A stretch of DNA of 64,000 nucleotides from Paracoccaceae bacterium (lineage in GTDB: Bacteria > Pseudomonadota > Alphaproteobacteria > Rhodobacterales > Rhodobacteraceae), in contig JANSXS010000011.1 of assembly GCA_024742835.1 (NCBI GenBank), positions 1-64,000 of the forward strand. The letters run 5' to 3'. Below, piece by piece: positions 1 through 64,000 of this stretch; position 1 is the first letter of the stretch, and each line of letters starts with the position of its first letter. Both the position numbers and the translations under genes were made by a program. The notes below the pieces were generated by a model that ran no database searches, was not told the origin of the DNA, and saw only the letters and a list, made by a program, of their open reading frames with translations.

Positions 1-8
1 CGGGTCAT
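1..8 (-). CDS. 5' tip of a downstream minus-strand gene (partial)
   Basis: On the minus strand an ATG at 8-6 follows the TGA stop of the amidotransferase gene (12-10) after a single base. This is the spacing expected of translationally coupled genes. Only two codons lie inside the window, so the product cannot be identified; a further glutamine synthetase or amine-metabolism gene would fit the context, but that is a guess. Confidence 0.3.
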
Positions 9-9
9 G

Positions 10-687
10 TCAGGCCCCTTTCTTGAAATGCGCCGCAATCCTGTCGGCAAAGCGCGCGCTGTCGGTGGGGGTATCGAGATCGGCGGTCGCCGCGGCGAGC
101 TGATCGTCGGGCACGACGCCCTTGCCTCGCTGGTCAATGATGGTGCGTACCACATGCGGCGTGAATTCGGGATGCGGCTGGATCGTCAGGATGCTGTCGC
201 CGATCCGCATCGCCGCGTTTTTGCAAAACTCTGAATGTCCGATGATCGTGGCACCCTCGGGCGGGCGAACGACCTGATCCTGATGCCAGGCATTGAGCGC
301 CATGTCCGTGCCGTCGATGCAGTACCGTGTGCGCCCGACGGACCAGCCACCGGGGAACTTGATCACCTCGCCGCCAAGCGCCTGCGCGATGATCTGGTGC
401 CCGAAACAGACCCCGACCAGCGGGCGCGCCGCGCCGTGGATCTCCTTGATCAGGGCTTCCAGCGGAGCAATCCACGGATGATCCTCGTAGGTCCCGTGTC
501 TGGAGCCGGTGATCAGCCAGCCGTCGCAGCTTTCCGGGCCGGGCGGGAACTGTCCGTCGACCACGTCATAACGGCACTGCGAGAAGCCGTGCCCGTCAAG
601 CATCCGGGCGAACATCGCGTCGTAATCGCCCACGCTCTCGATCAGGTCGGGCAGGGCGTGGCCGGTCATAAGAATACCGATCTTCAT
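10..687 (-). CDS. Class I glutamine amidotransferase (GMP synthase-like)
   Basis: A 225-residue stand-alone class I glutamine amidotransferase. The nucleophile elbow VGVCFGHQ places the catalytic Cys at residue 94, and QPHPEF supplies the His172/Glu174 pair, so the triad is complete. Such free-standing domains release ammonia from glutamine or hydrolyse gamma-glutamyl compounds; the substrate cannot be read from the sequence. It lies downstream of a PuuA-like glutamine synthetase gene on the same strand, which suggests a gamma-glutamylation route for amines or polyamines. The ATG at 687 has only a weak GGTGA ribosome site. A perfect 12-bp palindrome at 700-711 sits just upstream and matches one before the synthetase gene. 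Confidence 0.85.
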   Translation of the reverse strand: MKIGILMTGHALPDLIESVGDYDAMFARMLDGHGFSQCRYDVVDGQFPPGPESCDGWLITGSRHGTYEDHPWIAPLEALIKEIHGAARPLVGVCFGHQIIAQALGGEVIKFPGGWSVGRTRYCIDGTDMALNAWHQDQVVRPPEGATIIGHSEFCKNAAMRIGDSILTIQPHPEFTPHVVRTIIDQRGKGVVPDDQLAAATADLDTPTDSARFADRIAAHFKKGA

Positions 688-699
688 GGGTCACCGATG

Positions 700-711
700 A
701 TTTGATCAAAT
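700..711. promoter_or_regulatory. Palindromic operator candidate ATTTGATCAAAT
   Basis: A perfect 12-bp palindrome 12 bases upstream of the amidotransferase start codon. Its 10-bp core TTTGATCAAA recurs at 2130-2139 upstream of the glutamine synthetase gene. The pairing suggests one regulator for both genes. It is not an FNR box, because the half-sites are not separated by four bases. Confidence 0.45.
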
Positions 712-753
712 TCGACGCTACCGGAATGGCGCGCCTGGGTCCATCTGCATAGC

Positions 754-2070
754 CTAAACCGTTTCGAGATAGATTTTCCAGTGCTCGGCTTCGGGGCGTT
801 GGCGCATCCGCGCCCATTCCTGCCTTTTGGTCAGTACCAGATTGCCCAGCAGATCGCCCGAAAAGATGCGCGCCATCAGCGGCGATGCCTCGAACCGGTC
901 GATCGCACTTTCCCAGTCGGGGGCAAGCTGTGGCAAGTCCAGATCATAGGCGTTGCCCGTGATCGGCGCGGGCGGTGCGGCGGCGTCCTCTATGCCTGTC
1001 ATCGCCGCCCCCAGAACCACCGCGAAGGTCAGATACGGGTTGGTGTCGCCGCCCGGGACACGATGTTCGATTCGCCGCGCCCTGGCCTCGCCGCCGGGCA
1101 CGCGCAGGGCGGCGGTGCGGTTCTCGTAGGCCCAGCAGATGGAGGTCGGCGCATGGGCGCCGGGCACCAGACGGTCATAGGAATTGGCATGTGGCGCAAA
1201 GACCAGCGTGCTGTCGGCCATCGCCGTCATGCAGCCCGCCAACGCATGGTGCAGGATGTCGGTGCCGTCCTCTGCGCCATTGTCAAAGACGTTCCTGCCG
1301 TCCTGATCCAGGACCGAGAAATGCATATGCATTCCGTTGCCCGCATCTTCGGGGAAAGGTTTGGCCATGAAGGTGGCGGCAAAGCCGTGATTGCGCGCCA
1401 GCCTGCGGATAAGACGCTTGAAAAGCCAGGTGTCATCGGCGGCGCGCAGGGCGGTCTGGTGGCTCAGCGTGAACTCGAACTGTCCCAGCCCGACTTCGCA
1501 GGTGGCGGTCTGCGCGGGAATATCCATCTCTGCGCAGCATCGGTAAAGATCCGACAGAAAGGCGTCGAAACTGTCCATCTGCGCCATCGAAAGCACATCC
1601 GGAATCTCAAGCGGGCGGCCCGTTATCGGGTCGCGCACCGGGGCCAGCGCCGTGCCGCTGTCATCCACAAGGGTGAATTCCAGCTCGGTTGCCGCGATCA
1701 CGCGCCAGCCGCGCGCGGCGTACCGGCCCAGTACGGCGGCCAACGCATGGCGCGGGTCGCCCGCGAACGGGGAGTGATCGTCGTGATGCATTGCCATCGG
1801 CACCAGCGGCTGCGGCACGTCGAGCCAAGGCTGCGGCACCGGCCCGCGATCGGTGGGCAGCAGGATTCCATCGGCATCGCCGGTCTCGAACACCAGCGGG
1901 CTGTCCTCGATATCGGCACCGAAGATGTCCAGATTGCTGGCCGAAAGCGGCATACGCACCGCGCCACGGGCCAGCTTTGGCGCGTAATCACCCGGCACAC
2001 GCTTGCCGCGCATACGCCCGTTCAGGTCGCAGGCGGCCACGCGAAAAGTCTGATGTTGCAGAAGGTCCAT
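754..2070 (-). CDS. Glutamine synthetase family protein (PuuA-like)
   Basis: A 438-residue glutamine synthetase-fold enzyme of the group that includes gamma-glutamylputrescine synthetases, shorter and less conserved than GlnA. The N-terminal beta-grasp part is followed by the catalytic domain with ATELEFTLVD, GLGQFEFTLS and the metal/ATP motif NGMHMHFSVLD, then the arginine-rich nucleotide segment ending in EHRVPGGDTNPY. It should ligate glutamate to ammonia or to an amine using ATP. I chose the ATG at 2070, preceded by GGAG, over a TTG at 2124 that overlaps the operator-like palindrome and has no ribosome site. The amidotransferase gene follows 66 bases downstream. The real amine substrate is unknown. 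Confidence 0.9.
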   Translation of the reverse strand: MDLLQHQTFRVAACDLNGRMRGKRVPGDYAPKLARGAVRMPLSASNLDIFGADIEDSPLVFETGDADGILLPTDRGPVPQPWLDVPQPLVPMAMHHDDHSPFAGDPRHALAAVLGRYAARGWRVIAATELEFTLVDDSGTALAPVRDPITGRPLEIPDVLSMAQMDSFDAFLSDLYRCCAEMDIPAQTATCEVGLGQFEFTLSHQTALRAADDTWLFKRLIRRLARNHGFAATFMAKPFPEDAGNGMHMHFSVLDQDGRNVFDNGAEDGTDILHHALAGCMTAMADSTLVFAPHANSYDRLVPGAHAPTSICWAYENRTAALRVPGGEARARRIEHRVPGGDTNPYLTFAVVLGAAMTGIEDAAAPPAPITGNAYDLDLPQLAPDWESAIDRFEASPLMARIFSGDLLGNLVLTKRQEWARMRQRPEAEHWKIYLETV

Positions 2071-2129
2071 GCGCTCCGGTCCGGTTGCCCGGTTGATCGT
2101 AGCGCCGCCGCTTGCGCGTGCCAAGGCGA

Positions 2130-2139
2130 TTTGATCAAA
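2130..2139. promoter_or_regulatory. Palindromic operator candidate TTTGATCAAA
   Basis: A perfect 10-bp palindrome about 60 bases upstream of the synthetase start, flanked by GCGA and ATCGC so that a longer imperfect dyad can be drawn. It shares its core with the site at 700-711. Confidence 0.45.
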
Positions 2140-2210
2140 ATCGCGCGCTTCTGGCCCATGCGCGCGATTGCTTGCCCCGTCCTGACGACGGGGCGCGCTT
2201 GATCGGGCGA

Positions 2211-3104
2211 TCAGCCCGCGACGGACGCCGCGTGAATGCCGTCGATGGAGCCCGCGATCGTCGCGTTGAACGCCGCGTCAGATTGCTGCGCCGACAGCCC
2301 CTCGGTCAGCGCCCGCGAAAAGCTGGCGATGATGCCGGTATTCGTGGCAAGGCGCGCATTGGCCTCGTCCCGGCTATAGCCGCCAGACAGCGCCACCACG
2401 CGCAGCACGCGTGGGTGATCGACCAGAGGTTTGTAATGGTTGGGCATCTCGGGCAGGGTCAGCTTGAGCATCACCTCTCGGCCTTCGGGCAGCTTGTCGA
2501 GATGGGTGGCGATGGCATGAAGCAGCATCTGCTCGGCTTCGGCCTTGTCCGAGATCGAGATTGTGACCTCCGGCTCGATGATCGGCACCAACCCTGCGTC
2601 GAGTATCTCGCCGGCAATGGCAAATTGCTGGTCAACCACAGCCGCGATGCCGGGCGAGGAGGCCGCGTCGATCACCGAGCGCATCTTTGTGCCGTAAATG
2701 CCGGCGGCATTGGCCCGGCGTAGAAGATCGGCAAGATCGGGCATCGGCTTCATCAACTTCACGCCATCTGCCTCGTCGGCCAGTCCCTTGTCGACCTTGA
2801 GGAACGGCACCACGCCACGCTCTTCCCACAGATAGGCGGCCGAGGGCTTGCCGCCGATCTCGCGGTCCATGGTTTGTTCGAACAGGATCGCTCCGATGAC
2901 CTTGTCGCCGGTGAAATCGGGGGCCTGAGCGATGCGCGCGCGCATCTGGTGGATCATGTCGAACATCTCTTCCTCGCCGGAATAGGCGTCCTCCTCCACC
3001 CCGTAAAGCCGCAGCGCCTTGGGCGTGGAGCCGCCCGATTGGTCAAGCGCGGCGATGAACCCGTGCCCGTTGCGGATCTTGTCGGTCTGTTCGGCCTTTG
3101 ACAT
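2211..3104 (-). CDS. fda: Fructose-bisphosphate aldolase class I
   Basis: A 297-residue class I (Schiff-base) fructose-1,6-bisphosphate aldolase of the short bacterial type found in Staphylococcus and Rhodobacterales. Recognisable segments in order are GFIAALDQSGGSTPKAL, GAILFEQTMDREI, VPFLKVDKGL, GTKMRSVID, LVPIIEPEV, MLKLTLPE and RVVALSGGYSRDEA. The lysine in MLKLTLPE is the probable Schiff-base residue. It interconverts fructose-1,6-bisphosphate with the two triose phosphates. The ATG at 3104 has GAGGGA at good distance; an upstream in-frame extension to 3185 is not needed. It lies downstream of pgk on the same strand, a glycolytic/gluconeogenic pair. Confidence 0.93.
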   Translation of the reverse strand: MSKAEQTDKIRNGHGFIAALDQSGGSTPKALRLYGVEEDAYSGEEEMFDMIHQMRARIAQAPDFTGDKVIGAILFEQTMDREIGGKPSAAYLWEERGVVPFLKVDKGLADEADGVKLMKPMPDLADLLRRANAAGIYGTKMRSVIDAASSPGIAAVVDQQFAIAGEILDAGLVPIIEPEVTISISDKAEAEQMLLHAIATHLDKLPEGREVMLKLTLPEMPNHYKPLVDHPRVLRVVALSGGYSRDEANARLATNTGIIASFSRALTEGLSAQQSDAAFNATIAGSIDGIHAASVAG

Positions 3105-3280
3105 GGCGCGTCCCTCGTACTTTCGTTTTGATGGATGTGTCTTAGGTGAGCCCGCGCCACGTTGCAATTCTGGTGGCGCTAACATCTGTGCTGCGGTGCT
3201 GGTTCGATACGTCAGCCGCTTTCTTCCTGATCAAAATACGCCCGCCGGAGGCACCCTTTTTCGGATCGCGTGCCGCCGGA

Positions 3281-4465
3281 TCAATCCTGCAAGGCCGCGA
3301 CGCCGGGCAGGGTCTTGCCCTCCATCCATTCAAGGAACGCGCCGCCAGCGGTGGAAATATAGGTGAACTGCGCCGCCGCATCGACCTTGTTCAGCGCCGC
3401 AACCGTGTCGCCGCCGCCTGCGACCGACACCAGCTTGCCCGACCGGCTCAGCCCCGCGGCATGGGCGGCGGCGGCATTGGTGGCCGCGTCGAAGGGGGCG
3501 ATCTCGAACGCGCCGAGAGGGCCGTTCCAGATCAGCGTCTGGGCGCGGTCCATGGCTTGGGTGATGTGAAACACGCTGTCCGGCCCGGCATCCAGGATCA
3601 TCGCATCCTTGGGGCAATCCTCTACGGGAACAACCTGTGCCTTGGCCCCGGCGCGGAACTCTTTTGCCACCACCACGTCACGCGGCAGCAGGATCTCGCA
3701 GCCGGTTGCGGCGGCCTTTTCGGCGATCTGCCGCGCGGTATCGGCCATGTCGTGCTCGCAAAGCGATGTGCCCACAGCCAGCCCTTGCGCAGCCAGAAAG
3801 GTATTGGCCATGCCGCCGCCGATCACCAGCATGTCGACCTTTTCGACAAGGTTCGACAAAAGGTCGAGCTTGGTTGACACTTTTGCGCCGCCGACCAGCG
3901 CCAGCACCGGGCGTTGTGGCGAACCGAGCGCCTTTTCCAGCGCGGTCAGTTCCGCCTCCATCAGCCTGCCTGCGCAGGCGGGCAGGTGGTGTGCAAGCCC
4001 TTCGGTCGAGGCATGGGCGCGGTGCGCGGCGGAAAAGGCGTCGTTGCAGAAAACATCGCCAAGCCCGGCAAGGCGGGCTGCGAAAGCAGCGTCGTTGGCC
4101 TCTTCTCCGGGGTGGAAGCGGATGTTTTCCAAGAGCAGAATTTCAGCCGCGCGCATCTCGTCGGTCAGTTGTTCGGCACCGTCCAGCGTCTCGACGAAGC
4201 GCACGGAATGCCCAAGCGCGTCTTGCAGCGCGGGTACCAGCGGGCGCAGTGACATCGCGTCCACGACCTTGCCCTTGGGCCTGCCGAAATGCGCGATCAG
4301 CATGGGTTTGCCACCCTTGTCCAGAATGTCCTGAACGGTGGGGGCGATCCGGTCGATCCGGGTGGTGTCGGTGACGCGGCCATTTTCCACCGGCACGTTG
4401 ATATCGACGCGGGTCAGCACGGTCTTGCCGGAAAGATCCATGTCATCGAGGGTTTTCCAGGCCAT
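3281..4465 (-). CDS. pgk: Phosphoglycerate kinase
   Basis: A 394-residue phosphoglycerate kinase, the usual length. The N-terminal substrate domain shows [14 protein letters not shown] and HFGRPKG; the C-terminal nucleotide domain shows [23 protein letters not shown] and the glycine-rich [11 protein letters not shown]. It transfers phosphate between 1,3-bisphosphoglycerate and ADP in the cytoplasm. The ATG at 4465 has AGGAGG five bases upstream; a GTG at 4471 overlaps that ribosome site and is rejected. The aldolase gene follows about 180 bases downstream on the same strand. Confidence 0.97.
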
Positions 4466-4595
4466 ACGCACCTCCTGCCGTCACTGATGTCGCGCATCTT
4501 TTGGCGCGGGGGGCGCGGCGCGTCAACCTCCGCGCTTGGCAAAGCGGGGGCGAGGGCCTAGGTATCGCTGCAACAGGACTGAAAAGGAGGGCCAC

Positions 4596-5102
4596 ATGGC
4601 CGAGATCAAGGATCCCGAAAACACCATCCTGATGGAGCTGAAGGACGGCACCGTGACGATCGAGCTTTTGCCCGATGTGGCACCGGGCCATGTCGAGCGG
4701 ATGAAGGAGCTGGCGCGCTCTGGCCAATATGACAACGTGGCCTTTCACCGGGTGATCGATGGTTTCATGGCGCAGACGGGCGACGTGGCCAACGGCAACA
4801 TGGAAAAGGATTTCAACCTGCGCAGTGCGGGCACGGGCGGCAGCGACCTGCCCGATCTCAAGGCAGAGTTTTCCGGCGTGCCGCATGACCGGGGCACATT
4901 GGGTGCCGCGCGCAGTCAGAATCCCGACAGCGCCAATAGCCAGTTCTTTATCAACTTTTCGGACAATCATTTCCTGAACAAGCAATACACGGTCTATGGC
5001 CGGGTGATCTCGGGGATGGAACATGTGGATGCGATCACGCGCGGCGAGCCGCCCGCGAATCCGGACCGGATGATCAGCGTGAAGGTGGCCGCTGATGCGT
5101 AA
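4596..5102 (+). CDS. ppiB: Cytoplasmic cyclophilin-type peptidyl-prolyl isomerase
   Basis: A 168-residue cyclophilin without signal peptide, so probably cytoplasmic. It carries the family core VAFHRVIDGFMAQTGD with the catalytic Arg, AQ-type substrate strand residues, and NSQFFINF near residue 125. It accelerates cis-trans isomerisation of Xaa-Pro bonds. The ATG at 4596 has AAAAGGAGG upstream; 20 in-frame codons before it are rejected. Its last 8 bases overlap the start of a second, exported cyclophilin, so the two are translationally coupled and look like a tandem duplication that split between compartments. Confidence 0.93.
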   Translation: MAEIKDPENTILMELKDGTVTIELLPDVAPGHVERMKELARSGQYDNVAFHRVIDGFMAQTGDVANGNMEKDFNLRSAGTGGSDLPDLKAEFSGVPHDRGTLGAARSQNPDSANSQFFINFSDNHFLNKQYTVYGRVISGMEHVDAITRGEPPANPDRMISVKVAADA

Positions 5103-5646
5103 GTTCATTGCAAGCGTTGCCCTGACCTTTCTAGCCGCGCCCGCGCTGGCCACGGGGCTGACCATCGAGGTCGCGGGCGAGGCCAACGGTACCGTGCAGA
5201 TCGACCTCTTCGAGGATGTGGCCCCCGGCCATGTCGAGCAGATCAGCGCGCTGGCCGAGGCGGGTGCTTATGACGGTGTGGTCTTTCACCGGGTGATTGA
5301 CGGGTTCATGGCGCAGACCGGCGATGTGGAATTCGGCAAGAAGGGCGGCGACATGCGCCGCGCGGGCACCGGCGGCAGCGACCGGCCCAACCTGAAAGCG
5401 GAATTTTCGGATATCTCCTTTGAACGGGGCGTGGTGGGCATGGCCCGTGCGCAAAGCCCTGACAGCGCCAACAGCCAGTTCTTCATCATGTTCGCGCCGG
5501 GTGATTTCCTGAATGGCCAATATACCGTGGTCGGTGAGGTCACCAAGGGTATGGATGTGGTCGATCAGATCAAGCGCGGCACCGGCCAGAATGGCGCGGT
5601 GGTCGGCGAGCCTGATATGATGCAATCGGTCACCGTGACCGATTAA
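5095..5646 (+). CDS. ppiA: Periplasmic cyclophilin-type peptidyl-prolyl isomerase
   Basis: A 183-residue cyclophilin with a clear signal peptide (MRKFIASVALTFLAAPALA, cut after ALA), hence periplasmic. The core repeats that of its upstream neighbour: VVFHRVIDGFMAQTGD, RAGTGGSDRPNLKAEFS and NSQFFIMF. It starts inside the last codons of the cytoplasmic paralogue (shared ATGCGTAA), so it has no free leader of its own. It probably helps fold envelope proteins. A DUF4336 gene begins 6 bases after its stop, which suggests a three-gene transcript. Confidence 0.93.
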   Translation: MRKFIASVALTFLAAPALATGLTIEVAGEANGTVQIDLFEDVAPGHVEQISALAEAGAYDGVVFHRVIDGFMAQTGDVEFGKKGGDMRRAGTGGSDRPNLKAEFSDISFERGVVGMARAQSPDSANSQFFIMFAPGDFLNGQYTVVGEVTKGMDVVDQIKRGTGQNGAVVGEPDMMQSVTVTD

Positions 5647-5652
5647 GCGACG

Positions 5653-6408
5653 ATGGTCACGGGATACGAGCCGCTGGACACGCTCAAGCCCGTGGGCAAC
5701 GGCATCTGGATCGTGGATGGACCGCCGCCTTCGGGCGGCGGTTGCCGTTTCCCCACCCGCGCCACGGTTGTCCGGCTGGAAGATGGCGGGCTTTGGGTCC
5801 ATTCGCCGACACCGCTGACGCCGGGATTGCGGGCCGAACTGGCGGCATTGGGGCCGGTGGCGCATCTTGTTGCACCCAACCACTGGCATGTCCGGTGGAT
5901 GCCTGAGTGGGCCGCGGCCTCCCCGGAGGCGACGGTCTGGGCGGTGCCGGGCGCGGCCTTGCCCGGCGCGCGGGAGCTAAAGGGCACCTGTGCCGAACCG
6001 GCATGGGCTTCCGAGATGTACCAGATCATTCCGCGCGGCCACAGATGGTTCCGGGAGGCTGTTTTCTACCACAAACCCTCTGCCACGCTGATCGTGACAG
6101 ATCTGTTCCAGGCGGTGGAGACGGCGAAACTTCCCGCGCTATGTCGCCCGGCGGTTTGGCTGACTGGCGTGGATGACAGCGATGGCAAGATGCCCTTGCG
6201 GCTGCGTTTGGGGTTCCGGGGCAAGGATGTGCTGGCCGAGGATATCGAGACGATCATCGGCTGGGCACCGCGCCGGATGATCCTGTCGCATGGGCGCTGC
6301 TACGAGCACGGCGCGGTTGCCGAGCTTGAACGCGCCTTTCGCCGGGTGCTGAGTGCCGGACGCTGGGATCGTGCGCTGGCCGCGCAAAAGGCGGAAGACC
6401 GGCGATAA
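5653..6408 (+). CDS. DUF4336 domain-containing protein
   Basis: A 251-residue protein resembling the DUF4336 family, which is related in fold to metallo-beta-lactamases but of unknown function. Visible segments are the N-terminal GNGIWIVDGP, VVRLEDGGLWVHSPTPLTP, HLVAPNHWHVRWMPEW with a possible metal-binding His pair, and a C-terminal RRMILSHGRCYEHGA. There is no signal peptide. It follows the periplasmic cyclophilin by 6 bases and probably shares its transcript. A hydrolase role would be guesswork. Confidence 0.75.
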   Translation: MVTGYEPLDTLKPVGNGIWIVDGPPPSGGGCRFPTRATVVRLEDGGLWVHSPTPLTPGLRAELAALGPVAHLVAPNHWHVRWMPEWAAASPEATVWAVPGAALPGARELKGTCAEPAWASEMYQIIPRGHRWFREAVFYHKPSATLIVTDLFQAVETAKLPALCRPAVWLTGVDDSDGKMPLRLRLGFRGKDVLAEDIETIIGWAPRRMILSHGRCYEHGAVAELERAFRRVLSAGRWDRALAAQKAEDRR

Positions 6409-6485
6409 AGAAGCGGCGGGGGCGTGATGTGCTTTTTGCGTCGTGCGCTTTCCGGCCCGGTAGCGCCTTTTCCCAAGATACGTGT

Positions 6486-6920
6486 TTAGCGTGTCAGACG
6501 CTGACGGGCCCTTGCGCTGTCCATGTCGCTGACCCCCAGGAAATTGGCCGCCATGCGCACAAGCGCGTCCTCTTCGGCGTCGCGCTGTCCGTCGGCAAGC
6601 GCCACCTGCCAGAGCGATTCGATCACGCCTAGGCGCTGCTCGTAGGCCACCGCGTCCTTGATTGCGCGGGTAAAGCGGACCGTGTCGGGGGCCTCTGTTT
6701 CAAGCTGCTCTGCCTTGGTGCGCAATGCCGACGCCCCGTCGGCATCAAGGTCGAACCGTTCCTGAACGATCTTTTCGATCAGGATGATCTCGGAGGCGGC
6801 GTAATAGCCATCGGATTTTGCCATGCGTACCAGAAGCGCGGTCAGCGCCAGCCGCGCGTCGGCATCGTCGAGCGGTTCCGGCACTGGCTTGAGAAGCGAA
6901 GAGAGGAAATCAGCAAACAT
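6486..6920 (-). CDS. TerB-like (tellurite resistance B fold) protein
   Basis: A 144-residue all-helical protein resembling the TerB family: two paired segments, LALTALLVRMAKSDGYYAASEIILIEKIV and a C-terminal IESLWQVALADGQRDAEEDALVRMAANFLGV. TerB domains carry acidic metal-binding residues in these helices; here Asp and Glu follow the KSDG and ADG turns. It is soluble with no signal peptide. A paralogue lies immediately upstream at 6960-7412 on the same strand. No other ter genes are nearby, so a tellurite role is not implied. Function is unknown. Confidence 0.75.
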   Translation of the reverse strand: MFADFLSSLLKPVPEPLDDADARLALTALLVRMAKSDGYYAASEIILIEKIVQERFDLDADGASALRTKAEQLETEAPDTVRFTRAIKDAVAYEQRLGVIESLWQVALADGQRDAEEDALVRMAANFLGVSDMDSARARQRLTR

Positions 6921-6959
6921 TGCACCTCTATATACCGGGATGCGGCGGGGGCCAATGCC

Positions 6960-7412
6960 TCATGCGGAGTCGGCGCGGGCGCGGGCTGTCGCCGCATCTT
7001 CGTGGCTCAGCCCCAACGCCTCGCGCACCTCTTCGCACAGGGCCGCCTCGGCGTTCTGGATCTTGCCATCGGCAAGCACCACCTCCCATAGGGCCTCTAG
7101 CGCGTCGGCGCGGGCATCGAAACTGACGGTTTCCCGGATCAGATGGGCAAAGTGCGCCGTATCGGGTGCCGCGCGATCCAGCTTTTCGCAGGTGGCCCGC
7201 ATCTTGGCGGCCTCGATCGGTTTCAACGCGAACAACCTAGCAAGCAGCGTGTCGATGCGGCTGATCTCGGCCAGCGCATAGGTGTGATCGGATTTGGCGC
7301 TGCGCACAAGCAATGCCCCAAGCGCCAGCTTTTCGTCCAGCTCCGGCAGGGGGGGCGGCGCTGGGGCATCGAAAGCGTGGCGCAAACGGTACAGCAAAGA
7401 GGCGACATCCAT
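6960..7412 (-). CDS. TerB-like protein, paralogue of the next gene downstream
   Basis: A 150-residue relative of the 6486-6920 product, with the same architecture: LALGALLVRSAKSDHTYALAEISRIDTLL followed by LEALWEVVLADGKIQNAEAALCEEVREALGL. The match across both helical pairs shows a tandem duplication. A GAAAGG ribosome site precedes the ATG at 7412. It lies between the second TerB gene and a gene for a secreted protein with gaps of 39 and 18 bases, which suggests a three-gene unit. The role is unknown. Confidence 0.75.
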   Translation of the reverse strand: MDVASLLYRLRHAFDAPAPPPLPELDEKLALGALLVRSAKSDHTYALAEISRIDTLLARLFALKPIEAAKMRATCEKLDRAAPDTAHFAHLIRETVSFDARADALEALWEVVLADGKIQNAEAALCEEVREALGLSHEDAATARARADSA

Positions 7413-7430
7413 CGTCCAAACCTTTCAGGG

Positions 7431-8153
7431 TCAGCCAAGCATGGCCTCAATCTGATAAAGAATATCGTCAATGGCAATCCCGCCGGGATCATCATTGACG
7501 ATCAGTATCCCGGCGATATCGGACTGGCCACCGACGCGGCGCAAGGCAATGTCCGTGATGCCAAGCAAAAGCCGGGTGCGGTGTCTTGCGATGACCTTGC
7601 CGTTCCGGCTGTACAGGATCACGTCCGCATGGCCACGCACCGCCGCGCGCTGTCCCAGCGGGTCTGGGTAATCGGTGTGGATGCGCAGCCCGATTGCGGC
7701 CTGATCGCTGTCGAATAAAACCGCGACCGCGCCTTCGCCGCGCGCGCCGCGATCCGGGAAACCCTTTGGGCCAAGCGCAAAGAGCGCGTTGGAGCCGAAC
7801 CCCCTGTGAAAGGCGACGGACAGGTTTGCACCGGGCTGGCCCGCGCGCAGCGCAAGCGGGGCGGCGGGTGGTCCGGTCACGGCGTCGAATCCGTCCCGGT
7901 CGACAAGGGTCTGGCCGCCAAAATGCTCACCCAGCCACAGCGCGCCAAGCCGCATTGCCTGATCGAACGCCAGCCCCGGTTCGGGCCGCTGCGGCACGGT
8001 TTCAAATGTCACCCGCCCCGACGCCCGGTTGGCAAGCTCGGCATAGGTCACCTGCACCAGCGCCGCTGGCTCATCGGCGCGGGCGGGACCGGACAGGCCA
8101 AGCCCCAGGCAAACGATCGTGAAAACCCATCGGGTCAATCTTAAACCGGTCAC
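7431..8153 (-). CDS. Secreted protein with choice-of-anchor-like beta-sandwich
   Basis: A 240-residue protein that I could not assign to a characterised family. The start is a GTG at 8153 with AGGAG six bases upstream; the long reading further upstream is antisense to the next gene. Residues 1-25 form a signal peptide ending in ARA. The body has features of PEP-CTERM/choice-of-anchor style beta-sandwiches: an early VTFETVP, FGSNALFALGPKGFPD in the middle, AIGLRIHTDY, and a late IAGILIVNDDPGGIAIDDI. No sorting tail or transmembrane anchor is visible. It probably works in the periplasm or outside the cell. It heads the TerB-like gene pair. Confidence 0.72.
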   Translation of the reverse strand: MTGLRLTRWVFTIVCLGLGLSGPARADEPAALVQVTYAELANRASGRVTFETVPQRPEPGLAFDQAMRLGALWLGEHFGGQTLVDRDGFDAVTGPPAAPLALRAGQPGANLSVAFHRGFGSNALFALGPKGFPDRGARGEGAVAVLFDSDQAAIGLRIHTDYPDPLGQRAAVRGHADVILYSRNGKVIARHRTRLLLGITDIALRRVGGQSDIAGILIVNDDPGGIAIDDILYQIEAMLG

Positions 8154-8223
8154 AATTGCTCCTAAATCTGCCCGCTTTTGCGGGGCAGTTTGCCGGAAAG
8201 TCCTAACAAGCCAGGGGTGCGCC

Positions 8224-8838
8224 ATGTCTGCTTTCGCACGTTTCACACAGTATGACTGGTCTGGTCGCACAGCGGAAGAACAGCTTGCGCTGCTGCGCGC
8301 GCTCTCGGACGAAAACCTGCGCGATCTTGCGCGGGGCTTTGACTGGGACGTGCATCCGCTCCATCTGCTTCGGTGGATCATGGCGCAGAAATGCATTGAT
8401 CTGGGCACCGCGCTCAGCGTGTTTTTCAACAGTGGCCCGGAGCGGTTCAACTATGTGCCAAAGCGCGAGCTGCCCGAAAACCTGCAAGAAACGGCAAGCG
8501 TGCTTGATACGTTGTGTCTGCGGCTGAATTCGGGGTTCTACCTTGTCTGGCCAAATAGCGACGCCACCGATCGCAACCGGGTGCGGCAATGGCTGGCGAC
8601 CCAGGCGCAGGACCGGCAGACCGGGCGGCAGGGCCGCTTCGTGCTGGACGAAACCATCGTCGGCACGCTTCTCAATAACGAGCTTTGCCTTGATCCGGCG
8701 GCGGAAACCGCAGTCTATGAGCAGAACACGTCCATCTGGCGGGACATCTTCAGCCCGGTTCTGGAACTGGGCGTGTCGCGGCGGGTGCTGCGCTACAAGC
8801 CCCGTAACGATGACGACCTGTCGAAACTTGAATTCTGA
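8224..8838 (+). CDS. DUF4274 domain-containing protein
   Basis: A 204-residue cytoplasmic protein whose residues 20-80 match the DUF4274 pattern: LALLRALSDENLRDLARGFDW followed by DLGTALSVFFNSGPERF. The rest is charged and helical with no recognised motif. I chose the ATG at 8224, preceded by AGGGG; in-frame codons upstream from 8119 overlap the divergent secreted protein gene. The spacer to that gene is only 70 bases, so the two promoters must be back to back. Function is unknown. Confidence 0.7.
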   Translation: MSAFARFTQYDWSGRTAEEQLALLRALSDENLRDLARGFDWDVHPLHLLRWIMAQKCIDLGTALSVFFNSGPERFNYVPKRELPENLQETASVLDTLCLRLNSGFYLVWPNSDATDRNRVRQWLATQAQDRQTGRQGRFVLDETIVGTLLNNELCLDPAAETAVYEQNTSIWRDIFSPVLELGVSRRVLRYKPRNDDDLSKLEF

Positions 8839-8844
8839 GCGAGC

Positions 8845-8888
8845 CCGGTTTCTTGTAAGAAACCGGATCGGAAAATTGCAATTTTCCG
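8845..8888. repeat. GATC-linked tandem hairpins, array A
   Basis: Two perfect palindromes in a row. The first has 10-bp arms at 8845-8854 and 8857-8866 around GT. The second is a 20-base palindrome at 8869-8888 with centre TTGCAA. The junction reads CCGGATCGG. The array sits between two convergent genes (DUF4274 and pyrG) and could act as a terminator in both directions. Related arrays lie at 18178-18221 and 59024-59093. Confidence 0.75.
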
Positions 8889-8900
8889 TCTGCGCGCCGA

Positions 8901-10544
<1,644 letters not shown>

Positions 10545-10713
10545 GAGATGGCGTCCCCCCGTGATATGCCTGTCGGCTGCATTGTTCATGAGGCCCGGCA
10601 GGCCCGGAAAGGCCGCAGTTCCACGGGTCTCAACTCATATAGGATTCGCAGCGGACCCGCAAGGCGACCGCAAGATGATGGTGCCAGAGGGCCATGGCCC
10701 TCAAGGCGTTGTG

Positions 10714-11088
10714 TCAGTCGGCTGTGGGTGTCAGCGGCGCATCGTCACCCGCGCTTGGTGGCAGCAGCCCGTCGCCTACGCCAGGCAGGCCCGGTGCGCT
10801 GTCAGGGGCCGATGCTGGCGCGGGGGCGTCTGTGATCCGGTCCAGAACCGAGGCCCCCCCGGCATTCTGTGCCGCGATGATTGTCAGGGTCAGCGATGTC
10901 GCGAATAGCGCAAAGCCCAAGATCCACGTCATCTTGCCAAGGGCCGTTCCAGGCGACCTGCCGGTTTTCATACCGCCTCCGCCGCCGCCACCCATACCAA
11001 GGCCACCGCCTTCGGAGCGTTGCAACAGCACGACGCCGATCAACGCCAGCGTGAGAAGAAGGTGAACGAGCAGGATGACATTCTGCAT
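10714..11088 (-). CDS. secG: Preprotein translocase subunit SecG
   Basis: A 124-residue SecG, the small inner-membrane partner of SecYE. Two transmembrane helices (about residues 2-21 and 52-72) flank the usual conserved loop: [16 protein letters not shown], then glycine-rich sequence and a threonine/lysine stretch. The C-terminal tail is rich in Pro, Ala and Asp, as is common in alphaproteobacteria. The start is ATG 11088; the ribosome site is weak (GGTCC). It is divergent from purA across 217 bases and lies upstream of pyrG. Confidence 0.92.
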
Positions 11089-11305
11089 GAGGGACCAGGG
11101 CCTTTGTGCTGAGGTTGGGCGGTATCTAGGCAATTCGGACACGCGCTGCAACCCGGCAATCTGTTGGTGTTGCGCGACAGTGGCGTATGGGGTGCCGCTG
11201 GGTGCGACACGGGCCCGGAACCGGGTTCCTGCAAATTCAGGTTTCACCGGCGTGGTGGCAAGGCTATACGGACGCCGGTTCAGGGCAGATGTCGAAAGGG
11301 ACAGC

Positions 11306-12601
11306 ATGGCAAACGTTGTGGTCGTAGGCGCCCAGTGGGGCGACGAAGGCAAAGGCAAGATCGTGGATTGGCTCAGCGAGCGCGCCGATGTGATCGCGCG
11401 GTTTCAGGGCGGTCACAATGCCGGGCACACGCTGGTGATCGACGGCAAGGTTTACAAGCTCAACGCGCTGCCCTCGGGCGTGGTGCGGGGCGGCAAGCTG
11501 TCGGTGATCGGCAATGGCGTAGTGCTGGACCCGTGGCACCTTGTGCAGGAGATCGCGACGATCCGCGAACAGGGTGTCACGATCACCCCCGAAACGCTGA
11601 TGATCGCCGAGAACACGCCGCTGATCCTGCCCATCCACGGCGAGCTTGACCGCGCCCGCGAAGAGGCCGCCAGCAAGGGCACCAAGATCGGCACCACCGG
11701 GCGCGGCATCGGTCCGGCCTATGAGGACAAGGTCGGCCGCCGCTCGGTGCGGGTGGCGGATCTGGCGGATCACGCCACGCTGGAGGCGCGGGTGGACCGC
11801 GCGTTGCAGCACCACGATCCGCTGCGCAAGGGGCTGGGGATCGAGCCCATCGACCGTGACGCGCTGATCGCCCGGCTGAAAGAGATCGCGCCACAGATCC
11901 TGCCATATGCCGCGCCGGTCTGGAAGGTGCTCATGGAAAAGCGCCGAGCGGGCAAGCGCATCCTTTTCGAAGGCGCGCAGGGCGCGCTTCTGGACATTGA
12001 TTTCGGCACCTATCCCTTTGTCACCTCCTCCAACGTGATCGCGGGACAGGCGGCGACGGGCGTGGGGCTTGGCCCCGGTGCCATCGACTATGTGCTGGGC
12101 ATCGTGAAGGCCTACACGACCCGCGTGGGCGAGGGGCCGTTCCCGACAGAGCTTGACGACGACGATGGCCAGCGTCTGGGCGAGCGGGGCCGCGAGTTCG
12201 GCACCGTGACAGGCCGCAAGCGGCGCTGCGGCTGGTTCGATGCCGCGCTCGTGCGGCAGACCTGCGCGACCTCGGGCGTCACGGGTATTTCGCTGACCAA
12301 GCTGGATGTGCTTGACGGGTTCGAGACGCTGAAAATCTGCGTCGGCTACGAGGTGGATGGCGAACGGCTCGATTACCTGCCTACGGCCAGCGACCTTCAG
12401 GCGCGGTGCAAACCCATCTACGAGGAAATGCCCGGCTGGCAGGATTCCACGGAAGGGGCGCGTAGCTGGGCCGATCTGCCTGCGAACGCGATCAAGTATG
12501 TCCGCCGCGTCGAAGAGTTGATAGATTGCCCCGTGGCCCTACTTTCCACCTCACCCGAGCGGGAGGACACGGTCCTTGTGACCGACCCGTTCGCGGATTG
12601 A
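11306..12601 (+). CDS. purA: Adenylosuccinate synthetase
   Basis: A 431-residue adenylosuccinate synthetase of standard length. The N-terminal [19 protein letters not shown] holds the GTP-binding and catalytic Asp segment. [46 protein letters not shown] and [13 protein letters not shown] follow in the expected order. It joins IMP and aspartate with GTP on the way to AMP. The ATG at 11306 has AAAGGGA upstream; the 77 in-frame codons before it run through the secG spacer and are rejected. A small membrane protein gene (DUF2842) follows after 20 bases. Confidence 0.97.
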
Positions 12602-12621
12602 TCTGGACGCAAGAGGTAGGC

Positions 12622-12864
12622 ATGGCCCTGAGTTACAAATCCCGCAAACGTTGGTCGCTTTTCGTGCTGGTGATCGCACTGCCGCTGTACATGGTGGTCG
12701 CGGTCAGCTTTGCCGACTGGCTGCGCGAGGCGCTGGGCGGCTTGCATGTGTTGGCCGAACTGGCGCTGTTCGTGGGGCTGGGGATTGTGTGGATCATTCC
12801 TCTCAAGCAGGTGTTCAAAGGGGTCGGTCAGCCCGACCCCGACGCGCCGGACAAGGACGGCTGA
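12622..12864 (+). CDS. DUF2842 small membrane protein
   Basis: An 80-residue protein with a basic N-terminus (SYKSRKRW) and two transmembrane helices, about residues 12-30 and 41-61. It matches the DUF2842 family, which is found mostly in alphaproteobacteria and has no known function. AAGAGG precedes the ATG at 12622. It starts 20 bases after purA, in the same direction, so it is probably co-transcribed. Confidence 0.82.
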   Translation: MALSYKSRKRWSLFVLVIALPLYMVVAVSFADWLREALGGLHVLAELALFVGLGIVWIIPLKQVFKGVGQPDPDAPDKDG

Positions 12865-12882
12865 AGCGATCCTGTCGCTGTG

Positions 12883-13743
12883 TCATGCCTGTTGCGGGCG
12901 CAGGTAGACGAACCAGTAGACCAGCGCCACCAGAACGCCGCCGCCGATGATGTTGCCAGCGGTCACGGCTGAAAGCACCCGCAGGAAATCCACCGCCGAC
13001 ATCGTCACCGGGGCATGGCCCGCCATGGTCCAGAATGGAGCATCCGCGAAAACCCCGATCAGCGCCGCGCAGGGCAGATAGAACATCACAGCGATCGCGT
13101 GCTCCAGTTCCAGCACGTAAAAGGCGGCAACGGGCGGCGTCAGCGCAAGGATCTTGTCGCCGGTCGAGCGCGCGCTGTAGGTCAGCCAGACCCCAAGACA
13201 TAACAGGCTGTTGCCCAGAACCCCCAGAAGAAAAGCCTTCTGTGTGCTCAGCGCCGTGATGTCCTTGGCTGACGACAAAAGCTTGGCGCCAAGCGCACCG
13301 TCCATTTCCTCGTGCCTGCCCGACAGGATCAACAGCGTGGCCATGCCCGCCGCCCCGATGAGGTTGCCGACAAAGACAATGCTCCAGGCGCGCACCAGCC
13401 GCCGCAGCGCAAGCCGCCCATGCGCCCAGGCCATCACCATGAGATTGTTGGTGGTAAAAAGCTCTGCCCCGCCGACGATGGCCAGAACATAGGCCAGCGT
13501 AAAGGCAAGCCCGCCCACCAGTTGCACCAGCCCTTGTGCCTCGGCGGTCGCCCCGGCGGTGACGGCCGCCGCGAAGGTGGCGCCGAAGGCCACGAAACTT
13601 CCCGCCAGCCCGCTTAGCGCCAGCAGGCGGTAGCCGTCCTGTTCGGCCTTCTTCGCACCGGTCCGCTCTGCCAGTTGCGCCATTTGCTGCGGCATAAGCG
13701 CATCGACAGGCGTGGTATCAGGGCTGGAAGGTGGCTGTGTCAT
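12883..13743 (-). CDS. Formate/nitrite transporter (FNT) family channel
   Basis: A 286-residue integral membrane protein of the formate/nitrite transporter family. Six hydrophobic helices follow a cytoplasmic N-terminus of about 40 residues. Family segments include ELFTTNNLMVMAW after the second helix, and LCLGVWLTYSARSTGDKI and LELEHAIAVMF in the second half; such proteins form pentameric anion channels. Substrate choice (formate, nitrite, hydrosulfide or other) cannot be decided. AAGAGG precedes the ATG at 13743. It is divergent from a cytochrome c peroxidase gene across 287 bases that contain an FNR-type site. Confidence 0.87.
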   Translation of the reverse strand: MTQPPSSPDTTPVDALMPQQMAQLAERTGAKKAEQDGYRLLALSGLAGSFVAFGATFAAAVTAGATAEAQGLVQLVGGLAFTLAYVLAIVGGAELFTTNNLMVMAWAHGRLALRRLVRAWSIVFVGNLIGAAGMATLLILSGRHEEMDGALGAKLLSSAKDITALSTQKAFLLGVLGNSLLCLGVWLTYSARSTGDKILALTPPVAAFYVLELEHAIAVMFYLPCAALIGVFADAPFWTMAGHAPVTMSAVDFLRVLSAVTAGNIIGGGVLVALVYWFVYLRPQQA

Positions 13744-13948
13744 GAAAGCCTCTTTCGCATAAAGGGCACAATCAGCGACCAGGTGGCCGGGCCTTGCCCT
13801 TCAGACCCTGATCGAAGCTCTCGACAAATTAGCCAATGCGGTCATGCCGGGCAACCAAAGCCGGGCCTTGGGCGGAATGACGGTACGGTGAACCGGCGCG
13901 CGCTTTCATACTTTGGATAGGAAATCGCACCATTCGGAAAGGCTGCTG

Positions 13949-13962
13949 TTGATGCAAATCAA
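13949..13962. promoter_or_regulatory. FnrL/Anr-type box TTGATGCAAATCAA
   Basis: A perfect TTGAT-N4-ATCAA dyad 68 bases upstream of the cytochrome c peroxidase start codon. In Rhodobacterales this is the FnrL consensus for low-oxygen control. It is about 205 bases from the divergent FNT gene, so it more likely serves the peroxidase. Confidence 0.8.
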
Positions 13963-14030
13963 GGCCGCGTCGCGCCGACGCGGTATGGTGGGTTCAAAGA
14001 CAATATCGCCACCAAGGAAAGGTAGCCGTC

Positions 14031-15083
14031 ATGCGTAAAAGTATCTTGTTAAGTTCCTCCTTCATCGCGCTTTTGGGTGCGCCTGCATTTGCTCAGGATG
14101 ACGAGTTGCGCAGCTATGCCGCGGATATGTTCAAGCCCGTCCCGGCGACGGTTCCCGCGCTCAACGACAATATTGTGACCCCTGAAAAGGTCGATCTTGG
14201 CAAGGCGCTGTTCTTTGATCCTCGCATGTCGGCTTCGGGCGTGTTCTCCTGCAATTCCTGCCACAACCTTGCAACCGGTGGCGATGACAATATGCCCACC
14301 TCGATCGGTCATGGCTGGCAACAGGGACCGCGCAACTCCCCGACCGTGCTGAATTCTGTGTTCAACGACGCGCAGTTCTGGGACGGGCGCGCGGCGGATC
14401 TGGCCGAGCAGGCCAAGGGCCCGGTGCAGGCGGGTGTCGAGATGGCCAACACGCCCGATAACCTGCTCGCCACGCTGAATTCCATGCCGCAATATGTGGA
14501 CTGGTTCAACGCGGCTTTCCCCGACACGGATGATCCTGTCACCTTCGACAATTTTGCCAAGGCGATCGAGGCCTACGAGGCCACGTTGATCACGCCCGCG
14601 CCCTTCGATGCGTGGCTCAATGGCGATGATGGCGCGCTGACAGCCGAGGAAAAACGCGGTTTGGACGTGTTCATGGAGGCGGGCTGTGCGTCGTGCCACG
14701 GCGGCGTGAACTTTGGCGGCAACGGCTATTATCCCTTTGGTCTGGTCGAAAGACCGGGGGCCGATGTTCTGCCCGAAAACGACAAGGGCCGCTATCAGGT
14801 GACCGAGACGGCCTCGGATCAATACGTGTTCCGGGCGGCACCCTTGCGCAATATCGCGCTGACAGCACCCTATTTCCATTCCGGTGTGGTCTGGGATCTG
14901 GAAACCGCGGTCGAGATCATGGCCACATCGCAGCTTGGCACCGATCTGGCAGCGCAGGAAACCAAGTCGATCGTGGCGTTTCTCAACACGCTGACCGGCG
15001 AAATTCCGGAAGTCGTCTATCCGGTCCTGCCGCCTGAAACTGCCGACACGCCACGCCCGACCGGCGAGGTTCTGCCGAACTGA
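14031..15083 (+). CDS. Di-haem cytochrome c peroxidase (periplasmic)
   Basis: A 350-residue bacterial di-haem cytochrome c peroxidase of the CcpA/MauG group. A signal peptide (residues 1-21, ending AFA) directs it to the periplasm. Two c-type haem sites are visible: CNSCH at residues 74-78 and CASCH at 219-223. It reduces hydrogen peroxide with electrons from cytochrome c. AAGGAAAGG precedes the ATG. The upstream FNR box suggests induction when oxygen is low, as known for Ccp in related bacteria. A strong terminator follows at 15134-15164. Confidence 0.92.
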   Translation: MRKSILLSSSFIALLGAPAFAQDDELRSYAADMFKPVPATVPALNDNIVTPEKVDLGKALFFDPRMSASGVFSCNSCHNLATGGDDNMPTSIGHGWQQGPRNSPTVLNSVFNDAQFWDGRAADLAEQAKGPVQAGVEMANTPDNLLATLNSMPQYVDWFNAAFPDTDDPVTFDNFAKAIEAYEATLITPAPFDAWLNGDDGALTAEEKRGLDVFMEAGCASCHGGVNFGGNGYYPFGLVERPGADVLPENDKGRYQVTETASDQYVFRAAPLRNIALTAPYFHSGVVWDLETAVEIMATSQLGTDLAAQETKSIVAFLNTLTGEIPEVVYPVLPPETADTPRPTGEVLPN

Positions 15084-15133
15084 AGCGTATCGCGAAACGC
15101 TTCAAGCCGATAGCCAAGCCAGCACAGCACATC

Positions 15134-15164
15134 CGGCCCGTCCACGATCAGGACGGGCCGTTTT
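15134..15164 (+). terminator. Intrinsic terminator of the cytochrome c peroxidase gene
   Basis: Perfect 10-bp arms at 15134-15143 and 15151-15160 with a 7-base loop, followed by TTTT. A second hairpin just after the stop codon (arms 15081-15088 and 15097-15104) contains TCGCGAAACGCTTCA, the same 15 bases as the right end of the MITE-like element at 45289-45407. Confidence 0.85.
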
Positions 15165-15183
15165 CGTGTTCACGCCGCACACG

Positions 15184-16275
15184 TCAAAGCATATGCCCCG
15201 ATTTCGCCGCCTTGGTGGCCAGATAGGCGCGGTTATGGGTGCCTTCGCCCACTTTGAGCGGCACACGCTCGGCAACCTCGATTCCGTTGGCGCGCATCAT
15301 GTCGATCTTGGCGGGGTTGTTCGTGAGCAGCCGCACCGCGCCAAAGCCCATCTGGCGCAGAATATGCGCCCCGATGCGGAAATCGCGCTCGTCATCCTCG
15401 AAACCCAGACGGTGATTGGCCTCGACCGTGTCGAACCCCTGATCCTGCAAGCTGTAGGCGCGCATCTTGTTGGCAAGACCGATGCCGCGCCCCTCCTGGT
15501 TCAGATATAGCAACACCCCCGCGCCCTCGGCCCCCATCTGCGCCAGCGCCGCGCGCAATTGCGGGCCGCAATCGCATTTCAGGCTGCCCATCAGGTCGCC
15601 GGTAAAGCAGGCCGAATGCAGCCGCGACAGGACCGGCGCATCGCGCGGGGGGCTGCCGATCTCGATCGCGTAATGCTCTTCGCCGCCATCCTCGGGGCGA
15701 AAGATATGCAGGCGGCCTGCCTCGCTGACCTCCAGTGGCAGGCGTGCGCTGACCACCTCGTTCAGCGGGCTGGAACCATCCAGCAGCGCGGCGGTTGCCT
15801 GTGCATCCAGCGCGGTCAACCGCGCGTGAGCGGCAAAGCTTTCGGGCTCGGGCAGCGCAAGCACAACCGCCGCCGGCAAGAGCCGCGCGGATTTCACAAG
15901 CCGCAGGGCAAGCCGGTGCAGAGCGGCATCGCCGTCGCGCTGCGCCAGAAGCGGGCCTTTCATCGGCATCGCCAGATCATCCTTGGGGTCGGCCACGGCC
16001 CGCACCCAGGCAAGCCCCGCGTCATCGGGCAGTACGATCCGGGCCAGATCCCCATCATAGGGCCGCGCCTTGAGCGTTTCCGCCCGTCGCGCGGAAATCG
16101 CAAGCACCGGGGTGCCGTGCAGCGCGCGCAGATCTTTCAGCCGGGCGGGTTCTGTTGATTCCACGGCCAGCACCAGCGCGCCGCCTGACGCATCGCACAG
16201 CACCACCGGCACGCCCATGCGCAGATCAGAGCGCGCGCGCGCGACAAGTTCGGTCAAGTCTGGTCTCAGGCTCAT
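15184..16275 (-). CDS. ribA: GTP cyclohydrolase II with extra N-terminal domain
   Basis: A 363-residue protein. The C-terminal ~190 residues are a complete GTP cyclohydrolase II: the zinc site spans SACFTGDLMGSLKCDCG, followed by LYLNQEGRGIGLANKMRAY and the RLLTNNPAKI segment. It opens GTP in the first step of riboflavin synthesis. The N-terminal ~165 residues are not RibA sequence and lack the acidic DHBP-synthase motifs, so they look like a degenerate or unrelated domain. The start ATG at 16275 is in frame with no competing candidate. It runs opposite to its neighbours on both sides. Confidence 0.9.
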   Translation of the reverse strand: MSLRPDLTELVARARSDLRMGVPVVLCDASGGALVLAVESTEPARLKDLRALHGTPVLAISARRAETLKARPYDGDLARIVLPDDAGLAWVRAVADPKDDLAMPMKGPLLAQRDGDAALHRLALRLVKSARLLPAAVVLALPEPESFAAHARLTALDAQATAALLDGSSPLNEVVSARLPLEVSEAGRLHIFRPEDGGEEHYAIEIGSPPRDAPVLSRLHSACFTGDLMGSLKCDCGPQLRAALAQMGAEGAGVLLYLNQEGRGIGLANKMRAYSLQDQGFDTVEANHRLGFEDDERDFRIGAHILRQMGFGAVRLLTNNPAKIDMMRANGIEVAERVPLKVGEGTHNRAYLATKAAKSGHML

Positions 16276-16441
16276 GTCCGGCTCCGCGTCATTTCAGACC
16301 CATAGCGATACAGGCTTTTGAAACCGATTGAAACAATTGCCGCCGGGGCAACACGTGGGCGTGAAACAGGTGTCACAGATCTTGTTGCGCGGCGCGAACA
16401 GGCACATGTGACGAGCAACACAGGCAGCAAGGATCGTGGTG

Positions 16442-17128
16442 ATGGCACAGCTCAAGAAGATACTTCTGGTCGATGATGACGAGGATCTGCGCGAGGCGCT
16501 GAGCGAGCAGCTTGTCATGACAGAGGATTTCGATGTCTTCGAGGCGGGCAATGGCGCGGACGCCATGGCGCGCGCCAAGGATGACCTTTACGATCTGGTG
16601 ATCCTCGATGTTGGCCTGCCCGACACGGACGGCCGGGAACTGTGCCGCCTGATGCGCAAACAGGGCGTGAAGGCCCCGATCATGATGCTGACCGGCCATG
16701 ATGGCGATGCCGACACCATTCTGGGGCTGGATGCGGGGGCGAATGATTATGTCACCAAGCCGTTCAAGTTTCCCGTGCTTCTGGCCCGCATCCGTGCGCA
16801 GTTGCGCCAGCATGAGCAATCCGAGGACGCGATCTTTCAGCTTGGCCCCTACACGTTCAAACCGGCGATGAAGATGCTGATCACCGAGGATGAGCGCAAG
16901 GTACGGCTGACCGAGAAGGAAACCAACATCCTGAAATTCTTGTACCGTTCGCCCGACGGCGTGGTGCCGCGCGATGTGCTGCTGCACGAGGTCTGGGGTT
17001 ATAACGCGGGCGTGACGACGCACACGCTGGAAACGCATATCTACCGGCTGCGCCAGAAGATCGAACCGGACCCGTCCAATGCGCGGCTTTTGGTGACCGA
17101 ATCGGGGGGCTACCGGCTTGTGTCATGA
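16442..17128 (+). CDS. OmpR/PhoB-type response regulator (orphan)
   Basis: A 228-residue two-component response regulator. The receiver domain has the acidic cluster DDDED at 11-15, the phospho-acceptor Asp56 in LVILDVGLP, and Lys106 in VTKPFKF. The C-terminal winged helix runs from about residue 140, with LTEKETNILKFL and the recognition part TTHTLETHIYRLRQKIE. I start it at the ATG at 16442, eight bases after AAGGA; two in-frame GTG codons just before it crowd that site. No histidine kinase gene lies within the window, so its partner is unknown. Confidence 0.9.
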   Translation: MAQLKKILLVDDDEDLREALSEQLVMTEDFDVFEAGNGADAMARAKDDLYDLVILDVGLPDTDGRELCRLMRKQGVKAPIMMLTGHDGDADTILGLDAGANDYVTKPFKFPVLLARIRAQLRQHEQSEDAIFQLGPYTFKPAMKMLITEDERKVRLTEKETNILKFLYRSPDGVVPRDVLLHEVWGYNAGVTTHTLETHIYRLRQKIEPDPSNARLLVTESGGYRLVS

Positions 17129-17357
17129 AGCTGGCGGTTGTGAGGGCAGGTTTTCCTGACTTGTTCCAATTGTTGCCGGGGCGCATCCTGCGACACGTGG
17201 AGTGATTGGTAACAGGTTTGGACAGGCTCCGGTTTCGTGCCGGGGTCTGTTCTGTTTTCGCCCCCCCTCCCGCGCGCGTCATGCGGCAAGGCGGCGCTTT
17301 TGGTTTTGGCTGAAACGCTTTAAGGCTGACGCGACACCGCAAAGGGAGCCGCGCCAC

Positions 17358-18146
17358 ATGCCTTTCACGCTTGCCACATGGAACATCAATTCGGTCCGCC
17401 TGCGCGAGGCGCTGGTCTGCAAGCTGATGGCACAGGAGGGGCCGGATATCCTGTGTTTGCAGGAATGCAAAAGCCCGGTGGACAAGATCCCGCGCGAGGA
17501 TTTCGCCGCGCTGGGCTATGGCCACATGGTCGCGCGTGGGCAAAAGGGCTATAACGGCGTGGCGATCCTGTCGAAACGACCGATCGAGGATGTCGGAAAT
17601 CAGGATTTTGCCAGCCTCGGCCATGCCCGCCATGTTGCCGCCCGGCTGGAAAACGGCGTGGTGATCCATAATTTCTACGTCCCCGCCGGTGGCGACGTGC
17701 CGGACCGGGAGAAAAACGAGAAATTCGGCCAAAAGCTCGATTACCTGACGGAGATGCGAGACTGGTTCCGCGACAGCCGCCCCGAAAAGGCGGTCCTTGT
17801 CGGCGATCTCAACATCGCGCCGCGCGAAGATGACGTCTGGAGCCACAAGCAGCTTTTGAAGGTGGTCAGCCACACTCCCGTCGAGGTCGATCATCTGGGG
17901 CAGGTGATGGAGGCGGGCGGCTGGAGCGATGTGACGCGCAATGACATCCCCGAAGGCCAGCTTTACAGCTGGTGGTCCTATCGCGCAAAAGATTGGGACG
18001 CCGCCGACAAGGGCAGACGGCTGGATCATGTCTGGGCCAGCGGCGATATCGCCGCGGCGGCCCATTCCAGCCACATCCTGCGGCCCGCGCGCGGGTGGGA
18101 AAAACCCTCTGACCACGCGCCGGTCTTTGCCAGCTTCGATCTGTAG
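17358..18146 (+). CDS. xth: Exodeoxyribonuclease III / AP endonuclease
   Basis: A 262-residue member of the exonuclease III family. Motifs in order are LATWNINSVR, CLQECK with the metal-binding Glu, YNGVAILSK, VGDLNIAPREDD, RLDHVWAS and the terminal SDHAPVFA with the catalytic Asp-His. It cuts DNA at abasic sites and degrades 3' ends during repair. AAAGGGAG lies upstream of the ATG at 17358. The preceding 229-base spacer shows no gene. A GATC-linked hairpin array starts 31 bases after the stop. Confidence 0.95.
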   Translation: MPFTLATWNINSVRLREALVCKLMAQEGPDILCLQECKSPVDKIPREDFAALGYGHMVARGQKGYNGVAILSKRPIEDVGNQDFASLGHARHVAARLENGVVIHNFYVPAGGDVPDREKNEKFGQKLDYLTEMRDWFRDSRPEKAVLVGDLNIAPREDDVWSHKQLLKVVSHTPVEVDHLGQVMEAGGWSDVTRNDIPEGQLYSWWSYRAKDWDAADKGRRLDHVWASGDIAAAAHSSHILRPARGWEKPSDHAPVFASFDL

Positions 18147-18177
18147 GGCGTTTGGCGGGCCGCTGCGACGGGGCGCG

Positions 18178-18221
18178 CCGGAAAATTGCAATTTTCCGGA
18201 TCGGAATTTTGGAAAATTCCG
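18178..18221. repeat. GATC-linked tandem hairpins, array B
   Basis: Two hairpins in a row: a perfect 22-base palindrome at 18178-18199, whose core is the same as in array A, and a hairpin with 9-bp arms at 18202-18210 and 18213-18221 around GG. The junction reads GGATCGG. It lies between xth and the thioredoxin gene, both on the plus strand. Confidence 0.75.
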
Positions 18222-18332
18222 CCTCGCCCCGGTGTCTGCCTTGCACAGGCAGACCGCCCCCCTTGCAACGTGGCCCGCGCTGCGCCATGTACAGCGCAAC
18301 ACGACCAAGCCAGCCAAGCGGAGAGCCTGAAA

Positions 18333-19253
18333 ATGATCGAACTCGGCGGACAAAGCAAACCTCAAAGCGACCTTATCAAGGACGTGTCGGAGGCCGATTT
18401 CATGGCCGAGGTCGTCGACGCCTCCATGTCGGTGCCGGTGATCGTGGATTTCTGGGCCCCTTGGTGCGGCCCCTGCAAGACGCTTGGCCCCGCTCTTGAG
18501 GCGGCCGTGACGCGCGCCAATGGCGCGGTCAGGATGGCCAAGGTGAATGTCGACGAAAACCAGACGATCGCGGGCCAGCTTCGGGTGCAGTCGATCCCGA
18601 CGGTCTATGCCTTTTGGCAGGGCCAGCCGGTGGACGGATTTCAGGGCGCTGTTGCCCCTTCCGAGATCGACGCATTCGTCGCTCGCGTCGTAGAGGCCGC
18701 GGGCGGGGCCGCTGGTGGCGCGGATGACGGGCTGGCCGAAGCCGTGGCTGCCGCGCAGGAGATGCTGGATCAGGGCGCGGCTGCGGATGCCGCACAGACC
18801 TTTGCCGCGATCCTTGCGGAAGACGACAAGAACGCCGCCGCCTATGCCGGGCTGGTGTCGGCACATATCGCCATGGACGATCTGGATCAGGCGGAGGCGA
18901 TCCTGAACGGCGCGCCTGCCGAGATTGCCACGGCACTTGAGCTGGAAGCCTGTCACGCCAAGCTGGATCTGGCGCGCCAGGCCGCCGATGCGGGCCCGGT
19001 CAGCGACCTGCGCGCGCGGGTCGAGGCGGATGAGAACGACCACCAGGCGCGGTTCGACCTTGCGCAGGCGCTTTACGCGGCGGGCCAGACCGAAGAGGCA
19101 GTGGCCGAATTGCTGGAGCTTTTCCGCCGCGATCGCGACTGGAACGAGGGCGCGGCCAAGACCCAGCTTTTCACGATCTTCGAGGCGCTGAAGCCGAACG
19201 ATCCGGTCGTGTTGAACGGACGTCGCAAATTAAGTTCGATGATATTTGCCTGA
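18333..19253 (+). CDS. cnoX: Thioredoxin-TPR protein (CnoX/YbbN type)
   Basis: A 306-residue protein with an N-terminal thioredoxin domain (about 20-120, active site WCGPC with Cys45 and Cys48) and a C-terminal TPR-like helical region with repeated Ala-rich pairs ending in EALKPNDPVVLNGRRKLSSMIF. This architecture matches CnoX/YbbN, a chaperedoxin-like protein that works with chaperones under oxidative stress. Unlike E. coli CnoX it keeps a full CGPC, so it may retain redox activity. ATG 18333 is chosen; the in-frame extension upstream runs through array B. The LON-N gene follows after 26 bases. Confidence 0.9.
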   Translation: MIELGGQSKPQSDLIKDVSEADFMAEVVDASMSVPVIVDFWAPWCGPCKTLGPALEAAVTRANGAVRMAKVNVDENQTIAGQLRVQSIPTVYAFWQGQPVDGFQGAVAPSEIDAFVARVVEAAGGAAGGADDGLAEAVAAAQEMLDQGAAADAAQTFAAILAEDDKNAAAYAGLVSAHIAMDDLDQAEAILNGAPAEIATALELEACHAKLDLARQAADAGPVSDLRARVEADENDHQARFDLAQALYAAGQTEEAVAELLELFRRDRDWNEGAAKTQLFTIFEALKPNDPVVLNGRRKLSSMIFA

Positions 19254-19279
19254 CGCGTTTGCGGGGCTAGATCACCGTT

Positions 19280-19924
19280 ATGTTCAACCAGGGTGATCTT
19301 CCGGAAACCATTCCGCTTTTCCCGCTGCCGGGCGCGCTGCTTTTGCCGCGCTCGCGGCTACCATTGCATCTGTTCGAGCCCCGCTATCTGGCGATGCTTG
19401 AAGATGCGCTTAAAACATCCCACCGGCTGATCGGCATGATCCAGCCGAATCCTGGAAAGGACCGTGGCGAGGGAACGCTGCATACCATCGGCTGCGCCGG
19501 GCGCGTCTCGCAATTTTCCGAAACCGAGGATGGCCGCTACATGGTCACGCTTGCGGGCGTGTCGCGCTTCCGCATGGTGTCCGAGGTCGAGGGCTTCACG
19601 CCCTATCGGCGCGCCTCTGTTTCGTGGGACGGGTTCGCCCGCGACCTTGCGACGACGGAGCACGATCACGGCTTTGACCGCGCCGGTTTCATGAAACTTC
19701 TGGCCCGCTATTTCGAGGCGCGCGACCTGCGCACCGATTGGGACTCGCTGGAGGATGCGGATGACGAATTGCTGATCAATTCACTGTCCATGCTGTTGGG
19801 CTTCGAGCCGGAGGACAAGCAGGCGCTGTTAGAAGCACCCTGTTTGTCGACGCGGCGCGAGACGCTGGTCACGTTGATCGAATACGATCTTCGCGGCGGC
19901 GACGAGAGGGAAATGATGCAATGA
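19280..19924 (+). CDS. LON peptidase N-terminal (substrate-binding) domain protein
   Basis: A 214-residue stand-alone LON substrate-binding domain: [34 protein letters not shown] at the N-terminus is the family signature. There is no ATPase or protease domain, so it is not Lon itself. Such proteins are common in proteobacteria and have no settled role. It shares an ATGA overlap with the Trm112-like gene behind it and follows cnoX closely, so the three are probably one transcript. Confidence 0.9.
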
Positions 19925-20109
19925 CCGAAGACCCGTGTCAGGGGTTTGATCGCCGTATGCTGGAGGCACTGACGTGCCCCCAGACGCAGGCGGGGCTGGA
20001 ATACGATGCTCAAAGGCAGGAGTTGATCAGCCACGCGGCAGGTCTGGCCTTTCCCATCCGCTCGGGCATTCCCGTGATGCTGATTGACGAGGCCCGCCCG
20101 CTTGACTGA
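19921..20109 (+). CDS. Trm112 family small protein
   Basis: A 62-residue protein with the Trm112/UPF0434 pattern: [16 protein letters not shown], then [22 protein letters not shown]. The usual zinc-ribbon cysteines are reduced to a single CP, as is frequent in bacterial members. Eukaryotic Trm112 activates methyltransferases; the bacterial role is not established. It overlaps the preceding stop codon by four bases. Confidence 0.85.
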
Positions 20110-20180
20110 CGCGTATCGCGTTCGCGCGGTCCGATGATTTCGATTGAACGCGACACGCTTAAAATCCTGTGGGCCGGTGT

Positions 20181-20921
20181 TCAGGGCGCGCCCGTGCGTC
20201 TGGCGCGGGCGGCAAGCACATCGCGTCCCAGCGTCATCGTATAGGATTCCAGGGCATGTAACGCGGTATCCGCGCGCCCCGCATGTCGATCCGCAAGCGC
20301 CTCCAGAAGGGCGCTGTGCAGGCGCACGATTTCCCCGCGCGAGCGGGCGGTGAAGGTGATCATGTTCATCAATGGCTGCATCGCCTCGACCGCGCCGGCA
20401 AGCTGGTAGCTGAGCACGGGATTGCCGGCGGCATCCACCAGCGCGCGGTGAAGGGCCACGTCCGAGGCGCAGAAATCCTCGTCTGACAGGGCGGCATCCG
20501 CCTGTCTTTCGATCTCTTTGCGGATCATCGACAGGTGGCGTGGCGTTCGGCGTTGGGCGGCAAGCGGCGCGCAGGCGCGTTCCATCGCATAGCGCGCCTC
20601 GCAGGCTGTCTCGAACCGGACGTCATTCATCGACAACAACAGCGTCGATGTGGTTATATGCTGCCCATAGGCATCGTGATAGCACAGCCGATTGACAAAG
20701 GCCCCGCCGAACGCGCCGCGCTGCGTGCGGATCAGGGATTGCGCCGCCAGACGTTTCAGCGCCTCGCGCACGGTGGATCGCGACACGCCGAACTGGTCCG
20801 CCAACTCTGATTCCGAAGGCAGCCGCTCGTCCACGATCATATCCCCCGAGACAATCGCGTCGCGGATCGCTTGCGCGATCTGGGCCGACAGGTCGGCGTT
20901 GCTTTCAGGATCAATTTTCAT
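20181..20921 (-). CDS. GntR-family (FadR subfamily) regulator, probable DMSP/acrylate regulator
   Basis: A 246-residue FadR-type regulator. The N-terminal winged helix is clear (RLPSESELADQFGVSRSTVREALKRL), followed by an all-helical FCD ligand domain. The divergent promoter region holds two GntR-type half- or full-operators, including TTGTCTGACAA, so it probably controls itself and the operon starting at 20981. In Ruegeria pomeroyi a GntR regulator next to dmdA-acuI responds to acrylate; the present gene lies in the same neighbourhood but is separated from dmdA by three genes. That functional link is inference. Confidence 0.88.
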   Translation of the reverse strand: MKIDPESNADLSAQIAQAIRDAIVSGDMIVDERLPSESELADQFGVSRSTVREALKRLAAQSLIRTQRGAFGGAFVNRLCYHDAYGQHITTSTLLLSMNDVRFETACEARYAMERACAPLAAQRRTPRHLSMIRKEIERQADAALSDEDFCASDVALHRALVDAAGNPVLSYQLAGAVEAMQPLMNMITFTARSRGEIVRLHSALLEALADRHAGRADTALHALESYTMTLGRDVLAARARRTGAP

Positions 20922-20922
20922 T

Positions 20923-20949
20923 TGTCATACATTTAATTGTCTGACAATT
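20923..20949. promoter_or_regulatory. Paired GntR/FadR-type operators
   Basis: Within the 59-base spacer between the regulator and DUF2182, a dyad AATTGTCTGACAATT spans 20935-20949 and a related TTGTCATACAT lies at 20923-20933. Both fit the FadR-subfamily pattern TNGTNNNACNA, the second less well. Their position allows autoregulation and control of the divergent operon. Confidence 0.7.
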
Positions 20950-20980
20950 TAAGTGCAAGCATTGAGTCGCGGGGGGCGGC

Positions 20981-21742
20981 ATGATTTCGGCACGAATCAG
21001 GCGGATGACAGGGGGGCATTGGCTGTTGATGTTCGGCCTGATTTTGCTGTCCTGGTCGATGCTTTACCTTATGGCATTGCCGCCCGATCTGCGAGATGCG
21101 GGGCGCATTTACGGCGCTGACCTGCTTGCGGGGCTGTGCGTGGTCACGCCCGATGCGGCGGGTTTTGCGCGGATCGCGCTTATGTGGGCGCTGATGTCGG
21201 CGGCGATGATGGCCCCCACGGCGCTGCCTGCGCTGGCCACCTATGACGAGCTTGCCCATGCCGGGGGCACCCGCCTGGGCGTGCTGCTGGCCGGGTATCT
21301 GGCGGTGTGGCTTGGGTTTTCGGTCCTGGCGGCGGCGGTGCAGATGGCGCTGTTTCGCGCCGACCTGATCAGCGCCTTCGGTGACAGCCGCTCGTCATGG
21401 TTGTCGGCCGCGCTTTTGCTGCTGGCCGGGGGTTATCAGTTCAGCGCGCTCAAAGAGGCATGTCTTGCCAAATGCCGCGCGCCGCTGACGTTTTTCATGC
21501 AGCATTGGGACGAGGGGGCGTGGCGCAACGGCCTGCGGCTGGGCGTGCTGTGCCTTGGCTGTTGCGGGGCGCTGATGGCGCTGGCCTTTGTGGGCGGGGT
21601 CATGAACCTGGCGTTCATGGGGCTGGCGACGGTGATCATGGTGATCGAGAAACTGCCCGGTTTGGGTCGGTGGCTGACACGCCCCTTGGGGGCCGTCTTG
21701 CTGGCGGCCGGGGGCTTTGTGGCGCTGAGCGCCGGGATTTGA
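20981..21742 (+). CDS. DUF2182 multi-pass membrane protein
   Basis: A 253-residue integral membrane protein of the DUF2182 family, annotated elsewhere as a predicted metal-binding membrane protein. About six or seven hydrophobic helices surround conserved motifs: MSAAMMAPTALP near residue 75, ALKEACLAKCRAP (Cys161, Cys165) and LCLGCCGALM (Cys191, 194, 195). The cysteines could bind a metal or take part in thiol chemistry. It is the first gene after the GntR operators and precedes the DUF1326 gene by 18 bases; the two families commonly occur together. No biochemical role is known. Confidence 0.87.
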   Translation: MISARIRRMTGGHWLLMFGLILLSWSMLYLMALPPDLRDAGRIYGADLLAGLCVVTPDAAGFARIALMWALMSAAMMAPTALPALATYDELAHAGGTRLGVLLAGYLAVWLGFSVLAAAVQMALFRADLISAFGDSRSSWLSAALLLLAGGYQFSALKEACLAKCRAPLTFFMQHWDEGAWRNGLRLGVLCLGCCGALMALAFVGGVMNLAFMGLATVIMVIEKLPGLGRWLTRPLGAVLLAAGGFVALSAGI

Positions 21743-21760
21743 ACAAAGGGAGGGCCGGAC

Positions 21761-22444
21761 ATGGCCGCTGAGAACATCGAAACACGGGCCGACACCGAAA
21801 GCCGGACACCCGGCGCGCCGAAAGCGGGGCAGGATCTTGTGCCATGGGAGATCAAGGGCGAGCTGATTCTAAACTGCAATTGCACGGTGTTCTGTCCCTG
21901 TGTGGTTTCGCTTGGTCAGCACCCGCCGACCGAGGGGTATTGCCAGGCCTGGTCGGGCGTGCGCATCGACAAGGGGCATCACGGCGACACTGATCTGTCG
22001 GGGCTGAATGTCGGGCTGATGCTGGAAATTCCGGGCCTGATGGCGCGCGGCAACTGGAAGGCGGCCGCCTATATCGACGACCGCGCAAGCGATGACGCCT
22101 TTGACGCGCTGGTCGCTATTTTCAGCGGCAAGGCACGGGGCACGACCGGGCTTTTCGGTGTGCTGGTGTCCGAGTTTCTTGGCGCAGAGCGCGCGCCCGT
22201 GGTCTTCGAGACCGAGGGCAAGGCACGCCGGCTGATGGTCGGCAAAAAGATCCAGGGCGAAGTGGTGCCGGTCACCGGCCATAACGGCGAGGATATTGTC
22301 GTGACCAACACCGAATACTGGATGGGCCCCGACATCACGGTTGCCACCGCCACCAAGGGCCGCGTGCGCGCCTTTGGCCGGGTCTGGGATTTCGACGGTC
22401 GCAGCGCCGAAATCTGCCAGATTGACTGGAAAGGCCCAAGGTAA
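21761..22444 (+). CDS. DUF1326 domain-containing protein
   Basis: A 227-residue soluble protein of the DUF1326 family. After about 30 polar residues, the conserved cluster LNCNCTVFCPC appears (Cys39, 41, 45, 47) with a further Cys61, which suggests metal or thiol binding. The rest alternates beta strands such as GLFGVLVSEFLGAERAPVVFE. There is no signal peptide, so it is probably cytoplasmic. It lies between its usual partner DUF2182 and a DinB gene, with gaps of 18 and 14 bases. Function is unknown. Confidence 0.87.
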   Translation: MAAENIETRADTESRTPGAPKAGQDLVPWEIKGELILNCNCTVFCPCVVSLGQHPPTEGYCQAWSGVRIDKGHHGDTDLSGLNVGLMLEIPGLMARGNWKAAAYIDDRASDDAFDALVAIFSGKARGTTGLFGVLVSEFLGAERAPVVFETEGKARRLMVGKKIQGEVVPVTGHNGEDIVVTNTEYWMGPDITVATATKGRVRAFGRVWDFDGRSAEICQIDWKGPR

Positions 22445-22458
22445 AGGCAGACGGTTAG

Positions 22459-22962
22459 ATGATCACGCCCGAATACTGCCGCAGCATGGCGCGTCACAAT
22501 GCCTGGCAGAACCGTCAATACGCCGATCAATTGCGGGGCCTGTCGCTGACCGATCTGACCCGCGATCGCGGCGCGTTTTTCGGCTCGATCCTTGGCACGC
22601 TCAGTCACCTTGTCTGGGCGGACCAGGCCTGGATGGCCCGGTTTGACCCTTCCGTCGATGGCCCGGTGGGCGATGTGGCCGAAAGCGTGTCGCTTTGTCC
22701 CACGCTTGGCGTTTGGAGCGCAGAGCGGCACCATCTGGACGGCAAGATCAGCCATTGGGCCGGCGCGTTGCGCGCGGTCGACCTCTCGGGTGATCTGGCA
22801 TGGCATTCCGCCAGCACTGGCGGCGCCATGCGCGTGCCGCTGGCGGCCTGTATCGCCCATATGTTCAATCACCAGACCCATCATCGCGGCCAGATCCACG
22901 CAATGATGACAGCGGCCGGTCTGACCGCGCCGGTTTCGGATCTTTTCCTTCTGCCGGAGTGA
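22459..22962 (+). CDS. DinB family protein
   Basis: A 167-residue four-helix-bundle protein of the DinB/YfiT group, many of which are metal-dependent thiol transferases. Candidate metal ligands are His50 in GTLSHLVWADQAW, and His138 and His142 in HMFNHQTHHRGQIH. The group uses low-molecular-weight thiols as co-substrates in several known members. It sits five bases before dmdA, tightly enough for translational coupling. A thiol-linked task beside DMSP demethylation, whose pathway yields methanethiol, is an attractive but untested idea. Confidence 0.87.
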   Translation: MITPEYCRSMARHNAWQNRQYADQLRGLSLTDLTRDRGAFFGSILGTLSHLVWADQAWMARFDPSVDGPVGDVAESVSLCPTLGVWSAERHHLDGKISHWAGALRAVDLSGDLAWHSASTGGAMRVPLAACIAHMFNHQTHHRGQIHAMMTAAGLTAPVSDLFLLPE

Positions 22963-22967
22963 CGCTA

Positions 22968-24080
22968 ATGACGTTGCCTTTGCTTTCCCCGTCCCGCCGC
23001 CTGCGCCGCACGCCCTTTTCCGAAGGGGTAGAGGCGGCGGGCGTCAAGGCCTACACGGTTTACAACCACATGCTTTTGCCGACGATGTTCCGCTCGGTCG
23101 AAGAGGATTATCGCCATTTGAAAGAGGCGGTGCAGATCTGGGACGTGTCCTGCGAGCGGCAAGTAGAGCTGCGCGGCCCGGATGCCGGGCGGCTGATGCA
23201 GATGCTGACCCCGCGTGATCTGCGCGGCATGACACCGGGTCAGTGCTATTACGTGCCCATCGTCGACGAGACGGGAGGCATGTTGAATGATCCGGTCTCG
23301 GTCAAGCTGTCGGAAGAACGCTGGTGGATCTCCATCGCCGACAGTGATCTGCTGTACTGGGTGAAGGCTACCGCGCATGGCTGGCGGCTGGATGTGCTGG
23401 TGGACGAGCCCGACATCTCGCCGCTTGCGGTGCAGGGGCCCAGGGCGGATGACCTGCTGGCGCGGGTCTTTGGCGACAGCGTACGCGACATCCGGTTTTT
23501 CCGCTTCAATCAGTATCAATTCATGGGTCGTGATCTGGTGGTCGCGCGTTCGGGCTATTCCAAGCAGGGCGGTTTCGAGATCTACGTGGAGGGCGACGAG
23601 ATCGGTATGCCGCTGTGGAATGCGCTGATGGAGGCGGGCGGCGATCTGGATGTTCATGCCGGTTGCCCGAACCTGATAGAGCGGATCGAAAGCGGGCTGC
23701 TTAGCTATGGCAATGACATGACGGATGACAACACGCCGCATGAATGCGGGTTGGGGCGGTTCTGCAACACGCAATCGGCGATTGGATGTATCGGACGCGA
23801 TGCGCTATTGCGTGTCGCGAAAGAAGGGCCGACGCAGCAGATCAGGCCCATCGCCATCGACGGGCCGCCGGTGCCGCGCTGTGACAGGTGGTGGCCGATG
23901 CGCGCGGGGCACAAGGTGGTGGGGCGGATAAGCTCTGCCGCATGGAGCCCGGATTTCGACACGAACGTGGCCATCGGCATGGTGAAGATGACCCATTGGG
24001 ACGACGGCACCGCGCTGGAGGTTGACACGCCCGACGGGCCGCGCGCGGCGGTGGTGCAGGACGGGTTCTGGAATACCTGA
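22968..24080 (+). CDS. dmdA: Dimethylsulfoniopropionate demethylase
   Basis: A 370-residue glycine-cleavage T-protein-like enzyme that closely follows Roseobacter DmdA: RRTPFSEGVEAAGVKAYTVYNHMLLP, WDVSCERQVELRGPDA, RDIRFFRFNQYQF, ARSGYSKQGGFEIYVEG, GCPNLIERIESGLLSYGNDMT and ECGLGRFCNTQ. It moves a methyl group from DMSP to tetrahydrofolate and gives methylmercaptopropionate. Related aminomethyltransferases and DmdA-like paralogues exist, but the adjacent acuI and the length support true DmdA. GGAG lies eight bases before the ATG at 22968. A small hairpin (24132-24146) separates it from acuI. Confidence 0.9.
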   Translation: MTLPLLSPSRRLRRTPFSEGVEAAGVKAYTVYNHMLLPTMFRSVEEDYRHLKEAVQIWDVSCERQVELRGPDAGRLMQMLTPRDLRGMTPGQCYYVPIVDETGGMLNDPVSVKLSEERWWISIADSDLLYWVKATAHGWRLDVLVDEPDISPLAVQGPRADDLLARVFGDSVRDIRFFRFNQYQFMGRDLVVARSGYSKQGGFEIYVEGDEIGMPLWNALMEAGGDLDVHAGCPNLIERIESGLLSYGNDMTDDNTPHECGLGRFCNTQSAIGCIGRDALLRVAKEGPTQQIRPIAIDGPPVPRCDRWWPMRAGHKVVGRISSAAWSPDFDTNVAIGMVKMTHWDDGTALEVDTPDGPRAAVVQDGFWNT

Positions 24081-24167
24081 CGCCGCGCGGGATCGCCCGC
24101 CGGGACCGGGGCGTTCGGACAAGGATGAAAACAGGCCGCCGGCCTGCATGTGGAAAAGGAGAGCAAG

Positions 24168-25163
24168 ATGTTCAACGCGCTGATCGTGGAAAAGGACGAG
24201 GAAAGCGGCAAGACCTCTGCCGCGGTAAAGGAAATTTCCGAAAGCGACCTGCCCGAGGGCGAGGTGACCGTTGCGGTCGACTACTCCACCGTTAACTACA
24301 AGGACGGGCTGTGCATCGGGCCGGGTGGCGGGCTTGTGCGCAATTACCCGCATGTGCCAGGCATTGATTTCGCCGGAACCGTCGAGGACAGCACGGATGC
24401 GCGCTACAAGCCCGGCGACAAAATCGTGCTGACCGGCTGGCGCGTCGGAGAGGCGCATTGGGGCGGTTACGCGCAAAAAGCGCGGGTCAAGGCCGACTGG
24501 CTGGTGCCGTTGCCCGCTGGGCTGGACACGCGGTCCGCGATGGCCGTGGGCACCGCCGGGTTCACCGCCATGCTGGCGGTAATGGCGTTGGAGGATCACG
24601 GGCTGACGCCGGGCGGCAAGCCGGTTCTGGTCACGGGCGCGGCTGGTGGTGTCGGCTCTGTCGCGACCGCGATCCTCGCCCACCTGGGTCATGACGTGGC
24701 CGCCGTGACCGGACGGCCCGAGCAGGAGGATTACCTCAAAAACCTTGGCGCCACGCAGATCGTGCCGCGTGAGGAGCTGACGGACGTGACCCGCAAGCCG
24801 CTGGAAAGCGAGAACTGGTCAGGCTGTGTGGATGCCGTCGCGGGCGCGATGTTGGGCCGGGTGCTCAAGCAGATGGAATACGGCACATCCGTTGCCGCCA
24901 TCGGCCTTGCAGGCGGGGCGGCCATCGAGGGCGCGCTGATCACGCCATTCATCCTGCGTGGCGTGAACCTTTTGGGGATCGACAGCGTGATGCAGCCCTA
25001 TGACAATCGCCTGCGCGCGTGGGAACGTATCGCGGCCGATCTGCCGATGGACAAGCTGGAGGCGATGGTACAGCCCGCGACCCTGTCGGACCTGCCGCAA
25101 CTGGGCCGCGATATTCTCAAAGGTCAGGTGAAGGGCCGCGTGGTGGTGGATGTCAACGCCTGA
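24168..25163 (+). CDS. acuI: Acryloyl-CoA reductase (NADPH), AcuI
   Basis: A 331-residue zinc-free medium-chain dehydrogenase of the YhdH/AcuI group. The N-terminal half has VDYSTVNYKDGLCI and YPHVPGIDFAGTVE; the NADPH fold has VTGAAGGVGSVA at about 155-166. It reduces acryloyl-CoA to propionyl-CoA and so relieves acrylate toxicity during DMSP catabolism. The ATG at 24168 follows AAAAGGAGA; six in-frame codons before it are rejected. It lies 87 bases after dmdA, as in many Roseobacter genomes, and overlaps a GNAT gene. Confidence 0.92.
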   Translation: MFNALIVEKDEESGKTSAAVKEISESDLPEGEVTVAVDYSTVNYKDGLCIGPGGGLVRNYPHVPGIDFAGTVEDSTDARYKPGDKIVLTGWRVGEAHWGGYAQKARVKADWLVPLPAGLDTRSAMAVGTAGFTAMLAVMALEDHGLTPGGKPVLVTGAAGGVGSVATAILAHLGHDVAAVTGRPEQEDYLKNLGATQIVPREELTDVTRKPLESENWSGCVDAVAGAMLGRVLKQMEYGTSVAAIGLAGGAAIEGALITPFILRGVNLLGIDSVMQPYDNRLRAWERIAADLPMDKLEAMVQPATLSDLPQLGRDILKGQVKGRVVVDVNA

Positions 25164-25662
25164 CGACCTGAACATCCGGCTGGTGCGCGACGGCGACAAG
25201 GGCGCGCTCTGGCCGATCCTGCGCGACGTGGTGCGCGCGGGCGATACCTATGCGATCGAGCCGGGGCTTTCGCAGGGGATGCTGATGGATTATTGGTGCA
25301 AGGCCCCGCGCGCCACCTATGTGGCAGAGTCCGGGGGCGAGATCCTTGGCACCTATTACATCAAGACCAACCAGGCCGGTGGTGGTGCGCATGTGTGCAA
25401 TTGCGGCTATATCACCGCGCCAGCTGCGCGGGGCAGGGGCGTGGCGCGAGCCATGTGCCTGCACAGCCAGAATGTCGCGCGCGATCTGGGCTATCTGGCG
25501 ATGCAGTTCAATCTCGTCGTCTCTACCAACACGGGCGCACTGCGGCTGTGGGAAGCCCTTGAATACGAACGGGTGGGCCATTTGCCCGCCGCCTTCCGGC
25601 ATCCTGTTGCGGGGCTTGTGGATGCGTTTGTGATGTATAAATGGCTGGGCGCGCCCGGCTGA
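25150..25662 (+). CDS. GNAT family N-acetyltransferase
   Basis: A 170-residue single-domain GNAT acetyltransferase. The fold is visible from the strand GEILGTYYIKTNQ, the acetyl-CoA loop APAARGRGVARAM and the late helix NTGALRLWEALEYERVG. The substrate is unknown. It overlaps the acuI stop by 14 bases, so it belongs to the same transcript; whether it takes part in DMSP metabolism is open. A GTG at 25183 is an alternative start. Confidence 0.88.
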   Translation: MSTPDDLNIRLVRDGDKGALWPILRDVVRAGDTYAIEPGLSQGMLMDYWCKAPRATYVAESGGEILGTYYIKTNQAGGGAHVCNCGYITAPAARGRGVARAMCLHSQNVARDLGYLAMQFNLVVSTNTGALRLWEALEYERVGHLPAAFRHPVAGLVDAFVMYKWLGAPG

Positions 25663-25697
25663 CCTGTCCCGCCACTTATTCGGGAGGCCGGGACAGG
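25663..25697 (+). terminator. Hairpin after the DMSP-linked operon
   Basis: Nine-base arms at 25663-25671 and 25689-25697 directly after the GNAT stop codon, with a 17-base loop. There is no T-run after it, so it may end transcription only with help, or protect the 3' end. Confidence 0.4.
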
Positions 25698-25716
25698 GGC
25701 GCTGATCGCCACATTT

Positions 25717-26050
25717 CGGGAAAACATGGGAATATTATGGGTCGTCGCCGATGGTCCCTGTGCTTTATGGCGAATCACCCGTGGCTTTTTCCATGATTCA
25801 CACGGAAAACGCGGTGTGATAGTGTTCAATTCAGATTGTATTCGCAGTCGTAGGGCGAAATATCTGGGAAATCATGGGCATTTTGCAGGTTCATAAAATT
25901 CCCTACATATTGTGTGCATAGATCTTATAGGGTCTAAGTGATGGGTCATTTGCGCAAATTTTCCCACATCATCTTGTTTTTTTGACCCTCTTCCAAACAG
26001 GATCTTGTGGCGGCTTCCTCAAAAAACCATTGCGTTCCATGAATTCCCAT
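25717..26050. promoter_or_regulatory. Array of TGGG boxes, candidate MraZ sites
   Basis: TGGG or CGGG boxes begin at 25717, 25727 and 25738, then at 25865 and 25875, and at 25942. Reverse-strand copies read TTCCCT near 25899, TTCCCA near 25961 and TTCCCA at 26044. Several pairs are spaced 10 or 11 bases, one helix turn. MraZ binds repeated TGGG/GTGGG motifs at this spacing upstream of its own gene in E. coli and other bacteria, so autoregulation is likely. Confidence 0.5.
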
Positions 26051-26242
26051 GTCATCCATTAACTCACGATGAGGACGGGATCAAAAACAGGGGCATCAAA
26101 CAAGACCCCGACAGAGACATCCCAAAGTCAGGTTTCATACAGGCACCCGCTTTCATCGAAAAAAGAGATCCGGCGCGCGGGCGAGCAGACATCCCCCCAG
26201 GTGGCGCGCGCAGTCGGACACCCCGCAGAGCGGGACGAGGGC

Positions 26243-26276
26243 GGCGGATCAGGCAGTGGCAGCAGCTTGATCCGCC
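26243..26276 (+). promoter_or_regulatory. Hairpin in the mraZ leader
   Basis: Perfect 9-bp arms (26243-26251 and 26268-26276) are followed by GTTTT. It lies 64 bases before the mraZ start and so would sit in the leader of the dcw transcript, where it could work as an attenuator, or end a transcript from further upstream. Confidence 0.45.
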
Positions 26277-26339
26277 GTTTTCCGTTCAAAGGCTCGGGTT
26301 TTTCCGGGCGCATCAGATGAAGAGGCAGGCAGGGCAGTG

Positions 26340-26840
26340 ATGCTGAGCTTCAGAGGCGAGTTCAACCAGAAGGTTGACAGCAAGGGTCGGATGTCGATCC
26401 CTGCTGATTTTCGCGCTGTGCTGGCCGACGGCGACCCGCGCTGCCCCGAAGTGCCCTTGCCGCGTCTTGTGGTGTTGCACGGTCCTCACCTCAAAAATTG
26501 CCTTCACGCCTACACGATCGACGCCATGGCAGAGATCGAAGAGGGCATTCGCAGGCTTCCGCGCGGCTCGAACGAGCGCAAGCGCGCCAGCCGCATGATC
26601 CTTGGCAAAAGCTGGGACACCGAAATCGACAAGGACGGGCGCATCGTGCTGCCCCAGCGTCTGCGCCAGCAGATCGGGCTGGAGGGCGAGGCGGTGATGG
26701 TCGCGATGGGCGATTATTTCGAGATCTGGAACGCCAAGACCTACGAGGATGTCGAAGCCGCCGAAACCGAGGCCTGGCTTGAAGACCTGCCCGACGATTT
26801 CGATCCGCTGACCCTGATCGACCCACCCGGCGAGGTGTGA
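26340..26840 (+). CDS. mraZ: Transcriptional regulator MraZ
   Basis: A 166-residue MraZ, the first gene of the division/cell wall cluster. Its two AbrB-like SpoVT halves are visible: LSFRGEFNQKVDSKGRMSIPADFRAVL near the start, and SWDTEIDKDGRIVLPQRLRQQIGL near residue 100. It forms a ring that binds repeated TGGG boxes and represses dcw transcription in other species. I start it at ATG 26340 after CAGGG; the GTG at 26337 is an alternative. rsmH follows after 3 bases. Confidence 0.93.
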   Translation: MLSFRGEFNQKVDSKGRMSIPADFRAVLADGDPRCPEVPLPRLVVLHGPHLKNCLHAYTIDAMAEIEEGIRRLPRGSNERKRASRMILGKSWDTEIDKDGRIVLPQRLRQQIGLEGEAVMVAMGDYFEIWNAKTYEDVEAAETEAWLEDLPDDFDPLTLIDPPGEV

Positions 26841-26843
26841 CCG

Positions 26844-27824
26844 ATGGGGCGCGCTGCCAACGACACCCCGCATATCCCCGTTCTGATCGGGCCGCTTGTC
26901 GCGGCTGTGGCCCCTGTTTCCGGCAGGTGGCTGGATGGCACGCTGGGGGCGGGCGGCTATGCCCGCGAATTACTGGCCGCCGGTGCCGAACAGGTGATCG
27001 GGCTGGACCGCGACCCGCTGGCGATCGAACTGGCCGCGGGCTGGGCCGCGCCATATGGCGACCGTGTGCGGCTGGTGCAGGATACGTTTTCCAATCTCGA
27101 CGCCCATGCGGACGCGCTAAGCGGTGTGGTGCTGGATCTGGGCGTGTCCTCGATGCAGCTTGACCGGGCCGAGCGCGGCTTTTCCTTCATGAAGGACGGC
27201 CCGCTTGACATGCGGATGAGCCAATCCGGCCCGACAGCTGCGGATTTGGTCAATGACCTGCCCGAGGCGGATCTTGCCGATATTCTTTATCTTTATGGCG
27301 AAGAGCGCGCCAGCCGACGGATTGCGCGGGCCATCGGGCGTGCCCGCGCCGAGGCGCCGATCGACACAACGCTGCGGCTGACCGAGATTATCGAACGGTC
27401 GCTGCCGCGCGCCAAGCCCGGTCAGGCGCATCCCGCTACGCGCAGCTTTCAGGCGATCCGCATCGCTGTGAATGACGAATATGGCGAACTTGTCGCCGGG
27501 CTGGATGCCGCCGAGCGCGCGCTGGCCCCCGGCGGGCATCTGGCGGTCGTGACCTTTCATTCCATCGAGGACCGTATGGTGAAACGCTTCTTTCAGGCCA
27601 AAAGCGGCGGCGGCGGGCAAGGCAGCCGTCATGCGCCCGTCATCGAAAAGCCCGAGCCGCAATTCACACAGGCCACGCGCAAGGCGATCATCGCCGACAA
27701 GACAGAGCTGGCGGAGAATCCGCGATCACGTTCGGCCAAGTTGCGGGTCGGCACCCGCACCGATGCGGACCCGCGCCCGTCGGATCGCAAGACCCTTGGT
27801 ATGCCCATGTTGAAGGAAACATAG
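26844..27824 (+). CDS. rsmH: 16S rRNA (cytosine-N4)-methyltransferase
   Basis: A 326-residue RsmH (MraW). It has [10 protein letters not shown], the SAM-binding [39 protein letters not shown] and late [15 protein letters not shown]. It methylates C1402 of 16S rRNA on N4 together with RsmI. The order mraZ-rsmH-ftsL is the classic one; ftsL starts two bases after its stop. Confidence 0.96.
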
Positions 27825-27826
27825 CG

Positions 27827-28183
27827 ATGCGCAGCGTGTTTTATGTCCTTAGCGCGATCATGGTCATCGGCCTTGCCTTCTGGGCCTACCGCGAGAATTA
27901 CGAGACGCAGGAGGCGCAGTCGCGCTCGGTAGAGTTGCAGCGCCAGATTTCCGAGGCACGCCAACGGCTTCGGGTGCTCAACGCGGAATGGGCCTATCTC
28001 AACCGGCCCGACCGGCTGCGCGACCTGGCAGAGATCAATTTCGACCGGCTGGGACTGTTGCCGCTGCAACCGTCGCAATTCGGCAAGATTGATCAGGTCA
28101 GCTATCCCGCGCCGGAACCGTTGCCGATCACCAATGCCATCGACGTCATCAATATCCAGCCGCAGGAGGAAGAGGGGCAATGA
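27827..28183 (+). CDS. ftsL: Cell division protein FtsL
   Basis: A 118-residue bitopic protein with an N-terminal transmembrane helix at about residues 4-21, followed by a periplasmic leucine-zipper-like coil (residues 28-65, RSVELQRQISEARQRL) and a short tail. It fits FtsL by size, fold and position between rsmH and ftsI; sequence identity in this family is always low. It acts with FtsB and FtsQ at the division site to activate FtsWI. Its stop overlaps the ftsI start. Confidence 0.88.
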   Translation: MRSVFYVLSAIMVIGLAFWAYRENYETQEAQSRSVELQRQISEARQRLRVLNAEWAYLNRPDRLRDLAEINFDRLGLLPLQPSQFGKIDQVSYPAPEPLPITNAIDVINIQPQEEEGQ

Positions 28184-29973
28184 TCCGCACGCCGCTGCGC
28201 CCGCTGGCGCGCATTCTTTCGGCCCGCGACAAGGGCGAAAACCCCGATGTGATCGAGCGCGAGAATATCCGCCTGCGCCACGAGGAAATGCGCGACCGCG
28301 CGCGGCTTCGGGCAGAGGGGCGGCTTCTGGTGCTTGGGGTGTTCTTTTTCTGCGCCTTTGCTGTCATCGGCGGGCGCATGGGGCTTTTGGCCAATTCCGA
28401 ACCGGCAGAGCCGCGCGCCGGTGTGGCCGGGGCCGAGATTTTGGCGCAGCGCGCCGATATCGTGGACCGGGCGGGCCGTATCCTTGCCACCAATTTCGAA
28501 ACCCACAGCCTTTACGCGCAACCCGAACAGATGGTCGAACCGGCGCGCGCGGCCCGTGCGCTGGCCGAGATCTTTCCCGATCTCGATGCCGAACGGCTGA
28601 CAAAGGATTTCACCGGCAAGCGCAAGTTCCTGTGGATCAAGAAAAAGCTCAGCCCCGAGCAACGGCAGGCGGTGCATGATATCGGCGAGCCTGGCCTGTT
28701 GTTCGGCCCCCGCGAGATGCGGCTTTATCCCAATGGCAAGCTGGCCGCGCATATCCTTGGTGGGGCCAGTTTCGGGCGCGAGGGGGTTCACGCCGCCGAG
28801 GTGATCGGCGTGGCGGGCATCGAAAAGCAGTTCGATGCACGGCTGCGCGACCCGGCACAGGGGCACAGGCCGCTGGAGTTGTCGATCGACCTGACCGTGC
28901 AATCGGCGACCGAGCGTGTCCTGCAAGGCGGCATGATGCTCATGAACGCCAAGGGTGCCGCCGCCGTGCTGATGGAGGTGCAGACCGGCGAGATCATCGC
29001 CATCGCGTCGCTGCCCGATTTCGACCCCAACGACCGCCCCACGCCCCTTGTCGAGGGCAACTCGTCTGATAGCCCGCTGTTCAACCGCGCGGTACAAGGG
29101 GTCTACGAGCTTGGCTCGACCTTCAAGACATTCACTGTCGCGCAGGCGCTTGATCTGGACCTCGTTCATGCTGAAACGATGATCGACACCAAAGGCCCGC
29201 TGCGCTGGGGCAAGCACCGGATCCGGGATTTCCGCAATTACGGCTCGGAACTCAGCACGTCGGAGGTGCTGATCAAATCCTCCAATATCGGGACCGCGCG
29301 CATCGCTCAGATGATCGGCACGGACCGGCAGCAGGATTTTCTGAAGCGGCTCGGCTTTTTCGACCCCACCCCGCTTGAGATCGTCGAGGCCAGCGGCGGC
29401 CAGCCGCTTTTGCCCCGGAAATGGTCAGAGCTTTCGACGATGACGATTTCTTACGGGCACGGGCTGTCCACTTCGCCGCTGCATCTGGCGGCGGGCTATG
29501 CCGCGCTGGCCAATGGTGGGCGCGTTGTGACGCCAACCATCCTCAAGGGTGGCGGCGACGCGGATGGCGAGCGGGTTGTGTCTGAACGCACGGCAGCGCG
29601 GATGATGTCGATGCTGCGCGCCGTTGTCACCGAAGGCACCGCCTCTTTCGGCGAGGTCGAGGGGTATGCTGTGGGCGGCAAGACCGGCACCGCCGACAAG
29701 CCCCGCGAACGCGGCGGCGGCTATTACGAGGACAAGGTCATCGCGACCTTCGCCAGCGTCTTTCCCGCGCATGATCCGCGCTATGTGCTGGTCGTGGCGC
29801 TGGACGAGCCGGTGGAAACCACCGGCTCCGAGCCGCGCCGCACCGCTGGCTGGACCGCCGTGCCCGTCGCGTCGGAAATCACGCGCCGGGTCGCCCCGCT
29901 TCTGGGTTTGAGACCCGAGATTGAACCCGCGCCATTAAGCGGTATAACGCTGACATCGAGTTCAACACAGTAA
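28180..29973 (+). CDS. ftsI: Septal peptidoglycan transpeptidase FtsI (PBP3)
   Basis: A 597-residue class B penicillin-binding protein. One membrane anchor lies at about 49-70. The transpeptidase domain has the full active site: STFK at 313-316, SSN at 367-369 and KTGT at 501-504. It cross-links septal peptidoglycan with FtsW. The start ATG at 28180 overlaps ftsL by four bases, and AGGAGG lies upstream. The following murE starts 15 bases after its stop. Confidence 0.95.
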   Translation: MIRTPLRPLARILSARDKGENPDVIERENIRLRHEEMRDRARLRAEGRLLVLGVFFFCAFAVIGGRMGLLANSEPAEPRAGVAGAEILAQRADIVDRAGRILATNFETHSLYAQPEQMVEPARAARALAEIFPDLDAERLTKDFTGKRKFLWIKKKLSPEQRQAVHDIGEPGLLFGPREMRLYPNGKLAAHILGGASFGREGVHAAEVIGVAGIEKQFDARLRDPAQGHRPLELSIDLTVQSATERVLQGGMMLMNAKGAAAVLMEVQTGEIIAIASLPDFDPNDRPTPLVEGNSSDSPLFNRAVQGVYELGSTFKTFTVAQALDLDLVHAETMIDTKGPLRWGKHRIRDFRNYGSELSTSEVLIKSSNIGTARIAQMIGTDRQQDFLKRLGFFDPTPLEIVEASGGQPLLPRKWSELSTMTISYGHGLSTSPLHLAAGYAALANGGRVVTPTILKGGGDADGERVVSERTAARMMSMLRAVVTEGTASFGEVEGYAVGGKTGTADKPRERGGGYYEDKVIATFASVFPAHDPRYVLVVALDEPVETTGSEPRRTAGWTAVPVASEITRRVAPLLGLRPEIEPAPLSGITLTSSSTQ

Positions 29974-29988
29974 TTGAAGGCCAAAGCG

Positions 29989-31482
29989 GTGGGGCAGAGC
30001 AAATCCTTGGGAGAGCTGGGTCTGACCGCCCAGGGCGGCAGACACGCTGACATCAGCGGCCTTGCCGTGGACAGCCGGCAGGTGCAGCCCGGCGCGCTTT
30101 TCGCGGCCCTGCCCGGCACGGTGGCGCATGGGGCGGATTTCATCCCGCTGGCGCTGGAAAAGGGGGCGGTGGCGGTTCTGACGGATGCGGACGGCGCGCG
30201 CATGGCCCGCGAGCTGCTGGATCAGGGCGATATCGCGCTGATCGTGGCCGAGGATCCGCGCCAGACGCTGGCCTTTGCCGCGGCCCTGTGGTTCGGCGCG
30301 CAGCCCGAGACGGTGATCGCCGTGACCGGCACCAACGGCAAGACATCGGTGGCCAGCTTTACCCGTCAGATCTGGACGGCGCTTGGCTTTGACGCGATCA
30401 ACATGGGCACCACCGGGGTCGAAGGCGCATGGTCCGCGCCGCTGGCCCATACCACGCCAGAGCCGATCACCCTACACCGGACGCTGGCCGAGGCTGACGC
30501 GCAGGGCATCACCCATGCCGCGATGGAGGCGTCCTCGCACGGGTTGGCACAGCGCCGGCTGGACGGGGTGCGGCTGGCCGCGGCGGGCTTTACCAATCTC
30601 AGTCAGGATCACCTCGATTACCACGCCACGTTCGAAGAGTATTTCCGCGCCAAGTCCGGCCTGTTTCGTCGGGTGCTGCCCGATGACGGGATCGCGGTGA
30701 TCAATGTCGACGACCCGCTTGGCCCCAAGATGGCCGCCATCGCCAATTCCAGGGGTCAGGATGTGCTGGCCGTGGGCCGCGACGAGGGCGCGGATCTGCA
30801 ATTGCTCAACCGGGTCTATTCGCCCACCGGGCAGACCCTGCGCTTTGACTGGCGTGGGCAGGTCTTTCAGGTGCCTTTGGCCCTGATCGGCGGGTTTCAG
30901 GCGGATAACGTGCTTTTGGCCTGTGGGCTGGCGATTGCCTCAGGGGCGGATCCGGAACGCGTGTTCGACACGCTGCCGCATCTCAAAACCGTCCGGGGGC
31001 GGATGCAGCTTGCGGCGACCCGTGCCAGCGGTGCGTCGGTCTTTGTGGATTACGCCCATACGCCCGATGCGGTGGCCACGGCCATTTCGGCGCTGCGCCC
31101 GCATGTGCTGGGACGGCTGGTGGCCATTGTCGGCGCGGGCGGCGACCGGGACCGCACCAAGCGCCCGCTGATGGGCCGCGCGGCGGCCGAGGCGGCGGAC
31201 ATGGTGATCGTGACCGATGACAACCCGCGGTCCGAAAATCCCGCCGCGATCCGCGCCGCTGTGCTGGACGGCACGCATGAGGCCCGCGCACAGGTGATGG
31301 AGGTGGCCGACCGCGCCGAAGCGATCCTGCGCGGCGTCGATGCGCTTGGCCCCGGCGATGCGCTGCTGATCTGCGGCAAGGGGCACGAGACGGGCCAGAT
31401 CGTGGGTGATGATGTGTTTCCCTTTGACGATTGCGAACAGGCCAGCGTTGCCGTGTCGGCGCTGGATGGAGACGGCGCATGA
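29989..31482 (+). CDS. murE: UDP-MurNAc-L-Ala-D-Glu:meso-DAP ligase
   Basis: A 497-residue Mur ligase. The N-terminal domain has LAVDSRQVQPGALFAAL; the ATP site is VTGTNGKTSVASF; the C-terminal DDNPRSENP is the motif that marks meso-diaminopimelate specificity in Gram-negative MurE. I chose the GTG at 29989, eight bases after GAAGG, over a TTG at 29974 without a ribosome site. Its stop overlaps murF (ATGA). Confidence 0.94.
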   Translation: MGQSKSLGELGLTAQGGRHADISGLAVDSRQVQPGALFAALPGTVAHGADFIPLALEKGAVAVLTDADGARMARELLDQGDIALIVAEDPRQTLAFAAALWFGAQPETVIAVTGTNGKTSVASFTRQIWTALGFDAINMGTTGVEGAWSAPLAHTTPEPITLHRTLAEADAQGITHAAMEASSHGLAQRRLDGVRLAAAGFTNLSQDHLDYHATFEEYFRAKSGLFRRVLPDDGIAVINVDDPLGPKMAAIANSRGQDVLAVGRDEGADLQLLNRVYSPTGQTLRFDWRGQVFQVPLALIGGFQADNVLLACGLAIASGADPERVFDTLPHLKTVRGRMQLAATRASGASVFVDYAHTPDAVATAISALRPHVLGRLVAIVGAGGDRDRTKRPLMGRAAAEAADMVIVTDDNPRSENPAAIRAAVLDGTHEARAQVMEVADRAEAILRGVDALGPGDALLICGKGHETGQIVGDDVFPFDDCEQASVAVSALDGDGA

Positions 31483-32921
31483 GCCTGTGGACCGGAGCCG
31501 AAGCCGCCACTGCGACCGGCGGGCGCAACACCCGCGACTGGCAGGCAAAGGGCGTGTCCATCGACAGCCGCACATTGGCCGCCGGCGATTTGTTCGTGGC
31601 GCTTAAAGATGCGCGTGACGGGCATGATTTCGTCGCCCAAGCTCTGGAACGGGGCGCCGCGGCGGCGCTGGTCAGCCATGTCCCCGATGATGTGCCACAG
31701 GATGCGCCGCTCCTGATCGTGCCGGATGTGTTGCGCGCGCTGGAGGATCTGGGCCGCGCCGCCCGCGCCCGGACCGATGCGCAGGTCGTGGCCATCACAG
31801 GCTCTGTCGGCAAGACCTCGACCAAGGAAATGCTGCGCGACGTGCTGCGCGGGCAGGGGGCTACCCACGCCGCCGAGGCCAGCTACAACAACCATTGGGG
31901 CGTGCCCCTGACGCTGGCCCGGATGCCCGCCGCGACGCAGTTTGCGGTGATCGAGATCGGCATGAACCACCCCGGCGAGATCGCTCCGCTGGCGGCGATG
32001 ACGCGCCCGCATGTGGCCATCATCACCACCGTTGCCCCCGCGCATCTTGAGGCGTTCGAGAATATCGAGGGCATCGCGCATGAAAAGGCGTCGATCCTGA
32101 CCGGGCTGAACCCGGACGGCACTGCGATCCTAAACGGTGACGTGGACACCGCGCCGATACTGCGCGGCATGGCCGAAAAGGTCGGCGCGCATATCGTGAC
32201 GTTCGGCGAAAGCGCGGGCTGCGACATGCGCCTGACCCGCGTGGATCTGCATGACCAGACCACCGTTGCCCATGCCAGGGACGGGTCAGGGCCCTTCCTG
32301 TTCAAGGTGGGCAGTGCTGGGCGGCACTTTGCCCGGAACGCGCTGGCGGTGATCGCCGCTGCCGAGGCGCTTGGCGCGGATCGCGCCGTGGCCATCGGCG
32401 ATCTGAACCGATGGCAGCCGCCCGCCGGGCGTGGCACGCGCGAGACGCTGCATCTTGATATCGCCGAGGAGGCGCTGACGATCGACCTGATCGACGATGC
32501 CTTCAACGCCAACCCGGCCTCCATGGCCGCCGCGCTGGAGGTGCTGGCCGCCGCCCGTCCGCTGAACGGGATCGGGCGCGTGACCGCCGGGCGGCGCATT
32601 GCCATCCTTGGCGAGATGCTGGAACTGGGCCGCGATGAACTGGCCCTTCATGCCGAGATCGCGGATCTGCCCGCGATCCGGGACTTGACGCGGGTGCATT
32701 GTGTCGGGCCTCGGATGCGTGCGTTGTATGAGGCGTTGCCGCCCGAACTGCGTGGACAGTTCGCCGACACCGCAGAGACGCTGGCCGCAGAGGCGCACCG
32801 GCTGATCGACGCAGGCGATGTGGTATTGGTAAAGGGCTCCAAGGGCAGCAAGGTCAGCCTTGTGGTAGAGGCCCTGCGCCGCTGTGCCCGCGGCGGCCCG
32901 CGTGAAAAAGAGGAAGATTGA
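31479..32921 (+). CDS. murF: UDP-MurNAc-tripeptide:D-Ala-D-Ala ligase
   Basis: A 480-residue MurF. Key segments are [26 protein letters not shown], the P-loop [41 protein letters not shown] and [17 protein letters not shown]. It adds D-Ala-D-Ala to complete the cytoplasmic precursor. It overlaps murE by four bases; mraY begins one base after its stop. Confidence 0.95.
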
Positions 32922-32922
32922 G

Positions 32923-34005
32923 ATGCTCTATTGGTTGACCGCCTGGTCCGATGGGGGGGATTTCTTCAATCTTTTCCGGTACATCACTTTTCGCGCGGGC
33001 GGCGCGTTCATGACGGCGCTGTTTTTCGGCTTCCTTTTCGGGCCGCCCCTGATCAACGTGCTGCGCCGCACCCAAGGCAAGGGCCAGCCCATTCGCGAGG
33101 ACGGCCCAGAGGGGCATTTCGCCAAGGCAGGCACGCCCACGATGGGGGGCTTGCTGATCGTGGGGGCGCTGTTGTTCTCGACCCTGCTTTGGGCGCGGCT
33201 TGATAATCCGTTCGTGTGGATGGTGGCGCTTGTCACGCTGGGCTTCGGGCTGATCGGGTTCTGGGATGATTATGCCAAGGTCTCCAAGCAGAACGTCAAG
33301 GGCGTGCCAGGCAAGGTGCGGCTTGGCCTTGGTTTCGTGATCGCGGGGCTTGCGGCCTATTGGGCAACGATCTTTCACCCCACGGACCTGCAATATCAAC
33401 TGGCGCTGCCCGTCTTCAAGGATACGCTGATCAACCTTGGGGTCTTCTTCATCCCCTTCGCCATGTTCGTGATCGTCGGCGCGGCCAATGCCGTGAACCT
33501 CACTGATGGCCTTGATGGCCTTGCGATCATGCCGGTGATGATCGCCGCCGGTGCGCTTGGCGTTATCGCCTATGCGGTGGGCCGGGTCGATTTCACCGAG
33601 TATCTGGACGTGCATTACGTGCCAGGCACCGGCGAAATCCTTGTCTTCGTCGCGGGGCTTGCGGGCGGGGGGCTCGGCTTTTTGTGGTACAACGCGCCTC
33701 CGGCCGCCGTCTTCATGGGCGACACCGGGTCACTGGCGCTTGGCGGCGCTTTGGGCGCCATCGCGGTGGCCTCCAAGCACGAGATCGTCCTCGGCATCGT
33801 CGGCGGCCTGTTTGTGGTCGAGGCGCTGTCAGTCATCATCCAGGTGCTGTATTTCAAGCGCACCGGCAAGCGCGTGTTCCTGATGGCCCCCATCCATCAC
33901 CATTACGAGAAAAAGGGATGGGCGGAACCCCAGATCGTCATCCGCTTCTGGATCATCGCGGTGATCCTCGCCCTGATCGGGCTGGCCACGTTGAAGGTGC
34001 GCTGA
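32923..34005 (+). CDS. mraY: Phospho-N-acetylmuramoyl-pentapeptide transferase
   Basis: A 360-residue polytopic enzyme, the same length as E. coli MraY, with about ten hydrophobic helices. It shows [25 protein letters not shown], the catalytic [23 protein letters not shown] and the terminal [12 protein letters not shown]. It moves the phospho-MurNAc-pentapeptide to undecaprenyl phosphate to give lipid I. AAGAGG precedes the ATG; the stop overlaps the murD start (TGATG). Confidence 0.97.
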
Positions 34006-35402
34006 TGATACCTGTTCAAGGCTTTGACGGTGCGAAGGTGGCCATTCTCGGGCTGGGTCGCTCTGGCCTGTCTGCGGCGCGGGCGTTGCGCTTGGGCGGG
34101 GCTGTGCCTGTTTGCTGGGATGACAACCCGGACGCGCGCGCACGGGCCGAGGGCGAGGGGTTTGACGTCATGCCCCTCACGCGGGCCGAAGATTTCGCCG
34201 AGATCGCCACACTTATCGTCAGCCCCGGCATCCCGCATCTGTACCCCGCACCCAACACCACCGTGGCCGCGGCGCTTGCCGCCGGCATCCCGGTGGACAA
34301 CGATATCGGGCTGTTCTTCCGCTCGCTGGGGTCAGCCGAGTGGCACAGCATGGACCAGCCGCCCAAGGTGGTCGCGGTGACCGGCTCCAACGGGAAATCG
34401 ACCACCTCCGCGCTCATTCACCATGTGTTGCAGGACGCCGGGAAAGAGACGCAGCTTGCGGGCAATATTGGCCGTGGTGTGCTGGATATCGACCCGCCCG
34501 AAGATGGCGGCGTCGTGGTGCTGGAGCTTTCCAGCTACCAGACCGAACTGGCGCGCGCGCTTACGCCCGATGTGGCCGTCTTTACCAACCTGTCCCCCGA
34601 TCATCTGGACAGGCACGCAGGCTTTGGCGGCTATTTCGCCGCCAAGCGCCGCCTGTTCGCCGAAGGTGGCCCCGACCGCGCCGTGATCGGCGTGGATGAG
34701 AACGAGGGCCGCTTTCTGGCCGGGCAACTGTCGGAGGGGCCGGGCGATGACCGGGTGATCCGCATCTCCGCCGAGGGCAAGCTGGACGGGCCGGGATGGT
34801 CCGTGTTTGCGCGCAAGGGGTTCCTGGCGGAATATCGCAAGGGGCGGCAGGCGGGGTCGATAGACCTGCGCGCCATCAAGGGCTTGCCGGGGCGGCACAA
34901 CCATCAGAACGCCTGCGCCGCCTATGCCGCCTGCCGCGCGCTTGGCCTTGCGCCGCGCGTGATCGAGGCGGGTTTTCACAGCTTCGAGGGCCTGCCGCAC
35001 CGGTCGCAACTGGTGGGCGAGGCGGGCGGCGTGTCTTATGTGAACGACAGCAAGGCGACGAATGTGGATGCCGCGCTGATGGCGCTTCTGGCCTTTCCGC
35101 GCATCCGCTGGATCTGTGGCGGGCTTGAGAAGGAGGGCGGGTTGGCCGCGCTGAAGCCGGGGCTGGCGCATGTGGTGAAAGCCTATGTCATCGGGCGCGA
35201 GGCGGCCGCGTTCGCCATGCAGCTTGACGGAACCGAGGTGGAGATCTGCACCACGATGGACACCGCCGTGGCGCGCGCAATGGCAGACGCCGAACCGGGC
35301 GAGACGGTGCTGCTGGCCCCGGCAGCGGCGAGCTTTGATCAATATGACAGCTTTGAGAAACGCGGCGAGGATTTCATCGCGCAGGTGATGGCGCGGCTCT
35401 GA
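34005..35402 (+). CDS. murD: UDP-MurNAc-L-Ala:D-Glu ligase
   Basis: A 465-residue MurD. An N-terminal Rossmann-like domain ([17 protein letters not shown]) leads to the ATP site [14 protein letters not shown], then [33 protein letters not shown] and [13 protein letters not shown]. It adds D-glutamate to the precursor. It overlaps mraY by one base. It ends the first arm of the dcw cluster: the next gene is on the other strand, 41 bases beyond its stop. Confidence 0.95.
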
Positions 35403-35443
35403 CTGTCTGGTCGGGGTGTCGGCGCAAAGGCACCGGTGCCGGG

Positions 35444-36622
35444 TCACGGTCGGGCGATGGCTTGTCCCGCGGCCCAGCCAGAGGACCACGCCCATTGGAA
35501 GTTGTAGCCACCCAGCCATCCGGTCACATCCACGGCTTCGCCTATGAAATAAAGCCCCGGCACGGTCTTGCTTTGCATCGTTTTTGAGGACAACCCGACG
35601 GTATCGACCCCGCCAACCGTGACTTCGGCCTTGCGGTAGCCTTCGGAGCCGTTGGGCCGCAGCGGCCAGTCACGCAAGGCGTCCGTGATCTGTTGCAGGC
35701 GTGCGTCGGATTGATCGGCGAGATTGCCCGAAAGGTCGAGGCTGGCCGTTAGATGTTCGACCAGTCGCGCAGGCAGGTGCCGGGCAAGTTCCGTGGTCAG
35801 AAGCCGACGACCAGACTCCGTGCGTTTGGTACGTAACGCGTTGAAAAGGTTTGCGTCCGGGTCAAGGTCGATGGTGATCTCCTCACCCTCGTGCCAATAG
35901 GACGACGCTTGCAGGATCGCTGGGCCGGACAGGCCGCGATGGGTGAATAGGATCGCCTCGTCAAAGCTGGAGCCGCCTGCCGTCACCCTCGCCGGGGCGG
36001 CGACGCCGGAGATGGGCGCGAAGCGTTGATCGGAAAAGGTGAGCGGCACCAGCGCGGGGCGTATGTCGGTCAGGGTGTGGCCAAATTGGTGAGCGATATC
36101 ATAGGCCAGCCCTGTCGCCCCCATCGCGGGAATGGATTTGCCGCCCGTGGCGACAACCACGTTGCGCGCGGTAATCGCGTGGCGTTTGCCTTCACGCTCC
36201 AGCGCCGCGTGAAAGAGCGTGCCGTCATGGGCAAGATCCACCAGCGAGGTCCGCAGCCAGAGCTCCGCGCCCGCGCGCTCCATCTCGGCGCGCAGCATGG
36301 CGATGATCGCGGCTGACTTTTCGTCACAAAATAGCTGCCCCAGCGTTTTTTCGTGCCAGCCGATGCCGTGTTGCTGCACCAGATCAATGAAATCCCATTG
36401 TGTATAACGGCTCAGCGCGGATTTGCAGAAATGCGGATTGGCCGAGATGAAGTTGCCCGGCCCGGCGTGCAGGTTGGTGAAATTGCACCGCCCGCCCCCC
36501 GATATGCGGATCTTTTCACCCGGCGCCTTGGCGTGATCCACGATCAGCACGCCCGGCCCGGCATGGGCGGCGCACATCATGCCGGCGGCACCAGCGCCAA
36601 GGATCAGGGTTGAGATTTTCAT
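35444..36622 (-). CDS. NAD(P)/FAD-dependent oxidoreductase (HI0933/BaiN family)
   Basis: A 392-residue flavoprotein of the HI0933/YhiN/BaiN family. It has the FAD dinucleotide fold LILGAGAAGMMCAAHAG, the family segment ISGGGRCNFTNLHAGPGNFI, VVATGGKSIPAMGATG, and a C-terminal FIGEAVDVTGWLGGYNFQWAWSSG. The physiological substrate is unknown; gut homologues reduce bile acid intermediates, but the family is broad. It interrupts the dcw cluster on the opposite strand between murD and ftsW, so ftsW onward needs its own promoter in the 232-base spacer 36623-36854. Confidence 0.9.
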   Translation of the reverse strand: MKISTLILGAGAAGMMCAAHAGPGVLIVDHAKAPGEKIRISGGGRCNFTNLHAGPGNFISANPHFCKSALSRYTQWDFIDLVQQHGIGWHEKTLGQLFCDEKSAAIIAMLRAEMERAGAELWLRTSLVDLAHDGTLFHAALEREGKRHAITARNVVVATGGKSIPAMGATGLAYDIAHQFGHTLTDIRPALVPLTFSDQRFAPISGVAAPARVTAGGSSFDEAILFTHRGLSGPAILQASSYWHEGEEITIDLDPDANLFNALRTKRTESGRRLLTTELARHLPARLVEHLTASLDLSGNLADQSDARLQQITDALRDWPLRPNGSEGYRKAEVTVGGVDTVGLSSKTMQSKTVPGLYFIGEAVDVTGWLGGYNFQWAWSSGWAAGQAIARP

Positions 36623-36854
36623 CCTCAGCCCGTGCCAAAGCGCGCGGACAAGGTCAAGAGAGCGGGGCGCGACGAAAGCGGCCGTGGCGCGGAATTCGAC
36701 TGGCGATTATTCCTGTCGCGCAGGGGCCCTGATGCGCCGATGCGCCAACCGCCGCCGCATGGCCACAAAACGCTTTCCGGGTGAGGCCGAATTGGTTACA
36801 CTACCTGAATAGACCCCATAAGGGGCGTGATCGAGGCAGTGTTCGGCGGTTCAG

Positions 36855-38021
36855 ATGACAGAGATGGTCTATGGGACGGCTCCCGTTCGGGATGTCGAGC
36901 CTATCCTTCCGAAATGGTGGCGGACGATCGACAAATGGTCGGTGTCCTGCGTGCTGATCCTGTTCGGGATCGGCATTCTGCTTGGCCTTGCGGCGTCCCC
37001 GCCTCTGGCGGAAAAGAACGGTTTCGAGCCGTTCCATTACGTACAGCGACAGGCGGTGTTCGGCTTCATGGCGCTTTTCGCGATGATGCTGACCTCGATG
37101 ATGAGCCCGCAGCTTGTGCGACGTCTGGCGATTATCGGCTTTGTGGTCGCCTTTGCAGCAATGGCGTTGCTGCCGGTTTTCGGTACCGATTTCGGGAAGG
37201 GGGCCGTGCGCTGGTACAGCCTTGGGTTTGCCTCGCTCCAACCATCCGAGTTTCTCAAGCCCGCCTTCGTGGTGATGGTGGCCTGGCTGATGGCGGCCAG
37301 CCACGAGATCAACGGACCGCCGGGCATGAGGCTGTCTTTCATCATCACCGTGCTGATCGTGCTGATGCTGGCGATGCAGCCTGATTTCGGACAGGCCTGT
37401 CTGGTGCTGTTCGGCTGGGGTGTGATGTATTTCGTGGCGGGCGCGCCGATCCTTCTGTTGGTGGTGATCGCGGGGCTGGTGGTGGCCGCCGGGACGCTGG
37501 CCTATTCCGGGTCCGAGCATTTCGCGCGCCGTATTGACGGCTTTCTAAGCCCGGATGTGGACCCCAACACGCAGTTGGGCTTTGCCACGAATGCCATCAT
37601 GGAAGGTGGCTTTTTCGGCGTGGGCGTGGGTGAGGGGGCGGTCAAGTGGTCGCTGCCCGACGCGCATACGGATTTCATCATCGCCGTCGCGGCAGAGGAA
37701 TACGGGCTGGTGCTGGTGCTGTGCATCATCGCGCTTTATGTGGGCATCGTCGTGCGCTCGCTCGGTCGTCTGATGCGTGAACGTGACACGTTCACGCGGC
37801 TGGCGGGCACGGGGCTGGTGGCGATTTTCGCCGTGCAGGCGATGATCAACATGGGTGTCGCGGTGCGGTTGTTGCCGGCCAAGGGCATGACCCTGCCTTT
37901 CGTCAGCTATGGCGGCTCGTCGCTGATCGCCATGGGCATCCTTGTGGGGATGCTGTTTGCCTTCACGCGGTCGCGCCCGCAGGGCGAGATCAACGATCTG
38001 CTGCGGGGGCGGGGCCGTTGA
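36855..38021 (+). CDS. ftsW: Septal peptidoglycan polymerase FtsW
   Basis: A 388-residue SEDS-family protein with about ten transmembrane helices. It shows RWYSLGFASLQPSEFLKPAFV, a long periplasmic loop with DPNTQLGFATNAIMEGGFFGVG, and the terminal GMTLPFVSYGGSSL. It polymerises glycan strands from lipid II at the septum together with FtsI. It heads the second arm of the dcw cluster. murG starts 39 bases after its stop. Confidence 0.95.
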   Translation: MTEMVYGTAPVRDVEPILPKWWRTIDKWSVSCVLILFGIGILLGLAASPPLAEKNGFEPFHYVQRQAVFGFMALFAMMLTSMMSPQLVRRLAIIGFVVAFAAMALLPVFGTDFGKGAVRWYSLGFASLQPSEFLKPAFVVMVAWLMAASHEINGPPGMRLSFIITVLIVLMLAMQPDFGQACLVLFGWGVMYFVAGAPILLLVVIAGLVVAAGTLAYSGSEHFARRIDGFLSPDVDPNTQLGFATNAIMEGGFFGVGVGEGAVKWSLPDAHTDFIIAVAAEEYGLVLVLCIIALYVGIVVRSLGRLMRERDTFTRLAGTGLVAIFAVQAMINMGVAVRLLPAKGMTLPFVSYGGSSLIAMGILVGMLFAFTRSRPQGEINDLLRGRGR

Positions 38022-38060
38022 GCGCGGGCGTGCCTGACCGCGTCTTATGGGGGCTGGGCC

Positions 38061-39164
38061 ATGACTGACAGAAAACCACTTCTGGTGATCGCCGCCGGGG
38101 GCACCGGCGGGCACATGTTTCCCGCGCAAGCCCTGGCCGAGGTGATGTTGCGGCGGGGCTGGCGCGTCAAGCTGTCCACCGATCCGCGCGGCGCGCGTTA
38201 CGCGGGTGGCTTTCCCCATACCACGCAGATCGAACAGGTGGCCAGCGCCACCTTTGCGCGTGGCGGTCTGGTCAACAAGATACTGACGCCGTTTCACATC
38301 ATGGGCGGAGTGCTGGGTGCGACCCTTCGCATGATGCGCGAGAAGCCGGATGTGGTGGTGGGCTTTGGCGGATATCCAACCATCCCGGCGCTGTCGGCGG
38401 CGCTTATCCTGCGGCGACCGCGCATGATCCATGAACAGAACGGCGTTTTGGGCCGGGTGAACAGGCTTTTTGCAAAGCGCGTTCACCGTGTCGCCTGCGG
38501 CACATGGCCTACCACGTTGCCCGATGGGGTCGAGGGCGTGCATGTGGGCAACCCGGTGCGCGCGGCGGTGTTGGACCGCGCTGGCGCGGGTTATATCCCA
38601 CCAGGAGATTACCCGATGTCGGTGCTTGTGATCGGCGGCTCTCAGGGCGCGCGCATTCTCAGCGACGTGGTGCCGCCCGCGCTGGCCGCACTGCCCGCTG
38701 CCATGGTGAACAATATCCGCGTCAGCCATCAGGCCCGCGACGAGGATGCGGCCCGCGTGTCGGAGTATTACGCCGAGCAAGGGGTCAACGCCGAGGTGCA
38801 GCCCTTTTTCCGCGACGTGCCCACCCGCATGTCCGAGGCGCAGCTGGTCATCAGTCGGGCGGGGGCAAGCAGCGTCGCCGATATCTCGGTCATCGGGCGG
38901 CCCTCGATCCTGATCCCCTACGCGGCTGCGGCCGAAGATCATCAAAGCGTGAATGCCAAGGGTCTGGCCGAGGCGGGTGCCGCCATCGTTATCCCCGAAA
39001 GCCGCCTTGCCGTGGACATAGTTTCAGAGCAGATAGCCGCGGTGCTGAAAAATCCCGACGGGGCGATGCGGATGTCGCAGGCGGCTCTGTCCGTGGCAAT
39101 GCCCGATGCGCCGCAGCATCTGGCGGATATGGTGGAAGAGCTGGCAGGGAGACATGGCGCATGA
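38061..39164 (+). CDS. murG: UDP-GlcNAc:lipid I GlcNAc transferase
   Basis: A 367-residue GT-B glycosyltransferase. The N-terminal [17 protein letters not shown] and [15 protein letters not shown] and the C-terminal [34 protein letters not shown] mark MurG. It adds GlcNAc to lipid I at the inner face of the membrane, producing lipid II. The gene ends 29 bases before the murC start. Confidence 0.96.
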
Positions 39165-39193
39165 GGGATTTCAGACTTGAAGGAGCCGCACCG

Positions 39194-40609
39194 ATGAACG
39201 CAGCGACAAAGCTTCCCGGCGATGTGGGGGCGATCCATTTCGTGGGGATCGGCGGTATCGGCATGTCCGGCATTGCCGAGGTTCTGCTGAATTTCGGCTA
39301 CACGGTTCAGGGCTCTGATCTGAAATCCACGCCGATCACCCGGCGGCTGGCAGAGACGGGCGCGCTGATTTTCGAGGGGCAGGCAGCCGAAAACCTTGAG
39401 AATGCCGAGGTCGTCGTCGTCTCGACCGCGATCAAGCCGGGCAACCCAGAACTGGACGAGGCGCGCAGGCGGGGCTTGCCCGTCGTGCGCCGAGCCGAGA
39501 TGCTGGCAGAGCTGATGCGGCTGAAATCCAACGTGGCCGTTGCGGGCACCCATGGCAAGACGACCACGACGACGATGGTCGCCGCCCTTCTGGATCATGG
39601 GCGCTATGACCCGACAGTGATCAATGGCGGCGTGATCCATGCTTACGGCTCCAACGCGCGCGTGGGCGAGGGCGAATGGATGGTGGTTGAGGCCGATGAA
39701 AGCGACGGCACCTTCAACCGGCTGCCCGCGACCATCGCCATCGTGACCAATATCGACCCCGAGCACATGGACCATTGGGGCACAGAGGCGGCGTTGCACA
39801 AAGGCTTCCTTGATTTCGTGTCGAACATTCCGTTCTACGGGCTGGCCGTGTGCTGTACCGACGATCCCGACGTGCAGACGCTGGTGGGCAAGATCACCGA
39901 CCGGCGGGTGGTGACATTCGGCTTCAACGCGCAGGCCGATGTGCGCGCGGTGAACCTGAGCTACAAGGCGGGTATCGCGCATTTCGACGTGGCCTTGCAG
40001 GCAGAGGGCCGCGTGATCGAAGGATGCAGCCTGCCGATGCCGGGGGACCATAACGTGTCCAATGCGCTGTCGGCGGTGGCCGTGGCCCGGCATCTGGGGA
40101 TGCGCACGGATGAGATCCGCGCGGCGCTGGCCGCCTTTGGCGGGGTGAACCGCCGCTTCACCCGCGTGGGCGAGGTGGGGGGCGTGACAATCATCGACGA
40201 TTACGGCCATCATCCCGTCGAGATCGCTGCCGTGCTGAAAGCCGCGCGGCAGGCCACTGACGGGCGCATCATCGCGGTGCACCAGCCGCACAGATATACC
40301 CGGCTGCAATCGCTCTTCGATGAGTTCTGCGCCTGTTTCAACGATGCGGACGTGGTCGCCATCGCCGAGGTTTACGGCGCGGGCGAAGAGCCCATCGAAG
40401 GGGCCAGCCGCGACGATCTGGTGGCCGGTCTGATCCGGCACGGCCACCGCCACGCGCGCGCCATTTTGGGCGAGGATGACTTGGTGCGGCTGGTGCGCGA
40501 ACAGGCGGGGCCGGGCGACATGGTGGTTTGCCTTGGCGCGGGTACGATCAGCACCTGGGCCAATGGCCTGCCCGCGCGGCTGGCCGAAAGCGGTGCGCCT
40601 TTGACCTGA
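39194..40609 (+). CDS. murC: UDP-N-acetylmuramate:L-alanine ligase
   Basis: A 471-residue MurC. It has [18 protein letters not shown], the ATP site [48 protein letters not shown] and [14 protein letters not shown]. It adds the first amino acid to UDP-MurNAc. The ATG at 39194 has AAGGAG eight bases before it; the ATG at 39161, which overlaps the murG stop, would add 11 residues and has weaker support. Confidence 0.94.
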
Positions 40610-40681
40610 GGAAGCGGCGAAACGCATGAGTAACGTGGTCCGCCGGGTCTGTCGGGCCAAATATGTGAGTGAGGTGCCGAA

Positions 40682-40939
40682 ATGAACCTGTCTCTGATCC
40701 TGGCCTGTATCTGGGCCTTGATGGCAAATCTGGCGGCGATGATCCCCAGCCGTGACAATCACTGGGCGCGGGCCTATGCGCTGATCGTGCTGGGAATCCC
40801 GCTTTTGGGCTATGTGACCTGGCAAAACGGCCCCTGGATCGGGCTGTTGGTGCTGGCGGCGGGCATGAGCCTGTTGCGTTGGCCGATGCTGTATCTGACC
40901 CGGCGCGCCCGGCGGATCCTGCGGGGCCGCGAGTCTTAA
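40682..40939 (+). CDS. DUF2484 small membrane protein
   Basis: An 85-residue protein with three hydrophobic helices (about 3-22, 30-47 and 50-68) and a basic tail (RRARRILRGRES). It matches DUF2484, a family found between murC and murB in Rhodobacterales. Conserved position in a cell-wall operon hints at an envelope role, but nothing is established. It starts 72 bases after murC. Confidence 0.85.
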   Translation: MNLSLILACIWALMANLAAMIPSRDNHWARAYALIVLGIPLLGYVTWQNGPWIGLLVLAAGMSLLRWPMLYLTRRARRILRGRES

Positions 40940-41038
40940 GCGGTGGGATATGAGGATTTTTGCCAGGAAGAAGCCGGGACCGGTGTCGCGTGTCGGCCCG
41001 GTCTTGCCCGGACGGCGCGGGCGGGGTAGCACTGTCGC

Positions 41039-41971
41039 ATGGTGACGCTTCCTCGGACACGCGGCCGGCTGACGCGCGGCAAGGCGCTGGCGGATCTGAC
41101 CTGGCTGCGCGTGGGCGGGCCGGCGGACTGGCTGTTTCAGCCCGCGGACGAGGCGGATCTGGTGGCGTTTTTGGCGGAGCTTGATCCCGGTGTCGCGGTT
41201 TTTCCGATGGGGGTTGGCAGCAACCTGATCGTTCGCGATGGCGGGGTCCGTGCGGTGGTGATCCGGCTGGGTCGCGGCTTCAACGATATCGAGGTGGTGG
41301 AGGGGCAGGTGCGCGCGGGCGCGGCGGCCCTGGATTCCCATGTGGCGCGACGCGCGGCGCAGGCGGGGCGCGACCTGACCTTTCTGCGCACCATTCCGGG
41401 CAGTATCGGCGGGGCCGTGCGCATGAATGCGGGCTGTTACGGGCGCTATGTCGCCGATCATCTGGTGAGCGTGCGCGCGGTGACGCGGCGCGGCGAGGCG
41501 GTCACGATAGGGGCCGACGCGCTGCGGTTGGGCTACCGTGAAAGCGAGCTGCCCGAGGGATGCGTGATCACCGGGGCGCTGTTCACGGCGCCCAAGGGCG
41601 ACCCTGCGGCGCTTGTCGCGCGGATGGAAGAACAGCTGGCGCGGCGCGACGCCACGCAGCCCACTAGGGACCGCAGCGCGGGCAGTACGTTCCGCAACCC
41701 GGCCGGGTTTTCCAGCACCGGGCACGCCGATGACATCCATGATCTCAAGGCGTGGAAGGTGATCGACGAGGCCGGTTTGCGCGGCGCGCGGCGCGGCGAT
41801 GCGCAGATGAGCCCCAAACATCCCAATTTCCTGGTCAACACTGGCAACGCCAGCGCCGCCGATCTGGAAGGATTGGGCGAAGAGGTGCGAAAAAAGGTTT
41901 TCCAAGACCGTGGAATAGAGTTACATTGGGAGATCATGAGGGTTGGCGAACCGGCCCCTTCCGCGGATTGA
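41039..41971 (+). CDS. murB: UDP-N-acetylenolpyruvoylglucosamine reductase
   Basis: A 310-residue MurB. The FAD domain shows [40 protein letters not shown] and [21 protein letters not shown]; the substrate domain ends with [40 protein letters not shown]. It reduces the enolpyruvyl ether to UDP-MurNAc using NADPH. The ATG at 41039 is used; a GTG right after it is possible. Confidence 0.95.
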
Positions 41972-42025
41972 GGCGGATAATAATACAACAGGGCCGAGAA
42001 CGGCCCGGGACTTTGAGGCAGTAAG

Positions 42026-42961
42026 GTGGTTTCTTCGACGGGAAACACCCCGGCTGTTGCGGTGATCATGGGTGGCCCCTCGGTAGAGCGCGAGGTCTCT
42101 CTTTCCACAGGGCAGGAATGCGCCGCAGCGCTTCGGGACGCAGGCTATGAGGTGATCGAGGTCGTGGCTGACCGCGATCTTGCCATGCGTCTGGCAGAGC
42201 TTTCCCCGGATGTGGTGTTCAACGCCCTGCATGGTCGCTGGGGCGAAGATGGCTGTGTGCAGGGTCTGCTGGAATGGTTGGGGCTGCCCTATACGCATTC
42301 GGGCGTGCTGGCCTCGGCGCTGGCAATGGACAAGCAGAAAACCAAGCAAGCCTATCGCGATGCCGGCTTGCCGGTGGTCGACAGCGTGCTGGTACCGCGC
42401 GAAGCTGTCATGGCGGGGCATGTGATGGACCCGCCCTATGTGGTCAAGCCCAACAATGAAGGCTCTTCGGTGGGCGTATACCTTGTGCGCGAGGCCGGGG
42501 ACGGCCCGCCGCGCCTGTCAGCGGACATGCCCGCAACCGTGATGGTCGAGCAATTCGTGGCCGGGCGCGAACTGACCACATCGGTACTGGGCGATGCGCG
42601 GCACGGCGACCGGGCGCTTGGCGTGACGGATATCGTCACGCAGGGCTGGTATGATTACGACGCCAAATACACGCCCGGCGGCTCGCGCCATGTGCTGCCC
42701 GCGCAGGTGCCCGACGAGATCGCGGCGGCCTGCGAAGACTATGCGCTGCGCGCCCATGCGACCCTCGGTTGCCGGGGCCTGTCGCGCACGGATTTCCGCT
42801 GGGACGAGGCGCGCGGTCTGGCCGGGCTTTACCTGCTGGAGACCAACACGCAGCCGGGCATGACACCCACATCGCTGAGCCCGGAACAGGCGATCGCGGC
42901 GGGGATCAGCTTTGCCGAACTGTGCGACTGGCTTGTGAGGGATGCATCATGCAACAGGTGA
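42026..42961 (+). CDS. ddl: D-alanine:D-alanine ligase
   Basis: A 311-residue ATP-grasp ligase. It shows [70 protein letters not shown] and [19 protein letters not shown]. It makes the D-Ala-D-Ala dipeptide used by MurF. The start is a GTG at 42026 after GAGG; no ATG fits better upstream of the first strand. Its end overlaps ftsQ by 13 bases. Confidence 0.94.
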
Positions 42962-43830
42962 CACGCCCAGAGAACCGGGCAGATCCCGCGCCGTCTCGCT
43001 GGTCCTACCGCTATCAGCGGCTGATGCTGACGCCATTTTTTCGCAGGCTGCTCAAGGTGGGGCTGCCCGTGGGGGCCGCGATCGGGCTCGCCACGGTTTA
43101 CTTTGCAAATCCGGATCGGCAGGCGGCGATCGTGTCGACCGTGGCCGAGATCCGCGAGCAGATCGAGACGCGGCCGGAATTCATGGTCAATCTGATGATT
43201 GTCGAAGGGGCGAGCCGCGAGATCGAGGAGGATATCCGCGAGATTTTTCCGCATGATCTGCCGGCCAGCAGCTTTGACATTGATCTGGAAGCGGTACGCG
43301 AAGTGATCGCGGGGCTGCCGGCGGTTGCGGATGCCTCGGTGCGGGTGCGTCAGGGCGGTGTGCTGGAGGCGCGGATCACCGAGCGCGAGCCGGTGGCGAT
43401 CTGGCGGTCGCGCGACGGGTTGGGCGTGGTCGATGCCAAGGGCGTGGTGATCGGGGTGCTGGAGCGCCGCTCTGCGCGCGCGGACCTGCCGGTGATCGCG
43501 GGCGAAGGGGCGGACCGGGCGGTGCCCGAGGCGCTGGAGATCCTGCGAGCCGCGGCCCCGCTTGCGGATCGGCTGCGCGGTCTGGTGCGCATGGGGGAAC
43601 GACGCTGGGACGTGGTGCTTGACCGCGATCAGCGCATCCTGCTGCCCGAACGCGAACCGGTGCGCGCGCTGGAGCGGGTGATCGTGCTGGCCGATGTGCA
43701 GGACATGCTGGAGCGCGACGTGGCGGCGGTGGACATGCGCCTTGGCCAGCGCCCGACGATCCGGATGAATGAAAACGCCATCAAGGAATGGCGACGCGTA
43801 ACAAAAATGACGGTGGGGGCAGAAAACTGA
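42949..43830 (+). CDS. ftsQ: Cell division protein FtsQ
   Basis: A 293-residue bitopic protein: about 30 cytoplasmic residues, one transmembrane helix (about 38-52), then a periplasmic POTRA domain ([23 protein letters not shown]) and a beta domain with [23 protein letters not shown]. It recruits FtsL and FtsB to the septum. ATG 42949 lies inside the ddl end; longer readings upstream are only the other frame of ddl. Its stop overlaps the ftsA start. Confidence 0.92.
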
Positions 43831-45164
43831 TGATCGAGCTATACGATTCCCAAAGGGCGATGCGGAACATGCGGCGCGCGGCCATGCAGCGCGGGGTCGT
43901 GGCCGTTCTGGATGTGGGCACGTCCAAGATCGCCTGTCTGGTGCTGCGCTTTGACGGCACCGACCGGTTTGAGGAAAGCGACGGGATCGGCGGGCTGGCA
44001 GGTCAGGCGGGGTTTCGCGTGGTGGGTGCGGCGACAACCCGGTCGCGCGGGGTGCGCTATGGCGAGATAGCCACGATGGCCGAAACGGAGCGCGCCATTC
44101 GCACGGCGCTTCAGGCGGCGCAGAAGATGGCCGGTATCCGGGTGGATCATGTGATCGCCTGTTTCTCCGGGGCCGCGCCGCGCAGCTACGGGCTTGCCGG
44201 GCAGGTAGAGCTTGAAGGGCCGACCGTCAGCGAACAGGATATCAGCCGGGTGTTGTCGGCTTGCGACTTGCCCGATTACGGCGAGGGGCGCGAGGTGCTG
44301 CACGCGCAGCCGGTGAATTTCGCGCTTGATCACCGTTCTGGACTGGGTGATCCGCGGGGCCAGCTTGGTAACGATCTGGCGGTGGACATGCATATGCTGA
44401 CGGTGGATGCGGATGTGATCCAGAACCTCGCGCATTGCGTGAAACGCTGTGATCTGGAACTCGCCGGTCTGGCCAGTTCGGCCTATGTTTCGGGGATTTC
44501 CGCACTGGTCGAGGACGAACAGGAACTGGGCGCGGCCTGTATCGACCTTGGCGGCGGCTCGGCGGGGGTGTCGATCTTCATAAAGAAGCACATGATCTAT
44601 GCCGACTGCGTGCGCATCGGCGGCGAGCACGTGACCAACGATATTTCCATGGGGCTACAGGTTTCGCAGGCCACCGCCGAACGGATCAAGACCTTTTATG
44701 GCGGCGTCGTGGCCACCGGCATGGATGACCGCGAGATGATCGAGATCGGTGGCGAGACCGGCGATTGGGAACACGACCGGCGCACGGTCAGCCGCGCGGA
44801 GCTGATCGGGATCATGCGCCCCCGCGTCGAGGAGATCCTCGAAGAGGTGCGCGCACAGCTCGATGCCGCCGGGTTCCAGCATTTGCCCAGCCAGCAGATC
44901 GTGCTGACCGGCGGCGGCAGCCAGATCCCCGGTCTTGACGGGCTGGCAAGCCGCATTCTTGGCCAGCAGGTGCGGCTTGGCCGTCCTCTGCGGGTGCATG
45001 GCCTGCCACAGGCCGCGACGGGGCCGGGTTTCGCCTCTGCGGTGGGGATGTGTTTGTTCGCGGCGAATCCGCAGGACGAGTGGTGGGACTTTGAAATTCC
45101 CGTGGATCGGTATCCCGCGCGCTCTTTGAAACGCGCGGTGAAATGGTTCAAGGACAATTGGTAA
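43830..45164 (+). CDS. ftsA: Cell division protein FtsA
   Basis: A 444-residue actin-fold protein. Phosphate-1 segment VAVLDVGTSKIACLVL, IDLGGGSAGVSIF for the second phosphate loop, and VLTGGGSQIPGLDGLA for the adenosine loop are present. The C-terminus RSLKRAVKWFKDNW is the amphipathic membrane-targeting helix. It anchors FtsZ to the membrane. The ATG at 43830 overlaps the ftsQ stop. ftsZ follows only after 301 bases that contain a repeat element. Confidence 0.95.
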   Translation: MIELYDSQRAMRNMRRAAMQRGVVAVLDVGTSKIACLVLRFDGTDRFEESDGIGGLAGQAGFRVVGAATTRSRGVRYGEIATMAETERAIRTALQAAQKMAGIRVDHVIACFSGAAPRSYGLAGQVELEGPTVSEQDISRVLSACDLPDYGEGREVLHAQPVNFALDHRSGLGDPRGQLGNDLAVDMHMLTVDADVIQNLAHCVKRCDLELAGLASSAYVSGISALVEDEQELGAACIDLGGGSAGVSIFIKKHMIYADCVRIGGEHVTNDISMGLQVSQATAERIKTFYGGVVATGMDDREMIEIGGETGDWEHDRRTVSRAELIGIMRPRVEEILEEVRAQLDAAGFQHLPSQQIVLTGGGSQIPGLDGLASRILGQQVRLGRPLRVHGLPQAATGPGFASAVGMCLFAANPQDEWWDFEIPVDRYPARSLKRAVKWFKDNW

Positions 45165-45465
45165 ACGCTAGATATCGTCATTTCGGCGAAATCCCGCGTG
45201 TATTAGGTGATTTCTGGCCATATTTTGTGGTGAAATCATGTTTTTTGGGTGACGCAACGGTTAACCAGCGGTAAGATAAAGACCAGTTTAAAGCGTTCCG
45301 CCTTTGACCTGAGACATCAGCGAAAGGCGGAACGCGTGCAACGACGAAACGGAGTACTGCGTTTCTTGAAAATCTGTGATCCAGGTTTTTCGCGAAACGC
45401 TTCAGGCAGAAAAAGGCCCGTGACAGGCGGGCGCAACTGCAGGCGAAAAAAAGGCGGACAGAGCT
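45165..45465. other. 301-base ftsA-ftsZ spacer with repeat copy 1
   Basis: The first half is AT-rich and includes TTAACCAG at 45261-45268, one base from a CtrA half-site, and thus a candidate ftsZ promoter region. The second half is filled by the MITE-like repeat at 45289-45407. No gene is visible; an open frame through it translates the repeat. Confidence 0.65.
45289..45407 (+). repeat. MITE-like palindromic element, copy 1
   Basis: A 119-base element nearly identical to the reverse complement of 51208-51325 (about seven differences by eye, including one single-base gap). It contains a perfect 13-bp stem (45293-45305 with 45323-45335), a second imperfect palindrome centred on AGTACT (45346-45365), and short inverted ends AAGCGTT/AACGCTT. 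No protein is encoded. It separates ftsZ from ftsA. Confidence 0.85.
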
Positions 45466-47103
45466 ATGACATTGAATCTCAGCATGCCAGGACAGGATCA
45501 GGAGCTGAAGCCGCGCATCACCGTTTTCGGTGTTGGCGGGGCGGGCGGCAATGCCGTCAACAACATGATCGACAAGCAACTGGAAGGCGTGGAATTCGTC
45601 GTGGCGAATACCGATGCACAGGCGCTGGCCCAGAACAATGCACCGGCCCGCATCCAGCTTGGCGTCAAGGTGACCGAGGGGCTCGGCGCGGGGGCCAAAG
45701 CCTCTGTCGGGGCCGCCGCCGCCGAAGAGAATATTGAACAGATCGTCGATCATCTGGCAGGCGCGCACATGTGCTTCATCACCGCCGGGATGGGCGGGGG
45801 CACCGGCACCGGCGCCGCGCCGATCATCGCGCAGGCCGCGCGCGAACTTGGCGTGCTGACCGTGGGCGTCGTGACCAAGCCATTCCAGTTCGAGGGCGCC
45901 AAGCGGATGCGCCAGGCCGAGGAAGGTGTCGAGGCGCTGCAAAAGATGGTCGATACGCTGATCATCATTCCCAACCAGAACCTGTTCCGTCTGGCCAATG
46001 AAAAGACGACCTTCACAGAGGCGTTCAGTCTGGCTGATGACGTGCTCTACCAAGGTGTCAAGGGCGTGACCGACCTGATGGTGCGCCCTGGCCTGATCAA
46101 CCTTGATTTCGCCGATGTGCGCGCCGTGATGGACGAGATGGGCAAGGCCATGATGGGCACCGGCGAGGATAGTGGCGAGGATCGCGCGATCCAGGCCGCC
46201 GAAAAGGCCATCGCGAACCCGCTGCTGGATGAAATCAGCCTGCGCGGTGCCAAGGGCGTGCTGATCAACATCACCGGCGGGCATGACCTGACCCTGTTCG
46301 AACTGGACGAAGCCGCCAACCGCATCCGCGAGGAAGTGGACGCCGACGCGAATATCATCGTGGGTTCCACGATGGATCCGAGCATGGAAGGCTCCATGCG
46401 CGTGTCGGTTGTGGCCACGGGGATCGACGCCTCCGAGGATGCCAAGGAAATCCCGGTGCCGCGCCGCAAGCTGTCCGAGCCGCTCAAGCCCGTGCAGGTG
46501 GCCGCCGAAGAGGCCCCTGCAAGGGTCGCGGAAGAGGTCCAGCGCCCCACCGAGGTGGCTGCTCGCTACGAAACGGAGTATGAGCCGGAGGCCGACGAGG
46601 AGCCGAGCCTGTTCAACTCCTTCGACGCAGAGCGTGCCGCCGCCGAAGAGCAGATGGAAGACATCTTTGAAGGCGACAGCCGCACTGCGGCATCGGAGGA
46701 TCTGCCGCCGCCCGTCTACACGCCGCGCCACGAGCAGGCCGCTTTCATGGATGCGGCCGACGACACGGAATCTTTCGTGGCACCCAAGGCCCCGAGCGCC
46801 GGATCGCCGTCACCCGATGCGCTGGCCCGGCTGCATAACGCGGTTCAGAACACGCCGCGCGCACAGCAACAGGTGCGCCCCGTTGCGCCCGAGCAGTCTG
46901 CGGAAAGCTCGGGTGAGCGCTCGCGCTTTGGCATCAATTCGTTGATCAACCGGATGACCGGGCAGGGCGACGCGCAAGAGCAGTCCCCGCGGCCGGCGCG
47001 CCAGCAGCCCACCATGCAGGCCCGCTCCGAACAGCAAGAGGCGCGCGAAGAAGAGGAAGACCAGATCGAAATTCCGGCCTTCCTGCGTCGTCAGGCAAAC
47101 TGA
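45466..47103 (+). CDS. ftsZ: Cell division GTPase FtsZ
   Basis: A 545-residue tubulin homologue. The GTPase domain has [35 protein letters not shown] and [11 protein letters not shown]. After about residue 320 comes a long, acidic, low-complexity linker of about 200 residues, typical of alphaproteobacteria, and then the conserved C-terminal peptide [14 protein letters not shown] that binds FtsA. It forms the division ring. ATG 45466 is the only sensible start. A strong terminator follows at 47136-47161. Confidence 0.97.
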
Positions 47104-47135
47104 AGCCCCGGCGACAAACCCGGTAACATGACGGG

Positions 47136-47161
47136 ACGGGCCGGATTTTCCGGCCCGTTTT
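47136..47161 (+). terminator. Intrinsic terminator of ftsZ
   Basis: Arms 47136-47144 and 47150-47158 (ACGGGCCGG and its complement) form a GC-rich stem over a 5-base loop, followed by TTTT. It separates ftsZ from lpxC. Confidence 0.88.
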
Positions 47162-47283
47162 GCTTTTGAAACAGTGTCTTGCAATGGCTTCGTCGGGTTT
47201 GGGCGGCTTTCCGCCTTTCGCGCGGGTGCCATGTTTCACTGCGTTGCAAAGAGTGAATTGAGCATTCGGCGAGCGCGACTTAA

Positions 47284-47293
47284 GACAATTGTC
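47284..47293. promoter_or_regulatory. Palindrome GACAATTGTC upstream of lpxC
   Basis: A perfect 10-base palindrome, 58 bases before the lpxC start, in the short spacer after the ftsZ terminator. Its position fits an operator or promoter element. The binding protein is unknown. Confidence 0.3.
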
Positions 47294-47351
47294 ATAAACC
47301 TGCCCGTTCGGCTTTCTCGTCGAGACCCGTGGTATGTCATCGAGGTGCACA

Positions 47352-48275
47352 GTGCAGACAACGATCAAGACACCCGCAGAGTTCGAAGGCGTCGGATTGC
47401 ATTCGGGCGCGCCTGCGCGTCTGACCATCCTGCCCGCGCCGGTCAACCGGGGCATCGTGTTTCGGCGGCTGGACTGCAATCAGATCAATTGCGAAATTCC
47501 GGCTCGCTGGGACCGTGTGAACCAGTCGCCGCTTTGCACGCGGCTGGAAAGCGAAACGGGCGTGGCCCTGTCCACGGTCGAGCATGTCATGGCCGCGGTT
47601 GCGGGCTGTGGTATTCATAACGCCGTGATCGAGGTCGACGGGCCCGAGGTGCCGATCCTTGACGGCAGCGCCGCGCCCTTTGTGCGCGGCATCCTGCGTC
47701 AGGGTGTGCGCCGGCAGGAGGCACCCATACATGCGCTGCGCGTGCGTAAACCCGTCGAGGTGCGGCGCGGCGATGCGTCGGCACGGCTGATGCCGCATGA
47801 GACGCTCTTGATTGAATTCGCCATCGACTTCGAGGATCGTGCCATTGGCCGTCAACGCAAGATGTTGAATATGTCGAATGGCAGTTTCGTGCGCGAGTTG
47901 AGCGATTCCCGTACCTTCTGCCGACAGGCCGATGTTGACGCGATGCGTGCCAACGGGCTGGCGCTTGGGGGCAATCCCGGCGAAAATGCCGTGGTGTTCG
48001 ATGGTGACAGGGTTCTCAGCCCCGGTGGGCTGCGCCATGCCGACGAGCCTGTGCGCCACAAGATGCTGGATGCGCTTGGCGATCTGGCCCTCGCGGGGCT
48101 GCCGATCCTGGGGCATTATCAGGGGTTCCGCGCCGGTCACGCGCTGACCAACGATCTGTTGCGGTCGCTGTTTGCGGATCTTGACGCCTTTGAGGTGGTG
48201 CGTTGCACGCCGGAGATGGTCGCGCGCCTGCCAGGTGCGGGAGTGCATTGGGGCGAAATTCCCGCCGTGGCCTGA
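47352..48275 (+). CDS. lpxC: UDP-3-O-acyl-N-acetylglucosamine deacetylase
   Basis: A 307-residue LpxC. It has VQTTIKTPAEFEGVGLHSG, the zinc-site STVEHVMAA, RTFC, LSPGGLRHADEPVRHKMLDALGDLALAG with the second zinc His and Asp, and LGHYQGFRAGHALTN with the catalytic His. It performs the committed step of lipid A synthesis. I chose GTG 47352, six bases after GAGG, over ATG 47334, which lacks a ribosome site and adds six unconserved residues. Confidence 0.93.
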   Translation: MQTTIKTPAEFEGVGLHSGAPARLTILPAPVNRGIVFRRLDCNQINCEIPARWDRVNQSPLCTRLESETGVALSTVEHVMAAVAGCGIHNAVIEVDGPEVPILDGSAAPFVRGILRQGVRRQEAPIHALRVRKPVEVRRGDASARLMPHETLLIEFAIDFEDRAIGRQRKMLNMSNGSFVRELSDSRTFCRQADVDAMRANGLALGGNPGENAVVFDGDRVLSPGGLRHADEPVRHKMLDALGDLALAGLPILGHYQGFRAGHALTNDLLRSLFADLDAFEVVRCTPEMVARLPGAGVHWGEIPAVA

Positions 48276-48404
48276 ACGCCGCATGACACCCTGTGCACAA
48301 ACACGCCATAAGGCGTTTTGCCCCGGAAATTTATGTGCTAGGACCGGTCCAAAGCGGCGGGGAACATCCCGCGTCACGGCGTAGGTTTGGGGGCAAGTGC
48401 AAGT

Positions 48405-49253
48405 ATGACTGGCGGCAAATCCCGGATATGGCTGGCGGCGGCACTTTGCGCGGTGGTCCTGTCCGGTTGTGACGGCATCGACGCACAGGTCGAGCGCGGC
48501 GAGGTTGATTACGAGGCCTTTACAGCCGAACAGATCTTTGGCCGGGCCGAATACGATCTGGCGCGCGGCGATGCGGGGCTGGCGGCCAATGTCTTTGCCG
48601 AGGTCGAGCGGCTGTACCCTTATTCGGACTGGGCCAAGCGCGCCCTGATCATGCAGGCCTATGCCTATCATCAGGATGAAGATTACGAGAATGCGCGCGC
48701 TGCCGCGCAGCGTTTCATTGATTTCTATCCCACCGATGGTGATGCGGCCTATGCGCAATACCTCTTGGCGCTCAGCTATTACGACCAGATCGACGAGGTC
48801 GGGCGCGATCAGGGGCTGACCTTTCAGGCGCTGCAATCGCTGCGTCAGGTGATCGAGCGGTATCCCGATAGCGAATATGCCACGTCTTCGATCCTGAAAT
48901 TCGATCTGGCTTTCAATCATCTGGCCGCCAAGGAAATGGAAATCGGGCGCTACTACCTGCGCCGCGATCACTTTGCCGCGGCGATCAACCGGTTCCGTGT
49001 GGTGGTCGAGGATTTCCAGACCACCACGCATACCCCAGAGGCGCTGCACCGTCTGGTCGAGGCGTATCTGTCGCTGGGCCTGACCGACGAGGCGCGCACG
49101 GCGGGGGCGATCCTGGGCTATAACTTTCAGGGCACCGAATGGTACGAGGACAGCTACAAGCTGTTGACCGGGCAGGGTCTGACACTGGAAGCGGTGGGGG
49201 ACAACTGGCTGCGCCAGGTCTATCGCCAGACAGTGCTCGGGCGCTGGCTCTAG
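48405..49253 (+). CDS. bamD: Outer membrane assembly lipoprotein BamD
   Basis: A 282-residue lipoprotein. A signal peptide ends in the lipobox LSGC (Cys22). Five TPR-like helical pairs follow, including LARGDAGLAANVFAEVERLYPYSDWAKRALIM and YCE-like FIDFYPTDGDAAYAQYLLALSYYDQI. It is an essential part of the BAM complex. The ATG at 48405 gives the clean lipoprotein signal; a TTG at 48387 is less likely. recN follows after 40 bases. Confidence 0.93.
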   Translation: MTGGKSRIWLAAALCAVVLSGCDGIDAQVERGEVDYEAFTAEQIFGRAEYDLARGDAGLAANVFAEVERLYPYSDWAKRALIMQAYAYHQDEDYENARAAAQRFIDFYPTDGDAAYAQYLLALSYYDQIDEVGRDQGLTFQALQSLRQVIERYPDSEYATSSILKFDLAFNHLAAKEMEIGRYYLRRDHFAAAINRFRVVVEDFQTTTHTPEALHRLVEAYLSLGLTDEARTAGAILGYNFQGTEWYEDSYKLLTGQGLTLEAVGDNWLRQVYRQTVLGRWL

Positions 49254-49293
49254 CAAGGGTCGGGCGCCCCGTCGCGCTCTTTGGGCTGTCATC

Positions 49294-50940
49294 ATGCTGC
49301 GCGCGTTGGAAATTCGCGATATTCTCATCATCGACCGGCTGGAACTTGGGTTTCGGCCGGGTCTGAACGTGCTGACCGGCGAAACCGGGGCGGGCAAGTC
49401 TATCTTGCTTGATTCCCTTGGTTTCGTTCTGGGCTGGCGCGGGCGGGCCGATCTGGTCCGGCAAGGCGCGGCACAGGGCGAAGTGACCGCCGAGTTCGAC
49501 CTGCCGGACGGGCACCCCGCGCGCGCCGTGCTGCAAGAGGCCGGTCTGCCTGAAGAGGACACGTTGATTTTGCGGCGGGTGAACACCGCCGAGGGCCGCA
49601 AGACGGCTTGGGTCAATGACCGGCGCTGTTCGGGTGAGGTGCTGCGCAAACTGTCGGACAGTCTGGTAGAGTTGCACGGCCAGCATGACGATCGCGGCTT
49701 GCTAAATCCGCGTGGCCACCGCGATTTGCTGGATGCCTATGGCGGGCTCGAGACTGCGCGCGCGGCGTGCCGCGCGGCATGGCGCGGACTGTCCACCGCG
49801 CGCAAGGCGCTGGATGCAGCCGACGCCGCCTTGCAGCAGATGCGCGAAGAGGAAGATTTCCTGCGCCATGCGGTGGCCGAGCTTGACGCGCTTGATCCGC
49901 AACCTGGTGAAGAGGCAGATCTGGACGCGCACCGGCGTTTGATGCAGCAATCCGAACGTATCCGCGAGGATATCGACAAGGCTCGCGCCGCCCTGCGCGA
50001 TGGGGCCGAGGATGCCGCGGGCACCGCCCTGCGCTGGCTGGAAGGGGCGGCGGATCAGGCCGAGGGACGGCTGGAGGCGCCGCTGGCGGCGCTGGCGCGC
50101 GCGCTGGCAGAGCTGGACGAGGCCGCCACGGGGGTAGAGACCTGCCTTGAGTCGCTGTCGTTCAACCCGCTCGACCTTGAAGCCGCCGAAGAGCGGCTCT
50201 TCGCCATTCGTGGCCTGTCGCGCAAGCACGGGATTTCGCCCGACGCGCTGCCCGGTTTCGCCGATGACCTGCGCGGGCGCATTGCCCATCTGGACGCGGG
50301 CGATTCCGAGATGGCGGCGCTGAAAGCGGCCTGTGACGCGGCGGAACAGGAATATGACGCGGCGGCCACGGCGTTGAACGCGGCGCGGGCCGAGGCCGCG
50401 ACGCGGCTGGACCGCGCGGTGACAACAGAGCTCGCTCCGCTCAAGATGGACCGCGCAGTGTTCGTCACCCGGCTGACCGAAACAGAGCCCGGCCCCGACG
50501 GGCGCGACGCTGTGACCTTTACCGTGGCGACCAATCCCGGCGCACCGGCAGGCCCCTTGGGCAAGATCGCGTCGGGCGGTGAATTGAGCCGCTTCCTGCT
50601 TGCGCTCAAGGTGTGCCTGACCGATGGGCAATCGGGCTTGACCATGATCTTTGACGAGATCGACCGGGGCGTGGGCGGGGCCACGGCGGACGCGGTCGGG
50701 CGGCGGCTGGAATCGCTGGCGCAGGACGGTCAGGTGCTGGTGGTGACGCATTCCCCGCAGGTGGCCGCGCGCGGGGCCTATCACTGGCGTGTCGCCAAGA
50801 AAGTGGTAGACGATGTGACCCTGTCGACGGTCACACCGCTTGACGCATCCGAGCGCACCGACGAGATCGCGCGGATGTTGTCAGGTGAGAATATCACCGA
50901 TGCCGCCCGCGCCGCTGCCCGCGCCCTGATGGAGGGGTGA
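49294..50940 (+). CDS. recN: DNA repair ATPase RecN
   Basis: A 548-residue SMC-like protein. The Walker A motif GETGAGKS lies at about residues 30-37; the middle is a helical coiled-coil region; the signature KIASGGELSRFLLALK and Walker B LTMIFDEIDRGVGG are near the C-terminus. It helps repair double-strand breaks. It ends the lpxC-bamD-recN run. No ligA gene follows; instead there is a 399-base spacer with repeat copy 2. Confidence 0.95.
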   Translation: MLRALEIRDILIIDRLELGFRPGLNVLTGETGAGKSILLDSLGFVLGWRGRADLVRQGAAQGEVTAEFDLPDGHPARAVLQEAGLPEEDTLILRRVNTAEGRKTAWVNDRRCSGEVLRKLSDSLVELHGQHDDRGLLNPRGHRDLLDAYGGLETARAACRAAWRGLSTARKALDAADAALQQMREEEDFLRHAVAELDALDPQPGEEADLDAHRRLMQQSERIREDIDKARAALRDGAEDAAGTALRWLEGAADQAEGRLEAPLAALARALAELDEAATGVETCLESLSFNPLDLEAAEERLFAIRGLSRKHGISPDALPGFADDLRGRIAHLDAGDSEMAALKAACDAAEQEYDAAATALNAARAEAATRLDRAVTTELAPLKMDRAVFVTRLTETEPGPDGRDAVTFTVATNPGAPAGPLGKIASGGELSRFLLALKVCLTDGQSGLTMIFDEIDRGVGGATADAVGRRLESLAQDGQVLVVTHSPQVAARGAYHWRVAKKVVDDVTLSTVTPLDASERTDEIARMLSGENITDAARAAARALMEG

Positions 50941-51339
50941 CTGTGCGGCCCGGTTTTGGCATCCGCGCCCATGGGGCGGGCAAAGCGGCTTGTTCGGGGA
51001 AAATGCGGGAACGGGTCTTGTGCGCCGTGTGACGCACCAGATCGGACTTTTACACGCCGGGTTGTTGGCCTACCCTTGAACACACGCCCTCAATCGCGGT
51101 TCAGATCCCAATGGCAGACCCCCGATTTCCCCTTGAGACACATCCCGCAGCGTTTCGCGGAAACATCTGCGACACGGGGGGCCGGGACAGGCCGCAAACG
51201 CGCCGCTGCCTAAAGCGTTTCGCGAAAAACCTGAATCACGGATTTTCAAGAAACGCAGTACTCCGTTTAATCGTTGCACGCGTTCCGCCTTTCGCTGATG
51301 TCTCAGTTAAAGGCGGAACGCTTTAGTGAAACCACGCAT
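50941..51339. other. 399-base spacer with repeat copy 2
   Basis: No gene is supported here. The right third is the MITE-like element at 51208-51326. A short related string, AGCGTTTCGCGGAAAC, appears at about 51151-51166. The repeat ends 13 bases before the chloride channel start codon, so the channel's leader is partly made of repeat DNA. Confidence 0.65.
51208..51326 (-). repeat. MITE-like palindromic element, copy 2 (inverted)
   Basis: Same element as at 45289-45407 in opposite orientation. Here the ends form perfect 10-base terminal inverted repeats, CTAAAGCGTT at 51210-51219 and AACGCTTTAG at 51317-51326. The internal 13-bp stem is conserved. No clear target-site duplication is visible. 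Confidence 0.85.
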
Positions 51340-53040
51340 ATGGTAAACCCAACCCCCGATCCACAGCGTGGCCCCACGCGTCAAGGGCTGGCCCGCCTGC
51401 GCGCCGCCGGGGTGCGGGGCTGGCGGCTGTTGCGTGAAAAGGGGCCAAGCCAGTTTCAGTTCTGGCTGATCGCGTTGGCCATCGGGATCGCCGCGGGTTT
51501 TGCCGCGCTGTTTTTCCGCAAGGGGATCAGCGCGTTGCAGGAACTGGTCTATCGCAGCGACGATATCGCCATGATCCACAGTCATGCCGCGAACCTGCCC
51601 TGGTACTGGCTGGTGATCGTGCCGATCCTTGGCGGGCTTGTGGTGGGGGTGATCCTTGACCGCTTCACGCCCGATGCTCGGGTGCGCTCGGTCGCGGATG
51701 TGATCGAGGGCGCGGCGCTGCATGACGGGCGGGTGGAGGTGCGCGCGGGGCTTGCCTCGGCGCTGGCATCGGTCATTACACTGGGCACCGGCGGGTCGTC
51801 GGGGCGCGAGGGGCCGGTGGTGCATCTGGCCGGTGTGATCTCGACCTGGGTGAGCGACCGGATCAACGCCGACGGGATCACCGGCCGTGACCTGTTGGGG
51901 TGCGCCGTGGCTGCGGCTGTTTCGGCGTCGTTCAACGCGCCCATCGCGGGCGCGCTGTTCGCGCTTGAGGTGGTGTTGCGGCATTTCGCGCTACACGCCT
52001 TTGCGCCCATCGTGATCGCCAGTGCGGCAGGCACGGTCATCAACCGGCTGGAATTTGGCGACGTGACCGAATTCACCCTGCCCACGGCCTCGGCGCTGGA
52101 ATTCTACGTGGAACTGCCCGCCTTTCTGATCCTTGGGCTTGTTTGCGGGGTGGTGGCCACGGTGCTGATGCATTCCATCCTGTTCGCCGAGGATTGGGCG
52201 AGCCACATGCGCAAGCGGCTCAACCTGCCACGCTGGTTGCGGCCGCCGGTCGCCGGGGCCTGTCTGGGCGTTCTGGCGGTCGGGTTTCCTCATATCATCG
52301 GTGTGGGCTACGAGACCACGTCGGCGGCGCTGACCGGGCAGTTGCTGCTGCATGAGGCGGTCGTCTTTGCGGTGCTCAAGGTGCTGGCGGTGGCGATCAC
52401 CATCGGCGGGCGCATGGGCGGTGGGGTGTTCTCACCATCACTTATGGTGGGCGCGCTGACCGGGCTGGCCTTTGGCCTGATTGCCACGGGGTTGCTGCCA
52501 GAGTTTTCCGGCGCGGTCACGCTTTACGCGCTGGCCGGGATGGGGGCGGTGGCCGCCGCCGTGCTGGGGGCACCGATTTCCACAACGCTGATCGTGTTTG
52601 AGCTGACCGGCGACTGGCAAACCGGGCTGGCGGTGATGGTGGCGGTGTCGATGTCCACCGCGTTGGGATCCAAGCTGGTGCGCCGGTCATTCTTTTTGAC
52701 ACAGCTTGAGCGGCGCGGCGTGCGGCTGGCGGCGGGGCCACATGCCTATCTGTTGTCGATGTACCGGGTGTCGCGTGTGATGCGCCCGATGGAAGACAGC
52801 CGCGCGCCCTCGGAGGGTCGGCTGTGGGAGATGATCGAAGAGGGCATCTATATCGACGCACAAGCCACGCTTGAGGTGGCGATGCCGATCTTCGAGCGCA
52901 CGGGCGCGCCCTTTGTGCCGGTGGTCCGTCTGAGCGCAGACAAGGCGCGGCCCGATTTGCAGGGCGCGCTGTACCATGTCGATGCGCTCAAGGCCTATAA
53001 CCGCGCACTGGCTGCGGTATCGGCAGAGGAACACGGCTAA
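51340..53040 (+). CDS. ClC-family chloride channel/transporter
   Basis: A 566-residue ClC protein. It has about 14-18 hydrophobic segments and family motifs GTGGSSGREGPVVHL, AVSASFNAPIAGALFALEV and GGRMGGGVFSPSLMVGALTG. The C-terminal ~80 residues look like a partial CBS-type regulatory region. It conducts chloride, possibly in exchange for protons. The ATG at 51340 lacks a clear ribosome site; in-frame upstream ATGs at 51274 and 51298 fall inside the repeat. The start is therefore uncertain, the identity is not. Confidence 0.9.
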   Translation: MVNPTPDPQRGPTRQGLARLRAAGVRGWRLLREKGPSQFQFWLIALAIGIAAGFAALFFRKGISALQELVYRSDDIAMIHSHAANLPWYWLVIVPILGGLVVGVILDRFTPDARVRSVADVIEGAALHDGRVEVRAGLASALASVITLGTGGSSGREGPVVHLAGVISTWVSDRINADGITGRDLLGCAVAAAVSASFNAPIAGALFALEVVLRHFALHAFAPIVIASAAGTVINRLEFGDVTEFTLPTASALEFYVELPAFLILGLVCGVVATVLMHSILFAEDWASHMRKRLNLPRWLRPPVAGACLGVLAVGFPHIIGVGYETTSAALTGQLLLHEAVVFAVLKVLAVAITIGGRMGGGVFSPSLMVGALTGLAFGLIATGLLPEFSGAVTLYALAGMGAVAAAVLGAPISTTLIVFELTGDWQTGLAVMVAVSMSTALGSKLVRRSFFLTQLERRGVRLAAGPHAYLLSMYRVSRVMRPMEDSRAPSEGRLWEMIEEGIYIDAQATLEVAMPIFERTGAPFVPVVRLSADKARPDLQGALYHVDALKAYNRALAAVSAEEHG

Positions 53041-53052
53041 GGGCAAGGTGCC

Positions 53053-53117
53053 GCGATTGCGCGGAGCACTGCGTTTCTCGAAAATATGCGCGGCACTTTA
53101 TTTTTCGCAAAACGCTC
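53053..53117 (+). repeat. MITE-like element, degenerate partial copy 3
   Basis: The right half of the element recurs here in the same direction as copy 1: CGGAGCACTGCGTTTCTCGAAAA and TTTTTCGCAAAACGCT correspond to CGGAGTACTGCGTTTCTTGAAAA and TTTTTCGCGAAACGCT. The left half is missing. It follows the chloride channel stop by 12 bases. Confidence 0.65.
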
Positions 53118-53172
53118 TATTTCCCATCAATGGTCTGCCGGGGATGTCAACGACCCGAGCGAAAGATTTCGC

Positions 53173-53187
53173 TTGACGCTTACGTCA
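53173..53187. promoter_or_regulatory. MerR-like dyad overlapping a -35 element
   Basis: TTGACGCTTACGTCA combines a -35-like TTGACG with an inverted repeat TGACG-N4-CGTCA (53174-53187). MerR-family operators often overlap the -35 region in this way. It lies 53-67 bases before the sugar dehydrogenase gene. No regulator gene is adjacent. Confidence 0.35.
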
Positions 53188-53239
53188 GGTTCGGTGGACC
53201 TTGGTACGCTGACAAAAACAGCGCGAATGGGAGGATACT

Positions 53240-54553
53240 ATGAAAGCACAGCTATTTTCAGCTGTCGCGGCACTGAGTGTGGTGACGACGGCATCTGCTG
53301 CATGGGCAGAGGCACATCAAGGAGCGATGGACGTACCCAAAATCACGTCATCGGTTGTTCTGGACGAGCTTGACGCGCCCTGGGACATGGCGTTCCTGCC
53401 GGATGGCACGATGTTCTTCACGGAAAAATGCGACGGCCTTTCGGTGCGGACGACCGATGGTGCGGTGAATGCCCTCTATGGCATGACGGATACAGAGGGC
53501 TACGCGGATGCCGGCGATGATCTGTTCTGCGAAGGACAGGCCGGTATGCTGGGCGTGGTGGCGGATCCGGGTTTCGCGGAAAACCGGACACTTTTCGTCT
53601 ATTCGTCTTCAACCAAGTATCACGGCGATGGCTGCAAGACCAATTTCGAAAAGTGTGACGGCAACATCGTCATGCGGTTCACGGTTGGCGAAGACCTGAA
53701 AAGCGTGTCCGACAGGACGGATATCGTCACGGATATTCAGTACAAGCCGTTCGATTCCGATCAGCCCTTCGGCGGACCGGGCGCACATAACGGCGGAAGA
53801 ATGGCTGTCGGGCCCGACGGCTTTCTCTGGGTTGCCGGTGGCGACCGTCACAAAGGGACCTGTCCGCAGGACGGTACCCTGCTTTGCGGTAAAGTCATTC
53901 GGATCGATGCGGATGGAAATGCCCATCCGGAAAACGCGCCGCCCGAAGGTTTCGACAAGCGTATCTACACCTACGGGCACAGAAATGTGCAGGGCATTGA
54001 TTTCCGTCCAAACGACGGACGTGCGTTCACGGCGGAACATGGCCCGTGGCATAGCGATGAAATCACGGCGCTTGTAAACGGCGGGAATGCCGGATGGGAC
54101 CCGGCCCAGAATACAGGTGGCAGAGGTGAGTGCCCCGATCAGTATTGCGGGTACGAGCCCAACCAGATGGACGCCGTCGACCCGGCGATCCGCGCTGCCT
54201 ACACTCCGATGAGCGATACCCGCTTTGAAGATCTCATGCCAGCCGCCTGGAACAACAACGGGTTCTCTCAGGGCACCGGATCTGCTGCCTTCCTCACCGG
54301 CGAAAACTGGGGCATCTACGAAGGCCGCCTCGCCGTCGGTATCATGGGTATCGGGTTCGGAGGCACGCCGGAAGGCGCGCGGATCGACCTGATCAGCGTA
54401 ACGCCTGATGGCTTGGGCATCAACGGGATCACCCGGATGCCGCTCGGGTTTTCAGCAAGGTTCCGCGGTCTTGCCATGGGGCCGGACAATGCGCTTTATG
54501 TCGCCACCGACGAGGGCGGCATACACAAGGTGACTGCGGAAAGCATCAAGTAA
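53240..54553 (+). CDS. PQQ-dependent sugar dehydrogenase-like protein (exported)
   Basis: A 437-residue exported protein with a signal peptide ending AWA (about residue 23). It resembles the soluble glucose/aldose dehydrogenase family, a six-bladed propeller that binds PQQ: LDAPWDMAFLPDGTMFFTE, GMLGVVADPGFAENRTLFVYSS, HNGGRMAVGPDGFLWVAGGD, TYGHRNVQGIDFRPNDGRAFTAEHGP and a late LYVATDEGGIHKV. Several cysteine pairs are present. No PQQ synthesis genes are in the window, so cofactor use is inference. GGGAGGATA precedes the ATG. Its base composition looks less GC-rich than that of the neighbours. Confidence 0.85.
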   Translation: MKAQLFSAVAALSVVTTASAAWAEAHQGAMDVPKITSSVVLDELDAPWDMAFLPDGTMFFTEKCDGLSVRTTDGAVNALYGMTDTEGYADAGDDLFCEGQAGMLGVVADPGFAENRTLFVYSSSTKYHGDGCKTNFEKCDGNIVMRFTVGEDLKSVSDRTDIVTDIQYKPFDSDQPFGGPGAHNGGRMAVGPDGFLWVAGGDRHKGTCPQDGTLLCGKVIRIDADGNAHPENAPPEGFDKRIYTYGHRNVQGIDFRPNDGRAFTAEHGPWHSDEITALVNGGNAGWDPAQNTGGRGECPDQYCGYEPNQMDAVDPAIRAAYTPMSDTRFEDLMPAAWNNNGFSQGTGSAAFLTGENWGIYEGRLAVGIMGIGFGGTPEGARIDLISVTPDGLGINGITRMPLGFSARFRGLAMGPDNALYVATDEGGIHKVTAESIK

Positions 54554-54566
54554 GCTTTCAAGAAAG

Positions 54567-54602
54567 ACGCCCGCGCCAATAGACTGGCGCGGGCGTTGTT
54601 TT
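54567..54602 (+). terminator. Terminator between convergent genes
   Basis: A 12-bp perfect stem (54567-54578 with 54585-54596) over a 6-base loop, followed by TGTTTT. It ends the sugar dehydrogenase transcript and may also serve the facing DUF427 gene. Confidence 0.9.
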
Positions 54603-54648
54603 GATTTGGCGGGCAACATGATGCTTGCATCTACCCTCTGCCGTGACT

Positions 54649-54990
54649 TCAGACGCGTTCGACCGTGACCGTGTCGCTGGAATAAAAGGCGATATGATCC
54701 TTGATCCGCGCCACTTCTTCATGCGGAGATTCATAGCTCCAAGCGGCGTTTTGCAGTGTCTTGCTCTTGGTGACTATGGAGAAATAGCGCGCCGTGCCCT
54801 TGTGCGGGCAGCTCGTGCTGTGGTCGCTCTCGTCAAGAAAGGCCATGGCGATGTCGGCGCGCGGGAAATAGATCACGTCGGGCAGGTCGCCTTCGCTCAG
54901 CACCAGCGCGTCGCGGCTTTCCACCAGCACCGCGCCACCGGCGCGGACGGTCCATGTGCCTTCGGCCTTGTGGATGTTGATCTTGGTCAT
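54649..54990 (-). CDS. DUF427 domain-containing protein
   Basis: A 113-residue protein that matches DUF427: WTVRAGGAVLVESRDALVLSEGDLPDVIYFPRADI, then STSCPHKGTARYFSIV with conserved Cys-Pro-His-Lys-Gly. It is a small beta-barrel type domain of unknown role, common in proteobacteria and actinobacteria. It is probably cytoplasmic. It lies alone on the minus strand, between the sugar dehydrogenase terminator and aminopeptidase P. Confidence 0.87.
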   Translation of the reverse strand: MTKINIHKAEGTWTVRAGGAVLVESRDALVLSEGDLPDVIYFPRADIAMAFLDESDHSTSCPHKGTARYFSIVTKSKTLQNAAWSYESPHEEVARIKDHIAFYSSDTVTVERV

Positions 54991-55051
54991 GCGGTCCCTT
55001 CCCGTTGTCGTATTGTCGGGGCATATGCCCCTGTTATATCACAGTAACATG

Positions 55052-56872
55052 TCAAAGCGGTGCCGTGGCCGCGTCAAGCCAGGCGCGTACGTCCGGGTCA
55101 AGGCGGGGGGCGATCCGTGCGTGGACGTCTGCGTGATAGGCATCGAGCCACGCGCGCTCGCCCTTGTCCAGCAATTCAGGGTCGATGAGCCGCCGGTCGA
55201 TGGGCACGTAATTGAGCGTCTCGAATGCCAGCATATCACGTCCGTCGCCCCCGGTCACAGGCGCCGCTTTGGTCACCACCAAGATATTCTCGATGCGGAT
55301 GCCAAAGGCACCTTCGCGGTAATAGCCCGGCTCGTTCGACAGTATCATCCCCGGCTCCAGCGGCACCTCAGAGGCGCGCGAAATGCGCTGCGGCCCTTCA
55401 TGCACGCAAAGATGCACGCCAATGCCGTGGCCGGTGCCATGTGCATAATCCTGATCGGCCAGCCAGAGCGGATAGCGCGCGACCGCATCCAGATCGCGCC
55501 CCGCCAGCCCGCGCGGCCAACGCAGGCGGCTGATGGCGATCATGCCCTTGAGCACGCGGGTAAAGGCGGCGCGTTCGTCCTCGCCCACCTCGCCCACGGG
55601 CAGGGTGCGGGTGACATCGGTGGTGCCGTCCTCGTATTGCCCGCCGCTGTCGAGCACCAGAAGATCGCCAGCTGTCAGCGTGCGGTTGCTGTCCTCGCTC
55701 ACGCGGTAATGCGGCAGGGCACCGTGGGGGCCGGCACCGGCGATGGTCTCAAAGCTGATATCAAGCAGCTTGCCGGTGGCGCGGCGACGCGCCTCCAGCG
55801 CGCGCACAACGTCGATCTCGGTCAGGGTGCCGACGGGTTGCGCCTCGTACCAGTGCAGGAAAGCGCACATCGCCGCACCGTCGCGCAGATGCGCCTCGCG
55901 GGTGGCGGCGATTTCCGCGTCGGTCTTGCGCGCCTTGGGCAGCACACAGGGGTCGTCGCCCCATTGGTGGCGGATGCTCGCCGCGTCGAGCCGGTCCACC
56001 ACCCATTGCGGCACCGAGCCACGGTCAAGCCGCACAGGCCCGGTCAGCGCGCCAAGCGCGGGGTCGAAAAGATCCGGGGCGTGGACATGCACGTTATCGC
56101 CCAGATGGGCGCGGACCGCATCGGTCAGCTTGGCGTCGGCGATGAAAAGATCCACGGCACCATCGGCGTGCAGGATGGCAAACCCGTGCGGCACCGGGTT
56201 GCGCGGGATGTCGCTGCCGCGAATGTTCAAAAGCCACGCGATACTGTCGGGCAGGGTGATCACCGCGGCGGTTTGTCCGGCCTTGTCGAGCGTTGCGCCA
56301 AGGCGCGCGCGCTTGTCTGCCTGTGCCTCGCCGGCCAGCGCCTGCGGGTAGAGGCGCAATGCGCCCATCGGCGGGTCGGGGCGGTCGCGCCAGATCTTGT
56401 CGATCAGGTTGTCGCAAGGGCGCAGCGTTATGCCAGTCCCCTGCAAGCCGGTCTCATATGCCGAAAGCTGATCCGGCGTGTAAAGCCATGGGTCAAAGCC
56501 CAGCACGCCGCCCTGTGGCAGCGCCTCGGCCAGCCAGGCCGTGGGCCGGGTCGCAGGCCAGTCCACGGTCGTGAAACTGCCGCTGTCCACCTGTGCGCGT
56601 GCCTGCGCGGTATAGCGCCCATCGACGAAAAGCGCGGCCCGGTCGCGCAGCGCGATGGCGAACCCCGCCGAGCCGGTAAAGCCGGTAAGCCACGCCAGCC
56701 GGTCGTCGCAGGGGGCCACGTATTCTCCCTGATACGCATCGGCGCGCGGTATCAGAAAGCCCGCAAGCCCCGCGCGCGTGAGTTCCTTGCGCAGGGCGGC
56801 AAGCCGCGGCGGGCCGGTTTCTGGGCGGGTGGTGGCGTCAAAGCTTTGGAATGGGGTGTCATCACTGATCAT
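55052..56872 (-). CDS. Aminopeptidase P family protein (M24B)
   Basis: A 606-residue creatinase-fold peptidase of the long, eukaryote-like aminopeptidase P type. Two non-catalytic N-terminal domains (residues 1-310) precede the catalytic domain. The metal ligands are visible as LVLDSGGQYEDGTTDVTRT (two Asp), HGTGHGIGVHLCVHEGP (His) and MILSNEPGYY plus a late Glu in RIENILVV. It removes the N-terminal residue before proline. The ATG at 56872 is used. It is a single-gene unit in this context, with a 143-base gap to cobT. Confidence 0.93.
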   Translation of the reverse strand: MISDDTPFQSFDATTRPETGPPRLAALRKELTRAGLAGFLIPRADAYQGEYVAPCDDRLAWLTGFTGSAGFAIALRDRAALFVDGRYTAQARAQVDSGSFTTVDWPATRPTAWLAEALPQGGVLGFDPWLYTPDQLSAYETGLQGTGITLRPCDNLIDKIWRDRPDPPMGALRLYPQALAGEAQADKRARLGATLDKAGQTAAVITLPDSIAWLLNIRGSDIPRNPVPHGFAILHADGAVDLFIADAKLTDAVRAHLGDNVHVHAPDLFDPALGALTGPVRLDRGSVPQWVVDRLDAASIRHQWGDDPCVLPKARKTDAEIAATREAHLRDGAAMCAFLHWYEAQPVGTLTEIDVVRALEARRRATGKLLDISFETIAGAGPHGALPHYRVSEDSNRTLTAGDLLVLDSGGQYEDGTTDVTRTLPVGEVGEDERAAFTRVLKGMIAISRLRWPRGLAGRDLDAVARYPLWLADQDYAHGTGHGIGVHLCVHEGPQRISRASEVPLEPGMILSNEPGYYREGAFGIRIENILVVTKAAPVTGGDGRDMLAFETLNYVPIDRRLIDPELLDKGERAWLDAYHADVHARIAPRLDPDVRAWLDAATAPL

Positions 56873-57015
56873 GGGCCTTTGCTAGACAAGCTCGGGCCGG
56901 AAGGCAATGCAGACACTTGGCGGCTGTCCCGCGCGCACCCTGTAGGAGCGGGCCCGCAACGGTCGTCTTCTGTGACAGCCCGAAAGAGTCAAAGCCGCAA
57001 GGCGATCTGGACGTG

Positions 57016-58890
57016 TCAGCCCGCCTTGCGCAACCCCATCACCCGCGCACGGGCGCGCGGATCGCTGTCAAAAAGCGCGGCAAGCTGTTCTGTCATCGCG
57101 CCCGCAAGCTGGTCTGCATCGGTGATGGTGACGGCGCGCTGATAATAGCGGGTCACGTCATGGCCAATGCCGATGGCCAGCAGTTCCACCTGTCTGCGGC
57201 GTTCGACCATGGCGATCACATCGCGCAGGTGCTTTTCCAGAAAATTGGCCGGGTTCACCGACAGGGTGCTGTCATCCACCGGCGCGCCATCGGAAATGAC
57301 CATCAGGATCTTGCGCTGTTCGCGGCGGGCCACCGTGCGCCGATGCGCCCATTCCAGCGCCTCGCCGTCGATATTTTCCTTGAGCAGCCCTTCTTTCATC
57401 ATCAGGCCGAGATTGTCACGGGTGCGGCGCATCGGCGCGTCGGCGGATTTGTAGATGATGTGACGCAGATCGTTCAGACGGCCGGGCAGCTGCGGCCGGC
57501 CATCGTTCAGCCACGCCTCGCGGCTCAGCCCGCCTTTCCAGGCGCGGGTGGTAAAGCCCAGGATCTCGACCTTGACAGAGCAGCGTTCCAGCGTGCGGGC
57601 AAGCACATCGGCGCATATGGCCGCGATCGAGATGGGCCGCCCGCGCATGGAACCGGAATTGTCCAGCAAGAGCGTCACCACGGTGTCACGGAATTCCGTG
57701 TCTTTTTCGATCTTGAAGCTGAGTGGCGTTGTGGGGCTGGCCACGACGCGCGCAAGACGGCCCGCATCAAGGATGCCTTCCTCGCGGTCGAATTCCCACG
57801 ACCGGTTCTGCTGCGCCTGAAGGCGGCGTTGCAGCTTGTTGGCAAGTCTACCAACCGCGCCCTTGAGCGGATCGAGCTGTTGATCAAGATAGGCCCGCAG
57901 GCGTTCCAGTTCGATCGGTTCGGCAAGATCCTCTGCGCGGACTTCCTCGTCGAAATCGGTACGGTAGACGGTATAATCCGGGTCGGCGTCCGAGACGGGC
58001 TGCGCCTGTGGCGGCTCTGTCGGGGCCTCGCCTTCGGGCATCTCGGTTTCGTCACCCATGTCCTGGTCGGCAAGGTCATCCATGCTGACCTGCGCCTGTT
58101 GCTCGTCCTGCTGATCCTCCTGGGCCTGTTCGGGATCGGCCTCACTCTCGGACTCGTCGCTGTCATCCTCGCCGCTGCTGTCGGGTTCTTCGATTTCCTC
58201 GGCATCGTCCTGCGCGTCGTCGTCCTGATCGTCATCCATGGAATCAGGGTCGTCGCCAAGCTGATCGCCATAGCCAAGATCGTCGATGATTTGCCGGGCA
58301 AAGCGGGCGAACGCACCCTGATCTGCCAGTTTCGCCTGAAGATCCTCCAGCGTGCCGCCTGCCTGTTCCTCTATGAAGCCCTGCCAAAGCTCCATCACGT
58401 TGCGCGCGCCCTCGGGCATGGGGCGCCCTGTGGCCAGATGCCGAATGAGATAGCCCGCCGCCACAGGTAGCGGCGCATCGGCGCTGTCGGTTATCTGGTC
58501 ATAGCCCTTGCGCAGCGCCTCGGCGCCGATGCGGGCGTCGATATTACCCGCCGTACCGGGCATCTGGCGCGCGCCCATCGCCTCGCAGCGGGCGGTTTCC
58601 ATTGCCTCGTAAAGGTCGCGGGCCATTTCGCCCGGTGGGGCATAGCGACTGTGCATCTTGGCATCGTGAAACTTGTGGCGCAGCGCCAGCGCATCTGCGG
58701 CTCCACGCGCCTGCAACACCTCGTCGCGGGTCATGCGGCGACTGACCTGTGGCAGCCGCATGGTGTCCCCCGAAAGCCCCGCCGGGTCGACCGAATAGCT
58801 GACTGACAGGTCGGGATTGTCGGCAAGCACCTTTGTGGCCTCGGCCAGTGCCTTTTTGAACGGATCTGCGGGATTGTCGGACTGGGCCAT
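57016..58890 (-). CDS. cobT: Aerobic cobaltochelatase subunit CobT
   Basis: A 624-residue CobT. The N-terminal domain is followed by a long acidic region rich in Asp, Glu, Gln and Ser (about residues 200-300), then a von Willebrand A domain with the MIDAS motif DNSGSMRG. With CobN and CobS it inserts cobalt into hydrogenobyrinic acid diamide in aerobic cobalamin synthesis. I use the ATG at 58890, seven bases after AAGG, instead of the one at 58926. It is downstream of cobS, separated by 206 bases with hairpin array C. cobN is not in the window. Confidence 0.95.
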
Positions 58891-59023
58891 GTCGCGCCTT
58901 GGATCAGGATGGACTTGCATATGCAACGTAAAGCGTGGAGCGGGGATTGACCAGCAGGTGGTGACAGCAGGAGATCACTGCCCACGGGTCGGGAAGAGTT
59001 GGACCTTGCCTCTGCGGTGGTAA

Positions 59024-59093
59024 GCGCGGATTTTTAAAAAATCCGCGCCGAAATTTTCAAAAAATTTCGATCCGTTTTCTTTGAAGAAAACGG
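59024..59093. repeat. GATC-linked tandem hairpins, array C
   Basis: Three hairpins in a row: 12-bp arms at 59024-59035 and 59037-59048; 9-bp arms at 59049-59057 and 59061-59069; and 10-bp arms at 59072-59081 and 59084-59093. The second and third are joined through CGATCCG. It lies directly after the cobS stop and before cobT, both on the minus strand. Confidence 0.75.
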
Positions 59094-59096
59094 GCT

Positions 59097-60083
59097 TCAC
59101 CCAAGGCTCACGCTGGCCGCGCTTTCGGGGAGTTCCTCGTCAAAGCAACGCTGGTAGAATTCCGCCACGGTTTGGCGCTCCAGCTCGTCGCACTTGTTGA
59201 GGAAGGTCAGCCGGAACGCATAGCCCACATCGTGGAAGATCCGCGCATTCTCTGCCCAGTTGATCACGGTGCGCGGGCTCATCACGGTGGAAAGATCACC
59301 ATTCATGAAAGCGGTGCGCGTCAGATCCGCGACCGTCACCATCTGACCAATGGTCTTGCGCCCGGCCTCGGTGTTCATCTGGGGCGTCTTGGCGATCACG
59401 ATGGCGGTTTCGGCATCGTGGCTGAGATAGTTCAGCGTGGCCACAAGGCTCCAGCGGTCCATCTGCGCCTGATTGATCTGCTGCACGCCGTGGTACAGCC
59501 CCGTCGTGTCGCCAAGGCCCACCGTATTGGCGGTGGCGAAAAGCCGGAAACAGGGATGCGGCGTGATGATCTCGTTCTGGTCAAGCAGCGTCAGCTTGCC
59601 GTCATGTTCCAGCACGCGCTGGATGACGAACATGACGTCCGCCCGGCCCGCGTCGTATTCGTCGAACACGATGGCCACGGGGTTGCGCAGCGCCCAGGGC
59701 AGGATGCCTTCGTGGAATTCCGTGACCTGCACGCCGTCGCGCAGCTTGATCGCGTCCTTGCCGATCAGGTCGATCCGGCTGATGTGGCTGTCGAGATTCA
59801 CGCGCACGGCGGGCCAGTTCAGCCGCGCCGCGACCTGTTCGATATGGGTGGATTTGCCGGTGCCGTGATAGCCCTGCACCATGACGCGGCGGTTGTGCGC
59901 AAATCCCGCAAGGATCGCCATTGTCGTGTCGGGGTCGAATTTATAGGTGCCGTCGATATCGGGCACGCGGTCCGTCGCTTGGGCAAAGCCCTTGACGACC
60001 ATGTCCGTGTCGATCCCGAATACATCGCGGACCGAGATATCCTCGGTCGGTTTCACGTCGCGGTCCATGTTCCCGTCGGCCAT
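59097..60083 (-). CDS. cobS: Aerobic cobaltochelatase ATPase subunit CobS
   Basis: A 328-residue AAA+ ATPase. Walker A is [10 protein letters not shown] and Walker [21 protein letters not shown]; the sensor region [19 protein letters not shown] follows. It forms the ring that powers CobN with CobT. The ATG at 60083 has GAAGG at proper distance; the ATG at 60092 sits directly on that site. It lies upstream of cobT on the same strand. The hairpin array after its stop could reduce the amount of cobT transcript. Confidence 0.96.
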
Positions 60084-60236
60084 TCTGCCCATCCTTCGCT
60101 CGCGGTCTCGTGTTCAGTCTCCCCTGCAACATATCGCGGGCAAGGGCAAGGGAAAGGCCAGAGAAGTTTTGTCTGGTCGGCACCTGACGGGCGCTATACC
60201 TTCGGCGCGGAAACCGCAGGACAATGTGTTGGACGA

Positions 60237-60776
60237 ATGTTGGATGATGATGAAATCGAACGTTTGATCGCGGCCACCGCGCTTGACGACAGGGCCGCCT
60301 TTAACGCGCTTTACACGGCGACCTCGGCAAAACTTTTCGGTGTCGTCTTGCGTGTCTTGAACAATCGCAACGCGGCGGAAGAAACGCTTCAGGACGTGTA
60401 TATCAAGATCTGGCACAATGCCGGGCGCTATCAGGTCAATGGCCTCAGCCCGATGACCTGGCTGATCACCATCGCGCGCAACACAGCCATAGATGCGCGC
60501 CGCCGCAAAACGCGCGAGGCGGATGGCGACCTGCACGAGATGCTGGCCGACAGCGCGCCGGGCCCCGAAAACCGGATGAGCGAGGGCTCCGGGCACGCGC
60601 GCCTGTCGGCCTGTTTCGCGGAACTGGAGCCCGACCGCGCGGGCGCGGTGCGGCGGGCTTATCTTGACGGCAAGAGCTATGCCGAGCTGGCGGCGCAATA
60701 TGGCGTGCCGCTCAACACGATGCGAAGCTGGCTGCGGCGCAGCCTGTTGAACCTTTGGGAGTGTCTTGGCCGATGA
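60237..60776 (+). CDS. ECF-type RNA polymerase sigma factor
   Basis: A 179-residue ECF sigma factor. Region 2 shows FNALYTATSAKLFGVVLRVLNNRNAAEETLQDVYIKIW and the DNA-melting segment MTWLITIARNTAIDARRR; region 4 shows YAELAAQYGVPLNTMRSWLRRSLLNL. It should direct a stress regulon that cannot be named here. The start at 60237 is the first ATG after the spacer; longer readings run antisense through cobS. It overlaps the anti-sigma gene (ATGA). Confidence 0.92.
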   Translation: MLDDDEIERLIAATALDDRAAFNALYTATSAKLFGVVLRVLNNRNAAEETLQDVYIKIWHNAGRYQVNGLSPMTWLITIARNTAIDARRRKTREADGDLHEMLADSAPGPENRMSEGSGHARLSACFAELEPDRAGAVRRAYLDGKSYAELAAQYGVPLNTMRSWLRRSLLNLWECLGR

Positions 60777-61492
60777 CCAACACGCCGGACAAGGACGAAG
60801 ACAGGGTGCTGGCGGGCGAATACGCCATTGGCCTGCTGACGCCGGACGAGGCGGCGGCCTTTGCCGCGCGTCTTGCGGTTGAGCCGGATCTTCGGAGGCT
60901 GGTGCGGCAGTGGACAGAGGATTTCGCGTGCCTGGCCGAGGATATCGAGCCGGAGACACCGCCCGCGTGGGTACAGGCGGGCGTCGACTCGCGGCTTTTC
61001 TCGGGGCCGGCGCGCGGGCCTTTGGGGGTTTTCCGGCGGGTGGTCGTACCGCTGATGACGGCGGCATCGTTGGTCGTGGCGCTTTTCCTTGTCAGCGACC
61101 CCGGAGCGCCCGGCGTGGTCAGCGACCCCGGAGCGCCCGGCGTGCAGCCGCCCGCGCCCCCCGTCTATCAGGCCGATCTGGAGGCCGAGGATAGCAGCCT
61201 GGTCTTTTCGGCGGGCTATGACGCGACCACGCGCCAGATGTATGTGGAGCGGCGGCAGGGCACCGCGCGTCCGGGCCGGGTGCTGGAATTGTGGTTGATT
61301 GCGGATGACAATCCACCGGTGTCGCTTGGCGTGCTGCCCGATAACGCCCGCGTGCGCCTGCCCGTGCCGGAGGCGCTGCGCGACAGGCTTGAGGGCGGTG
61401 TCCTTGCGCTGTCGGATGAGCCACCCGGCGGCTCGCCGACAGGCGCGCCAACGGGCGCCGTGCTGGCCGTTGGGCCGCTCATGGACGTGTGA
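60773..61492 (+). CDS. Anti-sigma factor, RskA-like, membrane anchored
   Basis: A 239-residue anti-sigma factor. The N-terminal ~90 residues (EDRVLAGEYAIGLLTPDEAAAFAARL) match the anti-sigma domain that binds ECF sigma factors. A single transmembrane helix lies at about 97-115. The periplasmic part resembles the RskA C-terminal domain (RPGRVLELWLIADDNPPVSLGVLP). A perfect 27-base duplication at 61091-61144 doubles the nine residues VSDPGAPGV right after the membrane helix. Translation is coupled to the sigma gene. Confidence 0.9.
   Translation: MTNTPDKDEDRVLAGEYAIGLLTPDEAAAFAARLAVEPDLRRLVRQWTEDFACLAEDIEPETPPAWVQAGVDSRLFSGPARGPLGVFRRVVVPLMTAASLVVALFLVSDPGAPGVVSDPGAPGVQPPAPPVYQADLEAEDSSLVFSAGYDATTRQMYVERRQGTARPGRVLELWLIADDNPPVSLGVLPDNARVRLPVPEALRDRLEGGVLALSDEPPGGSPTGAPTGAVLAVGPLMDV
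61091..61144 (+). repeat. Perfect 27-base tandem duplication in the anti-sigma gene
   Basis: Two identical 27-base units, 61091-61117 and 61118-61144, in frame. They encode nine residues twice in the linker just outside the membrane helix. Confidence 0.95.
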
Positions 61493-61583
61493 TCATGTCT
61501 TTGTGAAACTTCACGCCGTGATGCTCCGTGACTGTGGGTATCACCGGGCATGTCGTCCGGGATCACAACGCGGAGAGTCAGAT

Positions 61584-61700
61584 ATGATCATGATCAAACC
61601 GCTGACCGCTGTCCTTGGGCTTGCCCTGTCACCCGGAAAGACGGCCCAGACCGCGCTGGAGGATAAAGAAAGGCCGGGCCTCCTCCCTTGCCCGGCCTTT
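61584..61700 (+). pseudogene. Possible remnant of a secreted protein gene
   Basis: GGAGAG precedes an ATG at 61584 by seven bases, and the first ~17 residues (MIMIKPLTAVLGLALSP) look like a signal peptide. About 20 codons later the frame enters a terminator-like hairpin. The frame then stays open only as antisense of the MarR gene. A small exported protein gene is often found after ECF sigma/anti-sigma pairs, so this may be one that has lost its body by internal deletion. A genuine short peptide cannot be excluded. Confidence 0.35.
61669..61700 (+). terminator. Strong hairpin terminator after the sigma/anti-sigma unit
   Basis: An 11-bp perfect stem (61669-61679 with 61690-61700) with A/T ends, a GC core and a 10-base loop. 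The T-run is part of the stem (CCTTT), as in many Rhodobacterales terminators. Confidence 0.75.
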
Positions 61701-61805
61701 CGAAGGGGACCTTTCGCGCGCGTCAGCGCCGCGAGGTGCCAGCGTCAAGGACGCGTCACCATGATCCCCGAACCTTTTGGCGGATGGCGTGCTCTGCCAT
61801 CCAAG

Positions 61806-62309
61806 TCATGCGCCCGGCCCCTCGTGAAGGGGCTGTATATCCGCCCTGTCGGCTGCGGCAATGTCGGGCAGGTCGTGGTCGCCTTCCATGCGAGCGACCA
61901 GCGCGAGCAGCGTATCGCGCATCTTTTCCAGTTCGGCATCGTCAAGCATCGTCTGGCAGCGAACCTCGCCCTGCGCGGCGGCGGCGCTGTCATGCAGGGC
62001 CTCGCCCATGGGGGTCAGCGTGATAGTGGTCACGCGCCGGTCTGTGGCGTTGCGGCTGCGGATGATGAAGCCGGCATTTTCCAGCCTGTCCACCAGTGGC
62101 GTGATGGCGTTTTGTGCCAGGCAAAGGCGGCTGGCAATCGCGCCAAGCGTGCGCGGTCCGTCCTGCCACAGAACCATCATGATCAGGTATTGCGGATAGG
62201 TCAGGCCGATCTGGGCAAGGCGGGGACGATAGGCGCGTGTCACGGCGTTCGTGGCTGCGTAAAGCGCAAAACATAACTGGTCGTCCAGTTTCAATCGTCC
62301 GGCGCTCAT
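61806..62309 (-). CDS. MarR-family regulator, OhrR-like
   Basis: A 167-residue MarR-family winged-helix regulator. The N-terminal LKLDDQLCFALYAATNAVTRAY places a Cys at residue 13, in the position of the peroxide-sensing Cys of OhrR. The DNA-binding part is LGAIASRLCLAQNAITPLVDRLENAGFI. It may sense organic hydroperoxides. No ohr gene lies in the window. The ATG at 62309 follows GGGGGTGG and is preferred to the one at 62342. An inverted repeat at 62350-62362 could be its own operator. Confidence 0.85.
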   Translation of the reverse strand: MSAGRLKLDDQLCFALYAATNAVTRAYRPRLAQIGLTYPQYLIMMVLWQDGPRTLGAIASRLCLAQNAITPLVDRLENAGFIIRSRNATDRRVTTITLTPMGEALHDSAAAAQGEVRCQTMLDDAELEKMRDTLLALVARMEGDHDLPDIAAADRADIQPLHEGPGA

Positions 62310-62349
62310 GCCACCCCCCATGGTGCTGCGGCTTACAATCATTTCATGC

Positions 62350-62362
62350 GTGAAGATTTCAC
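62350..62362. promoter_or_regulatory. Inverted repeat upstream of the OhrR-like gene
   Basis: GTGAA-N3-TTCAC, 41-53 bases before the start codon, followed by another GTGAA at 62370. It fits an autoregulatory MarR operator, although the classic OhrR site is longer and AT-rich. Confidence 0.4.
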
Positions 62363-62448
62363 ATCATCCGTGAAACAGTCAAGCGATAATTTGACGTCGC
62401 GTCAGCCGCTTCAGGCAGGGCCCGTGCTGCCGTGGCGGCAGGCACGGA

Positions 62449-63072
62449 TCACTTGAAATTGCGGCTCTGCTTGATCTGGTCCCACGCCCAGACGACCTGT
62501 TGCAGCTGTTCTTCCTGACTGCGGTCACCGCCGTTGATATCGGGATGAAGAACCTTGATCAAAGCCTTGTAAGCCTTGCGGATTTCCGCCTTTGACCAAG
62601 TGTCCTTGGCGTCCAGGATCTCGACCGCGCGGCGCTCTGTCGGGGGCAGCTTGCGCTGGGTGGTGTGGCCCTTGCCGGGGTTCTTGGTGGCGTTGACGCC
62701 AAGCACCTGATGCGGGTCTTCGATGCCCAGACGGGCCCAAGCCCGCTGTTCGGGGTCGCTGATCGGCTTGGTGTGCCGTTCCCACACCTTGTCCGCAGAT
62801 GTCTGCGCGTTCAACTCGGCCTCGGTGGTACCGTCGAAGAAGTTCCACCTGTTGTTGTACTCTCGCACATGGTCCTTGCAGAACCACAGATATTCATCCA
62901 GCACATCCGGCGCCTTTGGGGCGCGGTACTTGCCCGGCTCGTCGCAACCCTCATGTTCGCAGACGCGGGTCGACGTTTCAGACGCGCCAGACATGCCACG
63001 CCGGCCACGTGGGTTCTTTTTCTTGGCCGAGGACACGGACATGTCGAATCCAAAGGGGTCTTGTTTGGGCAT
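62449..63072 (-). CDS. J-domain (DnaJ-like) protein
   Basis: A 207-residue protein with a C-terminal J domain. Residues 150-205 show WSKAEIRKAYKALIKVLHPDINGGDRSQEEQLQQVVWAWDQI, including the HPD tripeptide that stimulates DnaK. The N-terminal part holds a cysteine cluster, CEHEGCDEPGKYRAP with a later CKDH, a likely zinc site. It is a co-chaperone with unknown clients; the C-terminal J position differs from DnaJ itself. The ATG at 63072 has GAGGTGAG upstream. Confidence 0.88.
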   Translation of the reverse strand: MPKQDPFGFDMSVSSAKKKNPRGRRGMSGASETSTRVCEHEGCDEPGKYRAPKAPDVLDEYLWFCKDHVREYNNRWNFFDGTTEAELNAQTSADKVWERHTKPISDPEQRAWARLGIEDPHQVLGVNATKNPGKGHTTQRKLPPTERRAVEILDAKDTWSKAEIRKAYKALIKVLHPDINGGDRSQEEQLQQVVWAWDQIKQSRNFK

Positions 63073-63191
63073 CACACTCACCTCAACGACTCGGAGCAAA
63101 GAGTTTATGGCATTACGCGCCGATTAGAAGGGGGCAGAGGTAAAATTCTGCCGTTTATCGCCGCGCCGTTACAGCGCAGCTTGCGGCAGGA

Positions 63192-63620
63192 TCAGTCTTG
63201 CCCGCGCTTGGGCTGCTCCGGGGTGTCAGTGTCCCATGGCAGACGGTCGGGCGGGGTGTCGCGATCCCCCGGCGTGTTGGGGTCGGGGATGTCTTCAGCC
63301 ACCGACCTGGCGTCCTCGACCACCTGGGTGGCGACAGGCTCTTTGGGCAGGTCGCTGTCGCGGGCACCATGATCCGCCGTTTCGGTATCAAGGGGGCGGC
63401 GGAACACAAGAACGCTGCGATAGACAGTGTGGGTAGAGGTCAGGCCCTGCCGCTCTTCGCTGGGCAGGATATCGGCGCGCAGATAGTCCCAGCCGCTGGC
63501 GGCCATCTCGTTGATCACCTGTTCGAGCGTGTGGGCAAACCGGGCCTCGGCCCCCTTGACGCCAGGCGCCTTGCGACCCTTTGCGGGGGCCGGAATGACG
63601 CGGTATTCATAGTGCTGCAT
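63192..63620 (-). CDS. DUF4177 domain-containing protein
   Basis: A 142-residue protein. The N-terminal ~75 residues match DUF4177: QHYEYRVIPAP, then LEQVINEMAASGWDYLRADILPSEERQGL and SVLVFRRP. The tail of about 55 residues is acidic, proline-rich and probably disordered. GAGGGAG precedes the ATG at 63620. The role is unknown. Confidence 0.82.
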   Translation of the reverse strand: MQHYEYRVIPAPAKGRKAPGVKGAEARFAHTLEQVINEMAASGWDYLRADILPSEERQGLTSTHTVYRSVLVFRRPLDTETADHGARDSDLPKEPVATQVVEDARSVAEDIPDPNTPGDRDTPPDRLPWDTDTPEQPKRGQD

Positions 63621-63695
63621 GGCAGGCTCCCTCGTGACAAGCGCCACATCCTAACCGGACGTGGCGCAGGTACAAGGGATGATCCGGGGCGAACG

Positions 63696-64000
63696 TTATT
63701 CCGCAGGATGCAGCGCCGCGTTTCCGCTCTCGCTGGTGGGCAGCCCGCGCAGGATCCGATCTGCGATCAGGCCGCCCGCGACGATGGACATCAGCGCCAG
63801 ACCCGCCGCCAGCGACAGCGTCGGCACCCCGGCCAGTCCCGCACCCACGGTGCAGCCGCCTGCCAGAACGCCGCCCACACCCATCAGAACCGCGCCTGCG
63901 AAATAGCGCCCGGTTTCACGCGGTGAGGTAAAGCTTTGCCATGCAAAGCGCCCCGTCAGCAGCGCGGCGGCAAGCGCGCCGACCACGACACCGCCGACAA
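63696..64000 (-). CDS. YeeE/YedE family transporter (C-terminal part, cut by window)
   Basis: The last ~100 codons of a polytopic protein; the start lies beyond the window. GVGGVLAGGCTVGAGLAGVPTLS carries the conserved Cys motif of the YeeE/YedE (TsuA) group, which moves thiosulfate or other sulfur compounds across the inner membrane. Two further hydrophobic helices follow. In many bacteria it is a split gene pair; the partner would be outside the window. Confidence 0.82.
   Translation of the reverse strand, partial: VGGVVVGALAAALLTGRFAWQSFTSPRETGRYFAGAVLMGVGGVLAGGCTVGAGLAGVPTLSLAAGLALMSIVAGGLIADRILRGLPTSESGNAALHPAE

Follow-up and report, generated by a model that had tools for sequence, protein, structure and literature searches.

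Two uncharacterized genes, encoding a PpoB2 membrane protein and a DUF1326 protein, belong with acuI, probably under the same operator, in most dmdA–acuI loci of the family studied here. The linkage of this block to the acuI/dmdA operon is well supported. The dmdA–acuI operon is the usual marker for DMSP breakdown in the sea, and the published accounts, as far as they were available to us, treat it as two genes; no description of the PpoB2–DUF1326 block within it was found in the literature, which was covered mostly at the level of abstracts (further papers cited here from partial text: PMC4334477, PMC4511512, PMC4029986, PMC9769926 and PMC10936201). Two or three genes whose products resemble copper- or thiol-handling proteins regularly form part of the operon with which marine roseobacters degrade DMSP and detoxify acrylate, and they may help against reactive by-products.

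Operon organization

Coordinates (Table 1) are positions in the window, the whole 64,000-nucleotide stretch of DNA that was analysed, and families were assigned by Pfam and NCBIfam profile matches. The first-pass annotation had placed three genes between a divergent GntR regulator and dmdA–acuI, and open reading frames and profile matches bear out both their identities and their order. The intergenic gaps of 18, 14, 5 and 87 bases, followed by a 14-base overlap between acuI and a GNAT gene, are as it had given them, and its proposal of a single transcript is plausible in view of these tight gaps and of a terminator search that found no signal above chance in the operon. PpoB2 matches PF09948 with 204 bits (cut-off 28.7), the DUF1326 protein matches PF07040 with 178 bits (cut-off 25) and DmdA passes a curated cut-off (NF009133). 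The acuI-type gene immediately 3′ of dmdA lies above the TIGR02823 cut-off (acrylyl-CoA reductase family) and below that of the AcuI equivalog NF051456 (411 bits, cut-off 440); on these scores its product is filed under TIGR02823 only. Possible starts of ppoB2 are 20981 and 21005; the consensus of a 56-row alignment, whose starts were set by a purpose-made gene caller, opens at MxGxHWL, and the true start may be 21005. A GNAT gene comes next after acuI in 17 of the 80 named loci, most of them from Roseovarius. As to the rest of the demethylation pathway, the best DmdD-like and DmdC-like matches in the window's genome have 31% and 39% identity, respectively.

Table 1. Features of the operon in the window, with the profile matches on which the assignments are based
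Feature	Position	Strand	Basis
GntR/FCD regulator, divergent	20181..20921	-	PF00392 1.4e-19, PF07729 6.1e-18
Tandem operator	20922..20947	.	TTGTCATACAT 20922-20932 + TTGTCTGACAA 20937-20947
PpoB2 (former DUF2182), membrane protein, putative Cu(I) transfer	20981..21742	+	PF09948 2.6e-60
DUF1326 protein, CxCx3CxC...C	21761..22444	+	PF07040 2.3e-52
DinB/S-transferase-like, optional member	22459..22962	+	PF05163 3.3e-20
DmdA, DMSP demethylase	22968..24080	+	NF009133 675 bits, cut-off 410
AcuI/YhdH acrylyl-CoA reductase	24168..25163	+	TIGR02823 437 bits, cut-off 297
GNAT acetyltransferase, lineage-specific tail	25150..25662	+	PF00583 4.8e-10

Distribution across the family

The survey took one genome from each genus of the family to which the window belongs, 198 in all. 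PpoB2–DUF1326 in the gene order of the window is called pair A and the other gene order pair B; genes within 5 kb were taken as neighbours, and genes in fetched loci were called with a purpose-made script. Matches to dmdA under about 380 bits and weak matches to DinB were dropped, leaving 90 and 87 rows, respectively. Counts of acuI rest on the 150 matches listed, with an acuI match present in 180 of the 198 genomes, and adjacency to acuI is a lower bound because rows beyond these 150 were left out; contig ends also hide neighbouring genes.

Pair A was found at 96 loci in 95 genomes. At least 74 of these loci have acuI within 5 kb, 64 have dmdA, and at least 83 have one or the other (acuI among the matches listed). 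Seen from the other side, 55 of 60 neighbouring dmdA–acuI genes carry pair A (acuI again among the matches listed), and the association is real and recurrent beyond this strain. The view of the first-pass annotation that the block had moved in between the regulator and dmdA is not supported, the block being the usual state and the arrangement without it the rarer one. A recent insertion is rejected, since the block is the common state at dmdA–acuI loci and no remnants of it were detected by tblastn (E ≤ 0.01) at the block-less loci L067 and L069.

The proposed tie to the dmdA operon holds for the 64 loci near dmdA, but acuI is the steadier partner, since 19 of the 74 acuI-linked loci lack dmdA within 5 kb (among the matches listed). 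One of these 19, in genome G014, has a split dmdA-like gene (L013), and for some of them dmdA lies elsewhere in the genome. Among the 80 named loci, AcuI is present in 69, DmdA in 56, and a GntR homologue adjoins the block in 60. The constant set is thus GntR–PpoB2–DUF1326–(DinB)–acuI, with dmdA common but optional. By genus, pair A and dmdA occur together in 71 cases, pair A only in 24, dmdA only in 13 and neither in 90 (Fisher p 1e-19, odds ratio 20, in a test that ignores shared ancestry). At least one DMSP marker (dmdA, SBP56 or the cupin lyase family) is present in 87 of 95 pair-A genomes and 48 of 103 others; the remaining eight pair-A genomes lack all three, dddP being outside the marker set. 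Within dmdA-bearing genomes, cupin lyases show no association with the block (p 0.77).

An AcuI tree of 124 rows requires at least 22 gene-content changes for the block and 30 for dmdA; an independent-pair test of co-gain gave three to four supported pairs, too few to lend it power. The pooled sets used for the tree, operator, co-variation and residue analyses combine named and unnamed loci, so that some genomes occur twice, with the same contig, as judged by equal length, in both sets (for example L063/L148, L060/L137, L055/L140, L028/L149 and L032/L172). Alignment A2 comprises 40 of 41 candidates (L147 left out) plus the window, and alignment A3 leaves out seven of 62 candidates.

These data bear on the idea that a general copper-housekeeping pair is merely kept in place by a stable chromosomal locus, with no functional tie to acrylate or DMSP. 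The locus does have recurring flanks, pair B, found in 20 genomes, shows no link to DMSP (dmdA p 0.63, any marker p 0.8), and DUF1326 distances do not track those of AcuI or DmdA above permutation. Gene content nevertheless changes frequently while the block, gntR, the operator and acuI mostly stay together, and the operator stands directly before ppoB2, so that we regard such hitchhiking as unlikely.

GntR regulator and tandem operator

The candidate operator lies between gntR and the first gene of the operon, whichever that is: ppoB2, dmdA or acuI. Three loci read gntR–operator–acuI and one reads gntR–operator–dmdA. The best word agrees at nine or more of 11 positions in 79 of 83 gntR-divergent intergenic regions, with the reference word taken from the window and some genomes counted twice among the 83. 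A strict paired pattern gave 37 distinct sites in the 198 genomes, 35 of them at the gntR of this operon, against two sites for a reversed-pattern control; of the 95 genomes with pair A, only 29 contain the strict pattern. These comparisons of predicted sites give good support to an operator sequence common to the operon variants. PpoB2 and GntR distances co-vary over 47 loci (r 0.60, above all 200 permutations).

In R. pomeroyi, acrylate and DMSP are reported, in the portion of the source consulted, to raise the expression of dmdA–acuI about 10- to 14-fold (PMC3338564). As the operator is common to the forms with the block and with dmdA–acuI, this acrylate induction probably extends to the PpoB2–DUF1326 block. 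GntR would be the sensor, and acrylate or acrylyl-CoA most probably the inducer. Studies of R. pomeroyi describe the operon as dmdA–acuI and may overlook some of what other genera do in response. For DUF1326 the operon offers a well-defined and probably inducible context in which its function can be tested.

PpoB2, DUF1326 and DinB proteins

The first-pass annotation had pointed to conserved cysteine clusters in DUF2182 and DUF1326. Conserved metal- or thiol-type residues are confirmed in the block proteins, and DinB has three metal-type histidines. PpoB2 has two conserved cysteine clusters (C161, C165 and C191, C194, C195) beside M68, W69, M72, M76 and M77, all invariant in 56 rows. The DUF1326 family is described by five N-terminal cysteines; these cysteines (C39, C41, C45, C47 and C61), together with H54, are kept in 97 of 97 sequences, and the window protein has no strongly hydrophobic segment. 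PpoB2 and DUF1326 distances co-vary (r 0.74 over 47 loci, above all 200 permutations). Those of DUF1326 do not exceed the permutation maximum with GntR (r 0.20, maximum 0.31), DmdA (0.24, 0.57) or AcuI (0.12, 0.20), and that of PpoB2 with DmdA (r 0.41, 47 loci) equals it.

The predicted structure of PpoB2 is helical (pLDDT 88). Foldseek returned no PDB match at E ≤ 0.001, by which a new fold is not shown, and the best VIA-align Z of 5.2 is uninformative for helical bundles. For DUF1326 the predicted structure is of low quality (pLDDT 54), and its structural matches were therefore not used. Neither protein has a sequence relative in the PDB at E ≤ 1. Outside the family, DUF1326 contexts were read by eye at 20 loci from 45 places (a list that includes family members): PpoB2 adjoins DUF1326 in 18, and no other shared partner was seen in the 20. 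Alphaproteobacterial locus L090 reads PpoB2–DUF1326–DmdB-like ligase; L093 has the same gene order with no acuI or dmdA labels nearby. A methyltransferase-like gene and an SDR-like gene lie upstream at the distant loci L097 and L107.

DinB is gained and lost separately, and the three genes first described as one block are better seen as two modules. DinB lies within 5 kb of acuI in at least 58 of the 87 matches listed; in 17 of these 87 it stands with acuI where the block is absent. H50 is conserved in 55 of 55 sequences and H138 and H142 each in 54. The host thiol in this group would be glutathione. The Pfam mycothiol-transferase model MST gives 22.9 bits, below its cut-off of 27, and 3di5 (E 0.0015) is the only sequence relative in the PDB. 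In B. subtilis, according to the part of the source available, the eight proteins of the DinB superfamily transfer thiols in a metal-dependent manner and share three conserved histidines (PMC5815605); by analogy, thiol transfer may be the reaction of DinB.

Possible function

Set beside the observed linkage, shared operator sequence and residue conservation, the explanation that we tentatively prefer is of a GntR/operator-controlled acuI operon with a Cu(I)/thiol-protection module. It would be an acuI operon of the Rhodobacteraceae/Roseobacteraceae, controlled by the divergent GntR through the tandem operator, in which PpoB2 and DUF1326 form a unit of two genes belonging to the standard set and DmdA and DinB are common but optional. 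The Met and Cys clusters of PpoB2, a putative copper-transfer protein, may bind Cu(I) and pass it on at the membrane, with DUF1326 as its soluble Cys-cluster partner; copper as the metal is suggested by family membership and by one tested, distant PpoB2. Together they might store Cu(I), relocate it or replenish it, and protect thiol ligands, during DMSP breakdown, the stressors being acrylyl-CoA, which attacks thiols, and, after DmdA, methanethiol, which binds Cu(I). DinB, as a metal-dependent thiol S-transferase, might mop up electrophiles beside AcuI. A protective role of this kind against acrylyl-CoA and methanethiol stress is plausible. The sharper version, in which PpoB2–DUF1326 is a membrane–cytosol Cu(I) relay switched by acrylate through a dedicated GntR and protecting or re-metalating cuproproteins, is somewhat doubtful. 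If true, it would be a Cu(I)/thiol guard of a new kind, would give DUF1326 a function and would couple copper to the choice between demethylation and cleavage in roseobacters.

A sink for electrophiles could also work without copper, with the DUF1326 cysteines and DinB trapping acrylate or acrylyl-CoA and PpoB2 serving in adduct export or cysteine redox. The operon centres on AcuI, described in partially consulted sources as the remover of thiol-reactive acrylyl-CoA, and the five invariant cysteines and the histidine triad would suit such a task. A stoichiometric protein sink is, by argument, a poor detoxifier, the Met/Cys sites of PpoB2 in the membrane look suited to a soft metal, and the text available ties copper to the single member of the family that has been tested; we consider a copper-free sink improbable.

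Alternatively, PpoB2–DUF1326 might load copper into a methanethiol-oxidase-like SBP56, in the way that tyrosinase receives it from PpoB2. Methanethiol oxidase of the SBP56 type requires Cu, according to the part of the source consulted (PMC5739008). An SBP56 gene (locally labelled MtoX, meaning SBP56 homologue) adjoins the operon at L042, L123, L157, L165 and L179, stands beside other acuI/dmdA layouts at L225 and L045, precedes a distant PpoB2 at L043 and is present on another contig of the window's genome; in dmdA-lacking genomes the block and SBP56 are associated (odds ratio 4.0, p 0.02). Only 52 of 95 pair-A genomes, however, have any SBP56 match, and in dmdA-bearing genomes there is no association (with/without SBP56, 44/27 with the pair and 6/7 without it; p 0.36). 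The SBP56 proteins tested (L045, L047, L046, L043 and L123) score 107–162 bits, so far under the NCBIfam MtoX cut-off of 650 that these five neighbours are not shown to be methanethiol oxidases. Among the 37 strict operator sites, the only one near SBP56 is in G043, between gntR and ppoB2, besides one at the end of a contig in G160, where a fragment of SBP56 lies about 2.4 kb away, and many known mtoX operons, in the accounts seen in part, bring their own SCO1/SenC. The membrane protein of about 220 residues labelled MtoM gave no Pfam match in the one case tested. The specific link of the block to methanethiol oxidase is weak; a chaperone for that enzyme was downgraded as the main role by the dmdA-stratified test and the NCBIfam scores, and we hold this reading to be quite unlikely.

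Comparison with known systems

The window operon shares the order dmdA then acuI with Ruegeria pomeroyi (Todd et al., 2012; PMC3338564), but starts with ppoB2, DUF1326 and dinB, whereas the portion of that source consulted makes no mention of genes upstream of dmdA. The PpoB2 of the Marinomonas mediterranea tyrosinase operon (PMC2855505) belongs to the family that Pfam names PpoB2 (PF09948) and serves, according to the text available, the tyrosinase of the same operon; in contrast, the window operon contains no known copper enzyme, and its constant partner is DUF1326. With MtoX (PMC5739008, seen in part) the likeness lies in Cu-dependent removal of methanethiol and in the SBP56 homologues that adjoin some copies of the operon, but the operon itself contains no SBP56, and the tested neighbours lie far below the MtoX cut-off. 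BstA–H of Bacillus subtilis (DinB/STL; PMC5815605) have three conserved histidines and a DinB Pfam match in common with the window DinB, for which the host thiol would be glutathione and not bacillithiol.

Operon composition

The gene order, families and gaps listed by the first-pass annotation agree with the open reading frames and with the Pfam and NCBIfam matches, and the families of the operon genes all score above the Pfam cut-offs. DmdA (DMSP demethylase) also exceeds its NCBIfam cut-off; the product of acuI (acrylyl-CoA reductase) scores 411 against a cut-off of 440 with the AcuI equivalog model and far above the cut-off of TIGR02823 (acrylyl-CoA reductase family). The present Pfam name of DUF2182 is PpoB2, 'Copper chaperone'. 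Terminator-like (6 versus 5.2 in shuffled sequences) and promoter-like signals (2 versus 1.7) in the operon region are close to the shuffled values, so that a single transcript is neither contradicted nor proven.

Positions of the operon features and of related genes elsewhere (G, survey genome; C, contig; L, fetched locus)
Feature	Sequence	Position	Strand
gntR	window		-
Operator, first copy	window	20922-20932	
Operator, second copy	window	20937-20947	
ppoB2	window		+
DUF1326	window		+
dinB	window		+
dmdA	window		+
acuI	window		+
GNAT gene, 3' of acuI	window	25150-25662	+
SBP56 homologue	G000:C8 (L047)	95799-97175	
gntR, operator, apparent ppoB2 fragment	G098:C186 (L206)	21609-21990	
SBP56 gene	L043	7878-9221	

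Distribution of the ppoB2–DUF1326 block

In a set of 198 genomes that represents each genus of the window's family once, DUF1326 is present in 106 and PpoB2 in 110, and all 106 DUF1326 genomes contain the two genes as same-strand neighbours. Pairs with ppoB2 first (pair A, the type in the window) occupy 96 loci in 95 genomes; the reverse order, with DUF1326 first (pair B), is found in 20 genomes, and nine of these carry pair A too. With linkage defined as the same strand within 5 kb and acuI counted among the matches listed, pair A is accompanied by acuI at at least 74 of the 96 loci, by dmdA at 64, by either at at least 83 and by both at at least 55; dmdA is missing from the surrounding 5 kb at 19 of the 74 loci with acuI. 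Pair A thus goes with acuI, dmdA being a common extra. Across the 198 genomes pair B shows no association with dmdA (p 0.63). The earlier suggestion that the block has moved in between the regulator and dmdA–acuI is not borne out, since 55 of the 60 dmdA–acuI neighbours (acuI again among the matches listed) have pair A.

Named genomes were scanned with a DUF1326 profile from pair A. The resulting 80 loci are the best of 569 relatives and hence all close, among them Roseovarius, Shimia, Jannaschia, Yoonia, Tritonibacter and three Ruegeria species; ppoB2 is nearby in 78, acuI in 69, gntR in 60 and dmdA in 56, with contig ends explaining some of the missing neighbours. The GNAT gene recurs 3' of acuI in 17 of the 80, mostly Roseovarius.

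Two loci without the block keep the recurring flanking genes, in the orders gntR–dmdA–acuI (L067) and gntR–dinB–dmdA–acuI (L069), and tblastn found no ppoB2 or DUF1326 remnants in either. A rapidly built AcuI tree covering 124 loci requires at least 22 changes of the block, 30 of dmdA and 34 of dinB, without distinguishing gain from loss; the operon content is therefore fluid. In G014:C59 (L013), from a genome that has no full match to DmdA, a dmdA-like gene called in two pieces lies between DUF1326 and acuI. A locus of another alphaproteobacterial family (L090) reads PpoB2–DUF1326–DmdB-like ligase, and two distant taxa (L097 and L107) have a row of a methyltransferase-like gene, an SDR-like gene, DUF1326 and PpoB2, the first two named by us from their sequences and not from a family search.

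Conserved residues and co-variation

The aligned PpoB2 rows share the stretches MWxxMxxxMM, CLxxCR-like and CxxCC, with five cysteines kept in 93 of 93. The PpoB2 of Marinomonas is described as having a part in copper transfer to tyrosinase (PMC2855505). DUF1326 retains Cys39, Cys41, Cys45, Cys47, His54 and Cys61 in 97 of 97 rows and has no hydrophobic segment above the cut applied.

Distance correlations were calculated for the 47 loci with all five genes (permutation maxima in parentheses). PpoB2 gave 0.74 (0.37) with DUF1326, 0.60 (0.32) with GntR, 0.29 (0.20) with AcuI and 0.41 (0.41) with DmdA; GntR gave 0.45 (0.38) with DmdA and 0.36 (0.22) with AcuI, and DmdA–AcuI gave 0.23 (0.17). The DUF1326 distances to GntR [0.20 (0.31)], DmdA [0.24 (0.57)] and AcuI [0.12 (0.20)] stay within the permutation maxima. 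PpoB2 therefore co-varies with DUF1326 and the regulator, and a tie of DUF1326 to the other genes is not visible by distances.

A shared operator

The region separating gntR from the first gene contains a tandem of near-palindromic 11-base words, spaced 15 bases apart in the window. In 79 of 83 such regions the best word agrees with TTGTCTGACAA at at least nine of the 11 positions, a count that is not independent because the window itself supplied the reference word and some genomes are represented twice. The strict paired pattern gave 41 rows in 36 of the 198 genomes, versus two for the reversed control; four places were read on both strands, leaving 37 distinct sites. Thirty precede ppoB2 (29 in the 95 pair-A genomes and one at a contig end in G160), three lie between gntR and acuI (G044, G075 and G197), one is ahead of dmdA (G038), one is next to gntR and a ppoB2 fragment (G098), and the remaining two are elsewhere (G115 and G184). 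The other 66 pair-A genomes have no strict match at ppoB2; in several of these genomes looser or differently spaced sites occur. These positions indicate that, depending on the locus, the block, dmdA or acuI comes first after the one operator. In R. pomeroyi, acrylate and DMSP are each reported to induce dmdA–acuI ∼10- to 14-fold (PMC3338564), which makes acrylate or a derivative the likely signal; we infer that GntR is the putative sensor.

DinB

DinB is a module separate from ppoB2–DUF1326. Of the 87 dinB matches listed, 58 have acuI at a distance of at most 5 kb, and pair A is absent from 17 of these 58 loci; several block-less loci have the order dinB–acuI–(usp)–BCCT transporter. In L220–L224, L226 and L229 a dinB–acuI unit without ppoB2–DUF1326 is followed by the BCCT transporter and mostly usp; a BCCT gene adjoining acuI was already noted in roseobacters (PMC3338564). 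DinB of this operon has three conserved histidines, like the B. subtilis thiol transferases, in which three histidines are described as the only invariant residues (PMC5815605).

SBP56 and the role of the block

At least one of dmdA, SBP56 (the family of the Cu-dependent methanethiol oxidase MtoX) and cupin lyase is found in 87 of 95 pair-A genomes versus 48 of 103 others. SBP56 genes adjoin the operon in L042, L123, L157, L165 and L179, and L225 and L045 have one close to acuI or dmdA, which would suit a chaperone dedicated to methanethiol oxidase. With each genus counted as independent, dmdA-bearing genomes show no association of the block with SBP56 (present in 44 of 71 pair-A genomes and in six of 13 others; p 0.36) and dmdA-lacking genomes show a weak one (eight of 24 versus ten of 90; p 0.02); for cupin lyases the values are p 0.77 and p 0.097, respectively. 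All five SBP56 proteins scored, L045, L047 and L123 among them, fall far below the NCBIfam MtoX cut-off (650 bits). Such a chaperone may thus exist in some lineages but is not the general answer. An ∼220-residue membrane protein follows the SBP56 homologue in each of the seven loci named and in the window's own genome; in L043 the gene of a distant PpoB2 comes immediately after the SBP56 gene, in the same direction.

We regard the linkage and the common operator as highly probable. Within the acuI operon we tentatively read the block as a putative Cu(I)/thiol guard module, the doubt being mostly about the chemistry. What is new here concerns which genes a known operon is recognised to contain and how it is controlled; the system itself is not of a new kind.
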